Shown piece by piece: positions 1-64,000 of a stretch of 64,000 nt of DNA. Origin of the DNA: Armillaria gallica (taxonomy: Eukaryota > Basidiomycota > Agaricomycetes > Agaricales > Physalacriaceae); NCBI GenBank assembly GCA_037576215.1, contig JBANDB010000004.1:6014001-6078000 (forward strand). Direction: 5' to 3'. The number at the start of each line of letters is the position of its first letter. Positions within the stretch are counted from its first letter, which is position 1. The notes under the pieces are model-generated. The model saw only the letters and a list, made by a program, of their open reading frames with translations. It was not told the origin of the DNA and did not search any database. The translations under genes and the position numbers were made by a program.

Positions 1-190
1 GAGACAGTACACCTTTGTCTAGGAGTGTATAGACGTTCGTCTTTACCTCAACGACGGGAAGTGACTGGCGGTGATGGGACTGGGAATAGTAAGTCCTATC
101 CCATTTTCACGGATATTAACATTCACCCGCCATCTTCGTAGCGTCATCTTCATTCCCCAAGGCCCCACCGCGAAGGCAGGCCTACCATAA

Positions 191-500
191 ATGCACCAGC
201 TCACAAGACGGCGGCGTCTCTCCGCTGAAGGCCAACGTCGTGCACCGCCTGAATACCGTCAACTCGCGAGCGAACTTTCTGCGATCGCCACGCCGAAGCC
301 TCACAGCGACGGAGTATCAAAAGTAGCTGTAGCTGCGGGAGGGAGGGACGACATTGCCTTGGATGGTAAGTCTCTCTCATTCAATCTGCGTCGCTGGTCG
401 CTCACTTTGCCCTCAGCCGGCTCTCCCATCCGTATGGGACTCTTTCCCTCAAGCTACGATGTCAGCGTTCATTCAATACACACAACATCGTGTCACCTCT
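191..500 (+). other. Unresolved exon-like open frame at the window edge
   Basis: An open frame from an ATG at 191 encodes an Arg-rich, low-complexity N-terminus. It meets a good intron donor (GTAAGT) near 366, and acceptors lie near 410 and 510. I do not recognise the protein. It could be the 3' part of a gene that starts outside the window or a chance frame. No other gene is visible in positions 1-737. Confidence 0.2.
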
Positions 501-737
501 GACTCTTTTTAGTCTACCGTTCCCAACCCAAATTGAAACCGCCAACGACGTCGATGTTCCACTCGACAAGGTATATCCTTTTTGATCTTGATCTTGAGCT
601 CTTGGGCGGATGAAAAAGATCAAGCATGGTCTTCATGAGTAAGCGACATTACTTTGATTGAATAAAGGTTTATAATGAGAGGAAAATACCAATATATACA
701 GAGATTCTTCATCGCAACGAGTATGGAAGCAGTATAT

Positions 738-3557
738 TCACACTTTACCAGCCCCCGTCAATTCCTTCCCAACGTTCCGATGCCGTTGTCGCAGTCGTCG
801 CCAAAGCGAGCTCACAGTCGACCGGGAATTGAGAGTCGGAGGCTCGCCTCCTTCAAAAAGCATCCTGAAGTCTGAAACAGTAGAGAGAATTTCCTCCCTT
901 CTCTGCGGCGACGCTTCAAGTTGAAAGTGCTCCGGAATAGTATCGAGCTTCTGTAAGCACTCGGTCCACACCGGATGATCTGGGCAACACTGTGCAAGGA
1001 GGCGAAGGCAGGGGATGTCCTCCCAAATGATAAACATTGCACAAACAGCAAAGATATTGTCGAGCTCAAAGAGGTACGCCACCGCGGCGTCCGACCTCCT
1101 GACCCCACTAACAAAACCCCTCAAGATCCCTTGCAGCCAGTGTCTCTGCAAAATCTCATTGTCCCCACGGAGCTCGACTACATCGTCAAGAAGACGTCCG
1201 GAAACAAAATGGGATAAATCTGATTTACAATGGGCTCGCCGAGCTGCAGGAAATCATACACAAATCGGAGTGTCATGTCGGAGGAGGAGAGTGTCCAGTC
1301 TTGGGATTCGAGGGCGATTTGGGTAAAATTGAAGGCCATGGTTGGGGTACACCAGTCAGAGGGGAGAAAGCGGGGGGGAGGGGTTGTAGAGTTGAGCACT
1401 TGGAGAAACAGCATCAGCATGATACGCTGATTATCCACCATCATGGTCATACGAAAGTCGTCTGAAGAAAGCAGCGTATACAGGAGCTTCAGCACTGCAT
1501 ATCGATTGCTGTCTAGTTTGGAAGGAGTCGCATAGCTCAGAAAACAGCGTGGGAGATCGATGTAAGTAACAATGTTTCTCAGCACCTGGGCAAAAAGCTT
1601 TTCCATAGATGGATTGATGGCCGTCTTTCGTATAGAGGGTGAGCCGGCTAGCGTCAGCAGCAAAAGTAGGCGTGGATCCTGAGGAGCGGGGAATTCATTG
1701 GCGGCGGGATCAGGATGGAAGATGCTATCCTTCACATGCGTGAAACCCTCAAAAAAGGCATCGGCAATGTCTGGATACAGATGATGGTAAACGGCTTCCT
1801 GAAGAGATACAGCACGATGGTCTTGACGAGAAATCAAACGAATCCTGGCATTTTTTGGGAAAAGGGGAAGTGGCTCGTAGACTGCACGCCAATAGTCCGA
1901 GGGAATCATCATGAATAAAGGAATCAGACCACTCTCTAGAGTGAAAGGTAGGAGCTTCTGGAGAAGATGGGCCCATACAATGGGCTGCAGGTAAAGCTGC
2001 GTATCTGGTGATTCCGCGAACTGAGCTTTGACTAAATTCGCAATCTCATTGATATGCGAAGAATTCAACTTGAAGTATTTGACACAAAGAATCTCCGCGT
2101 CGGTTTCTCTGGACGGTCGATCTATTCGCTTCAGCCAGATGGGCAAGACGTTGAAGCGGAGGCTCACGCGAATAAGGCGATCGATGATACTTTCCTGGTG
2201 AGTGATGGCCATGCGGTCAAAGTTGGTGTAATTGAACATTTCTGAAAACCTCTCCACGTATTGCTTTAGAGGCTCTACTGAACGTAACGGTAGGGCGCTG
2301 GTCGATTGGATGACGATGTTCTGTACACTAGGGTTGGAGGACATGTTCGACAACCAGCCCAAGGTGTACACATCGAGGTCATCGGCCCTGAGTTCAACAG
2401 CTGCACGCTCGATGCCTGGGAACTTGCGAGGAGGAGGCTTCGAGGGTGTTAAGGCCGATGAAACCAGAGTGATGAGGCGGATGATATAGGCGTAGGAAAG
2501 GAATATGTACTGCGACAGTGGTGTCTTGTACGGGCACGAAGGGTACCAAACCGGAAGGACATTGGTGATGAAATAGATGGCGAAGGTTACAAATGTGATA
2601 GTCCCGACAATGGATGCAATCACCGCTTGCAATGGGACCAGAAAAAGAACCAGACCGACTAGGAATATGCCAAGCGACACACTCAGGAGAACAGGTAACA
2701 ATCCGATGATGAAACCCACACCCCATTGCTCCAGCCCCATGTATCGAAACTGACGTACACGACATCTGTCGCGAGGGGTGCCTGATGGAACAGTGATGTA
2801 TTGGTGAATCCACTGTTTTGTCAGGACAGCAAACAGAGCAGTAGCGAGACTGAACGAAAGACTGGTGAACCACAATCCATTGATCAGTGAATCGGATATC
2901 GTGGGACGGAAGTCCGAGAACGGAGTGAGATCTGAGCGAGGAACATCATTGACGAGAGTACCGTTGGCCGCTGCACGCTGGACGTCGATGAGCTCGAACA
3001 GAAGTGTTGCCGTGACTTGACCGTAATCGACTTGGAGGCTCTGTGATGTTTGAACGACGAACGTAGTAACCACAGCAGAGAAAAGACCGGCCTATACAAA
3101 TATGATTAAAGGAACAATGACTGTTGAATAAAGCACTCACGAAAACGAGCAAGACATCTAGTCCGTCCCTCCATCCTTCCAATAGCTCAATGTCAAATGC
3201 ACCGCATTCTTCAAGGTATGTCCTCCATACCCTGACAAGTGGTCCCAGTTCCTCGTACCGCTTATCCTCCGGAAATCTCTGCTCATAGTCAAACGGATCG
3301 TTCCCTTGGATCGTAATGAGAAATGAGGCAAGTATGAACCATAAAACATCGTACCTCTAACTTGGGATGCGTTGCGGGATGCCAAAAATTTTGCGAGTGG
3401 ACTTTTGCTGGGAATGAGCTGTCCTCGCCGGCTGCTGAGCCCCAGGCTGGGAATCGCCTGCAGGATCATCAGATGCCCCTGTGTCGCCTTGAGTGTCATG
3501 GGGTAGTCTTTGGACGTTGTTGTCATCTTCGTCTGGTACGATATCGATGGAAGGCAT
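738..3557 (-). CDS. DUF6535 domain-containing multi-pass membrane protein
   Basis: This is a large DUF6535-type protein of the kind expanded in mushroom genomes; its function is unknown. The N-terminus is polar and acidic. It is followed by the family core: a motif DYEQRFPEDKRYEELGP, then DGLDVLLVFAGLFSAV (first membrane segment), VVTTFVVQTSQSLQ, and three further hydrophobic segments around LWFTSLSFSLATALF, GFIIGLLPVLLSVSLGIFLV and VIASIVGTITFVTFAIYF. A long helical C-terminal half follows. Introns are proposed at 3092-3140 (GTGAGT...TATAG) and about 3305-3361. A GTTAGA donor at 3361 joins the acidic N-terminus starting at 3557 in frame; the alternative GTACGA donor at 3354 uses another frame. 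Near 1160-1225 the reading frame must change. Either an 83-nt intron (GTAAAT...TTTTGCAG) is removed, or a one-base frameshift interrupts the gene before the last ~135 codons. The family call is strong, but the exact ends and intactness are not settled. Confidence 0.82.
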
Positions 3558-3768
3558 GACTGTTGAGTGGTATGAGGAAAAGAGCTCGTTAGGTGCTGAG
3601 GCTGTATCGTTGTACCCGCAGTGCCTCCAGTCAGGCCATCATAACAGACTGCCGCGAGAACGCAGGTTCCCCCACCTGCTCCCTCAATGCCCCGCACCCA
3701 CCCTATACCACTACGAAATACCAGCTACGAGCCCATGTACGGCCGAAGGGACGACTACCGCGACCTAG

Positions 3769-4100
3769 ATGGATAAACTGAGCGAGGAGGAACGCGAGTT
3801 GGAGGAAATGGTATTGCGCACCATGGGCCAAGTTCAAGTTATCGCTCACTCGTTAAGATAATAACATCCGTATACGGGGGTTCAAGACTATCGTCGCGTG
3901 AAGACGCAACAGCAGAAGAAGCAAGAGGCGGATGAAGCCGCGCCGGAAGACGATGAAGGGATTTCTGCGATCTCTGGTGTGCTAGATTTGGATGCTAGTA
4001 TGGAGGGCCTGGATGAGAGCGAGGAGGAGGAGGATCTCGATATGGCAGATGTTTGGCTTGACGCCCTGTCAAACAAAGCAAGCTTCTTTCTCCCATTCGT
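3769..4100 (+). CDS. Uncharacterised acidic protein, partial model
   Basis: A short frame starting at 3769 (MDKLSEEERELEEMV) runs into stops near 3860. In the same frame it resumes with a Gln/Lys stretch (KTQQQKKQEADEAAPEDDEG) and a strongly acidic stretch ending in DMADVWLDALSNK. The composition is typical of a charged coding region and not of intergenic DNA, but no GT-AG pair joins the two parts in phase. I do not recognise the product. The stretch from 4100 to 4960 holds no convincing exon. Confidence 0.3.
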
Positions 4101-4962
4101 CCATGCTCCGCTTTATACCGTCCTTCAACGCTGCATATGGCATATCCAAGCCCTGTCGGGTGATGCTTAAATTTTTTGCAAGCTTCATTGACGACGCGTT
4201 ATTGACCGGCGAGGTAATGCTTCTTAATTTCGTCGTTACAAACCTTCACTTACGACCCTTTTCTAGACGGGGCTACAAGTTTCAGTAACATTGTCAAGAT
4301 AATGAGATTGAAGGTGTGTGATCTCTACTATCCCTCTGTTTCCCGTTCACCATGTTTTCAGAGGCCAACAACAGAGCGAACGAGGCCACGCACGCATAGT
4401 ATTATAAGGACAGGAACGTGAGCCTGGGCCTATTATGTTCGGTAAGCACTTGCAATGGCTTGGATACTTGACTCCAAGCTAACAGAAAGTGGATCACAGT
4501 TCACGCGCACGCGTCATCAGTAACAGTCATCCGCGTACGACGAGCTCGCCGGTGATCCCTTCCACCATCGAAAATGGACTCGTTGGATCAGGCTAAATGT
4601 CGTTCAGTTGGGGGTATACTGATATCAGTACGTATTCTTGCACTCCGCTTACTTTCTGTTGTTGACATGGGCTTGTGTAGGATGGCGACGAGGGGCTACC
4701 AAGGTAACAGCCCTTCTCTAGCTCCGTACCTGGAAGCTGACAGTGAGGTAAACTGTTAAACTAAGCCATGTACTAGGTAAGGCTATGATCCTTCATTCTA
4801 CCTCGAACTCAGGCTAACCAGTGCTGGTTCAGATCGTAATAATGAATGAAGATGTAAGTGCATTCCTCTACACTTGGAATATGCACGCTAATGGCTGTCT
4901 ATAGTGATTTGTGACGATGCTGCTCTGGCCTGAGGAGGGAGTGCGATTAAGAGCCGACAGAC

Positions 4963-5238
4963 GTGATTGGCGCGACCCGAATGCCGGCTAGCGCGTTGAC
5001 GAAAGCAGTTTGCGGAAGTCGTCCAAGACAGCGGGCAAGGTGCCCACCACCACTAATATCAACACCGGCACAATGTCTATCGTTACATTACGAGTACGTC
5101 TTTGTCTCTCAACGAACCTTCAAATACCTAAAATCTGTTCAGAACGTCGAATCCATCAACAATCTAGTCGGCGACGTGTCCTCGGTCCCTCGTCCCGACC
5201 ATGGTTCGGGGAGAATTTTTCGGGTATTTGGCTCGTGA
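4963..5238 (+). CDS. Uncharacterised two-exon open frame
   Basis: Two stretches are joined by a well-formed 49-nt intron at 5094-5142 (GTACGT...CTGTTCAG). The upstream part reads SSKTAGKVPTTTNINTGTMS and ends SIVTLR. The downstream part begins NVESINNLVGDVSSVPRPDH and ends near 5238. A Thr/Asn-rich low-complexity segment is present and no domain is recognised. It could be the 5' end of the kinase-like relic that follows, but it shows no resemblance to the N-terminus of the intact paralogue at 53.4 kb, so I keep it separate. Confidence 0.25.
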   Translation: MIGATRMPASALTKAVCGSRPRQRARCPPPLISTPAQCLSLHYEYVFVSQRTFKYLKSVQNVESINNLVGDVSSVPRPDHGSGRIFRVFGS

Positions 5239-5331
5239 AATGGCCATTTGGTAGTGCTCGTTTCATTCTTGTAAAAGTGCAATTCCCAGAGTGGTTGCTA
5301 CTGCTCGATATCCGCTACAAGTCTCATTAGT

Positions 5332-6148
5332 GAAACCGAACACGCTCTTGTTCGAGACGGACGCGTCCTGCACGTCTTGGTTCCAAAATCGCCCGTCTTT
5401 GACCAGAACAAGTCAGAGAATGAGGCCGAAGACGATAGGGTAAACAACGTCATTGAGTTGATAGTAAGTAGATGATCAAAGATATGCATATTATATTGAT
5501 GAAAGGATGCCATATTACAGGAAACTCTTATCGACTTCACGCAACTTTGACAGCTTTCTTGGTCCGTCGAAGGAACGGGGATACTCTGGCACCAAAGCCA
5601 TTGCGGTCCACAACCTTCAGAGTTACTTGCCCGACCTGGGAGCGCCTCGTCGATGAGAGCGAAATCGAAACTGCTGACTGGGTTTATGAGCTCAATCGAA
5701 AAGGTCGATGGAATAACATGGACGTCGGTCAGTTGGTCCTTTCTTTGCAGCCACTTTTGCTGAAGTATCCATGCAGAACTCTGGTTTGGTTACGAAGATC
5801 GCTATCTAAGATTTTTGCAGAACACCATGGTCGCCCTCCACGCTTTGTGGCAGTGCAACTTGGATTTGCATTTCAAGGTCCTCGGTTATCTCATTCGTGA
5901 TAACGATGTCATTGGAATTGTCATGGAACCAAACGGTGGCCGATGTATAGAGATGTATGACCGGGCATTGGTACGACTGCGCTTGTTAGCATTGAGAAGC
6001 ATACTGATCAAGTTCATCCCAGGCTTACAACACATTTCAAGAGCTACAGAAGAACAATTTGGTTTTTGACTGGTCTCAAGTCAGCATCTCCAATTTGAAG
6101 ATTGCTGACGGCAAAGTGCGCTTCGACCAGAATTCTTCAATGTATTGA
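5332..6148 (+). pseudogene. Degenerate copy of fungal kinase-like gene
   Basis: This is a decayed paralogue of the gene at 53,388-54,822. Matching blocks occur in the same order. The first ends NNVIELI at an intron donor (paralogue: KELELI, same donor position). The next contains RLVDESEIETADWVYELN (paralogue CVDESQLQVTEWLQTGWK). The third contains LIRDNDVIGIVMEP and CIEMYDRALV just before an intron (paralogue LVRDGHMIGLVK, YKDRALV). The last ends IADGKVRFDQNSSMY and a stop at 6146 (paralogue VDDKVRFVD). After the first intron the phase-0 frame hits a TGA within ten codons, while the homologous protein continues in another frame, so a frameshift is required. The segment around 5740-5820 also cannot be spliced in frame. 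I therefore call it a pseudogene. A gene with unusual splicing is the alternative. Confidence 0.55.
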
Positions 6149-6330
6149 AGAAGTCACATTTCAGAAGAATGGATCTAGTCAGCCAAGGCGTACAATACGT
6201 TGTATATATGTGGTAGTCACTGTTATTCTACAAGCAAGCCAACAAAGAAAAGGCTAGGGTAGGCGTTCGGATATGATACAAAATGATACACGTATAAACA
6301 TATAGAATACAAAGATGGATGAGGAGGATT

Positions 6331-7818
6331 TTACTGAAATGGCGAGGATGGATCAGGATTCAAGGGTAAAGACAGATGCAAAGCCGTTAATCGCCGAGGC
6401 GGGATGGGAGCGTAACGCGTATGCCATTGAGCTGTATGTAATCGATCAACCAGCTCGTCCTCCAGTTTTAAAAGTTCATCTGGGGTTGGTACGGGAACAT
6501 CCTCGACATCGTCCTATAGATAACGCATGAGCATGAAGCCTCAATGAAGAAACATAAAAAAAACCAACAATGATGGCGTGCCCATCTGCGTACCAAAGGA
6601 AGTATCGCTGCAGGATCTCTAGATGGTCGTGAAGGATAGCTATCTGTTCCACAAGGTAGCGAATGTTCGACGCGTCTATTGATAAAAATTCATGATATTC
6701 GGTGAACATCCTGCGCTGGCGCTTCACCCCTAAGATATCATGCGCAAAAAGGCCGATAAGCGGATGAGAATCCCACCAGGGGATCTTGTAGTAAGCCATC
6801 TCAACACGAGGCACCTCCGAATCCAGCTCAGAGGAGATATGCTGAGACTGAGCATGGACGGCGGAAATATACTCAAGAAAAGGTAGCGTATCTGCCGCAA
6901 GTTGGCTGAATATGTTTTGAAAGTTTTTGACCAATCGGTTGAGCGCTTTTTGAAGGATATCGTCAACTTCGACGATGCGCCGCTTTTGATTAGCGGTAGA
7001 GAGCTGCTCTTCACGTTCGACGGCAGCCGACAGTCCCGATATTGCTGCCCTAAACTGGATGAAAGTTCGACAGCGATATTTTAGCAGACCAGAAAAGGTA
7101 CTTACCGCTCTATGCATTGACCTCGTAGGTTTTGTACCAAAGTGGGTATAGAACTTCTCTATTAGGTATGGACGATATCGGTGATATATCAGTCGTCGTA
7201 GGTGAAAGAACTGCGGCAGGTCCTCTACCAATGATTTTCGAGCCGGGTCTTCGTTCACGTAGAATGAAAGTCCACGATCGGCAAAGTTCTGACGGACACT
7301 TGATATCAGATCAGTATTTGCGCAAAGATTGAGATGCTCCAAACGTACGGTGTTGAATTGAAGAAATGCATTGGGGGTAAGCCCGTTCCTTCTACCAGGC
7401 TCACCATATAATGCGCACGTTTTAGGTGTGAATTAATGGTCCGTGCAACAGTAACTGAGTCTAGACAGTCTCCGTGAAGAATGCAGCCACCCTGAGTCAT
7501 TTGACTGGCACGAAAGGGTGAAAGCCATCCCGCCACGGATGTACAGTAGGACGAAGAGTAAGGTGCACAGTGGTGAGATATGAGGCCAAATGCACATAGC
7601 CCACCCAGCAACGCGAAGAAGCAGAGATGAGTACAAAATTGAGTCAGGTACAGACAGATCTTGCGAGTAGCATACACACTGGTGTGCAATGAAGGTACCT
7701 CTGGAAGAGTAGACGAAGGATTTGTCGACGGAGGGGGTATGGATAGCTCGGAATACATTTCTGTAGGCCCGACAGTCTGAGGTTCCGATGCCACTAAATT
7801 CCTCGCTGGAAATGGCAT
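6331..7818 (-). CDS. Uncharacterised one-TM, helical-domain protein (PWWDS family)
   Basis: The product is an apparently intact membrane-anchored protein of unknown function. The proposed start is the ATG at 7818 (MPFPARNLVASEP). A hydrophobic segment (LTQFCTHLCFFALLGGLCAF) lies near residue 70. Next comes a short Cys-containing loop (GGCILHGDCLD), then long helical sequence, then a C-terminal domain with the motif EVPRVEMAYYKIPWWDSHPL and a final IPPRRLTALHLSLPLN before the TAA at 6331. Introns in phase are: the GTGAGC donor after KRAHYM (about 7340-7405), GTAAGT...CATCCAG (about 7050-7100), and GTTGGT...CTATAG (about 6515-6570). The gene is divergent from the related gene at 8248, with about 430 bp between the starts. 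The C-terminal half matches the relic at 9879-10872 nearly residue for residue in places. I know no named domain for it. Confidence 0.75.
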
Positions 7819-8169
7819 GGCGGTTAGGAAGTCGAATATCCGCGTTGTTGGCGGTTCAAGTTGGTCTGTCACGCTGACGTGACTTGTTATAACGGCTTTC
7901 CGCTCCTTGTTGTCCTTATTGGCCTCGTTGTTCCCGTCGTCACTACGTTCCGAGTCCCGACAAGGCTTATTCTTAATTAAGCGCACAAGTACAAAAGCAA
8001 TGGTCGATCAGTAGCAATGCCGAACTCAAGACAAGGCAGGTTACGACCACATCTGCAAGGAATCCCATGGGAGAGATGGTGACTTGGAATTCTCATCAAG
8101 GCCGTTGGAGATACGTTGGAAACAGTTCTCAGGTAGTTAGACAGCCTGATCTGTTTCTCACAGTAAGCT

Positions 8170-8200
8170 GTTCAATAGTCTAGTATAAATTCCGACGACC
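8170..8200 (+). promoter_or_regulatory. TATA-like promoter element in a divergent intergenic region
   Basis: TAGTATAAAT at 8181-8190 lies about 60 bp upstream of the ATG at 8248. It is a candidate TATA box for that gene. The 430-bp interval also serves the oppositely oriented relative that starts at 7818. The call rests on motif and position only. Confidence 0.3.
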
Positions 8201-8247
8201 TTCAGCAGATTGCGACAGCCCAGCCTCTTCTGATCCCTCAGGCTCAA

Positions 8248-9581
8248 ATGGCTCACCCTTCCTCGGAATCAACAGGCAATCACCAGAACTCTCCTATGCG
8301 TCATATCCATGCCACTACCATTTCCCGTCAACCTATTGCATCTATCACTAATGCTCGTGATTGGGTGTACCTCGGGCTCATTATTGGCGCCACAATCCTA
8401 CTTTGCTATACGGCTAACCTCATATTCCAACTGTTGAAGCCTATCAGCGACTTGGTTTCTGGTGCTGGTACCGGCATTGGCACTGTTTGTTCAAGAATTG
8501 GCTCAGGCGTTGAAGCCAGCATTGCCAGTGTAGCGGCAGGTTTCGCCAGCCTGCTCGGCACCGTGGTACCCCCCATCGTCAACCTCCAATGCTTTCTGAT
8601 CGACTGTGACCTGTCAATGCCTAACCTTCCCAATGAAGAATCCAAAGTGCTGTTCTTCCGTGCGGCAAATTTAACAGCACACCTTAAACATGAAGCCAGG
8701 GAGATTCTGAATCTGAATGGTCATATTCAGAGTCTCTCTAAGGGTACCATACTGGATGTGATCGATGAGAACTCTGCGACCTTCAGTGATCTGTCTCGCA
8801 AAACTACATCCGATTCTCACCTTCCCATCTCCCTTCAACACCCCATCTCAGACCGATTTGCCAGCTTGGCCAAGTTATCGCGCGACCTAGAATGCGCCTT
8901 CATTGCATTGAGGCGTGCTGGGCGCAACACAAGGGTCACTTTTCTCAGAGAGGTATGTGCTCCATTTCCTCTGGTGATGATTCCTGTCTGAATCGCGCGT
9001 GTTCTTTTCAAGATGAACCGTCTCGAGTATGTTCTGGACCCAATCTGGATTTATCCAACGTCGTCTCGCGACAAGACTTTGCGAAACCAGTTGGGAAAAA
9101 GTCAAGGTTCTGTGGATTCTACTCTCGACAAGCTGGAAGGGGCCGTCAATGAAGCTGTGAACATCGCGTCTTTGTTGAATGGGGAGCTCGATGATTTTGA
9201 TAATTTTTTGCGAGATCAGACCAGTCTACTCAAAGCGAATCAGACACATGCACAGTCTTTCCTGACATTCATTGGTTTGTCGAAGGACCTGCAGAAGAAT
9301 CAGGATCGAATGATGTTCCTCACTTTCAATGTTCATGAGGCCCAAAAGCATTTCATGAACGTGGGAACCTGCTGCGCAAATATCCACGAAGCCTCTGAAG
9401 AACTCAAGGTTAGTTCCTTCTGCATTTGGATCTGATCATTGGTGTCTAACCGTGTCATTAGAAGGAACTTGGGGAAATCTCGCCATCAAATGTACCGGGT
9501 GAAGACGAGGGTAGTTCTCCGGTTGCCGATCGAAAGGCTGTTCGGGCATACATTCAGAAACTCGGGGAGGCTCCAGGTTAG
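8248..9581 (+). CDS. Uncharacterised one-TM helical protein, relative of the 6.3 kb gene
   Basis: A three-exon gene encodes a protein with one strong membrane segment near residues 30-60 (VYLGLIIGATILLCYTANLI). A Gly/Ala/Val-rich stretch and a CFLIDCDL loop follow, and then about 330 residues of almost continuous predicted helix (for example TLDKLEGAVNEAVNIASLLN). Intron 1 (GTATGT...TTTCAAG, about 8952-9012) joins FLRE to MNRLEY in phase 0. Intron 2 (GTTAGT...CATTAG, about 9410-9462) joins EELK to KELGE. The frame ends with TAG at 9579; an extra intron from GTTAGG at 9577 would change only the last few residues. Its layout (TM, Cys loop, helices) matches the gene on the opposite strand at 6331-7818, but the PWWDS block is not visible here. 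The function is unknown; a signalling or membrane-scaffold role would be a guess. Confidence 0.72.
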
Positions 9582-9878
9582 GACATCATTACTGTTTTAC
9601 ATTACTTACGGCGCAACTCCCTACTGTCTTTATGTCATTTTAGTAATAGTGCTCTGAAAGAGAATAATACAATCATTAATGCTGCATTGCCACGTGCACG
9701 AAGTTCGTCCAGCCATCCGATTCCCTGTCGGCATTTCCTTCCGTGATTCCTTCGTAAAGCACAGAGCCCAACAGTAATTCCTTTACTCCTTTCCATTATC
9801 CAAACTTCGACTTTAAGTCGAGGTATGTTAATTTTGGTCTTTTTTCACATACATTTGATGAATCGTGCACTAAAACAG

Positions 9879-10872
9879 CCTTCGTCGTGACACCGGCAAA
9901 TACGCAATTTATAGTAACACTGAGCTCGACGAGGATCGCGAAGTATTCTTGGACAACCTTCACACTCTATGCAAATTTTGATACCAGATCAAGCGTCACT
10001 ATCGCCTATACCTCATACATCAATTCTACAAATCCTTTGGGCCTTGGGGAGTGTCTCCAGTACTAAACCCGGTAAGAAGATATCACAAAAAATGGACACC
10101 ATCATTGAACATGTCCCAACTCTCCAGTTCGTAGGCCGCAATCAAAAGCATGAAGAGAGCGGCTGAACATGAAGCCCTCATGGAGACGGCAAACCTTCGA
10201 CTACGAGAGAAATACGCCATCAAGGTCGGCGAAATCCTGCGACCTTCGCTAGATTGCTTCTTCGCTGATATCCGTGTCGTATTCATCGAACTTGCAGCTG
10301 GTGTCCCTCCCATACTAGAGCTCTTTTCCAATTGTAGTTCATATGAACATCTAGTATCAGAAGGACTGGACACCGAAATCCCTCGCGTGGCAGAAGCATA
10401 CCGGAATCTACCCTGGTGGGACTCTGTTCCCATCCTTGACTTTATCACTGAGAGCATATTGGGCATAAAACCTCGCCGTTGGGCGATATCTTCGTATAAA
10501 GAGTTTCTGTCCAAGGACGAAGCAAGTATCCGGACACTCGCTGAACATGCAAGTATATTCCATGATCATTTCGCAGCACTTGCGCGCTATTTCGTTTGGT
10601 ATGCGAATCATCCGGTAACGGTGAGTGTTTCTATCGTGTTCTGGTCTTATATCCAACTCATGGTTTCCAAGTATTATTATAACGGTACCGAGAAACCTCT
10701 GACCGCCGATGAGCTAGCTCAGTCAGTGGTAGATGTCAAGGCACGACTTGATCACGACTACTACGGAGACCGCCTGGATATCCCGCCTCGTCGGGTGATT
10801 GGTTCACATCTTTCTCTTCCTTTCAACGAGCATTCATTTGTAGATGAATCCGCTGACTCAGACGGTCTATAA
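9879..10872 (+). pseudogene. 5'-truncated PWWDS-family gene with in-frame stop
   Basis: This is a close relative of the C-terminal two thirds of the gene at 6331-7818. Matches include RLYLIHQFYKSFG (versus RPYLIEKFYTHFG), EIPRVAEAYRNLPWWDSVPI (versus EVPRVEMAYYKIPWWDSHPL), SYKEFLSKDEASIRTLAEHA, and the same ending IPPRRVIGSHLSLPFN. The homologous frame beginning at 9879 contains a TGA near 9987, at the codon after CKF. An intron (GTAAGA...TCGTAG, about 10072-10137) rejoins the frame in phase. The 51-nt stretch after GTAACG at about 10621 begins GTGAGT, ends CAAG and is divisible by three, so it may be a retained or real intron. No TM-encoding 5' exon is found upstream. It may still be expressed from an internal start (ATG at 10150), giving a soluble C-terminal protein that ends at 10872. 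Confidence 0.6.
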
Positions 10873-11832
10873 TGTAATGTAATTTATTTATTTTTCTACT
10901 TAGAGGCTATGGCTCGTTTGTTCCGCTCTCCATCTATATTAGTGTTGTATACCGGGCGTCTTATAAATACCATATTTTTCCTTCTTCACACGCGGGGAAA
11001 CTAACAGCAATGGGTGGAAGAGCATATAAAATATTAACTGAAGGTACGCGCACAGAGACTGATGATAACCAAAACATTCACATGCCCTATATCTAGTCTA
11101 TGCATAACCCGCACACGATTGTGTTCCTCTATGATGGCGTTGGGTTACATGTTATCCTCTTCGTCACCGTGATACGCTTCGAGAACTCGACATGACGGTG
11201 ATGCGCCAGGCCGTTCAGTGGGACAATATCTTGACGGCTTTGCCCTGATTACGGACCGCGATGCGACTGGCCGTGGAATATGGAATAATATAAACCGCAT
11301 GGAGTCCTCGGTATCTCTGTTCTCCGCCACCCTCGCCGTATCAGCTAGTATCCTGCCTTGAGATAGCCCTAGCACCTAGATGCGAGAAAAATTCGCCAAC
11401 ACATCGCAAGGACTGGAGAACCTCGTTGAATATTTTTCTGGCTCGGGCGCTTGATGCTGCTGATGATACGTGAGATGGCAGGTTTTCCTGTTCTTCACAA
11501 TCAAACTAGAATGTGCCGGCCTTGCATAGACAACGGACAGAAAGACGGTTTCTTTTCGGCTTTATCTCCTTGGATGTATGAGATTTATCGTTCTTTCACA
11601 ATGCCTCCTAAAGTACAGTGTGTAGGGTAGTCCCATAATATGTGATGGATTAGGCTGGTATTGTCCCCCATAAACTCTCAGTCGACCCGTTTCTATTGAT
11701 CACTTGAGACTGAACAAAATAAAAGAAGAACGGGACCGATGTTTCTTGGCTTCTTCAGGCCTCGAAGAGCCTTGCCCACTGCAAGGTCCGGGAGCATAGG
11801 AGGACCGCGAGGACCCCTCAACATAGTACGAT
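10873..11832. other. Gene-free stretch with an F-box relic
   Basis: There is no supportable gene. The only recognisable content is the F-box fragment at about 11158-11255. The rest shows no long frame, repeat or domain. Confidence 0.4.
11158..11255 (+). pseudogene. Short F-box gene relic with internal deletion
   Basis: The text CGTGATACGCTTCGAGAACT at about 11169 matches the exon-1 end of the F-box gene at 15784-16941 (RDTLRELDM, near 16438). It is followed directly by ATGCGCCAGGCCGTTCA-type sequence matching that gene's far 3' part (MRQAIHDDVLMALPK, near 16852). About 400 bp of the parent are missing between the two, so this is a deleted relic. Confidence 0.5.
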
Positions 11833-14485
11833 GTGACCTGCGGCACTAGCAGAACGGCTGCCTAAGAGAGTTATTGGGCGTCCTCGTCTGCCATGTACCT
11901 GACTCTCACTCTCCCCTCAGAATATAGTCCCGGCATGGCTAGCACGATGCTCTTATCAGCCAACCTATTCCGACCTATGTATCCTCCAAGGGCAATCGTC
12001 AACCGAATCGCCCTAAAGTTTGGGTCACCACAAAGCGCCTTGTCCATCCTTGTCCAAGCACTCTCATGGAACAGATTCTCCACGATTATGATAATCTGTT
12101 CGACCATCAAAGGATACGAGCCTTTCATCAGGCACGTCACAAGCCAATCCAATCCCCAAGCAGAGTAGATCCCGTTCGCCCGTGGCCGCAGGGTTATGAT
12201 GGGTACATGGGAGATATCCAGGATCTGTTTGTCAGACCATCTAGTTGACAGATCTTCCGATGTAACGCTGAGCTTCTACATTGAAAGATAGCATAGATCG
12301 CGAAATAGACTCACAGGAACAAGCAGGCGCGAGATGCACCTCCCGAAGCGAGTCTCGGCTCGCGTTAAGCAAACGCTGAATATCCGTGGCTTGTTCGAGG
12401 ACAAAGCTGAAGAAACGGAGCCCGCGCAGACTATGTAGGGCGAATGGTCCCAGGTATGGGTATCCGTGGAAAAATGCACAGACGCCGTCAGAGTTAATGG
12501 ATGTAACGGATAGGACTTCTATTGGTGGGCCCTTATCATTACAGGAAGATCCGAGAAGACGAGAGTCTGATCTTGTTGTGGTAGCAAAGGCGGTGATGAG
12601 AGATAGAGACTTAAGGAATGGCAGGGCCCCAATTAAACTTCGAAATGTTTCTGTCGAGGAGAATGTGATGTCTTGGATCGATAGCGATGTAAGGGTATTC
12701 GGAACCCATGAGAAAATTCTACTGAAAGACTCCAAGTCTCCGGGGACGACGCGCAACGACCCGATGAAATGGAGCGTATGAACCTGCGAAAGTCTCGGTA
12801 GACTGATGGTGGATTCGGGAAGGGTGACGTGGAGAGTTTTGACCAAGTCAGGGATCGAAGGTGATTTCGCGCATAGAAGGTTGAATTCCTCGAAATCACG
12901 CTTCTCGGTCAAGTGAATGGTCGGGAACAGATGGAACTGGGCTCGACAGCGGAATAAGCTCGAGACGGACAGGCAAGCAAGGAGGGCGAGGCGGTCTCCG
13001 ATCAGGTGGTCAATAATGGCATCGACGAGTTCTTGAGGAAAGTCGACCATGATGCACTGCATACTAGCTCAGTCATGTTCGGTATCAGACACAGATGGCA
13101 GCAGCGCACGGGAAAGTATATCAGTTTTCTTGAGTTGTGTGTCCGCTGGCTGGAATCCGAGTGTTCTAATCCCCAAGTCAAAGTGTCAAGACGATTGCCA
13201 GAAGAAGAGCAGCAGAACCTCTTACCATAAAGAAACGCTGTATTTCAGTTGCTCTTTCCAGGCCAAGAAGGCCGCGAATGAGTTACTGTCTTCAAGAAAT
13301 TTAAATCCGGCATGAACGCCGTAGGAGCAAGATAGGACGACGACTGACGAATGAGGAAGAGCACAGGCTCAGTCGAGGAAACCGCAAGGAAGGCTGAGAA
13401 GAGGTGATTCGTTGATGTTGGTGGTACGAAGTCTAACCGTGCAAGCACAAGGGCCGCGTTATATAGTAGCGACGATGTTCCGGGCCGAATCTGCCACTTG
13501 CGCTTCTTCGGCGGTCGAGTTCCGGCAGTGATGCTGAGATGATCAATTTGGGTCCTTGAGATCAATGATATATTTAGCACTAGTGACATCTACATCTTGC
13601 AAGAACTGTATTGTTCACCTGTGATGATCGACAATCTAAGGGAGCAGTAACTTACTAGACAACCGGTCTAAGAATCAAGAATCTATTGTGGGTCTTCTGA
13701 GTCCTACTTGTAACTCGCGTTGGTAGGGCTTCAAGGCAAGCTTTACACTCTAAGTGGATTAGGGCCAAGGAGCCAAGAGGAATAGTACTTATTGTGTAGT
13801 GCCACATATGCTATACTCGGCGAATTCGTGAGTTGGTGCCTGATGATGGAGATCTGTCTGACAAGCGAAATGGAGTGTATTCAAGCGTCCATTGACTTTG
13901 CGATACTAGGAATGGTGGAACGTTCCTCACTAAGGATAGATGGGTATCTGAAGCAGGACAGTGTCGTTAAACGGCGCGCTCATGCCGTGAACTATCTCGA
14001 TGAGAAGTTATTATCGAGATTCGAGAACCAAGTCTGAAGTCGAAAGGCCCGAGCCGAAATGAACAAGCGAGAAGAAGAATCACACTATGATAATCACGAA
14101 CCCTTTGCAATTGAATGGCGATCAAAATTGAAGCCGGGGGTCGTGAAAGATGGCCATTTGCTCGCAGCTCCACCTGTTACGGATGCTGACACGTTGACTG
14201 AAAGACAATGATATTGGTCGGCGAGTGTGAGGAGCCGATGGGAAAAGACCATCACGATGAAACCCAAAACCAGACGGCAATACTACGGAATGTTATGGCA
14301 AGCTGTATCGATGCGATGCGAGTACATTGAATTCTAGCTTAGAGGAGCTAATTTGAACCTGAACCTGGACGACGGAAGGGTTTTAGTTGCCAGCCGAACA
14401 CACCGTGACGCTCTTGTAGCTAAGCGAAGGGGCCGTTATCCAGAATCTTGTTTATCACAATGATGCAATACTCTTCAAGCGCTGT
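11833..14485. repeat. Inverted segmental duplication, copy 1
   Basis: This is one arm of a 2.6-kb inverted duplication whose partner is 31075-33640. It contains an F-box gene on the minus strand. The junction near 11833 is sharp: the match runs through the stop codon and about 40 bp beyond, then ends. The other end fades near 14485. The coding part is much better conserved than the flanks, where small indels are frequent. Confidence 0.8.
11871..13062 (-). CDS. F-box protein, copy 1 of an inverted pair
   Basis: The product is a short F-box protein, expected to be a substrate adaptor of an SCF ubiquitin ligase. The N-terminal F-box reads DFPQELVDAIIDHLIGDRLA, then LLACLSVSSLFRCRAQFHLF. Next comes a leucine-rich, solenoid-like region (VHTLHFIGSLRVV, LPFLKSLSLITA) with the FALHSLRGLRFF repeat typical of these Agaricomycete proteins. 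The exon 2 tail is WLVTCLMKGSYPLMVEQ to the TAA at 11871. A 55-nt intron at 12225-12279 (GTAGAA...AAACAG) joins the exons in phase 0. A GTGAGT upstream is a better-looking donor, but it does not keep the frame. The start at 13062 gives MQCIMVDF; the ATG at 13050 (MVDFPQ) is equally possible. A near-identical copy is at 32395-33589. Confidence 0.82.
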
Positions 14486-14929
14486 TTCAGAAGGGCGCCA
14501 TCGATGTTCTGCGGCGACTGAACAGAACGAAAGTTAAAAATCAAGGCGGACATTGTAGCGGACGTACTGCGGTGACAGCGTCTGCTATATACTACTGTCT
14601 TGCGCATGTGCGTCGTCTACGTTGCCCATTGGACTAGGATATTATGTCTTCGTTTACTGATCGAAGGAGGTAAGTAATTTCATCCACTCATCACAATGCG
14701 CTACGACCTTGCACATTCGTGTTGAAATCTCCGTCCCAATTTTGCAAAGCGAGAAGGAATGACCAGTCCAAGAGGTTTCATTAGGTCATATGTTGGCAGA
14801 CGGGAGTCTACTGGGGAGCCATGGTTACGGTATGACGTCTCGATACGATATACTGACTTACCGGTTAATTCAAACCTGAGTATTCACACCACCAGAAAGG
14901 TCGTGCGTACGTTGACTATCAGCTGTCAG

Positions 14930-15380
14930 TCGAATATATTCAAGAGGTATTCCTGGCAGCCCAATAACGTACCCCGCCTGGGTGCTATCCCAGAAAGGCG
15001 ACATCCAAGGCGTTCAAGACTAAGCCCGATGAAACTTAGACACCAAGGTATAACAAAAAGGCTCCGATTTCGAAAGGCCGATGAGCACTTAGTCCCAGCC
15101 AGTCGAAGCATTTTTCTCAGGCCACAAGGTGTGGAAACGCAAAAGTCAACGCACCAAAAGAAAGACAGCCCATATGAAGAGGATCGAATTTTTGAACAAA
15201 GTTGGAGGCGAAGGCTTTGGTGTGACTGCCAACGATTATAGACTAAGCCCAATCAAGTTTAGACAATAAGGTGACTATATAGACGTAAAAATACATACCG
15301 CTTGGTGCATCCGCAGCGTGGGTGGTCTACCAAACAATGGGACGACAATATTCGTTCCGATTTCGTGAGGCAGAAGAACA
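14930..15380. repeat. Local imperfect direct repeat
   Basis: A block around 15025-15095 (GACTAAGCCCGATGAAACTT, then CTCCGATTTCGAAAGGCCGA) recurs at about 15240-15380 (GACTAAGCCCAATCAAGTTT, then TTCCGATTTCGTGAGGCAGA) with different spacing. The blocks are short and diverged. They show local duplication and no coding sense. Confidence 0.4.
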
Positions 15381-15419
15381 CCCAATGATACTAAGCTCCC
15401 GACAGTCCAAGCAGACTGT

Positions 15420-15600
15420 TCCGGTCGCGTATGCGGTGAGGAGGGATAGAAACTTAAGGAGCGGCAGGGCCCCAGTTAAACTTCTAGAAAAATTTCTGTC
15501 GAGGAAAGCGTGGTGTCCGTGGTCGATAACGGCATAAGCTTACAGGAACCTCGACCAAACAGTACTGAAGTCTGAAGTCCTGGGGCACGACAAGTGAACT
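15420..15600 (-). pseudogene. F-box gene relic (interior fragment)
   Basis: The segment matches the interior of the F-box gene at 11871-13062. GGCAGGGCCCCAGTTAAACT at about 15462 corresponds to the same text with one change near 12622. The following TTTCTGTCGAGGA and the stretch with CAGTACTGAAG...CTGGGGCACGAC correspond to 12650-12760. Neither the N-terminal F-box nor the C-terminal exon is present. The fragment lies just upstream of the intact F-box gene at 15784, which belongs to a different subfamily. Confidence 0.55.
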
Positions 15601-15783
15601 CCCCGCACGTGCCACAGAATCATGGTAAAAGAAAAGAAGACCGGCAACTCAAGACCCGGTGTTCCCGTTGTTCCACACATCAACTTACAACTCTGTAAGC
15701 TAGCCTTTACTTTATTCCATGTCTGAAGGATCGAATCCAGACGCGCCCACAAACGGCACCCCAATTTCCACGGAAAAGTTCAT

Positions 15784-16941
15784 ATGTCAGAAATTCCCAC
15801 AGAGATCATCGAGCAGATAGTCGACGAGCTCGTCGGCGACCGGAAATCACTTGTTGCTTGTTTGTCGGTTTCCAGAGCCTTCCACACTCGAGTTCTGTAC
15901 CATCTCTTCCAAACTATCCGCCTCGCGACGGAATCAGATTTTTATCGGTTCATTTCCCTCTGTGACATCTCGCCAGCGATTCCGAGTCTGGTACGGTCAC
16001 TCAAGATATTCTTCCGCAGCACTGCGCCGCATCTCCCCTCCCTTCCTAGTGTCACCTCACTACACATCAAGGGGTATCTCAATGATGAATGGCAGACCAA
16101 TTTTCTCGCTACCACTTCCTTAACACTAGAGCAAATCATATTTCCCACTGCGCAGAGCTTTCGCTCATGGATATGCGCATATCCATGCCTCACATCCTTG
16201 TCCTTGATGTCTGTTGTTGTCCATCGGCCCACAGTGGTTGGCCCCTACTCGCTGGCACAGGGTCCTCCTCTCAAGTTCCTTTCCATCGCATACGTCAGCG
16301 ATAGCGTGTACAGCATGTTTATAGGGAGCTCGATCAAAGCGATAAGTCGTTTTGCCCTTCACGGGATATGCAAAATCCGGCACACAATCTCATACCCGTA
16401 TGATGCTGCTGGTATACATGACATCCTCGCTGTCGCCCGTGATACACTTCGAGAGCTCGACATGAATGCGGAGCCACTAGGTGAGCACCGAATAGTTGTA
16501 TGCTCATTTAGTCACTAACCGTAGCGGTCATTAGGACCTCAGATCTGGCAGATTTACGACGGCACGCTGGATATCTCACAGGTACCAACGATAAACTATT
16601 GGGTGTCCGGCATCAAAGTCTCTTTCATGGACAGCATTCGCCGGCTTTCCTATTACATCGATCCGAAAAGTGACCGTCCTGCGTCTATGGAGCGGCTCGT
16701 TGTTCACCTGGACCTGCCAGATTGGCCAGAGAAACTCACTTTCTTTCAAAGTCTGAAGCCGTTGGATACGATACTCACCGATCCTCGGTATTGCATACTC
16801 AAGGTGGTCCAATTTAATTTGAGGGGAAAGGAGAGAAATATGGAACGTGGAATGCGCCAGGCCATTCATGATGATGTCTTGATGGCTTTACCCAAACTGC
16901 ATGCCGCTGGGCGATTAATACTGGAGGACGAGATTGTTTAA
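15784..16941 (+). CDS. F-box protein
   Basis: This two-exon F-box gene encodes a probable SCF adaptor. The N-terminal F-box reads IPTEIIEQIVDELVGDRKSL, then VACLSVSRAFHTRVLYHLFQ. A leucine-rich region follows, with SVTSLHIKGYL and CLTSLSLMSVVV and the conserved RFALHGI block. Exon 1 ends in LRELDMNAEPL. The intron (GTGAGC...GGTCATTAG, about 16482-16534, with branch-like CTAAC) joins to GPQIWQIYDGTLDISQVP in phase. The C-terminus, with RQAIHDDVLMALPKLHAAGR, ends at TAA 16941. It is diverged from the 12-kb and 33-kb F-box pair. Relics of this subfamily lie at 11158, at 61180 and probably at 43995. Confidence 0.83.
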
Positions 16942-17180
16942 GCAGCATGAAGGACATTCTTATCGTCGATCAACATCGACGCTGTTGCCGGATTTACGCC
17001 CTTCGTCGCATCATCCCGCCCTGTTCCCGGAGCGCGCACTGCTCCCTAGGTTGTGCAACACTTCAGGACGTGCTTCTCACCGGGGAGGAGCGTTTGAGGG
17101 AGTATGTCGGTAGGAAATAACAAGGAAAGGACAACGGATTTATTATGTACTGAAGCGCACATTCACCTCGGCATTGTTTA

Positions 17181-18214
17181 TCAGTATCTGCTTTTTGGAT
17201 GCTTAGTTGGAGGTAGATGCCGGAGGGCCTTTGGTCTCAGTGTTGGCATCTCAGGAAGATTGCGAAAAGGCGGTCTTGATAGTATCATTTGGCCCGAATG
17301 AGCCAACGAAAACGTCAACACAGAGAGAACTGTTCCCTGAAAAGCTGAAGAGTAAGAAAGCGGTCGTGAAACTAAAATGGAATACGTACAGCTGGAAGCT
17401 CCAGCGCCCATACGGCACCGTAAGCGCTCAAGGGTAATAACACATTTGCGATGGAAACTGTACCATCATCTTCAGGCGAGACCGAGATGGAGCTGAGCTA
17501 TACGCGGTGAGTCCGAGTGTTGGAAGCTCAACGCGAAAGACGTACCATCGACTGAGAAAAAAACGCGCCTACGAGCGCAAGATTCATCCACGTCGACGAC
17601 GCTGCAGTCAAGTCCGGCGACCACGGCCCTCCTCCCTGCGTTAGCTGCACCACCGGAAGCGTACACATAGCATGGACCCCCCACGTCGTACTCGTCCACA
17701 TGAACACCCTCGCAGCCCAACCGACAGTGTGTCCCGTCAAGCTGATAGCGTGTCTTTCCTCGATCCTCCTGACCGCCTTCACCGAGCGCGCGGGGTCTTT
17801 TATGTCCTGGACGCGAGCGAGTTCTTCTCCCATTCCTGAGAGTCTCTTATACGCGCTGACGTCGACAAACCAGGGGGCGACAAGGGCTCGTGAGAGGGCC
17901 GCGCCGAATACGATAGTCCAGAACCAAGACCAGCCGGTGGTGTAGTTGAAGGCTTCTAGGAAGGCTTGGTATAATCCAGCTGGGGTGTATCCTGCGAGAC
18001 CTAGGGTCGCTAGGTCGCCTAGCTGGAGGGGTGCAATCATGTCCGTAGAGAGTATTTCACTTGGAAGTGATAAAGTCTCTGTTCCGTCGGTGGCCTCAGG
18101 ATCACCCGTAGGTAGAGAAGACGGCCATAGAGAAAATGAGCGACATGAAGGGGCCTGAAAGGCAAAAGTTCTTGACCGAATTTTTTTGTATGGCGCCTGT
18201 CTGAATCGAATCAT
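17181..18214 (-). CDS. Oxa1/Cox18-type mitochondrial inner-membrane insertase
   Basis: This is a YidC/Oxa1/Alb3-family protein predicted to insert proteins into the mitochondrial inner membrane. The start at 18214 gives a basic, hydroxylated N-terminus (MIRFRQAPYKKIRSRTF), as expected of a mitochondrial presequence. The Oxa1 core follows: LGDLATLGLAGYTPAGLYQA, then a first TM (GWSWFWTIVFGAALSRALVA), a basic loop with RSVKAVRRIEERHAISL, further TMs, and a last TM pair with VLLPLSAYGAVWALELPAG, the family's conserved Pro/Gly turn. Introns are GTACGT...CGTATAG (about 17505-17553) and GTACGT...CTTTTCAG (about 17345-17400), both phase 0. The stop is at 17181. At about 310 residues it is short for Oxa1 and close to Cox18. 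Which of the two it is was not resolved, so no symbol is given. Confidence 0.8.
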
Positions 18215-18684
18215 TTACACAAATAATAAAGACAGAAACTGGCTACCCACCTCTGCCATCCTGAACATCCTTACATTTTGCTTGCATTGTAAGTTCAATT
18301 TTGAAGGCGCGACGTATCGTGGCCGGACAGTAGCCATGGGATTAAGTCTGAGCATCGCAAGCCCTTGTAGTCCAGGCGAGCTACGAGAGGACGGTACGCT
18401 CAGTTGCTTTGGTTGCGGTGGTTGTGGTCAGAGATCAAGGGGCACAGAAATTAGATTCCTCGGAGTTACCTCCATGGAGGCTCGGAATTTGCCGATGACC
18501 CGTGGTCCTGACCACAACTCCAATCGCGCCCGGTGTTTTTTATCATTCGCTTTATTTTTCATTGTTGCTTGCGTGGAGCTGCTCTGGCTGTGGCCTGTAA
18601 TCTGCGATAAGGGGATGATATATCGACGACCTTCTCCCTCCTGAGCTTGACGTACAGCGGCGTGTTTGCACTTCTTCCCTAGAT

Positions 18685-18984
18685 ATGTGCCAGCGATTCC
18701 GAATAGATATATACAGCCCCCTGGAAATTTTCGCAGAAGCGATATTACATGTCCTCAGCGACAACCGCAACGTCGCCGTGCACCCTTACCAGTTTCTAGA
18801 GCTTGCCTTATTTCTGGATCTAGTCACTGTCGTCGACTTCTCTTCGTCAAAAGTTGTTTTGGAAGGGAAGGTATCTAATTTTGCTAGTCGGAAGCTGTTT
18901 GGTGGTCTTGAACATGGACAAAGCTCGGGGTCGGTCATTAAGGCGAGAAAGCATCTCAAGCGAACGTTTACCACTTGTTTGTAA
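18685..18984 (+). CDS. Hypothetical short protein
   Basis: A 99-residue frame (MCQRFRIDIYSPLEIFAEAI) contains a hydrophobic helix-like segment (YQFLELALFLDLVTVVDFSS) and a basic tail. No domain is recognised. Its 3' part lies in DNA that resembles 20310-20370, where the frame is not kept, so it may be a chance frame. Confidence 0.2.
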   Translation: MCQRFRIDIYSPLEIFAEAILHVLSDNRNVAVHPYQFLELALFLDLVTVVDFSSSKVVLEGKVSNFASRKLFGGLEHGQSSGSVIKARKHLKRTFTTCL

Positions 18985-19610
18985 AATAGACTGTCGTGTC
19001 TAATTTTAAAGCTTCACGCAGGGGCTTCTCTGTCTATTCCTGTTCTTCTGCCAAATGGACCAGGCTTTGGATCACCGCCGCGTTTTCATTTTTGAGTCTT
19101 AAATTCCCTTGAGGCGCGACATCCTTGATTGAGAAAGCGACTCCGTACCTGGACGAGAACGGAAGACTATTAGTGGAACGAAGTCCAATCTATTTACCGC
19201 TTTGCATCGTTTCCAGTCTCCAAGTTCATAGCTTTCATTGCCTTATCACCATCCTACTGCGATACATTTGTTTTTTTTTCCTTCTGTACTACGTCCTCGT
19301 CATGTCAGAAAGGGGATACCGTTGTCTGTCTACTTCTGGGCGTCATCATATCTTTTCCGAGTGCTATTCCCCCTGATTGGGAATTTTAGTGCGTCCGAGC
19401 ATTGTATGTATGGATTGAGAAGTACTTAACGTCCTTGGCGTGCAATCTCTGCCTCGCTTCGACTGCATACCACGATAATAATAAACCAGGCGTCGTGCGA
19501 GTAACGTCCCTTGATATTAATACTACGATAAGGCTATTTATATTAGAGTTGCCTTGACTAGCTAATTATAACTCGGGCACATCTGCAAAAATTGAGTCCA
19601 TTGGTATCTA
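18850..19610. repeat. Diverged direct repeat, copy 1
   Basis: Blocks here recur in the same order further right. GCATCTCAAGCGAACGTTTA near 18951 resembles 20353. The AT-rich stretch with AACTCGGGCACATCT near 19570 resembles 20735. The block with GTGGAACGAAGT near 19172 recurs at 19932 instead, so more than one duplication event is likely. Confidence 0.45.
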
Positions 19611-19889
19611 TCACCAGTGCCCGTCTGCGTCGGGTCAGACCTTGCTTGTGAACGGAGGGAAGGATATATAAGAAGTACCTCGACTGTTCTACCTAGATAC
19701 TTAAACAGTACATGAAAGGCTGTTTGTTCTATGACGATGACCGGTAAACGCTACCTTACCTGTACCACTTAGTTAGGCAGATACGTGGTTTCTTGACACG
19801 GACAATTTTGGGCAGACGCAATGACAGTAAGGGAGCTTTCATGGACAGTGGTAAGAAGGGATTGTAGTCAGAGATTGGCCAGTGGGCTC

Positions 19890-20790
19890 AATTTTAGACT
19901 GCGTAGTGAGGAGAAGGGAGGGGAATTATTCGTGGAACGAATTTCATTCTGCGCCGAGCTACACATCGACATGATTTCCTGGCATGGGTTAGCATTGCTA
20001 GGGAACCAAGTGAAATACTGTAACTTGAAAACCAATGAGCACGAGGACAACAGACGGACGAAAAGCTAACAGTGCACGAATTATCCGTAATTTCTTCGCT
20101 GTATTTTTCTTTCGACCGACACTTTTGTCATAGTTTCTCTTTTTATTTAAGTACATACCAGAAAGTTTTTAAAGAATTATTTATCATTGTTGTTTACCTT
20201 TGTTGTTATCTATTTGCTCATGTTAGGAAATCACAACTTTTGCGACCCGGGGGGAGACCTTGTCAAGCAAGGTGATACGTGAATGATTCGGACTCAAGTT
20301 CTTGGGCTATATACCGTTGTCCATTCCTGCGTGGACACAGCTCGGAGATTAAGCATCTCATGCGAACGTTTGCCATTTTTTCTTTAGACTTAGCTGCAAT
20401 GATTATCGACGTAGAATTCAATTCAGCACCTTCACACCGCCGCCACAGCTGGGTTGATATCCTTGTCCTATACCATGCTAACTAAAAGTTCGTGCTTTCT
20501 CCCTATTCTGGAGGTCATCGTATCCTTCAAATCGAATGACGTCCGTTAACCACAGTATGAGTATTTAATTCTGGTTGCATGCATAGAAGAAATGCCGGCC
20601 TTGCGTGTGTGTATTTTGAGTTTCAGCATCAGTGACCTGCATTCCGCGATAATAATAACAAGCATACAACTACTGACCCTTAGAATTAATACTGATGGAA
20701 GGATTTTTATACCAGAGTCGCCTCAACTAGCTAATTATAACGCGGGCACATCTAGGCCATCTGCACAAACCAAGCCCATCGTATGGGGCC
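19890..20790. repeat. Diverged direct repeat, copy 2
   Basis: This is the partner of 18850-19610. The clearest shared blocks are the CGATAATAATAA region near 20648 (19472 in copy 1) and CTAGCTAATTATAAC followed by GCGGGCACATCT near 20728 (19558 in copy 1). No coding frame is shared. Confidence 0.45.
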
Positions 20791-21543
20791 GATTCGGGCT
20801 CAAACAATGGCTCAAATTGCACGCCCTCGGACCATCCAAAGTCCGAGCCTGATGAAGTTTGAGCATTGTTCGGTGGTTATAAATACTTATATTCCTGTTG
20901 ACATAGTAGTTGTGTGGCCATCGTGAGTGGAAGTCGAAGTCGAGAAGAAATGGTAGTGGCTCATAGTAGATAATTAATTCCGCAGTGTCTGCTAGGACTT
21001 ATCGCGAAACGGGATGTACACGTTGTTCAGTGAAACCAAGCGGCCGTCGTTACCCGAGTCGTGCCAGTTTACGTCATCTTGTTCCGAGTTGTCATTTTCT
21101 TCGCTACACGTTTTGCTTCCATTGCAGTTCGTGGATAACGGGCCTCACAGCGTGGCGTACGAAAGTTAATGGAACGCGATTTTCACTAATGCACTCTTCG
21201 ACTTCCGACAGGAATAACAACTGGTCGCCACGAGGATCTACAACCGAACGACTATGCTTCTAGCAGGTGTCTGACTTGTGCCAGTCAAAATACAAGGGAA
21301 ATGCTTGGAATAGATACGAAAATCGACCAGTCTTTTGACCAAATCCCTCGGCTTTGCTATTGTTAAAGGGAATTCATCGGACTCATTTCGAAATCATCTG
21401 TTTACTAGGAGTACCAGAGAGGCACGTCTATATTTTACCATCATACATGCATCTATAATTACAACACTCAGTGCGTATCAACGCTTATCTGGAATCAGAA
21501 TACGCTCTAAGTTCTATCTAAAGATCTATTTGTCGTAGTCTCT

Positions 21544-22649
21544 TTACTGAATGATGCTTTCCCCGGCAACACGGGCCATGGTATACACAGCGTGGTCGGG
21601 AAGAGAGCCTTTATCCATGTGGAAATCAGTCTGCGAAGCTTCTCTCGAAAGAGTGGGCGTATGGAGAGGCGTGTCTTCCGGCGTGGGGATAGCAGAGTCG
21701 GGATAATCGCGACCGGGAGGTTGGGTGATGAGCAAAGAAATGGAGCCGTCCTCGTTACGGTGGGGCCGGACGCTATAATGAGGTAAGAACACGTACCCAA
21801 CGTTGGCTGAATGAATGATGCTTACTGGCTCAAATCCTCGACCAAAAAGTGCGGGTGCTCCTTTTCGAGACTCTCGCGGGTGTGGGACGTGCACGTCGCA
21901 AGGACGAAACAGCCTGCTGCTTTCCCTGAACGGATACCGGTGGGAGCATCTTCGACGACGATACCTGTGACATGGTTCAATATCTGCGAATTTGGAAGGG
22001 GGTGAAACGTCGCACAATCGGAAGGCGCGAGCTCGTTGAGCTTAGCACCGAGCAAGTACGGATCCGGGGCTGGCTTTCCTTGTTTCACGCTCTCGGCGGT
22101 GACGAAGTGATTGGGGATCCTTAGACCAGCCGCAGGAAGCGCCTTGGAGGCGTAGAACGTCGTTGCTACCAATCCATCAATATCTGAACCAGATCTTCAA
22201 AGAACCACAGGAACCTACAAGACGTGCAAACACTCCATCCCTGATCCTCGTCTGGTCGCCCACCCTGGATGCCGTCCAGAAGCTTCTTCACCCCGGGGAG
22301 AGCGATTATACCGCCGCCAGGTTTCGATGCATTGGCGAGGATGGCTTCTTCGAATCTCACAACTTCGGATTTGAGTTTTTCCTCATCGGTGATCTTGCAC
22401 CATTTTCGGAGAGCATCGATGGTGCGGTAACCGTGGGCGGACCGAAGGATGTCGTCGAGGTCAAGGAAGTCGTAGCCTGTTGATTTGAGGAGGTTCCAGG
22501 CCGCGGTTACTGCTGGCGAAGAGTCGATGAGGGTTCCGTCCATGCTGAGTGACGGTGAGTAAAATGACTAGTTGGAACCGATAGTATACTGACTCGAATA
22601 GGACGGCTTTCGTCTTCATGAGAACAGTTGATACCGGGGAGGATGTCAT
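21544..22649 (-). CDS. HAD-family sugar/glycerol-phosphate phosphatase (GPP/DOG type)
   Basis: The product is predicted to dephosphorylate a small phosphate ester such as glycerol-3-phosphate or 2-deoxyglucose-6-phosphate. Splicing (GTCAGT...CACTCAG) joins the short first exon, ending AVLFD, to MDGTLIDSSPAV, restoring the catalytic DxDGT of HAD motif I. The GPP-like HGYRTIDALRKWC follows, then motif II around WSVCTSS, then FVTAESVKQGKPAPDPYLLG (motif III Lys), then IVVEDAPTGIRSGKAAGC (motif IV acidic pair). The donor at the third junction splits the Cys codon (T|GT) before IVVED. The last intron (GTAAGC...TTATAG) leads to a tail with RPHRNEDGSISLLI and an acidic/Ser-Thr region ending at 21544. 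The gene is divergent from GPD1, whose start lies 649 bp away. GPP and DOG enzymes are hard to separate by eye, so no symbol is given. Confidence 0.88.
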
Positions 22650-23298
22650 GGTAGAGTTCTAGGCTCGAACAAGATGAGGGTTATGGCAAATGCAAACAGC
22701 GTAACGTTCAAGTTATATGCAGCTCGTTTGAAAATATTATTACACCAGATCGCGGAGCCCACCCACGTTTCACTCCTGTTGTGATGATCCCCGTTGGTTA
22801 CTCATTTCGAATCCGCCCTCTTGCGGCGATGTGTGGAGCCCTCCTTTCCTTCGAATCATTTTTACTTTCCGTCCCCATCCGAGTCTGTCTGCATCTCCAC
22901 CATTCCGGCGCAGTGTATTTCCTATCACGTCTATATATGGGCAGCACACCAGATTTTTGGAGAGCCAGTTCCACGATGGGAAGTAAACGAGGGTGATGGG
23001 ATTGGAGTAGATGCCGAAAGGGGCATACCCGACGATGCCAAGGGCCGAGGACGCACACATGCGACTGCCGCTTCATGACGAAATGCGGTTTCAAATTCTT
23101 GCAAATGGCATCTATTTTTGGCTCGCCATAACCACTCGGAGGCGGCATCTTACTATCTCTAACTCGTCTCTGATATAGAAGACGCTGACGCCACTGCTTC
23201 CAACTCCCACTCCCACTCTCTTTACTATTTTTTATTTTTACGTTTCGTAACCTATTTCTACCGTGCTCTGCCCACGAATCTGCAGAAACTAGAGCACC
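22650..23298. promoter_or_regulatory. Shared divergent promoter region of HAD phosphatase and GPD1
   Basis: This 649-bp interval separates two divergent start codons. It carries pyrimidine-rich tracts just upstream of GPD1 (around 23190-23285) and one AGGGG stress-element-like pentamer at 23019-23023, which could be chance. Overlapping minus-strand frames (22770-23148) have exon-like composition in part but no consistent splice model, so they are not called as a gene. Confidence 0.35.
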
Positions 23299-24986
23299 AT
23301 GTCTTCCTCTCCTTCCTCCTCCTTATCTAGGTCGACCTCACCGTCTCCGACATTCAACAGCAGTCCTACATCCATGTCTAGTCTATCTTCGCCCGACTCC
23401 TCGCGCCCGCCTTCTCCTCTCCTGCGACCACTCTCCAAGCCACTGCAATCCAAACACGGACTTCCCTCCAAGCCCTTCGGCTTTAACACCCTCAGCGGCG
23501 CAAGCATGAGCTTCACGGCCATGTCCAACGCTGCCTCGAAGAAACAGAACAAGGTCGTCGCTCCCGAAACACCCCCCGATTCCTCCTCTGACGAAGACGA
23601 AGCGCCCAAGCCGATGGTGCGCAGAACTAGCTCGGCAGCCATGGCTCCTTTTATCACAAAGTTCGAGCCGTACGAGCCAGAGGAGTACGTCGTGGATAAG
23701 AAAAATGGTACCAAGAGCCCTGCGCGTCTAGAGAAAATCGCGATCGTCGGGTCCGGAAGCTGGGGTACTGCGCTCGCGCGTGTTGCTGCTCTGAACGCGG
23801 CTGGACGAGAGGGCTTCGACTCCGAAGTCAGGATTTGGGTTAGAGAGCACGAGGTTTGGGGTTTGAATTCTCACTTTACTGTGTTATATTGACAGGCTTC
23901 CCTGCTAGGTGCCCGGACGAGGCAAGCTTACGGAGATATTCAACCGGACGCACCAGAACGAGAGGTACCTACCTAATGTCGATCTTCCCGAGAACCTCGT
24001 TGCGGTGCCCAGTCTGAAAGAGACCGTGCGGAACGCGTCGCTTATCCTTATCGTTGTGCCCCACCAGTACCTTCCTGGTATCCTTGAGGAGCTCAAGGAG
24101 CCTGGTTTGATCAGCACTAGGGCGCGCGCTATCTCAGCAATTAAAGGCGTCGAAGTTGTCATCCAGAAGGACGAACAAAGAAATAGTAGCACCGCCGAGA
24201 TCTACACGTACCCCTCGGTCATCGAGAAAGAGCTAGGAATCCCATGCACGGCCCTAGGCGGCGCCAACATCGCGCTCGATGTCGGACGAGGGGAGTTCTG
24301 CGAGACGACAATCGGCGTGCCGAGCGCGAAAGACGCGGCGCTGTGGCATGCTGTGTTTGACGGTCCCACATTTAGGGTGCATCCAATAGAAGACGTGGCA
24401 GGTGTCAGCCTGAGTGGAGCGCTGAAGAACGTTGTTGCGCTCGCGGCAGGATTTGTAGATGGAATGGGCCTCGGGGGTAATACTAAAGCCGCGATTTTGA
24501 GGATTGGGCTCTTGGAGATGTCGACGTTCACGTTGGAGTTCTTCCCTGGGAGTTCGCCGTTGACGTTTTCGCATCACTCTGCTGGTGTGTGACGTTTGAG
24601 TTTTCCTGGCTTTAGCTGACGGGGTAATGATTCAGGCGTGGCGGACCTTATTACGACGTCATTTGGTGGTCGTAATCGTAAATGTGCTGAGGCGTTCATC
24701 AAGAGCAAGCCACAGTATTCTGGAGGTTCGTCCGCTCCGCGCTGTCATGTGTTTCTCCCAACTAACTAAAGTAGCAGAATCTAAACCAGAACAACAAGGC
24801 AAATCATTCGAGCAGCTCGAAAAGGAGCTCCTGAACGGCCAAAAACTTCAAGGAACGCTAACTTCACGAGAAGTTTTCGAGTTCCTTGAGGCTCGAGGAC
24901 GCTTAGAGGGATACCCGCTCTTCGAGAAGGTGTATAGGATCGCCTTTGAGGAGATGGACCCGAAGAGATTATTCGAAGATCTCTAG
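23299..24986 (+). CDS. GPD1: NAD-dependent glycerol-3-phosphate dehydrogenase
   Basis: The enzyme reduces dihydroxyacetone phosphate to glycerol-3-phosphate with NADH, feeding glycerol (osmolyte) and glycerolipid synthesis. A Ser/Pro-rich N-terminal extension of about 145 residues precedes the Rossmann motif IAIVGSGSWGTALARVAALN. Next come VRIWVREHE and LTEIFNRTHQNERYLPNV, then SLILIVVPHQYLPGIL, the catalytic-lysine region ISAIKGVEV, CTALGGANIALDVGRGEFCE, and the substrate-site block GVSLSGALKNVVALAAGFVD followed by GMGLGGNTKAAILRIGLLEM. The C-terminus has FEQLEKELLNGQKLQGT and ends at TAG 24986. Introns, all in phase: GTTTGG...CTGCTAG (about 23851-23909), GTGTGT...GATTCAG (about 24584-24636), GTTCGT...AAGTAGCAG (about 24725-24778). 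The long N-terminal extension is unusual against the short yeast N-terminus. The gene is divergent from a GPP-type phosphatase. Confidence 0.96.
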
Positions 24987-25351
24987 AGTCATTGCTTTCA
25001 TAGAAGAAAGATTTCTAGACCCATCCGCTGGTGCCGGATATCCAGCTTGTATCTATAGCGATTGTAGTGTACTTTGTCGAGGATGAAATATATCTAGACG
25101 GCCACGTGCCCTTTGACTTCAAATGACTACTGATACCAATCGGTAGATAGTTCATTTCGAGTATTCCGATAATTGCAGTTGTGTTACTTAGTTACAAATT
25201 GGCATTTGAAGGTTCCTGACGACAGGTACGGCAGCTTGTTGAAACATATGTTGGCCGCTGGGTCAATATGGGTCCAATCTTCCAAGGGCCAATCCGGCTC
25301 AAAGGTGTCATGAAAAAGTCATCTGACGCTCCCAACAGTGACAAACGATTT

Positions 25352-26616
25352 CTACCCTATCAAGTGCATCACTTCATCGAAAGAGTGCTGCAGGACTTTG
25401 CAATGGACCTCCAACCTATTCGCCGAACGTAACCCAGGGAGCGCATTACAGATGAATCGCTGAGTTATTTCCAACAAATCCGCATCAGGCTTCCTCGGGT
25501 ACCAGAAGGTTACGTAGCCAACCCAGATACAAAGGGTCGTAGCAGCGAATCTCGGGGCCGTCATGATAGAATCCAACGACGCCCAAATGTGCTCATCAAC
25601 TGAACGCTCCAGGAAACTACCATCAAGTTTCCCCGAGGGCGTTAGGAGAATGTTTATGCGAGATGTGTTGACAGGGCCTTGTCCGGATTCCAGGCAGTCG
25701 ATAAACCATTTCACGCTCATAACTGCACACTTGTCGTTCCTGCGCGCTTCCAATGTTAGGAATGGCACGTGCAGCATCTCCAACGTGGGTATCGGACCAA
25801 TGTCTGACGGTTGTGCTGTCAGAAAATTATCAATCGGTGCGCAAAGTAGGACTCACCCTGATAGGGGGGTTGATAAATGTGCAGTCTTTGCAAAGCTCTA
25901 TTGGGGTTTTCAAGCAGCCACTGGCATTCGTGCAACCATGTTAACTGGAATGATGCCAATTTGATGCTACGCAAAGCGTGTACCGCAAATAGCTGTTTGT
26001 CCAAGCAGAAACGGAGGATGAAACCGGAGATGGTCAAGTCTTCAATTGAGAGGACCACGCCTTTGTCGACCTCCCCCTCGTCCTCCTGAAAAAAACTAGG
26101 GCTGATCCTGGTGGTGGAAACATCGAGATGCCTGAGAGCTGGATAATGCCTCAAAAGGTCAGGCAGGTGTGATTGATAGGCAAATCTGGCTTTTAGAATT
26201 AGTGACGTCAGAGGATACGATAACAAGGGAATGGGAATATCGCTGATGCAGTCGTCGTACGCATAACCCAATTCTAGTCTGAGTGCTTTAACATTGGGAA
26301 GGGGATGGCTCAGTAGTAGTTCTTCGATGCTCGTCCTCAACTCCGCGGCAGCGCTAGGGACTCCACTTAGTCCGCGGAGCACCCCTAGAGTGACAGACAG
26401 GTTTTGGACGAGGTTTGGAATCCCCGGCGACAACAAGCATGAGTTGTGGAAGGCCAAGACAGAACGCTCCGACCAGAAATGGGCTGAGCGCAGGAAATGG
26501 ACTCTTGCTTGAGAGCGTAGGGAGCGTGATGCGGAGCAAAGTGTACGAAGACTACGGCGGTCGTCTGCGAGGATGTCCACTATGGCGTCGACGAGTTCTT
26601 GAGGGAGGGTATCCAT
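25352..26616 (-). CDS. F-box protein
   Basis: This two-exon F-box gene encodes a probable SCF ubiquitin-ligase adaptor. The N-terminus LPQELVDAIVDILADDRRSL, then RTLCSASRSLRSQARVHFLR, is a typical F-box. Leucine-rich stretches follow (HPLPNVKALRLELGY, SYPLTSLILKARF, YPALRHLDVSTTRIS), then an acidic loop (FFQEDEGEVDKGVV) and the AVHALRSIKLASFQL block. The intron GTGAGT...TTCTGACAG (about 25812-25853) joins QPPYQ to AQPSDIGPIPTLEMLHV in phase. The C-terminal part, with VMSVKWFIDCLESG, ends at 25352. It differs in sequence from the other F-box genes in the window, so it is a third subfamily. Confidence 0.82.
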
Positions 26617-27281
26617 GGCTGAACTGTCGATTTGTTAGCATTCAGAAAGAAATATACAAGGCACGCACAACGAAAAGACTGTCCGATGTTCCGGATAATG
26701 CAAAAGAAATAGAAACAGGATATAGGACAGAAGACGCAACAGGGGTCACGATGGCTTGTGGTAGTGATGATGGTGGTAAGAGACAAATAGGGGTTCGATC
26801 AAGATGTTTGTTGGCCGCTACCTGCAATGTGTTTACGTAACTTTCACCCAGATAGTCTTCGAGATCCTATTGGTAGAAATTGCCATAGCGCTTACGATCG
26901 CCCTCATCGTACTCATTAAACCTCTAAAGCGTGCTAGTAGAAGTCCCCTTGGACTTGGCAATGAGAGCCTGTATTTATAGCGCACATAAAGACAGGTATA
27001 TGATCGCGAGAAACCTGCTAAACGACACTCCGAACAGATCGTCGCGAATGGTTCGGCAAAGGCGGACCTGTGCTTGAGGTCAAGAAATGACGAGAACAGC
27101 CTCAAGTTCACCGTCCAATGAGCTGAAGTCTTGACTAAGTACGAGCAGAAGCGCTGCTGTAAGGATCTGAGAGCGGTGGCTGTAATCCCGGTCCCTGATG
27201 TCCGAGATTCTGCAAATGCCTTATTTGGGCATATAAACCAATAAAGTGCCGACTCTCCGGTAGTAATGTCATATAAGGTTC

Positions 27282-27315
27282 ATAAGGTATCACGTGATAT
27301 TATAAGCTACCTTAT
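27282..27315. repeat. Hairpin-forming inverted repeat with nested palindrome
   Basis: ATAAGGTA at 27282-27289 pairs with TACCTTAT at 27308-27315. Nested in it is the 12-bp perfect palindrome TATCACGTGATA at 27288-27299, which contains an E-box/Cbf1-type CACGTG. The surroundings are AT-rich and contain further ATAAGGT copies. Confidence 0.6.
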
Positions 27316-28151
27316 AATGGTCGCAAAATAATCTGAACCGCAGGGCTTATCGAGATAGTTTTTATTGGAGCTGAACAAGCACATTTAGAAGGTAATTCTG
27401 ACCAAAAATAAAGGCCCTCGTACTACGCTAACGCCTTATAATATGCCATAATCGTATAATACTGGAGAGTTGACATAATAATGCTTATGCAGAATCTCCG
27501 ACAGACCATCATTCTTTACCTCGACCACCATCATGTTGCTGGCATCCGGGTACGCGATTTCTCTTTTCTCCTGTCGATGGTGCTCAATTTTCATGTCAAG
27601 GGTACTCGTCACAGTACACCCCCCAGCGATACCACATGTATACGTGGGATCATGTTCATATGGACATTGAGCCAAGCCGGCTGCGAACGGTTTTCCTCGG
27701 CCATTATCACCTTGCTCGAATATGGCCTCAGCAAACGCATACGAAGCTCATGGTATTAGGCGTCCGACCGGACCCCAGCTGTGGTTTCGAGGAATTACGA
27801 TTTTGTGCATATCTGCGCTTTCCTTCTCTCGATGTTTCTCACGAAGGGTGGCAGCATGAAACACGGTCGTCATCATACAATTGGTGCATATATGCAGCCT
27901 TGCTGCGGTACTGCCAGCACCGCCCATACCAACACAACAGCCGCCTTTCGCAGCTACATAGGACAGAACGGTCAAGCCTCTCCGTCGTTCTGAACTTCTC
28001 GTCAAACTTGTTTGCAAGCCGGAAACCTCCGCATCATAGCCTGTAGTTTCTCATCGCACAGTCGCTGCTTCTCACGAGCACTCCTATTCCTTGAAGGTCC
28101 GAGTGCAAAGTATCATCCTGGCATCCTCAGCCGCTATCAGGGCCACAATTC

Positions 28152-28185
28152 GACGCCATTGGAGTGCTCGCACTTCAATGGCGTC
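28152..28185. repeat. 34-bp imperfect palindrome
   Basis: GACGCCATTG (28152-28161) and CAATGGCGTC (28176-28185) are exact inverted repeats. The inner arms AGTGC and GCACT pair around a two-base centre, with one mismatched pair between inner and outer stems. It could be a protein site or a transposon footprint. There are no other clues. Confidence 0.65.
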
Positions 28186-29359
28186 CCCTAGCCAACTACT
28201 TCCTCGCCCATTACAGCGTCCTGGCGCCATTCAAGGTGGCTTCACGACCTGCTTCTATCTTCCGAATCTTCTGCCTTATCATTGATCTGCGGTCCTATTC
28301 CGAGATAAGGTCAGAGGTGCCAGAGGCGTGGCCTTTAGATCTATCCTACCACAAATAGATCAATTATTTGGGGCAGCGTTCACTCTCCCCAGTCGTGCTG
28401 ATTGCTGTTCTGCTTTACTCGACTTCCTCTCTAGTGTTTTATGTACCAGATTCGGCTTCTTTCCCGGCTTCTGGTTTCCAGGCACTGAAGACTCGGGCTC
28501 GCCGCGTCGTGTTTGGGTTTCCCGTCTCGTTGGTCGGACTCTTACCCACGGACTTCCTCCGAACAACCCAGAACTAGAGCCTGTCTTTTGACGGACCACT
28601 CAAATACTTGTCATTATTTCAGTGCCCTCAACCATCACAACACACGGCAGTATTTACACCTACTATACAAAACACTTTCTTCTCTTCTCATACCCACACA
28701 ATCTACCTTATCAACTTTTCATGTTTGACCTTTTAGTTCATATGCGCCCGCCCTGGGTACTTTTTTTGCTCTATTTATAGCGCATGTGTCACATCGGCAG
28801 AGCAATGCCGGTCCCCGCAGCATTGGGACCCCGGAGACCTCGTTGGGCATTCCTTCTTTTCTCATTCTCTATCTTGTATCTGTACCCAGTACTTTTTCAG
28901 CCAATAATTCTACAGTCCTTTGTTCTGATGTAATGTCAGAAGCATGCAGGAGCCACCGGAAAAGTCGGAAGGTGGGAAGTGGCGCGGTGGCATGCGTGGG
29001 AAGATCTTGCCGGTGTTCGAGGTCCTTCCCGTGGTTTTTCACAAAAGGCGTGATTCCCATGTGACGACCTCCCCAAGTCAGCACCCCCCACTTTACCGCG
29101 ACGCGACCAGTATTTCCTGCTCATCGTCGACGACAGCGAGCAAACCTTCTCCAATACGATTCCATTGTTGACATATACTGTCAGTTCTCTCCATTTTTGT
29201 GCCCATTCTAAGCTGGGTTGATATCCGGCCCCAGTCTCAGGTAAGTACTATCCATTGAATACGCCGTCGACAGGGATATTGACGCTCTCTACCACTCAAA
29301 GTCTTGGCGGACCTAAAGAACAGTTTTCACGCAGAATTCTGTACATATAGTCGACCACC

Positions 29360-30226
29360 ATGGCTCCGAATGCAGCTACTCAAGAATCAGCCCAGCCTGC
29401 GACCCAAGCGGCTCCTGCAGCTCAGCCGACCGAGTTACCGACGATTCCCGGAATCGGAAGGGAACAACTTCTAGCACTGCTTACTACCCTTGACCTTCCA
29501 GTATTCAAGGTGAGCAGCTACCTTTCCCTCTACCTCTACACGTGATCGTGATACCGCCCCCAGAACGCAAACCCCCAGGGCACCAAAGTAGATGCTGCCC
29601 AAGCTCTCTCCCACCTCGCTCAGCAATCCGGGTTCAACCCCACCTTTTCGATCAACGACCCCGGGCCGTCGTCGCATCCGGGGGGACCACCTAATCTCGG
29701 AAACCAGAAGAAAGGGGAGGCGGAGGCTGCGCCGCAACCAGAAGAGCCTCCCTCGATCCCCCAAGGCCCGAATCCCAATCTCGGCGCCAGGCGGTCCAAA
29801 AGTGGGGCAGCAATGGGTAGCGACGAGTGGACTCGACAACGGAAGGATAATCATAAAGAAGTCGAGCGCCGCCGCCGCGGGAACATCAACGAGGGCATCA
29901 ACGAACTCGGGCGTATCGTCCCCAACGGCTCCGGCGAAAAAGCCAAGGGTGCGATTCTCTCTCGCGCGGTGCAGTACATCCACCACCTGAAAGAGAACGA
30001 GGCGCGGAATATCGAAAAGTGGACGCTGGAGAAACTGCTGATGGACCAAGCGATGGGGGATCTACAGGCCCAGCTGGAGGAGATGCGGAGGATGTGGGAT
30101 GAGGAGAGGATGGGAAGGCAGAGGGCCGAGGCGGAATTGGAGGGGTTGAAAGGTGGGAAGAAGAGGGCAAGCGAGGAGGGAGATGGGAAGGAGGATGGGG
30201 ACGGGAAGAAACAGAGAACGGAGTGA
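29360..30226 (+). CDS. CBF1: bHLH transcription factor, Cbf1 homologue
   Basis: This is a bHLH factor predicted to bind CACGTG E-boxes. In yeast Cbf1 controls sulfur-amino-acid genes and binds centromere CDEI. The N-terminus is Ala/Gln/Pro-rich. The basic region, near residue 140, reads RKDNHKEVERRRRGNINEGI, with the E-box-specifying His, Glu and Arg. Helix 2 follows (GAILSRAVQYIHHLKENE). The signature ARNIEKWTLEKLLMDQA then leads into a coiled coil, matching the equivalent block of yeast Cbf1. The acidic/Lys-rich tail ends at TGA 30226. One intron (GTGAGC...GCCCCCAG, 29510-29563) interrupts near residue 50 in phase 0. That intron holds a CACGTGAT Cbf1-type site. Confidence 0.93.
29539..29546 (-). 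promoter_or_regulatory. Consensus Cbf1-type site in CBF1 intron 1
   Basis: CACGTGAT on the plus strand reads ATCACGTG on the minus strand, a full match to the yeast Cbf1 consensus RTCACRTG. It lies inside the only intron of the CBF1 homologue. The motif match is exact; function is inference. Confidence 0.4.
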
Positions 30227-31074
30227 TTTCGTCTTGATTGTTGCTGTCTTTTGCTATGTATGTGCTCTCTTTTTCCTCATTTATTTTATTCATCTAGCTA
30301 GCGGTGTTGTATATGGTCACTGTACTTGTTCCGGAACTGAAACTGAATCCAAATCGTTAATGAGACAGAATGATGAAAGGCTCTATAAACCATAGTTTAC
30401 GACAAGCCCAGATGAAGGAAGAGCGCTTATTTCAAATCTCGACCGTGAGTCTTCCGGCGGCCCCGGTCCGATCAAAGGCTGTACCCTCGACGCGTCGCTT
30501 GCTTGAACAACCACCACCACCTTTGAACTTCGACACCCAGTCTGAATAGGGCACTCGCTTGTTGAGGATTCCATGGGCCCTAGTGCGCGCTTGCCATTTC
30601 TTGGAAATGGTCGGGCTTCTTTGCTTGGTGCTCGGGTTTCGTGCTTATCGATGCCGTAGGCCCGAGCACCGATACTGCACGCTTGCCATGGGCCCGGTCG
30701 TTCCTCATTGGGACCTTGTGCTTGATATTTCTCTCAGCTCCGTGCGCTCCTCTCCCCCCTTCTGCCAACATATGACCCAGGAAAGTCTATGGACTGACCA
30801 TCTATTCCTACCTTGCGAAATTGGAACGGAGGTTTCAACACGAATGTACAAGGCCGTGACGTATCGTGATGAGTATATGATATTCTGGAACGATATGGCT
30901 TACCCCCTTTGATCAGTAGATGAAGACATAATATCATCGTTCAGCAGGCAACCGTACAACGCGCATGCACAACACAGTATATATAGTAGACGCCACCACC
31001 GCCAACCCCACCGCAGTACGTCCGTTGTTATAGCCATTGGCTTTCCTCCAAGTCCACAGCTGCAGAATATCAAT
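30227..31074. other. No gene recognised
   Basis: A 117-codon plus-strand frame (30559-30912) has no domain or splice context. Near 30585-30690 short blocks such as CGCTTGCCAT and GGGCCC recur. Nothing else is supportable. Confidence 0.35.
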
Positions 31075-33640
31075 TGAAACAGCGCTTGAAGAGTGTTGTG
31101 TCATTGTTATAAACGAGATTCTGGATTACCTCCCCTTCGCTTAGGTACCTGAGCGTAAGTTCGACTGGCAGCTAAAACTTTTCCCAGGGTGCTTCTCTTT
31201 CCATCTTCCATGTTCAGATGTGAATTAGCTCCTCTAAGCTAGAGTTCAATGTATTCGCGACACCAAGCCCCGTGGTCCCAGTATTCCCATCCGATTTGAG
31301 GTTTCACCGTGACGGTCATTTCGCACCGGCTCCGTACACTCGCCGACTAATATCATTGTCTTTCAGTAGATGTGTCTGACATCCGTAACTGGTGGAGCTG
31401 CGATCAAACGGCCATCTTTCACAACCTCCGGCTTCATTTGTGATTGGCATTCGATTACAAAATTCATGATCACCATAGTGCGGTCCTTCTCCGAGCTTGT
31501 TCATTTTGGCTCAGGGCTTTAAGTTTCATGATGTTCAATTCCAGGTGAGTTTTTTGTTCTTGACTCGGAGGACTCTAAGCTCGTCGATTGAATATTCCAC
31601 GGCGCGGGATCGTTTAATGACACCGTCGTGGTGCAGATGCCCATCTTAGGCTCCTAGTAAGGACCATTCCACCATTCCTAGTATCCACAGAGTCAATAGA
31701 CGCTTGAATACACTCCATATCGCATGCCAGACAGATCATTATCCATTATCACGCACCAAAACAAATCCGACGAGTATACAATATGCGGCGCTACATAGTA
31801 AGTACGGTTCCTCTCGACTCCTTGTCCTTAATCTCCATCGGGTTCAAACCATGCCTTTGATCCCATCCAACACAATGGTGACTCGGAGAACCCGCATTCA
31901 ATTCTCGATTCTCAGGTCCCTTGAATTGCCGATGATTGATGATCACATTAGGACACCGATCTGCGAGTGGCAGATTCGGCCCGGAATATCGCCGCTACTA
32001 TTATATAACGCGGCCATTGCGCTTGCTTAGTTAGACTTTGTACCACAATCATCAACGATTCAGTCTTTCTTGCGGTTTCCTCGACTGAGCCTGTGCTCTT
32101 CCTCATTCGTCAGTCGTTGTCCTATCTTGCTCCTATGGCGTCCATGCTAGATTTAATTTTCTTGAAGGTATCAACTCATTCGCGGCCTTCCTTGGCCTGG
32201 AAAGAACGACTGATTAATATAGTGTTTCTCTATGGTAAGAGGATCTGCTTTTCTTTTTATAGTCCTCGTCTTGATACCCCGGCTTGGTTTAGAACACGCA
32301 TACCAACCAGCGGACACAAAATTCAAGAAAGCTGATACACTTTTCCCGTGCGCTGCTGCCATCTGTGTCTGATGCCGAACGTGACTGAGCTAGTATGCAG
32401 TGCATCATGGTCGACTTTCCTCAAGAACTCGTCGATGCCATTATTGACCACCTGATCGAAGACCGCCTGGCCCTCCTTGTTTGCTTGTCCGTCTCGAGCT
32501 TATTCCGCTGTCGAGCCCAATTTCACCTGTTTCCGACCATTCGCTTGACCGAGAAGCGTGATTTCGAGGAATTCAACCTTCTATGCACGAAATCACCTTC
32601 GATCCCTGACTTGGTCAAAACTCTCCACGTCACCCTTCCCGAATCCACCATCAGTCTACCGAGACTTTTGCAGGTTCATACGCTCCATTTCAACGGGTCG
32701 TTGCGTGTCGTTCCCGGAGACTTGGAGTCTTTCAGTACAATTTTTTCATGGGTTCCGAGTACCCTTACATCGCTATCGATCCAAGACATCACATTCTCCT
32801 CGACAGAAACATTTCGAAGTTTAATTGGGGCCCTGCCATTCCTTAAGTCTCTATCCCTCACCACCACATTTGTGACTAGAACAAGATCAGAGAATTCTCG
32901 TCTTCTCGGGTCTTCCTGTAATGATAAGGGCCCATCAATAGAAGCCCTATCCGTTACATCCATTAACTCTGACGGCGTCTGTGCATTTTTCCACGGATAC
33001 CCACACCTGGGACCATTCGCCCTACATAGTCTGCGCGAACTCCGCTTCTTCAGCTATGTCCTCGAACAAGCCTCGGATATTCAGCGATTGCTTAACGCGA
33101 GCCGGGACTCGCTTCGGGAGGTGCATCTCGCGCCTGCTTGTCCCTGTGAGTCTATTTCGCGATCTATGTTATCTCTCCACGTAGAAACTCAGCGTTACAT
33201 CGGAAGATCTGTCAACTAGATGGTCTGACAAACAGATCCTGGATGTCTCCCATGTACCCATCATAACCCTGCGGCCACGGGCGAACGGGATAAACTCTGC
33301 TTGGGGATTAGATTGGCTTGTGACATGCCTGATGAAAGGCTCGTATCCTTTGATGGTCGAACAGATTACCATAATCGTGGAGAATCTGTTCCATGAGAGT
33401 GCTTGGACAAGGATGGACAAGGCGCTTTGTGGTGACCCGAACTTTAGGGCGATTCGGTTGACGATTGCCCTTGGAGGATACATAGGTCGGGATAGGTTGG
33501 CTGATAGGAGTATCGTGTCAGCGATGCCGGGACTATATTCTGATGGGAGAGTGAGAGTCAAGTACGTGGCGGACGCTGACGTCCAATAACTCTCTTAGGC
33601 AGCCATTCTGCCCGGGCCAGTGCCGCAGGTCACCGTATTA
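31075..33640. repeat. Inverted segmental duplication, copy 2
   Basis: This is the partner of 11833-14485 in opposite orientation. Non-coding matches extend well beyond the F-box gene. Examples are the AACAGCGCTTGAAGAGT block at 31079 (reverse of 14467-14483), AATATCATTGTCTTTCAGT near 31350 (reverse of about 14200), and GACGCTTGAATACACTCCAT near 31700 (reverse of about 13890). Confidence 0.8.
32395..33589 (+). CDS. F-box protein, copy 2 of an inverted pair
   Basis: This is a close paralogue of the F-box gene at 11871-13062. By eye there are roughly 20 substitutions and one inserted codon (SEN versus SD) across the first ~260 residues. The F-box reads DFPQELVDAIIDHLIEDRLA; the leucine-rich part and the FALHSLRELRFFSYVLEQ block are kept. 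Exon 1 ends at 33180, the intron is 33181-33235 (GTAGAA...AAACAG, the same position as in copy 1), and exon 2 runs from ILDVSHVPIITL to TAA 33589. Both copies keep their frames, so both are probably functional adaptors or were until recently. Confidence 0.82.
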
Positions 33641-33642
33641 CT

Positions 33643-34160
33643 ATGAAGCAGAGCAAAGACCCATCATCTCAAATGGCGTTGTCTATCACCATCCATGTAC
33701 TACTTGAGGGTAGTACCATCAGCATGCAGCTTATCGAACATCACTTTATTGGAAGTCAGATTGACGTTGAGTCATGCAGGAACCCCCTTCTACAAGCAAT
33801 TGTGCAAGGTAACTCGGATCCCACTGAAGGTCAAGCGAGAAGTTGACGAATGGGACGTGGAAGAAACTCAGTACGTTCCGATCGTTCAAGAAGGACTCAG
33901 GAGAATGGAAAAGGTACGCATCAACGTGACCGCGAGAGTCCGCTACATTTGCGCAGAGCAGGTAGGAGCTTCACCTTTGTGATGGTGTTGGCTACAAAAT
34001 CACCCCGGGCCATGCGAGGCCGTTTCGAACATGATACGTACACCGGCGATGATGTCACAAATTTAGCGTCGATGTTGTATGATTACGGACTACCGAATCA
34101 AAGTTCCCACCAAATGCAAATCACGTTGGATAGGACGTATGGTGAGCATTACTACCGGTA
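33643..34160 (+). CDS. Uncharacterised open frames downstream of F-box copy 2
   Basis: Three overlapping frames could be exons. One is SITIHVLLEGSTISMQLIEH; one contains LKVKREVDEWDVEETQYVPI; one contains MRGRFEHDTYTGDDVTNLAS. A GTACGC...GCAGAGCAG stretch near 33914-33960 looks like a short intron. The composition is protein-like, but I could not build one phase-consistent model and recognise no domain. Confidence 0.25.
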
Positions 34161-34230
34161 GCCTGCTAGATGATCAAAATTCGTCCAAAATTCTCTCCAA
34201 ATTGTATTTGTCCAGTTACAAATAAAGTGA

Positions 34231-35857
34231 CTATACATAGACCTGCTCTTTGAAACCCGGAAGAATAGTGGCGGTACTGAATTCGCCAGTTCGGCTTCCT
34301 TTGGCCCTTTGCCATGTTTGCTTGGCAAAGGTCCACTCTAAGCGTAGAGATACGGTCAGTAAACCGCTTGAAATCTGTACTCGGCGGCTGACCTTCCATA
34401 GTCGGCACTTTGTTTCCACTAGACTCGAATTGATTCTGGGAGTGTTCTGCACGCTTCAGCACTTCGGAGTTCTTGACGGTCGCGAGAGCAACATCATTAT
34501 GAGGCCTTTAAGAGTCGATATATTTAATGTGGGTCTGAGTAGAATATCATATTTTGACATACCTGGAAAAGTAAAGCAGCCCCAAACGGTCGACGTGCTG
34601 CTGGTCTTTGGGCGGAACAGTTACCCTAGAAGATCTGATGTTAATGGTCGGTATGGGGTCTAAGAGAGGTCACTGAACCGGTGAACTGTGCTCTTGACGT
34701 ATCCTCCCGTCAGGAACGAGAGTGCGTCGCACGCATTGACCGTGAGAGTAGCATCCTGAGGTTTCACCCACTTCCATTCGCCAGTAGAGTGGTACCGAAT
34801 CTGAAGCGCCGCAACAGGTTGACGGAAGAGGAGAGTAAAGCTGCCGAGGTCTTTAGGGAAGTTAGTCTGCGCCAGTCCTAGCCGTGGTTTTGTTGGACTT
34901 ACCAGTATGTCCGTAAGACCAGTTCGTCAGTTTCTTATTTTCTTCTTCACTGAATTTCGAATATTTCATGTATCTCAGATGATCCTGTATGCGTCTAGTC
35001 CCGGGAATAGGCCAACGGATGAAAGGACACACCTCGCTTTTCTCCTCGTATTTATGGATGTTAGTGAATACATCCTCGGGAAGCTCTAGGGCGATGGCAA
35101 GTAAAACAAACAAAGGATCCAAAACGTCGCTATGGAGGGACTGAATAAAGTGTGTCAAACTAAGTGCGGAACTTTTATGATCGAGAAGCGCCCACTTTGG
35201 CAAATTCCTCGACTTCTTTGAGGTTCTCGGCTATCACAGGCGGATGTAGTTGAGGGAAATAGTCATTGAACTCTGATAATTAGTCAGAATGAGCGAGAGT
35301 GTACCGAGGCGAACTCACTGGGAATGTTATACATTTCGGTGCGGTCTCTCATCCCTGTTTCAGCGTTGATACTAGGACAAGAAGGTCCGTAAATAACAAT
35401 TGGTAAACGGCTTGGAAGAGACCCACATTTTCCGACCGGCAGGGATGTAGCCGTTGACCTTACCGTTGCCTATATGGTACGAGTTCCCAATGATGACCTC
35501 CTTCTCAGATGAAAACGCCTGGCTCACCCATGTCGGGCGTATAGACAGATTTTTCCTCCACTGGTAGCTCAAAGAACCGTTTACCAAGGGCAAACTGCCG
35601 ATCGACCCGCTCTTGGGATATGTTGAAGTTCTTGACATAAAAGAACCCCTTCTCGCGGACGGCCTCGATAAGGGTCTTTGCAAGCTGCTTCTTGCCCTCA
35701 GGAGTACTGTACAAGCTCAGGTCAACAGTGACGAGGTCCGCCCAGTCGAGATCTTCCTATCATCTCCGTTAGCCTGATATGCCATTAGAGAACGGCAACA
35801 AACTTTGGTCTCTGGGACGTATTTGTAGGATCCTAGCTGAGGAGCGGCGACTGGCAT
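34231..35857 (-). CDS. 2-oxoglutarate/Fe(II)-dependent dioxygenase (isopenicillin-N-synthase-like)
   Basis: The product is predicted to be a soluble oxygenase that couples 2-oxoglutarate decarboxylation to oxidation of an unknown substrate. The start at 35857 gives MPVAAPQLGSYKYVPETK, and the DIOX_N part follows: LIEAVREKGFFYVKNFNISQ, then RFFELPVEEKSVYTPDMG, then NGKVNGYIPAG. The oxygenase core has WSYGHT joined by splicing (GTAAGT...CCTAAAG) to DLGSFTLLFRQP. This restores the HxD iron ligands. The distal His is in GGYVKSTVHR, and the next exon (VTVPPKDQQHVDRLGLLYFS) carries the usual follow-on block with its Arg. The tail is PHNDVALATVKNSEV, then EWTFAKQTWQRAK, ending at TAG 34231. About ten exons are needed, all with GT-AG in phase. 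The gene looks complete. The substrate cannot be read from sequence. Confidence 0.9.
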
Positions 35858-37377
35858 TATGCACTCGAAATGAAGTATGAGAGTATCTTTATGTCTCCGT
35901 TATCACTGTCCAGGGAGAAGTGGGAGTAAAGACGCAAAGGTCGTCGTCGGCATATATCGGTGTCGAAGCTCGACCAATAATCACCTCATCAGATACCGGT
36001 ATGGTGCTATTCCTGCAACGTCAGATGATAGCCAATAGATATTTTCTGGATCTAAGATTGGCCCGTATCTGCTAGTTTACGGGGCACGAACAATCCTCTT
36101 AGAGATATATGTCATGGTAATGAGGTATATTCTTTTTTCCTCCATTTCTGCGCAGCCGAAATGTGTTTCTCGATGCTGCGTATATCTAACGCGGCACGAG
36201 CGCGTCCAACGTCTCGATGATGAAGGTACTTGCAAGAAATTGAGACTTGAGTTAAGTTCCATGAGTTTGATACCTTCATAGGACTTGCTTTAACACGATC
36301 TCGGAAGACGCATGCAAAAGCATTTCGACGGGCTACCACAGGTCCACAGACACCCTCAGAATTACCATCAGAACACTCCGGATAATCCCCACAGTGGCCC
36401 GGGACTAGTAATGCGCACTCAGAAATAGCCCTCTGAAGCTGGTAAAGAGAAGAGCAGATCAGAATGACGCTTCGAGTGGCCTGATGAACAAAGACGATTT
36501 GTCACGTACATTTAATGGATTTCTGCGTCAAGATGAGATGATTGTCGCCTAACTTCATTGTGGGAAAAAGCGCTACAATTTTAGGCTAGAAGGAAAACGA
36601 GACGGTGCAAATGGACGAACCTATCTGGCTTCCCCACATTACGGCATCCCTTTGCGAGCAACCAGTAGGGGATATTCTCGCACATTGTGGCATTACTGGA
36701 TCAACGTTACGTCTCAGTCGGCACAATCCAAACAAGCGCGCTGTATATTTCGTTCGAGAAATACATAATGGGAGAACGCATCATTTCTGAGTCCTGGTTA
36801 GAAATATAAAGACGTGAAGCAGCGTACAGCATGTCTGACGCGAGAGCACCTTCGCAAGAGGGAGGGGATTAGGCGTGCTTGCTCTGAGCCTCTTGTAAGA
36901 AGTAGGTGAAGAAAAGACTCACTAAGTTGACCGCGGGAACTTCCAGTTCTTATAGGTAGCAGATTTTGTTGATGGTTATTGATGGTGGGAAAGCCGGGTC
37001 CCGGAAGTACCGGGCCGGACCGAGGTCTTTTCCAAACCGCCATGAGGCTTCCGTTTCTTCACCGTATTCCATCTTTGTCCGCGCCGAATCACACCCGAAG
37101 TGAGCTCTGGTAAACGATTTCAAGGGTCTGGTAGCTCGAAAGCAAAGATACAGGAGAATATTGTGCTACTCAATTTGGCGCTGGCTACATACATGCCGAT
37201 CCAAACTGGCTCCTTACGCAGTATAGTCCTCTCAATGGAGCGCCATATTGGGTCCAGTCTCTCTGTCGGGACTACGGAGGCTGCATGTATGATTTGGTGT
37301 TCGTGCGAATACTTCCTCATACTAACATGCATGTGCATCATCAGCTCTCTATCTCCCGCTTCGGAATTTTTATAGCA
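35858..37377. other. No gene recognised
   Basis: Short frames on both strands at 36077-36339 and 36605-36790 have no domain, and no repeat of note was found. The first part presumably holds the promoter of the dioxygenase gene. Confidence 0.35.
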
Positions 37378-39420
37378 TATTTTGGTTTCTTGCCGTGCAC
37401 CCTAAACGACAAAGAGCGTCCGAGTCGACCTTTAATCGGATATTGCACCGCACGTGCGTAGCCTTTACTTGCATTGCGATTGAGACATTGAATTTCTTTC
37501 AGATTCAAAATTTGCCGATCGCATCTTCTGACTTGGGGGCTCGCTGTGCAGTACTTGACACCATCGAAGTCGGTGTCGCTCTCGCCGACCAATTATGCTG
37601 TCAACGTCCACAGTCCTCAGCGTTTGTAGGCAAAGGGGGGCTTCTTTCCGACTGTGTCTAGGCCATGCTCCAGTAAAATGACCGTTCTTTCGTTCTTACG
37701 GGGTGACGGACGGTTCCAGGCGGTAGAACTCTTTCCAGTACTCGACGGCGTGGTTCAGTCAAGCTGACGAGTATACAAAGACGACAGTGAATATAAATTC
37801 CATCCTTTGACGATTTGTCCGCAAGTAAGTGTGATTGTATCGATTTATACGACTGTGATTTATATCAGTATCTTCTGTAGGTAATTAAAAGTCAGCAGTA
37901 TCCAAGCTTCTGCAAGCTCAACGTCTTCGTGGAAGCCTATTGTCGTCACACATTGGACTGCGGGAAGCTGTTCTTTCCTGATCAAGTGGATCTTGATGCT
38001 GTGACGGGATCAGCACCTGGAGAGGCAAAGGCCGACACTGGACATCCTCGTTGCAAGTTATTACACGTTCTCACTGTTTTCCGACCCTACCCTCGTCCGA
38101 CTCTCGTCCTATTCTGCTACACCCGCCCTAGCTCCACATCGCTGCTCCCGTAATTACCGGCCATTTCTTTGAACGCTAACACCTGTCCACACGATGTTCC
38201 CATGGAACGCCAAAGCTTTTTAACCGGTGCGATGTAGATGTTCTTGCTACTCGTACCATCATCGAAATTCGAGCCTTGCGAATGTCTCGACGCGTTCTGC
38301 CCAATCCCATGGGGCGGCGAACCTAAAGAACCGATGGCACGGTGACTCTGAAATGAATGTTAGGAGGACCCTGTGTCTTCCGCACTTTGTCCATACCGCG
38401 CACGGCCTGGGGGTCTCCAATAATCGATTGCCGGCTGGCTGTACTCAAAACGGCGGGAAGCCCAGATCTAAAAAAAGAAAGTAGCATCGCTCCCGAGGGT
38501 GAGTTTTCGCTTCTTCGGTGGCATTGTCTAGACACTCAGAGCTCGCCTATACAGCTTTGTAAAACGCCACTGCCTTCAGCTGGATGAGACTCATCGATCC
38601 TACAAAAAATCATCAGTGATTGTTTCGAAATAGTGGATACCAACGTGTAATCGAGTCATACGGGAACGGACCGTTATCGATATGCTATTCATTGGTCTTT
38701 TGGTGCTGGTGGCATCGGGCTCGCTGGGCTCGAGCAGAATGGAATAATTTCGGTGGTTTCTACGTGTACGTGAACAGTGATTCGTTTCAAGAAAGAAGCT
38801 CCTGTAGGTGCTCAAATATCTCATTATCCACCATTCTCATTTATATCATTGCTAGGTGGTTTTTTTGCTCCAGAGGAGGGGACTATTCCTGCTCGAAGGT
38901 GGTGGACAATGCCATGATACTCCGCTTGAGCTGCCAACGGTACCAAGCACGGGCCCAGTTGTTCTCCAACCCGGTTGAATGCTTCATTCTCGACATCGTC
39001 GACCTCGAGACCTTGACTAACCCACTGGCCGGGAGTTTACTCGGGAGTACGACGGGAAGCCAGTCAGCGGGCACCCTGCATCTTTGGGAAATATCGATAA
39101 GCCCATGAGCACAGCCTCGGGGTTAGAACTGAGGGGAGACGCGTCAAGCTCCACGACGTAGGATCCTTCGTAGCTCCCGTGGCGGTTTAAGGCAAGTTTC
39201 CTGGATACTTCACCCTTTAGTACCCATTCTTAGCATACCTTGCCTCTAACAGATTCGACCTACGCTGATTCTTTGAATCGCTGTAGAACCCGTTTGGCAG
39301 CCAAGTTCGTATATTCGGCTTATCTGACAATCAGTACCTGACTGCGCCGGCCTTTATAGACCTCTGAGTCATGTCAGTGGCGCAACATATCCGAGGATAT
39401 GAGCGTTCTCATACTATTGC
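37378..39420. repeat. Segmental repeat block A, copy 1
   Basis: This matches 47758-49860 in the same orientation, and its right part (from about 38030) matches 62920-64000. Anchors include TTGAATTTCTTTCAGATTCA at 37489 and 47887, and GGTCTTTTGGTGCTGGTGGC at 38694 with the same text near 63611. A short frame ending ASGSLGSSRME is kept in copies 1 and 3, but no full gene is visible. The remnant of an old gene is possible. Confidence 0.75.
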
Positions 39421-42029
39421 GTATCATCAGCAACCTTAATTATCAACCCCGAACTGCATCCCTTGGCATCATCACCTGAAATCCAACCTTTTCTTACCTT
39501 TTCTTCACAGCGAAGTGATCAACAGTCCCCAAAACGGCCTAATCAGGACTGCCGCACCATCACATAATATTTTACAACGGCGTGCTCACCCCAGATGTTT
39601 GCGTTGGTGCCCATGCGATCCCTTACTGACTTCTCCCAAGCTTTTTGATCACTTGTGCAATGGCCGGCGTCAAGACGTGGTTCTTTTGTCCGGTGCGGGG
39701 TTTGGGGCACACGAAAGACTGTTACAATAGTCCAGGTGCGTTGCTCTATCTTTCCATTCGACACTGGAGGTAACGTAAGGTCATTAGGACCGCCATACTG
39801 CCCGAGAGATGCCAACCACCTAGAAGGATTTACATGTTACTTGTCCAATGGCTTTTTCCCTACTTCACCAAGGTGGTGTCCGCCGTCCTCCGAGCCTTTG
39901 GGCGGTGATCTCGCAACGCCCTTTGACTATGTTTGGAAGAGTCAGCGTCGTCTGGCTCCTCGAGGACCTTAGCTGCAGTGTGAGTGTCATGATATCAATG
40001 AGAATCCTTCTCTGATTCTTCTGTTTCGTAGGCAACTCTGGAGAGCGCTGCCGACCCTGGATTTCATTATCATGACTTTGGATTTTTAAGACTCAGATGG
40101 ACGATAAACCTCGGTGGGTCGGGACAAGAACTCTGGCTTGAGCGCTAGGCAGGGCTTTGATGCCTAATTTTGGTGCTGAATGGGGAAATTTAGCAGGTCC
40201 AAATAACTACCGAGGCTTTCTTGTTTGTGGCATCGGATATCCTTCCGTTGGGTCAAACGGGGCTGAGCTCGGCTCGCGATATGAGAAGCCTATACACCGC
40301 CGAGTCAGTATTAATCATTGTGTCAACCTTCTTTTTGATACTTCCCTCTGTGACCTTCGGCGGCTCTCGCTGCGCTTTGGTTTACGCTTTCACAAAGAAA
40401 ACACCGAAAGGTCGCCTCTGCGGTTTGTTAGCTGAAGGCCCCGATGAAGTTCGCATTCTCATGCAGCTGTATTTTCGAGTTCCACAGGGAACGTAGTCAT
40501 GTTTAAACCCAAATCGTTCTCGGAAATATCTACTATTGCCGGTGTCTAAACTGGAGAGAATACCATCTAATTAAACAGCCCCGTCTAGCCCGAAGACAAT
40601 GCGTTCAGCTGTGTTCCAAGGTTTCGCGTTGATATACAAGACCCGCTGGGTTCCCTGATACCCATGTACAACACGCTGCTGTCTGGTTTGATGTGATTAT
40701 GACCCATTAGTGCAATACGACCACATTGGTTCTCCGCGTTTTAATATGGGATTACCTGACAGTCACAGAACAATCACCGTGACCCCAAGTGCTTCATAGC
40801 GCACTCACAGAAGCTCCATAGCCTAGCCTTCCGATATAAGGTTCAGTCGCTTGTCGTGATCGGGACACATGGGCGCCGGTCACTAGAAGAACCCGCGAAT
40901 ATTCCAACCCCAAAGTTCAAGATTCTCCAACCGGATCTCGGCTACTTCTTTCTCGTAAGCCCACCCTTTACAGCCCTTTACTGTTGCCTCCAGCCAATGA
41001 CAAGTGTGAGTTACATTGGCAGGGAACCCTTATGGGACTAGCGTTTCGGAATGAAGTAACCCAAAGGCCCTGAGCAAGATCTGGCGAAGTACCTCATCGT
41101 ACTACTCGGTCTTGGCTACTAGCCGGTCTTCGATGAATGGGAACAATCCATCTCTGTAGCTTTCTAGGTTGATGGCGGAGCAATAATTTGAAGCCCTAAA
41201 TAATGTTTTGTGGCCGTAAGCGGTTTTCATAATGTGCTGCCTTTACATCGGTTTACAATAATCATGATAATGTCGGTTCAGCCAACTTCCGTGGGACTTT
41301 TGGCCAATAGCGGGTCTCATAAGGGCCCCTGGATCCTCTGAAGTGATGTCTCCACGACAACATACCACCACCGCGAGGAACAGAACAGATCATCAGCGAC
41401 TAGCCCGGACGATTCTCAAATGATTGGCCTTGTCGGATTCTGACCACTGACGATATCACAATGTCATGGGCCTAATATCTGAGTGGAACCTCGACCAGTT
41501 ATCTACGCATATCCCTGAACGAATTCCGTATCAATGATTCTCTTCAATGGAACTGATATGATGGTGGACAGATAGCACAAGAATGTGCACGTATCTGTAT
41601 ACCCGGGCACCAGAAACTAAGTTTCGATATCATTCCAATTCAAGGTTCCGAGTCCATGTAGGTCCTATACGTAAGATTTAGGCCTCCCATATGCTTATTA
41701 TGTTACCAACAAGTTACCGTTCCTGTCCTTCCCCCATGCATCATGATCAACCTTGGAAAGTTAGATCAATCAGCGGAGATTGTCTGCGCACCAGCAGCAA
41801 TAATAGGCTGAATTATTCACCCAGAATTCTATGAAAGATTTTGGATTATTACCCATGAGTTCGACAAGCCGCGCTCCAGAGTAGATGATGACTTAACGTT
41901 ATCGGTAAGTACGGCACGTTATCACAACGAAAAAATTACCACGAAGTGGGTGGAGGAACAAGAAGCATGACTTTGTTCGTTGCCCGACTCGTTCCCTGTA
42001 AATAGAACTAAGGTCCCGCCATACTCGGA
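39421..42029. other. No gene recognised
   Basis: Only short frames are present. At 41818-41890 a block with CTCCAGAGTAGATGATG recurs at 46912-46984, listed as a separate finding. Matches to block A fade out between 39420 and about 39500. Confidence 0.35.
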
Positions 42030-45000
42030 AGAGGGTTTCAGCTTTGAGTTATTGTCTCGGTATAATGGTAGCGAGTACTACGCATTCTTGGGGCCCGGGG
42101 CGACTCGCAGAGTTCATCTATGTCATCCATCACACTGTTTAGATATGCCCCATTAGGCTGATGATTTATGTCAAGATTCAGATGCTTGCATACGAAGGTC
42201 CACTGGAAAATTAAAGGACACAAGTTCTCCGCTGTCTCCACTGGGATAACTCTTGTCTCCATCAAAGGTAAACCGTGGATTCTCCATGACGCAGTCAGGG
42301 TGATAAGTCGCACAGTTTACGGAGTGAGTGATGTTTACCTGCCTCTCACTTCCCCGGGGTGTTTTTATCCTCGCCGGGTACGAGTGAACCACCAGCTGGG
42401 AAAAGGGGAGAGCTGGGACATAGGATAACATAAAATCTTGCCGCCGGTAGCCTTCCAGGCATAGAATTGATAGAATCGGCAGATCAGGGTACCACAAGTG
42501 AACCGGCGTGTATGCTTGATTGAATAGACGGCTTTGAACACCGGGTTAAACGGGATGGCAATGTGGAAGTAAATGCAGGTCAGATGCTGATGGTCTACGT
42601 GGGCCGCCCCAGAAGAATTCGGAAAGGAAGAGAAGAGAGAAGGTCAGGAAGTGGGCACGTTGAACAAACGGTTACCAAAGTCAGGTTGCCCTCGGTCTAT
42701 GGATGTTTAGCCCGAATGAGAAAATATATTGGTTCCGGTACCTTTCGTGACAAAAACAATCCCTCGTTTGTGTTCAATTATTAGAAAGAGCGGCTTTTGG
42801 AGTACGACGATATATGCCCACAGCGTTCAAATGTGAATTTCCGAGAGGAAAGGATCTAACTCTCAAAGGCCATAGGTTCTGATGAGTGATAAGTCAAATT
42901 TGTGAGATTTACATCAGATTCTGATTACTTACTGAACTTCCTCCGACGAAAAGACTCGAGGTTGACGTTATGCCTCTTCCATTTCAGTCAAGTATTGCCC
43001 TTTTTGCCACAAAGGCTCCCGAATGCGTATATGATGCCAGCCAGAATTAGGTCCCGTTTTGCTAGCGCAAATGCCGCTATGGGGTGGATCCCACAGCCAT
43101 CCGGTAGGATTTGGATCCAGGTAATGATCAATACTTTGATGGTGACATGAACAAATGCTAGCTGTGTTTGCCACTGCACACGCGATCCATAGGTAGGCTG
43201 TCCCAGGTTCTCTGGCACGCACGGAAACATACCAAGGCAACCGCTGTTCCGAAGGAAGATCAAACAACATACGAAGTCTGAGACCAAAGTAGTAAAACGA
43301 GTGAAAAGACGTAACACGAGCACTATGACATGGCTCCGCAAGTGAGGCATTTCTGTAACATAGTCGTTCGAAGAAATAAATCTATTCTCTTCGGTCAAAG
43401 ATCTATTTTTTGTGCTGCCAAGACACAAATGCAGGCCCGCTATCTCTCCACGATATCCAACGACGGCCTCTGGACGCGCATTTGGTTGCATCACAGGTCT
43501 TGACTCTGTTCCATAAATCGACCAGTTAAAACATGAATTTATGGTCCTGGACAAAGGTCGTCGCCATCTTGAACCCTTTAGACAGGAACCCATGAGCCCA
43601 GAAGATTCTGGAGTCTGTCGGTGGCATTCAATACCTTGACAAAGATGTCATCGAGAACATGAGTATATCTACCAGCGCTTGACATCAATCATAGCTCACC
43701 GCTAAAAAGAGAAAGCGTGACTCATACATGATATAACCACAACATCCTACTCGAGTACTTAGCGCTGATAAAAGGATTGGTATTTCTAAAATAATAGGCA
43801 GCGACGCCGATGAGCTCGAAGTATTTGTGGTGATGCTGGTGGTGGTAAATGAAAAAGGGTAACGTGACTGCCACTGTCGCTCTTCCGATCGACCACGACT
43901 CTGCAGTTCTTGTATTCATCATAAATGCAACTTACTTTTGAACAGTGTCCTGCGTTGCTGCCCGTTGTATTCATGAACAAACCTGCAGGCGACCATGGTT
44001 AACATGCACCCACCGCAACTCCAATCACAATGCTATTCGTTTTCGGAAGGTCGAGCCCTGTCCTTTCTCTTCCTACCATCCACCTCATCACAGAATCATG
44101 TTTTCACCAATTCTTTGCCCTCTGCGTGGGGCAAGGAGCCACAGCTGTTTTCTCTTCCCAACGGAACAAACAGAGTGGCAACGTGGTGGTCTATTGCACA
44201 ACTAACCATCAGAGTTACAACCCCGCTAACGACTCTATCAGCACAGATACCCTCTCGAGCAGTCCATTCTAGCCAGGAGGAATACAGGTCGTGGTGAGTA
44301 CCTTCTCGCTTTTTGGTACGAGTACTCATTTGGAAGGGCTGTAGGTCAGAATACAGCTATTGTTTACCCGTCAAATTCCATAACTCCTGGGCGTGTCTGT
44401 ACCCCTTAGATTGTGTTCAGAGGGATGACGTCTAGCTCGTCGAGGATTTAGGCAAGAGTACGCTCCGCCTCATGGTCAGTGGGGAGCTCCGTACGAAGGA
44501 GAGCTATAACAATGGGATGCCTGGCCACGTCTCTACGTACCATCGGCGATGAATGTATTATAAAACACTTCAACCTACCCAAAGGTCAGACATTTTTCTT
44601 GAGTGCCGGTTGCCGCTGATCTCTTAAAAAGTTCCAGTTTTGCCCCGTTTTCCGACCAGTAACGTTTGGACAACCGCAATCACTATCGTCGGGATTGATT
44701 GCTACACTGTGACACCTTACACATTCGTCTCTTCCCCCGTCGTGCCTTGTCCACAAGATTATAGGCTTCCGTTGTCGTGTAAGTGCTGACGATGCCATGG
44801 CAGTGTCGACCTGATTATTCTTCCTCGTAGGCAATCGTGAATGTCATGATGATAAATATCGAGAGGCTCCTGTCTAGACCACGATTATGCTCAGTGTTCA
44901 TCATGTCTCCCACACGTAGGATTTTCAGGGTAGCGGACGATTTACTTGATCGATCGGCGGTGAAATAAGGGTGAGGCCCCACAAGTGCACGGGCCTAAAG

Positions 45001-45160
45001 GGACAATCAGGCATAAAGCCGAAGGCGCTAGGCTTTGAGTCTTCATGCTATATTTGGCATAGTAGGGCATGCCTGATAGGCATCGTGGGAGCTGCCAGAA
45101 TCGGTGTAGTGCTACGAGCATTTCCAGAAAGCGGATCTGTTCAAAAACGTCTCAAGCTAC
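42030..45160. repeat. Segmental repeat block B, copy 1
   Basis: This matches 58570-62800 in the same orientation with many indels. Anchors include GGTAGCCTTCCAGGCATAGA near 42445 (58918 in copy 2), AGAGCGGCTTTTGGAGTACG near 42787 (59600), CTTTTTGGTACGAG near 44309 (61948), and CAGTAACGTTTGGACAAC near 44660 (62164). It holds an F-box relic. Minus-strand frames near 42970-43600 are partly matched in copy 2 and may be gene remnants. Confidence 0.75.
43995..44340 (+). pseudogene. F-box gene relic in block B, copy 1
   Basis: This is collinear with the better-preserved relic at 61180-61760. Shared text includes GGTCGAGCCCTG near 44049, TTCACCAATTCTTTGCCCTC near 44104 and GGCAAGGAGCCACAGC near 44131. 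On its own it would not be recognised as F-box; the call depends on the other copy. It is heavily deleted and frame-broken. Confidence 0.4.
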
Positions 45161-47757
45161 GGACGCCGAGGCTGAAGACACTTGGTCTGTTCTCCATTAT
45201 CCTTTCAATTCTACGTCGTTCCTGAGCTTCCTTAGAAAACCTTCCCTCGACCGCTCATCACAAGCTTCTCTGTCTATAGGGTGCGATATCATTCCAATTA
45301 CTATGATCCCATGGACGGATCCACCCGTCTGGTCGTGAACGGAGCTCGCAATTTGAGGCCGGTCTTTATTAATTGTGTTATTCTTCTCTTGAAATGTTCT
45401 CCGTTTAGGAGTTTTCCCAGCGGCCCCTGACACAACCCACGGAGAGCGTTAAAAGGTTAATTCGGTGCTTGAAAGAGAACCGTTGTGGTTGCATTTCCGG
45501 TGAATAGAATCATCTACAGTCCGTGAAATGTGTTCTAACCGGGTATTCTTTGAGGGTATCTTATCGTCACTGGGCACATGAAACAAACGCAAAACTACAG
45601 ATTCAGCTTTACTCCACGGGTTCGACATTCAAGGTCCGCTTGATGCTCACGTACGTTTAATGGTGTTTCGTTATGTCCAGACAAAAGAAGAATAATTAAG
45701 ACTTACAGAACCGGACTATTAGGGAAAAGGGTCTGCCGTGACCAAATGGTTCGTAGCAATCAATGATCATTTTCTATCTGGCGACTTACTTAGCCAGTGG
45801 TCCCCAGAATCATATGATTGCAGGTGTGTCGTACCAGCTCCGCAGCCTGGGCCTCTGATGTTAATCAGACTCACCCGATACGCTCTGAAACCAGTGGTCT
45901 TGCTTGGCTGGATTCAACAATTCTCGTAACCCATAGTGTCAGGTATATCTTGCTTCGCTTAAACCTCGAGCTCCTTTGTTGCGCTCTCAAGCTGAGAGTC
46001 GAATGATTTGGGAACACTGGTTCAACATTCAACTGGTTACGGACTCGGCCTCGATGTGAAAATTGGCTAAAACTTAGCCTCTGAGAAATATCTGGCCGTC
46101 GTACTCACCGAAGATGCTTTTGAACTCAGTTGACTTTTCTAGGGGATTGGTCCTGTCCTCGGAGCCTCTCCGAAAGGGGGGAGAACACACAGAGTGTGCC
46201 ACCCGGAGCTAACATCAGAAATAGCAGTGGTACGTCCGCCTGTCTATTATTTACATTCTGTTTTGAGAGGCTTAGTAAATGATCCTGGACAGTATAAAGC
46301 CATGGAGGAAATCTGGCCTTAGAACTTAGAAGACACGCAACCCATACTACTACTACAGTCACTTCACCCATTCTTTACTCAACACCCTTATCATGTGTGT
46401 CGACTTTCGTTGCTGTTCGTGTGGGGTCGAATCTCGTACGTCGGCATGCAACTGCTCTACGGTGCTCTACATGGGCTATTGCAAGAGCTGCCAACCGCGC
46501 AGCACGTCAGGCATCGGTGGAGGACTCGATGGCCAAGACATTTGCCATCATTGCCAGCCCTTTGCTACTAGACCAGCAGGTTTGTGGCTTTGCGAGCACA
46601 GAGTCTCAATGCCTGATTCCGAAATGTTTAGGAAAACGAACTCATAGGAGGGAAACTCAGTTCGAACTTCACACACTTCGATCACCATCGGGCAGTTACG
46701 ACACCGTGACTAGTATTCTCCTATTCCCTGGCATTCGGTGATTGTACGTTACTTGGCTATCCCGCGTGTTTATTCTGAGGTTATTAAATCCCAAAATTTC
46801 GTAGGTATATATGCATATGGTGCAAGAAGAATTTAGGCGGGCGACTTCTGCATTAGGCAGCGGATATTGCTTGTATATCATAAAGTAGGAATGATAAACT
46901 GAACTACTTTTCACCCAGAGGTTTTTGAAAAACCCTGGATTGGGACTTACGTCCTGACCGGCTTCGCTCCAGAGTAGATGATGGGATCGGCCTTCGAACA
47001 GCGGCGAAAACATCGGAGCATGTGAGTAGGTACCTCAGGTTTCAGAGTGAACTGTAGAGTGGGATTCGTCATCTCACCAATAGATGCTAGAAGTTACTTA
47101 GTATGCCCGGGAGTTAAGTCATTCGGAAACGATATCGTCGTACCCCCGCTTGGCCGAATGGTCACACAGAATTTACGCGGGTAAATACTTCTGAGTTCTC
47201 AAGTTCGGAAGACGGCGGTAGTTATGCTAGCTAGTCTTGCGCTTGTCTTGTGCAGTTCCTGCAAAGTTCCTGCGACGCCCGCAACAGCCGAAATCATCAA
47301 GAAATCATAACCGAGTCATCGCGATCGAGTCGCGTGCAGCAAATGGGGTAGCTACGGCGTTTGCGAGACAGATCATGACAAAGCAGTCGGGATCGGAAAT
47401 AAACCCAAAATACGTCATCTGCGTTTGATCTGCGTAGCCATGGCCGGCAACCGTCCCAACACCAACACCAACACCGTCCAGAAATTTCGTGACCGGCAAC
47501 CTTGACCTCGGCCCAAAGTCGTACGACCATAAAGTGCTGCACTGCAAGGCTGCTCCATATTAGGACCTTGCGCGACCACCACCACCTTTGTGATTATTCC
47601 AGGCCAGAACAGTGAACTTCCTACTCGACTTATGTCCTTCCTTCAAATAATCGGATCGTTGCTCTGAACCAAACAACTCTTGAACAGCCCCCCCGCTTTA
47701 TTGGGGAAGGTGCCAACAGTCAGCAAGCCAAGCGCGACGAAGAGGACGACATCTCAC
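45161..47757. other. No gene recognised
   Basis: A frame at 46397-46741 and a minus-strand frame at 46126-46371 lack domains and splice support. The block at 46912-46984 recurs from 41818. The rest shows no structure that I can name. Confidence 0.35.
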
Positions 47758-49860
47758 ATATTTTAGTTTCCTGCAGTGCACACTAGACGACTAAGAGCGT
47801 CTGAGTCGAGCTTTTATCGAATAACCATTAGTATTGCTACTCCCCGCATGCGTATGTAGCCTTTACTTCCATTGTGATTGAGATATTGAATTTCTTTCAG
47901 ATTCAAAACTTGCGGGTCGCATCGTCTGACTTGAGGATACACCGCGCAGTACTCGACGCCAGCAAGATCGACGTCGCTCTCGATGGCCCTATATGCTGTC
48001 GACGTAGACAGTCCTCAGCGTCTGTACACAAAGGAGGGCGGCTTATTTTCGACTGTGTCTTTGCCATGCTCCAGTATAATGACCGTTCTTTCGTTCTCGC
48101 GGGGTGACGACGGTTTCGGGTGATAGAAATTCTTCCAGTGCTCGACAGTGTAGTTCAGTCAAGCCGGCGAGTATACAAAGACGACAATGAAGGTATACTC
48201 CATCCTTCGGTCATTTTTGCTGCAAGTCAGTATGATTCTCTCTATTTGAATCTATACAACAGTGATCTATATCAATAGCTTCTGTAGGGAAGACCTCATG
48301 AAAAGTAAGCAGTATCCAAGCTCCTGCAACGCATTGATGCCTTCGTTTTGTCATACATCGGACTTCCTATTCCGTTTCTGATCAAGTGGACCTTGACACT
48401 ATGACAGGATTAGCACCTTGATCAAAGCTAGGTTGCGAGCCCGGAGAGGCAAAGGCCGGTACTGAACACCCACAGTCATTACACGTTCCCGCTTTTTACG
48501 ACCCTACCCGCGTCCGACTTTCGCCCTATCCTGCTTCCCTTTACCCTAGCTCCACGATCACTACTTCGTAATCACCGGCCATTTATTTAAACGCCATCAC
48601 CCGCCCACACGCCGTTCCCATGCAATGTCAAAGTCTCATTACCGGTGCACTGTAGACTTTTATGCTACTCGTCCTACCATCGAAATGTAAGCTTTGTGAA
48701 TGTCTTGACATGTTCTGCCTAATCCCGTAGTGTAGCGAACCGAAATAATGATTCGGTTCATCTGCAACCGTCTCGATGGCACTCTGACTCCGAAATGAAT
48801 CCCTTATTATGGTAGGAGGAATCTACATGTTGCGCCCTTTGCCCATACTGCACACAGCCTGGGCATCTTGGGGAATGGTCTTCCATGGCCGACCATATGC
48901 AACGGATGCCAAGCTCTAAAAGAACCTACTACTAAGCATCGCCCTCGAGAGTAAGTTTTCGCTTCTTCTTCAGCGGTCTTGTCTAGACACTTAGGCTCGC
49001 CTATACAGCTTCATAAAATCTCACTGGATTCGGCTGGATGAGACTCATCCGTCCTACAAAATTTATCAATGATCGTTTTCGAAACAATAGACACGAGCAA
49101 GTAATCGAGTCATAAGGGAACGGACCGTCATCGATATGCTCGATATATCTTAGGGAATGATATGTCTTTCGGCCGAGTGCTAGTGGCGTCGGGCTTGCTG
49201 GGCTCGCGCGGAATGGAATAGAATTTGGGTCATTTTTACGTGGATATGACCAATGATTCGATTTCAAGAGATATATAAGCTGGAAGCACCAATATGTGCC
49301 CATATATCTCATTATCCGTTCCTCATGTGTATCATTGCTAGGTGCTCTTTTTGCTCGAGAGACATCTACGGAAGGGGTTGCTTCTGCCCCAAGGTGGTGG
49401 ACAATGTCATGATACTCTGCTCTAGCTGCGAGCGGTACCAACGAGGGGGCCTTTTGTCGCTCTACCCCGTCGAGTCCTCCATTACCGACATTGTCATCGT
49501 CGAGACCTTGAGGAACCCCATTGGTTGGGAGATTGCTCGGGAGTATGACGAGAAGCGAGTCGATACACACCTCGTATTTTTGGGAAATATCGATAAGGGC
49601 ACAGCCTCGGGGTTAGGGGAGATACACCAAGCTCCAGCTCCAAGACGCAAGATCCTTCGCCCTCGTGGCGGCTTAAGGCAAGTTTCCTGGATACCTCGCC
49701 CTCTACTTATTCTCACCATGCCCTACGTATGGCAGGTTCGACCTACACTGGCGTATATTCGCTTTATCTCATCCCATTAGTACCTGACTGCGCCGGCCTC
49801 TATAGACCTCTGAGTCATGTCGGTGGCGCAGCATGGTTCAAGCGTATGAGCGGTGCTTAT
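47758..49860. repeat. Segmental repeat block A, copy 2
   Basis: This is collinear with 37378-39420 and, in its right part, with 62920-64000. The match ends near 49860, after CCTCTGAGTCATGTCGGTGG at 49800 (39360 in copy 1). Frames are not kept between copies, so this is old non-coding or pseudogene DNA. Confidence 0.75.
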
Positions 49861-50944
49861 AACATTCCGCGAAGTTCTCCGTTATTCATTTCTATCGCCC
49901 CCACACTGCAACCCTTGGCCTCATTGCCTCTATCGATTATCTGCCTGAGCATTGCCTTCTTCATTTCAGCTATAACGTCGAGATTCTATTCGACATCTTC
50001 TTCTCTTTTCTCTTCCGTCATTCCACTTCACTTTTTGCCATAAAAGCCATTCCTACGCGGCCTGTAAAGATCCTGACTAGCCTCTTTCAGCCGTCTTTCC
50101 CTTCTCCCTATCCACGAAACCATACAGTCGTCGCGGTTAGTTCGCGTTCAACCACGACGAGCTTTTTGTGTGGGCTTGACTTTATGAGCGGGCCTACGAA
50201 TCGGTTATAGATTGACGGTTAGGTTTATGTTAAAATGCATTTCACAGTTTCCTGTCTTATCCTCACTCTTTGCTACTCCTTACCCTCCTTTTACTCTACC
50301 GTTACTAGTCATTTACAGAATATGTGCAGATCTTTCAGACCGGAATGTAAGCACATCACCGGTTAGGGAATCGCGCGAGGTGGTGACATAGAACGCGTTT
50401 TCTTGACGTCATTGAGGCATTTTCCCACGGCATATGCCGATAAGAATCGCGCCTCGCTCCTTACCGGCACGGGCCGGCCTGGACATGCGCGATACCAATT
50501 ATTCGTCCATTCAAGTTTTTCATCCCGCCTTCGGTACTATCTCCTCACTACTGCGGTTTTGATTTACCAACATCTTGGCTCTGCTCGCCCTGGCCCTTTC
50601 TTCTGGGATTTTCCAACGATGTTCTTCCAATGGCTCCAGGCACACATTTGCGAATCGCATTTCCCTTTCCAGTGGCTATGCTTGATAGAATGGTAACGGA
50701 CGTTCAGTACTGACGGTTAAAGTTGATGATTCTGATGCCGAAAACCGACCAGAAGGACTCCCTAGGAGTGTACGAGCGCCATTGCGCATAGTCAGCGCTT
50801 CGCTGGAAGGTGACCCACGTTCATGCAAGTTGAAAATAATTTGCCCACAACCGCTCTCTACAGTTGTTTTTTCTTTCATTTCCTTCCATGTCCTGAGAGT
50901 ATTCATACGATTTTGTCTGAATGCTGTATCCAGGTGGTAGACGT

Positions 50945-51080
50945 TGGGAGCGTAGGCACGGTCCGGTTCCTCCGCGATCACGTGTACCGTATCCGTAGTT
51001 TCCCGTTTGTTCGTAGCTACATCCGTGACTATCACCAGCATTCCTCCATTCTCTCTCGTGGACCTAGCGATACGGTTCCA
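50945..51080 (+). repeat. 5' LTR (136 bp)
   Basis: This is base-for-base identical to 52476-52611. It starts TGGGAGCGTAGG and ends CGATACGGTTCCA, and contains a CACGTG. Similarity between the copies stops exactly at both edges. Confidence 0.88.
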
Positions 51081-51082
51081 TA

Positions 51083-51098
51083 TGGTGATGAGAGTGTG
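51083..51098 (+). other. Putative primer-binding site
   Basis: TGGTGATGAGAGTGTG starts two bases after the 5' LTR. The leading TGG would pair with a tRNA 3' CCA. The implied tRNA end (CTCTCATCACCA) was not matched to a known fungal tRNA. Confidence 0.5.
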
Positions 51099-51196
51099 AT
51101 TCGACGACACTCTTTCGTCCTCAGCTTCTCTGGCCACCTCTCACTGTGCTCATTCTCATTTTGCTTTCTCTTCTCTACACTCTACACTCTATAGTC

Positions 51197-52396
51197 ATGG
51201 CCACTACTGCCGACGAAGCGACTCTATCTGCGGCTCTATTACCACCAGTGGACTCTACTACCACAAAGAAGAAGAAGAAGAAGTCCAAGAAGAAGTCTGT
51301 AGCTACGACGACGGCTACCGGCTCCGTTCCGCAGCAGCAGCTCGATGCGACAGGAAAAATTAGCTCTGATGCGGCGCCGACACCGCTTGTTACATTCTCG
51401 CAAGCTATGAAGGAGCTCAACGACGTGCAGGAGGCAGGAGAGGATTCAAAGGAGGCTTTGACGCGATTTTGGAGGCACGCATATCGGTTGGGCGAGGAGG
51501 ATGGCCGTTTCGAGGCGTCGAGGGAGATAGAGCAGACGGGGTATCAGCAAGGCCACGACGCTGCTATTGCGAAGCTTATAGCCGCAGGGCATCAGATGAA
51601 AGGGGAGTGTACAGCTGGGAGGCAAGCTCGAGTGGACACAGGGACTTTAGCCAGCATGCAGGACGACACAGAGGTGGCCGACGAAGCATTTCGACGGGGG
51701 AAGGAGGCCGGTCTTGATGAAGGGAAAAGGGCTGGATATTGCGATGGTTTAGATGAGGGAAGGCTTGAAGCAGAGAAAGGCGCGTTGGAGCTTTTCTTCG
51801 AGGGGTGTTCAGCAGGGAAGAAGGAAGGCATCGCGAAGGAAAAGGAAGTTTGGATCAGGCAGGGACACGCTGAACTGGGAGCCTGTCGAGCAGGTCGAGA
51901 GGATCTCATGGACGCTGCTATCATGGTCGGAACCTCCACGCGTAGCTTCACTGATACTGCAGTCGCTACGGACCCAGACGACAACTCAAGCTCGGAAAAT
52001 TCGTTATTCGCAAAGTCGGAGCCATTCAGCTGGGCAGACGATGCTTCAACCATCCCCATCCATTCTGTCGAACCTGTTATATCTTCGCCACCTCCACCAC
52101 GAGATATTTCGTGTCTCTCTTCAGGCGCTCAGAAACCATTTGCATCGCTACAGCACCGGTCCAAGCGTAATTTCATTCAGCAACGGCGTACTACAGTACA
52201 TCGTGGTCATCACCACTCCAGCGGCTATCTCACACCAGCACTGCAACACTTCGGTAGACGTTCACAACACCCACCTGTACCATCGTGCCGTGTCAGTACA
52301 TTTGCGGTGAAGACTCCTTTGTTGGACTGGAAAGCAGATCCCCGTTTGTTTCGCTTGCGGGATGCTTTGGAGGACCTAGGTTGGGTCAGGGCTTGA
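51197..52396 (+). CDS. Yae1-like GX3-repeat protein carried by the LTR element
   Basis: An intronless 399-codon gene fills the element interior. The N-terminus is Ala/Thr-rich with a lysine block at about residues 24-33 (KKKKKKSKKK), possibly a nuclear or RNA-binding signal. The centre, about residues 95-245, has many Gly spaced four apart in amphipathic helix (RLGEEDGRFEASREIEQTGY, RGKEAGLDEGKRAGYCDGLD, GCSAGKKEGIAKEKEV), the deca-GX3 pattern of Yae1/Lto1 N-termini. A Ser/Pro-rich linker follows, then a compact C-terminal block (LLDWKADPRLFRLRDALEDL). The ATG at 51197 has a good context (GTCATGG) after a pyrimidine tract; an upstream GTG in frame is ignored. It has no similarity that I can see to gag or integrase. 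It could be a captured host gene or the element's own gag substitute. Confidence 0.85.
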   Translation: MATTADEATLSAALLPPVDSTTTKKKKKKSKKKSVATTTATGSVPQQQLDATGKISSDAAPTPLVTFSQAMKELNDVQEAGEDSKEALTRFWRHAYRLGEEDGRFEASREIEQTGYQQGHDAAIAKLIAAGHQMKGECTAGRQARVDTGTLASMQDDTEVADEAFRRGKEAGLDEGKRAGYCDGLDEGRLEAEKGALELFFEGCSAGKKEGIAKEKEVWIRQGHAELGACRAGREDLMDAAIMVGTSTRSFTDTAVATDPDDNSSSENSLFAKSEPFSWADDASTIPIHSVEPVISSPPPPRDISCLSSGAQKPFASLQHRSKRNFIQQRRTTVHRGHHHSSGYLTPALQHFGRRSQHPPVPSCRVSTFAVKTPLLDWKADPRLFRLRDALEDLGWVRA

Positions 52397-52435
52397 TGAG
52401 GTGATGATGTTTTCTTTTGCATGGTGTAGGGCGAC

Positions 52436-52455
52436 GGCGATGCGGGGGCATCGCC
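52436..52455 (+). repeat. GC-rich hairpin before the polypurine tract
   Basis: GGCGATG (52436-52442) and CATCGCC (52449-52455) form a perfect 7-bp stem with a CGGGGG loop. It lies between the cargo stop codon and the PPT. A role in RNA end formation or packaging is possible but only inferred. Confidence 0.55.
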
Positions 52456-52462
52456 TGGTTGT

Positions 52463-52471
52463 AAAGGGGGG
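52463..52471 (+). other. Polypurine tract
   Basis: AAAGGGGGG followed by CACA and then the 3' LTR. Its position and composition are those of the plus-strand primer of LTR retroelements. Confidence 0.7.
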
Positions 52472-52475
52472 CACA

Positions 52476-52611
52476 TGGGAGCGTAGGCACGGTCCGGTTC
52501 CTCCGCGATCACGTGTACCGTATCCGTAGTTTCCCGTTTGTTCGTAGCTACATCCGTGACTATCACCAGCATTCCTCCATTCTCTCTCGTGGACCTAGCG
52601 ATACGGTTCCA
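52476..52611 (+). repeat. 3' LTR (136 bp)
   Basis: This is identical to the 5' LTR at 50945-51080 and is followed directly by ACGT, the target-duplication copy. Confidence 0.88.
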
Positions 52612-53387
52612 ACGTTTCCTCCGATGTGCTCTAGTATGTTTCAATATCGCTTTGGTATACCGTTGCTGATGTGCTTCAGATGTCAGTAGCCCACGTGCAT
52701 TTTGTATGTCTCGTTGCATATTTTTCGATCTTGCTATGGGGCGTCTAAATACATCACCAGTGCCTCATCGATATTTTGTGACAAGTTCTTGGCCATAACT
52801 GCTTCATTTGGCTTCAGCGCTTGTGTCCTGACACGATGATTTAAATGATCCTTTGGACAATCAATGTCTACTGCGCTACGTCTGCCCTGCTAACACTACT
52901 GTTGGCGGGTATCTTCATCTCCATTTGATAATCTCAGGGTCCACATTGTCATCATTCAAAATCGATAAGCACCGTACCAGCAACACAGTCTGATCCGATA
53001 TCAACACTGTATTCTCGAACATAAGTTCGGACAAGCTGACAAGCTCCCGCAGTTAAAGGCTGTCGACAGGACTGTATGTCACCTCGTTCACAGTCTCTCG
53101 GTCCTGCTCACGAAACGCTTCTAGTATCCTCTGAGGATCCAGCTGACATGTAACTGCCAAAACAAACGGGGCGTTATTGCCTCACTTCCCTATTCATTGT
53201 ATCTAGCCGCCGCGGTGCCCATCTGAACAGTGTATTATTTTAGGCTAGGCGTCACCTGAATAGGATAAGTCGTCACGTACCCATTCAATTCTTTTTGATG
53301 TGTTCGTTTCGGGTGTCTACCGTATAGCGGGTGTCTGCAACATGAGCGTCTACTCCGTTTTCTCCCCTCCTTCTCACAGACGACTGT

Positions 53388-54822
53388 ATGACCGGTCAAT
53401 TTCATCCCCAGCAGGATATCTATGACGATATCATTCATGAAGCCGGCTTTGCGCTGAGCGGGACTCTTCATTCGATTCCCTCGAATGCAATCGTTGTTCG
53501 CGGTCAGTCCACCTATTTATCAGTGCTGGCAGTGTTCGAACACTTACGCCCCATCGTAGATCAAGTCAGCTTCTACCAAGACCGCTACGAGGCGTCTGGG
53601 ACTGGCAGAACTATGTTTCAACTTCTCAGAAACAACCATGAAGTTATTATCTGGGGTCCGCCTCTCAGCGAGCGTGACGGTCTCTTGAAAGAGCTCGAGT
53701 TGATTGTATGTGTCTTAACCATTTTTAGACGTCCAACGTAGATTTAGTATTACATCGGTAGGAGTTGTTGCTCAATTCTGTTGATTTTGACGATATTCGG
53801 CAAGCAACATTGTATATCGCATGGGACGGGCGCGCCCGCCTTATTCCGCAGAAGCAAAGATTTTTCCAAATTCCCTACTTGGCCGGATATCCTTGCGTAG
53901 ACGAGAGCCAGCTCCAGGTAACCGAGTGGTTACAGACGGGCTGGAAGCGTGCCTTGTTGGACGGGGTCAGGCCAGTCGGTAAGTGATACTACCGTGATAG
54001 ACGTGTGGAGACACCCTGTGTTAATATACAATCACAGAAGTAGAATACGCTTATAACCTCACGTCCTCGCTGGCCTTGCAGTGCATGATAGACGGATGCC
54101 GACACTTGGAACCATTGGATTTGACTACTCCAGTTTTGGCTTGTCTAGTTCGCGATGGCCATATGATCGGGTTAGTCAAACGTATAGAAGAGGGAGCACG
54201 AATGGTGTCGTATAAGGATCGTGCATTGGTACGTGCAGACCTAAGAGTGCTTCATCTCTCTGATCCCTCCCAGGTTTACACCGCTTTTCTAAAACTGCAA
54301 CAGCGTCACATCTACTTCCTTGATGGGCATGATATGGAGCCATCTGCCGTCTTAATAGTCGATGACAAGGTCAGATTCGTCGACATGGCTCTCAAAAGAT
54401 GGTTCAGTCCGAATATCCTCATTTATGACCGGACCATACATGACGGACAACAGCTGAGACAAGCGCAGCAGTCGCATTGGAGGCAGGCTGAATTACTTTT
54501 CGAGCGCGTTGATGCGAGACTCAGCACTAGTAACCGATACCGACCATGCGAATATCGCCTCATCAACGTCATTTGTGCACCAGGAATGCCCTTGATTGCA
54601 TTCTCGGCTTGCCCTTCGACTGCATCCAAAGGGCGAAAAAAACTCAGGAAAAGAACCAGCGAACCACAAATATCTTCGGACACAGTTTGCAACGGAGGAT
54701 ATTTGCCTAAACGGGACGGAGGCTCTATCTCAACACGACGCTATAGGGTTGCGCCGAAGCAGCACGAGCATTTCGCCAGGCACTCTGTTCCTCGTATGAT
54801 CATGATGCCTCTTATCCTATGA
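53388..54822 (+). CDS. Fungal protein-kinase-like protein
   Basis: A four-exon gene of about 424 residues has exons 53388-53705, 53762-53978, 54038-54228 and 54274-54822, with GT-AG introns in consistent phase. The N-terminus is MTGQFHPQQDIYDDIIHEAG. The middle contains CVDESQLQVTEWLQTGWKR. A kinase C-lobe-like part has TPVLACLVRDGHMIGLVKR, YKDRALVYTAFLKLQQRHIY and FLDGHDMEPSAVLIVDD, followed by KVRFVDMAL. The HD and the final VRFVD resemble the catalytic and metal-binding loops of small fungal kinase-like proteins. The Asn expected four to five residues after the HD is Ala, so it may be a pseudokinase. The last ~90 residues are basic and less certain; a further intron there would change the C-terminus. 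A decayed paralogue is at 5332-6148. Confidence 0.7.
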
Positions 54823-55241
54823 CGTACCATGGCAGCAATCCCCGGCATTATCGAACATTCTACTCTAATCATTCAGGCACCTCTCCATTCTATGATGATG
54901 GACATATTTTTAAATCCGGCTGGCTCGAAGGACTTGAATTTGAATACTCATCATGAACGTCTATCCCCTCATTCGAGATGTATGTGTCTGGTCTTTCAAG
55001 GTTTCAGAGTTGTGCCTTACGATGATGATAGCCACGTCGTACCCAGCCGCATGCACCGTCTCCAGACTATGTACTCATACCCCACGTAGATGGATCTCGT
55101 GCGGACCTAATTTATGCATTTATGGATATGAATTGGTTTAAGTACATGGAAAAGCGCGAGGTCGCATCTCTGTTTGCAGGTAGATCCACATGGGTCCCAT
55201 CTTCTGTCGGACATTCAATTCGGACCTCATTATGTCCCAGT

Positions 55242-55631
55242 CTTCCGGACAAGGGGGCACCGGAATGTCGGCCCGGCACATCCGGTAGGGTGGTTGGTTG
55301 GCCCCGGAGGGGCTGAAAAAAATTTTAGAACATGGACTTTTGGGCTCTCTTAGGGCACAAAAATGATGTTTGTATACATATTAGTACCATTACTTCTATG
55401 CAAGCAGTCTTCCCGATGGCTATCCTGAAAGATCACCAAGAAACTAACATCCGAGAGGCGGGTGTGCCGCAAGATGCCGGAGATTCACCGGAGAACAGCC
55501 CCATGATGTCATAAAAGCGACCTATATATAGGTATAATAGAGTCACGTGGGTGGGTGGTCCTTGCCGGTCTGAAATAAATTTTTGGACCTTGTGTGCAAA
55601 TTTTTATTTGGCGTGCCCCCTTGCTTCCGGA
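55242..55631. mobile_element. hAT-type MITE with 8-bp target site duplication
   Basis: The element is 55250-55623 (374 bp). It starts CAAGGGGGCAC and ends GTGCCCCCTTG, exact 11-bp terminal inverted repeats. CTTCCGGA flanks it on both sides (55242-55249 and 55624-55631), a perfect 8-bp target duplication. An 8-bp duplication and CA(A/G)GG termini are the hallmarks of hAT elements. No transposase is encoded, so it is a non-autonomous MITE. It lies about 420 bp after the kinase-like gene. Confidence 0.9.
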
Positions 55632-55924
55632 GGACGAAGCCGCGTGATGATTAAATAGACCTGTAAAAGCTCCTAACAGAAGGGCCATCTACCTCGCCGA
55701 CCTGCTTTTTTTAGATACCTCTCGCCCCCTTTGTCAATTTAAGTTCATAAGTAGTTAGTGTGCCTTGTTACGAGAGAGCAGTTTATATGAGAGTCTCGAC
55801 GAAGGCAGAGGAGAGACATTACTTGTTCGCCCAGATCTACCCTAGCTCGTAGGACTCCCTGGCATCGCCTACAGACGGTCACAAGGTGAGACGGAATATC
55901 GCAGAAAGTCGGGACAGATGCATA

Positions 55925-55935
55925 CCCCCCCCCCC
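55925..55935 (+). repeat. C homopolymer (11 bp)
   Basis: An uninterrupted run of eleven C. It is likely length-variable and error-prone in assembly. Confidence 0.8.
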
Positions 55936-56215
55936 TTAGTCTTCCGTCTTGTCGATGTGATGTGTACGACGTTGAATGAACACCAGTTGTTTAGTCAGGT
56001 AACACCCATTTCGAGGGTGGAGTGGAACATTTTGATACAAGTTCATCAACAGAAAAAAGTGAAGTCGTAAAGAAAGGTGGTCATCAATGCACTCCCGAGA
56101 AGCGTGGACTAGACTGTCTGTAAACTGCAGTCCTCGGCGCATGTATCTTTCACATTTTTGGTGCAAAAGGGTATGTGTTTCAGCCTCTACAGCATCAGGC
56201 AACTTCTGGGAAACT
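55936..56215 (-). CDS. Helical protein fragment, partial
   Basis: An 88-codon frame (LPDAVEAETHTLLHQKCERY, then SRECIDDHLSLRLHFFLLMN) is strongly helical. It is preceded on the minus strand by a good intron acceptor (CTTCAAAG) and a GTGAGT donor near 56270, suggesting an internal exon. No upstream exons or domain are recognised. It could belong to a relic of a larger gene. Confidence 0.3.
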
Positions 56216-58569
56216 TTGAAGTTTGATTAGCGACATCCTTGCGCCGCGACTCGGAGTGCCTGCACTCACCTCTCTGACTGCGCGAAAAAAGGTGACATAC
56301 ATTCGTAGGACCTCAGGCTCGTTATGATATGTCAATCAGCCTTTGTTTAACCCAACCCATCGAACGTCGGAGTATGCCACCGCCCGATTGGTGTTCATGA
56401 CGATAGCGACGATACAGGGTGCTGCGAAACAATAATCCTGTCACCACCTAAACATTAATCTGACTGCGGAGGGGCTACGCTGGCAATTGGAGCACATAGT
56501 ATGATGACTATGTGAATGTCTGATCAGCCATCGTCTGTATTGACCTAGTCCGGAGAGAAGAGATACTTTAGAAATAACAGACGCTCTCTCGGCATCACGT
56601 TGAAGTGACTGTTCGGGCGTATATCATATCGCTTGGGAGCAAGAGCATAATTGTTGCTGATGCTCAGGGGTGCCGTAGAGACTGACCCCTCGCAGTCCTC
56701 CGGAATGACAACCCCATGACTCGAAGAGAGTATGGTGAACCCATCGACTGGCTCCGGACCATTCGAACCTACACAACAGTGACACGAATCGATACTTGCC
56801 GCAACAGGTGGAGGCAGGGCTAGACGCGATACAAACCCATTTCGGCTTCGAGATGGGCGTCACTTCGGTCGCTGTACTTGCTGGAAATGAACATCTATTC
56901 GAACCCGGACTCGGGTGCGGCGCCACATACCCAGGTAAGGGCGCGTCAAGACGTCACCGCCCATAAGTACGTTCCGTCGGTCTTATACACCCGCCAAAAG
57001 GAAATGGACCCTTTGTCCAAGGACTTGGATGCCGATTATCACTGAGGTCCTAAGGAGTTCGGGCACGCGGTCATGTCTTGAAGAGGAATACGTGGAAAAG
57101 AGAGAAGGATCTCATTTTGGAGACTGGGGGCTTTGGACGGCCCGACTTGATGGTGCTGTAAAGCTGACGCCTGACGGAATTAGTGGAAGGACTCCGATAC
57201 GAGTGCCAGATTACTGGAAGCATCGGTCCTACTGCAAAGAAAGCGGAAGTCGAGATTTTCCTGTTATACGAAAAAAGGTATGGACTGCGGAGTACGCGAC
57301 TTCCTCGTCTTGAGTCAAGAGAAAGAGAGAAGACGCATTTTGCAGTATGGACTCGATCAATAAAGGCCTACTTTCGGGGGACTCCAAAACCTGAGTAGCT
57401 GTAGATCGGCGTTCATTCTGGTTGGTAGGCTGAAAAGGAGTTTCGCGGCATCCCAAACGGCGCTATAACCTCTTATCGTAAAGATCATTGAAACAGACGC
57501 ATCGAAATACGGATCCGTCCAGCAGTATTCATGACATGTTCCGACGTTCCAGAATCTGTAGAGGACAGATGATGTGCGGGCTTTACTGTCTAAACAGCCT
57601 CTCGTTTTGCGCGGAAGCATAGGCAGAAGAGACCGCGGCATTAGATGCCCGCCGTGAGGCCCTTTGTTATAGGTAGTGTCGTAGGGACCTTTGACAGATG
57701 TGTGACAACTGGCATTTAGTTTTTTTTTTGCTTGGGTCGCCATCAAGGCATTGGATACCATCTGGATTCCGGATCTTGCCGGCCGCATCGCATGCCCTGA
57801 GAATTTCTGTCAGTGAGCTGGACGAGTGGGAGGTTTTGTCCTAGATGGCGGACGTGGGTTCATGGCGCCGGCTTCAACCTTCGATTGTAACACAGATACT
57901 TTGGCCGTTGGAAAGTTATTGAGAGCGGTAAACTTGGAGAGGGAGTACACAGCAACTTATGTGGCGAAATGCTGAATTAAAATGGAGTGAGTCATCATGT
58001 AGGTATCCCTACCGCAATGTGGCATAAAAGCTTTGATTTTGTGAGAAGTATGTACTGTGATAAGTAAATGTGAGAAGAGCCTTTTCACTTATGTTCTGAC
58101 GACATACCATGATGCTGTGCAGTGGCACCGTGAACCTTAGATTCTAGGGAAGGACAACAAAAGACGTACGACAGACTACACATGCTGTACGCACAGAAGT
58201 CCAGATAAGTTACAAAGACAGGCTAATGTATGAGACTGACTTGCTTTGGATGTGCGGTCGACGGCCTCGGACGTGAAGGTGAAACATGGGCAGGTCTTGT
58301 ACCCCGATCCGCTGATCAGCAGCTCAGTAATTTCGGATGTGAGGCCGCGTTCGGTATTCAGCCTTTACTACGTATCAGTAACGCTCCGTTCACAGTAAGA
58401 CGTATCGTACCTAGACCACGGCACTGGGGTTGGGGCGGAGTGTTGCTGGAGTCGTTCGCAGCTTGAACAAAGCACGGAAATATTGTCCAGCACTTGACTG
58501 CAAAAACAGCGCGACTTGAAAAGGGTTGCCGAGCAGGGGCAGCATCTTCCAGTGACACACATGGCATCT
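56216..58569. other. No gene recognised
   Basis: Frames at 57029-57313 (+) and 57357-57788 (-) have no domain and overlap on opposite strands. A run of nine T lies near 57720. No repeat matching blocks A or B was found here. Confidence 0.35.
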
Positions 58570-61500
58570 GATAGTGGTGGAGGGAAACGAGTCGCTTTTT
58601 ATACTCTCCATAGAGCACGCATGCCCCACCAAGAGATGGACAAGATGATTCATGTTAAGGTTTATATGTAAACATATGGAGGTCCAGGCAAGGACATAAG
58701 CTTTCCGCTGTTCCCCAATGGGATAACTCCAGCCTTCATCGGTTGACCGTAAATTCTCCAGTAAACCGTCAGGGTGATAAATCGCTCAGTCTTCGGAGCC
58801 AGTGATTTTTACTTGGGTCTCACTTCCCCGAAGTGTTTTTCTCCTTGTCGGGTGGGAATGAACCACCAGCGGGAGAAAAGGGGAAGGTTGGGACGTTAGG
58901 ACATCATAACATCCTGCCGGTAGCCTTCCAAGAATGGAATTGATAGAGTCGGGGATCAGGGTACCACGAATGTACCGGTAGAGTGTAGAACAGATGACTT
59001 CGAATACCGAGGTTAAACGGGATGACAATGCTGAGGAAGCAAATGGGGGACAGTTCTCCTGACAACCAGGATGCTCCCGAAACCACAGGCACACAAAGAC
59101 GATAATTCCATGATATCTCGATTCCCGATAGAGTTGATAACGTCCCGCCAAACCTTGCGCATGTGGTCTACGACGCAGAACTTTTGCCGCACCATCGTGG
59201 AGTTCAACGTGGGACAGGGGGTAACAAGAGACTCGTGGAAGGTATAACAATTAAGCAGACGGAAAGACGTCTCTTGCAATAATAAGAATGGAGAGTTTAT
59301 TTCCGCCGAGCGTTGCATTGAGGTGAGATCTGGTGAGATGGGCCTCAGGAATGGTCCAAACAGCTCGATGGGACTACCACCAGTCACTCTCCTGCAGGAT
59401 TCAGGGAATGAGGTGATGCTCCTTCAGGGGCGCTCTCATTTCACTGGACACAGCGTATGTTGGTTTGTTGGGAATGGGGATTACCGTCAGGTGGTGGGCA
59501 TATGGAGCCGAACGGGGACCAGTCGTCGAAATTAACGAGATATCACCCTGATTCCGGTAGAGTCGTGATAAAGAATTTTTTCCGATTGTTATGGGAAAAA
59601 GAGCGGCTTTTGGAGTACGAAGATACACACCCACGAAGGTATCGGATATAGATAGCATAATATCGGCGTTCAAATGTTAATTTCCGAGGGAAGAGGATTC
59701 AACTCTGAAACGCCATAGGTCCGTACCCTGATGAAGTGATAAATCAGATTTGCGGGATTTGCATTATATTTTGATTACTTACTGAGCTCTAGTCCGACGG
59801 AGGGACTCTTGGTTTCGGACTGGCAATCTTTGTTCAGCTAGTTTGGCCCTAAGCTTCTGCCGTTCGAGCCAAGTGTTGTCATTTTTGCCCACAAAGCCTT
59901 CCGTATACAGGTCGCCAAAAATAAATCCCGCTTTACCAACATAAATGATGGATCCCACAGCCATCCAATGCAGCCGAGAGGATTTGGAATCCAGTAACGT
60001 TCAATACCTCGATGGTGACGCAAACAAAAATTAGACGTGTTTGCCATTGCACGCGCGATCCATAGATCGCGCGCCTTCGGTTCTCTGACACGCATGGAAT
60101 GCACCAAGGCAACAGCTATTCCGAACTTGAAGCAAGACCTAGCAACATACGATGTTCGAATAAAGCAATAAACGGGTTGAAAAGACCTACAGGCAGTATA
60201 GATTGTGGTGCGGTATTTCCATGTGGAAGGCATACATTCCCTTCAATTGAAGATCCAAATTCTGTACTGCCGGTGACGTCATCGTAGACCTCATGCTCTC
60301 TTCGAAAACCAACGACGACGTCTTCACGCATTTGATTGTGTCGCAGGTAAACATGCATATCGATCCCCGCTTGAATCCTGTAGAGAGTATTTGATGCGCC
60401 GAAAAGGTTCTGCAGTCTATATGACAATCAATTCCTAGTCTAGAACCACCACCTAAACGAAAGATACGCACGTAAACACTGTTCAGAAGGACCAGCTACT
60501 GCATATTCGTCCCTCAAGATCGGCAAAGGATATTCGGTGAGTCGCAGGCTCCGCACATACGTATATACGCAGTGAGCTGGTTCTGTACGTCAGGAGGACG
60601 AGATTCCTGGGATGAAAAACGGCTCTGCGCTGCCGAAAGCTCCTCCGGTCGTGTCGTCTGCCTGATACCCAACAACCATCATCACAGAGACCCATGCTCG
60701 ACATTTTTGCCAGCATATTCACTAGCGTTCGATGTCAGGAAGATGTGGCTGCCCTAAGACACCACTGTACCTGCTCGACGGCGCCCTCGTAGATTTGATC
60801 GCCTATGCCCAAGCACGTGAACATCGACGAGTTAGAAAACGATTTTCTGTCCTAGACAGATGTCGTCGCTGTACATCTACCAGGGCTCAACGTTAGTGCA
60901 CCGCCAAAGATAGAGATGAGACGCGTACCACGATACAGCGTCCTCGACATCTTTCACTCACGACGTCCTACTCGAGCACCAAGCGCTGAGAAAGCTTTGA
61001 CGATGGTGGAAGTTGTGGTGAGCAACGAGGATCACGGTAGTGAATGCCCGAGAAGGGTATGTAATCTGAACGTGATTGCCACCGCCACCGCTCTTTCAAC
61101 CGACCACCATGAGCCTCACAGCCCATTTTAATGGTTCGGTGTATTGCTGGCCATTATGTCCATGAACAGACCAGGCAATGATGACCCTTGAGCTCATCGA
61201 GCTCAGCGACCACCGAAAATCCCTCATCGCGGCGCTATCCGTTTCCTGAGCCTTCCACGGTCGAGCCCTGCACCATCTCTTCCAAGCCATCCACCCCAAC
61301 AAAGAGCCAGATTTTTACCAATTCCTTGCCCTCTGCGAAATTTCGCCCCTGGTGCCCAGCATCGTCCGTTCACCAAGATCCTTTCCCACTGGTAAGGAGC
61401 CCCAGCTTCCCAACGTCACCTCGCCACATGTTCAAGGGCCATCTCGATGACCTATGGCAGAGATGCTTTCTGGCCATCACTTCCCTTACGCTGGAGACAT

Positions 61501-62800
61501 CGCATTTCCTACCGCGATAAGTTTTCGTCATCGAAAGTCCTTGTCTTTACTCGCTGTCACTGTGCCTACGCAGCCGCTCGAGGCCCTGCTCTAGAGAACC
61601 TATCATTCGTGTACGTTAACGAAAACATGTACACGGTGTTCCCAGGGAGCGTATCTGAGGAGGACAACCGCTTCGCTCTTAGAAGCTTTACACATTCAAA
61701 CAATCATTACCCGATAGTGATGTGTGCCTGGATGTTTTCCCTGGATATTCAGCGATAAAGACGGTGGATCATCATGAACGAGCGGTCAAAGGACCGGATG
61801 CTGAGTGTGTAGCGTTTTAAAACGGGAGAAACAGACAGAGAAGTGATGTAATGGTCTATTGCACGGAGTCACAGCCTCGCCAGTAACGAGTCTATCGGCA
61901 GATCTTCTTGCCAGGAGGAACACGGAATGTGGTGAGGGCCTTCTCACTTTTTGGTACGAGTTCTCATTTGGAAGGACTGTAGGTCAGAACGTACGAAAGG
62001 GGAACTGTAACAAAGGGACGCCTGGGGTGACGCGTCTCTGGTTGAATCATTGCCGATAGATGTATGATAAGACACTCCAACCTGCATGAAGGTGGGACAT
62101 TTTTCTTGAATGCTGGTCGTAGCTGATCTCTTCATTAGACCAAGTCGTATCCCGTTTCTCATCCAGTAACGTTTAGGCAACAACGATGTCCTCGGCATCT
62201 TCAGGATCAACGTATTTTGTCCGTGATACGGGGATACATAACGTGTTCGTTTTTCCCCCGTCGTAGGTTTCGCGTGGACTTCCCTTTGACATGTGAGTGC
62301 TGACGATGCTATTGGGAAAATATTGATCTCATTCTTTTTCCTCGTAGGTGATCATGAATTTATGATGATCGCGAGTGACATCGAGAAGTGTCTAGATCGT
62401 GGTTATCATCACTCCAGGAAAAAAGTAAAAATCTCGGAGACTATCTGTATCGCAAAAACTCATTCTGAAACCAGCAGTGTTCATGTATTGCTATGCGCCT
62501 AGTGCCGCAAGGGCAGGATATGCACTGCTAGTTTCCCCTATCGAAAAATTCCGAAAATCCCCCTTTTTTCGGAGTGATGCATGCAGGGAGATCGGGATTT
62601 GCAGGACGGAGGGCGATTTGATTGATCGAATTCAAGTGTTTTGGCCGGGGCCCTACAAGCGCGCACGAGGCGGGATAATCAAGCTTGTTGCAGTCAGGCT
62701 GCAGAAGTCGCTTCATAGGTGCCACCAGAATCGTAGTCGCAGTACTATGAGCATTCCTGGGATAGTGGATCGCGGATCTGTTCGTCAAGGGACAGAATAC
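58570..62800. repeat. Segmental repeat block B, copy 2
   Basis: This is collinear with 42030-45160 and longer by about 1.1 kb, owing to indels spread along it. It is directly followed by block A copy 3. It contains an F-box relic at 61180-61760. Minus-strand frames at 59838-60427 partly match those at 42970-43600. Confidence 0.75.
61180..61760 (+). pseudogene. F-box gene relic in block B, copy 2
   Basis: This is a clear broken relative of the F-box gene at 15784. DHRKSLIAALSVS, then a TGA, then AFHGRALHHLFQAI corresponds to DRKSLVACLSVSRAFHTRVLYHLFQTI. Later pieces (DFYQFLALCEIS, then the stretch giving VYVNENMYTVFPGS) correspond to DFYRFISLCDIS and AYVSDSVYSMFIGS, in shifting frames. A stop sits inside the F-box where the parent has Arg (CGA/AGA-like to TGA). 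Confidence 0.7.
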
Positions 62801-62919
62801 AGTGACGCGTCGTTTCAGCGTCCTGTAGTATGGTGGTTTGCGAGAAAAGGGATACGAGACGTGACAAGCGTGCTCATCTTATTTTCGTCTCCGGAGATAA
62901 GCTACCACACCAACTAGGA

Positions 62920-64000
62920 TGCGAATTCGGAAAGGCAAAGGCCAACACTGGACATAATTGTTGCATATTATTACATTTTACGACCCTACCCGCGTCCGAC
63001 TCTCCCGTGTGTCCCGCTACCCCTTGTCCTAGCTCCACAGTCACTACTCCGTAACTACCGACCATTTCTTTAGACGTCAATACCCATCCAGACATTGTTC
63101 CCATGGAACGACATAGTCTCTACCGGTACCGGTGCAATGGAGATGTTCATGTCACTCGTCCCACCATCCAAATCCAGGCCTTGCGAATGTTTCGAAGGGT
63201 TTTGCCCAATTCCGTGGTGCCGCGAATTGAAGGAAAGATCCGGTTCTTCTGTAACCGTCTCGATGGCAAGATGATTCGGAACTGAATTCCTTATTGTGTC
63301 AGTAGGCGCCTGCGTCTTTGCGCCTTTTGCCGATACCGCACACAGCCTGCCTCGGATATCCTGGGGGTCTTCGACATCAGTTGCCGGCTGGCTGTACTCC
63401 ACAGCGGGATGCCAAGATCTAAAGAACCTAGCATCGCTCCGGAGCGTGAGTTTTCGCTTTCGGTGGCATTGTCTGGACACTCGGGACTCGCCTACACAGC
63501 TTTTGAGATGCATTGCCATTGCCTTCAGCTGGATGAGGCCATCGATCCAACAAAAAAATCATCAGTGATCGTTTCACGGGAACGGATTGTTATTGATATG
63601 CTAGCCATTGGTCTTTTGGTGCTGGTGGCGTCGGGCTCACTGGGCTCGAGCAGAATGGAATAGAAGGTCACTTTTACGCTCTTTTACGTGGATATGACCA
63701 ACGACTCGATTTCACGAGAGATAACAGAGTTAGAAGCACCAGTGTCGCTATCCGTCTGTTCTCAAGTGTGTTATTGCTAGGTGCTTCTTTTACTCGAGAG
63801 GCGTCTCCGGGAGGGTTTGTCCTGGCTGAAGGCGGCGGACGATGCCATGATACACTGCTCGAGCTGCCAGCGGTGCCAAGGACGGGGCCGCCGCTTGTTA
63901 CTCTCCATTACCGACACTGCCGTAGTCAGGGTCTTGAATAACCCCATTTGCTGGGAGTTTGTTTGGCATGACAAGAAGCCCGCACCCCGTATTTTTGGAA
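62920..64000. repeat. Segmental repeat block A, copy 3 (runs off the window)
   Basis: This matches 38030-39060 and 48440-49560. Anchors include GGAAAGGCAAAGGCC near 62929 and CGACCCTACCCGCGTCCGAC near 62980 (48500 in copy 2). The minus-strand start region at about 63960 and the ASGSLGSSRME frame end near 63661 are shared with copy 1. The window ends inside the block. Confidence 0.7.

Follow-up and report, generated by a model that had tools for sequence, protein, structure and literature searches.

How can a retroelement with no reverse transcriptase of its own multiply, and what purpose is served by the one gene that it carries? A locus of Armillaria gallica raises this question. The window analysed here is a stretch of 64,000 nucleotides, C4:6014001-6078000, in a genome of 86 Mb and 28 contigs, each designated below by the letter C and a number. 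An LTR retrotransposon with a total length of 1,667 bp occupies positions 50945-52611 of the window, and its parts, in window coordinates, are the following.

50941..50944, no strand: left 4-bp target-site duplication ACGT, abutting the outer end of the 5' LTR
50945..51080, + strand: 5' LTR of 136 bp, TGGGAG...GTTCCA, identical to the 3' LTR and found as solo LTRs elsewhere
51081..51196, + strand: leader of 116 nt, from the LTR to the ATG
51083..51104, + strand: primer-binding site (PBS) of 22 nt, starting with TGG, two bases after the LTR
51197..52396, + strand: single ORF of 399 codons and a stop, without intron, under purifying selection between copies
52463..52471, + strand: polypurine tract (PPT) AAAGGGGGG, followed by CACA and the 3' LTR
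52476..52611, + strand: 3' LTR of 136 bp, identical to the 5' LTR
52612..52615, no strand: right target-site duplication ACGT, abutting the outer end of the 3' LTR

All the structural marks that the initial annotation had read from the letters are confirmed: the identical 136-bp TG...CA repeats with ACGT on both sides, TGG two bases inside the left repeat, AAAGGGGGG four bases before the right one, and a single intronless gene of 399 codons filling the interior, at 51197-52396. The two LTRs agree at 136/136 positions, with TG..CA ends, and the interior of 1,395 bp is mostly filled by the ORF. Since there is only one long ORF, and no match to a reverse transcriptase or an integrase in the element, it is non-autonomous; carrying one gene of its own, it must therefore borrow its copying enzymes from other elements. 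The region 50900-52700 has no match to a tRNA-like or any other Rfam family (E up to 1).

The whole element, used as a query, yields 19 matches in the genome, four of which span the full 1,667 bp.

C4 (window): target duplication ACGT
C5:5606383-5608061: 97% identity, target duplication ATGA
C22:180451-182115: 93% identity, target duplication CTGG
C11:1058080-1059765: 84% identity, target duplication ACAT

Each of the four has a pair of LTRs of 136-138 bp with TG..CA ends, and the tract AAAGGGGGG is the same in all of them. The LTRs are identical within three of the four copies; those of the C22 copy differ by 8 substitutions, all transitions. This pol-less, protein-coding LTR lineage is real and, because its LTRs are identical, recently active.

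The LTR alone is found at 18 places in the genome: eight belong to the LTR pairs of the full copies, and ten are single. Two of these ten are partial matches, at C9:60810, which turned out to be a full sister LTR, and at C5:1985490, which was left out of the count of target sites because its LTR end is undefined. Both ends are defined at the 13 sites that remain, those of four full copies and nine single LTRs, and 10 of the 13 are flanked by an exact 4-bp target duplication (binomial P about 2e-22 if the sites are independent). A single inverted duplication on C16 accounts for two of the 13, which leaves an independent count of 9/12; at the C3 site, the LTR end was shifted by one base by hand before the duplication was scored. 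The exact duplication is absent at three single LTRs, on C19, C12 and C9. Since LTR pairs and polypurine tract recur in 4/4 full copies, and duplications flank 10/13 sites, the observation is not due to chance. The sister LTR (L018) has 56 candidate places, of which the best 40 were scored; LTRs of its type stand at both ends of a decayed copy on C13, and on the 5' side of the C20 and C10 copies.

One full copy provides a clean empty-site test. The C22 copy is nested in an old Ty3/gypsy-type element and interrupts its pol: the left flank encodes a reverse transcriptase (PF00078), and the right flank an RNase H (PF17917, PF17919) as well as, in a different frame, an integrase (PF00665). When the flanks are joined minus one CTGG, a continuous frame of 323 residues runs across the site.

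Three other loci show how these sequences were rearranged. At C16:137637 and 146257 (L009 1038-1175 and 9658-9795), one solo LTR recurs with its flanks after 8.5 kb, turned the other way: the LTR insertion was copied by an inverted duplication. On C13 (L010 1909-5936), an insert of about 4 kb lies within an old copy of the element; 20-bp units are repeated in tandem in it, at 3476-3839. The sister-LTR copies at C10:3277361 and C6:6056305 have equal scores; the first is 27 kb and the second 9 kb away from a contig end, which may reflect a subtelomeric duplication.

Which primer does the element use? From position 51083, 21 of 22 nucleotides can pair with the 3' end of a tRNA-Leu(AAG), its CCA included; this tRNA has an intron and a long variable arm. 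The next best match to this PBS in the 64-kb window is 16/22 on the + strand and 17/22 on the - strand. Rfam finds the tRNA on C18 (49.7 bits) and C3 (48.0 bits), and the AAG anticodon was read by hand from the loop. ARAGORN gave no tRNA in the three loci tried, and Rfam gave two of them but not the third. Genome-wide, the 18-mer CANNTGGTGATGAGAGTG of the PBS has five occurrences, one in each full copy and one in a decayed copy on C20, against 0 for its backward control. The sole mismatch to the tRNA is at nucleotide 15. Usually 18 nt are copied from the tRNA primer, and the mismatch falls within them; a tRNA gene with the letter that matches nucleotide 15 of the PBS was looked for and not found.

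A shorter word from the PBS, the 12-mer TGGTGATGAGAG, occurs at 39 places versus 9 for its backward control, and 6 of the 39 are elements of this lineage. Forty bases on each side were read by eye at 30 of the 39 places; the remaining nine consist of two among the six known elements, and seven outside this reading. Five places in C17:690620-808443 (L082-L086) share a common flank together with TGGTGATGAGAG, forming a repeated unit on C17 that does not resemble these elements over the 40 bases read on each side. At C2:721535 and 721611 (L050, about 1501 and 1577) lie tandem 3' parts of a tRNA-Leu, 76 bp apart, a locus where Rfam detects no complete tRNA.

The unit bounded by the LTRs moves, and it bears the hallmarks of retrotransposition: a PBS for tRNA-Leu(AAG), a PPT and a 4-bp duplication. 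The initial annotation had proposed a pol-less, protein-coding LTR element multiplied by retrotransposition, and the four copies with their different 4-bp duplications and the solo LTRs bear this out; copies, solo LTRs, nested insertion and a mosaic copy, to which we now turn, all fit such a history.

The ORF is open in three of the four full copies and broken in the C5 copy. Over 396-398 codons, the Nei-Gojobori estimate of dN/dS is 0.388 between C4 and C22 (bootstrap 0.24-0.63), 0.232 between C4 and C11, and 0.231 between C22 and C11. Values of 0.23-0.39 mean that purifying selection has acted on the gene between copies. Compared with C4, the C11 copy proves to be mosaic. In two tracts, 39/40 and 60/62 third positions are identical, versus 54/75 and 125/220 in the other two, a pattern that fits what is expected from template switching between co-packaged RNAs.

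Selection on the gene also bears on how the element should be classified. The interior of a TRIM is short and without a coding gene, and LARDs (large retrotransposon derivatives) are large and non-coding. Because the interior here is a constrained coding gene, the labels TRIM and LARD, both suggested at first for this element, are wrong. The known TRIMs Cassandra, Helenus and Ajax are likewise small and non-autonomous, with a PBS and a PPT (PMC10886601 and PMC6934838, in the parts available), whereas the window element holds a constrained gene of 399 codons. As a candidate, a Helenus-type TRIM was rejected, given that there is no tRNA-like Rfam match and that the duplications are of 4 bp versus 5 bp in the fungal Helenus elements described in the available part of the survey; a LARD was rejected on account of the 1,395-bp interior, which is mostly ORF. 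LARDs are listed in the Agaricomycete Laccaria bicolor as LTR-derived elements, apart from Copia and Gypsy, in PMC3411680.

Is the gene a host gene that was captured between two LTRs? The search of the genome with the protein gives 15 matches, and all but one fall within these elements or within decayed copies that retain LTR remnants. The exception, C5:3300091, is a fragment with five in-frame stops, and no LTR match was found around it in about 1.5 kb on each side. An intact copy free of LTRs is found neither among these 15 matches nor among the 12 obtained with a query from a second family of elements.

This second family was traced from a weak protein match on C1. One copy, C1a, at C1:4490229-4491897 on the - strand, has about the same length as the elements of the first family; another, at C1:6558236-6561570 on the + strand, carries an insert. 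Their LTRs, present at ten places in the genome, are about 145 bp long, the end CA being two bases past the 143-bp alignment (read by eye), and have no blastn similarity to those of the first family. C1a shares with the first family a 20-nt PBS and the junction between PPT and LTR, GGGGGCACA followed by TG; its flanks, read by eye, show no matching target duplication. The PBS of the other copy is changed at several bases. Three protein matches, P0012-P0014, are the relatives of the window protein in this family, 28-30% identical to it, with 29% over 385 columns and an E of 7e-27 for P0012. The proteins of both families share the patterns PF-WAD, PRD-S-L-SG--KPF-SLQ and W--DP-L--L--AL--LGW. With residues 95-355 of P0014 as a query and E up to 5, only P0012-P0014 were found, the query included.

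The LTRs of the second family are thus unrelated to those of the first, yet PBS, junction and approximate length agree, and the proteins are about 30% identical. The gene is therefore old and integral to the element, and did not board it recently as a passenger. Gene and element have long descended together, and diverged together into two families.

The protein itself has a lysine-rich N-terminus, a GX3-rich segment with six glycines four residues apart at 168-188, an acid-free stretch rich in His and Arg at residues 321-360, and the C-terminal motif DW-x-x-DPRLFRLRDALEDLGW; it ends with GWVRA, where tryptophan is the fourth residue from the end. Between residues 90 and 240 there are 9 glycines spaced by four, versus a mean of 2.7 in shuffled sequences (0/5,000 shuffles), and P0013, of the second family, has 8 versus 2.26 (p 0.0002). 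A protein search in which the best 7,993 candidates by shared words were scored gave at least 11 relatives. Eight of the 11 are hypothetical proteins of Armillaria (A. solidipes, borealis, fumosa, nabsnona, gallica and luteobubalina), which suggests that at least eight "hypothetical proteins" of this genus are retroelement genes. The gene model of one relative, P0003, is longer and continues through an LTR end and a PBS matching those of the window element.

No precomputed Pfam domain is present on any of the 14 protein matches, and a profile search of solved structures in the PDB (E up to 10) gave no match. The Yae1_N family (PF09811) matches 12 of the 14 members below threshold (Pfam, E up to 10): the best score is 19.5 bits and that of the window protein 11.0, for a curated cut-off of 27.5. 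Membership in Yae1 was thus rejected, and with it the Yae1-like label of the initial annotation; since the cut-off is unreached, the GX3 run is a resemblance only. The deca-GX3 proteins Yae1 and Lto1, as the available part of PMC4523923 describes them, likewise have a glycine at every fourth residue, here at 168-188, and a tryptophan near the C-terminus; the window protein differs by having six GX3 units and not ten, a tryptophan that is not terminal, and a retroelement as its carrier. Lto1 was also rejected, for lack of a terminal tryptophan after a deca-GX3.

A captured gene that keeps a host function, as an iron-sulphur adaptor of Yae1/Lto1 type or otherwise, and is mobilised between LTRs, would account for the GX3 run, the weak Yae1_N matches in 12/14 members, a conserved tryptophan near the C-terminus that recalls Lto1 (PMC4523923, in part), and the fragment C5:3300091, which has no LTR in the sequence examined but is broken. 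We consider this very improbable: the best Yae1_N score stays at 19.5 versus 27.5 bits, the tryptophan is the fourth residue from the end, no LTR-free intact copy appears in the two protein searches, and the gene diverged with its elements into two families. The suggestion of a captured host gene, made in the initial annotation, finds no support; with 14/15 protein matches in elements or decayed copies and the other a broken fragment, the gene is found where the elements are. Its companion suggestion, a gag-like protein, survives in part: as a possible function it is retained below, and as sequence homology it is lost, no gag family matching any of the 14 members (Pfam, E up to 10).

Where do the copying enzymes come from? 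The initial annotation had called for an autonomous partner with the same LTR ends and PBS, and none was found: searches of the genome gave no pol-bearing element with these LTRs, the sister LTR or this PBS. For RVT_1, the best 150 of 774 candidates were scored, and RVT_2 has 135 matches; among the places listed for the two, only C22:179937 and C16:402115 are less than 8 kb from an LTR place, as judged by eye. The former is the nested case, and the latter is 7.4 kb away from a solo LTR that has a duplication of its own. In the available part of the Kojima survey (PMC10886601), animal Helenus elements have 4-bp duplications and Gypsy-like PBSs for the 3' end of a tRNA, and are linked to Gypsy helpers, and fungal ones have 5-bp duplications and Copia-like PBSs, and are linked to Copia. 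By analogy, duplication length and priming would make a Gypsy helper likelier here, while the fungal cases of the survey would point to Copia by kingdom.

The explanation that we favour, and hold to be somewhat probable, is a non-autonomous LTR retrotransposon that depends on mobilisation in trans, probably by Ty3/gypsy, and whose single protein has a gag-like, RNA-handling role. Reverse transcriptase, RNase H and integrase would be supplied in trans, most likely by a Ty3/gypsy element, because of the 4-bp duplication, the priming by a tRNA 3' end and the many RVT_1 matches in the genome. As a gag-like factor, the protein would act chiefly on the RNA that encodes it, and indeed its being kept under selection suggests that it favours that RNA. 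The GX3 helix would drive its self-association, and the stretch rich in His and Arg would bind the RNA of the element, which could thus package its own transcript into particles where the borrowed pol works. Such packaging would account for the selection that maintains an open frame across the copies. Self-association is suggested by analogy, not homology, with the GX3 repeats by which Yae1 and Lto1 are bound to each other (Paul et al. 2015, PMC4523923, in part).

The closest known system is TR-GAG of plants, also a non-autonomous element with two LTRs and a single ORF, which transposes in Arabidopsis (PMC8704663, in the part available). Three differences stand out from that source: the ORF of TR-GAG is a recognisable GAG, and the window ORF has no gag homology among 14 members at E up to 10; the active TR-GAG has a similar, potentially autonomous relative, and none was found in this genome; and the window element belongs to a basidiomycete, with LTRs of 136 bp and a total of 1.67 kb. 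It would work like TR-GAG, yet its membership fails on gag homology as tested, the gag-like role being a putative one.

Two other readings concern the origin and the role of the protein. It is quite possible, if short of probable, that the element is a true TR-GAG, a deletion derivative that kept its own gag, diverged past recognition. This overlaps on function with the explanation that we favour and differs from it on origin. The layout is that of TR-GAG (PMC8704663, in part), and, according to the available text of PMC3248453, gag varies in fungi and is difficult to recognise with profiles; but no pol-bearing relative with these LTRs, this PBS or this protein was seen in the genome, and none of the 14 protein matches bears a precomputed Pfam domain. 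Less likely, in our estimate, and rather doubtful, is an accessory factor that is not gag, one that counters silencing, for instance, guides integration, or brings the RNA to the particle of another element, with all structural proteins supplied by the helper. TRIM-type elements are small and dependent on autonomous elements (PMC10886601 and PMC6934838, in part), so that an LTR element lacking pol can do without a gag of its own; no gag family matches the 14 members, and selection on the frame only tells of some function that helps the element. Against an accessory factor, a single ORF filling the interior is the layout of TR-GAG (PMC8704663, in part), and the lysine-rich N-terminus, the basic His-rich stretch and the GX3 segment better suit a gag-like job, if weakly.

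To return to the gag-like explanation, one version of it can be put forward tentatively: an old lineage would have invented or recruited its own structural protein, not a gag, which by a GX3 helix and RNA handling packages the RNA, with pol borrowed. It is likewise only tentatively that we suppose the lineage, so read, to be old enough for the likeness of the LTRs to be lost, and the gene, the PBS and the PPT junction to be kept.

Non-autonomous LTR elements are usually viewed as passive deletion products. Here, one genome harbours two families, long since separated, of an element that has a constrained gene and in which neither gag nor pol can be detected. It is a testable case of how a pol-less element keeps a protein under selection, and of whether a protein that is not gag does the work of gag. 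No description of this element appears among the titles and abstract starts listed by literature searches on the topic, which in two cases covered 20 of 91 and 20 of 149 papers.

The window contains other repeats. Segments 11842-13115 and 32342-33618 form an inverted repeat pair, with arms of 723 and 550 nt that are 94-95% complementary and about 20 kb apart. Three diverged copies of one unit lie at 37453-39101, 47851-49597 and 63049-63966, spaced by about 10.4 and 14.5 kb, and are 63-92% identical over short blocks.
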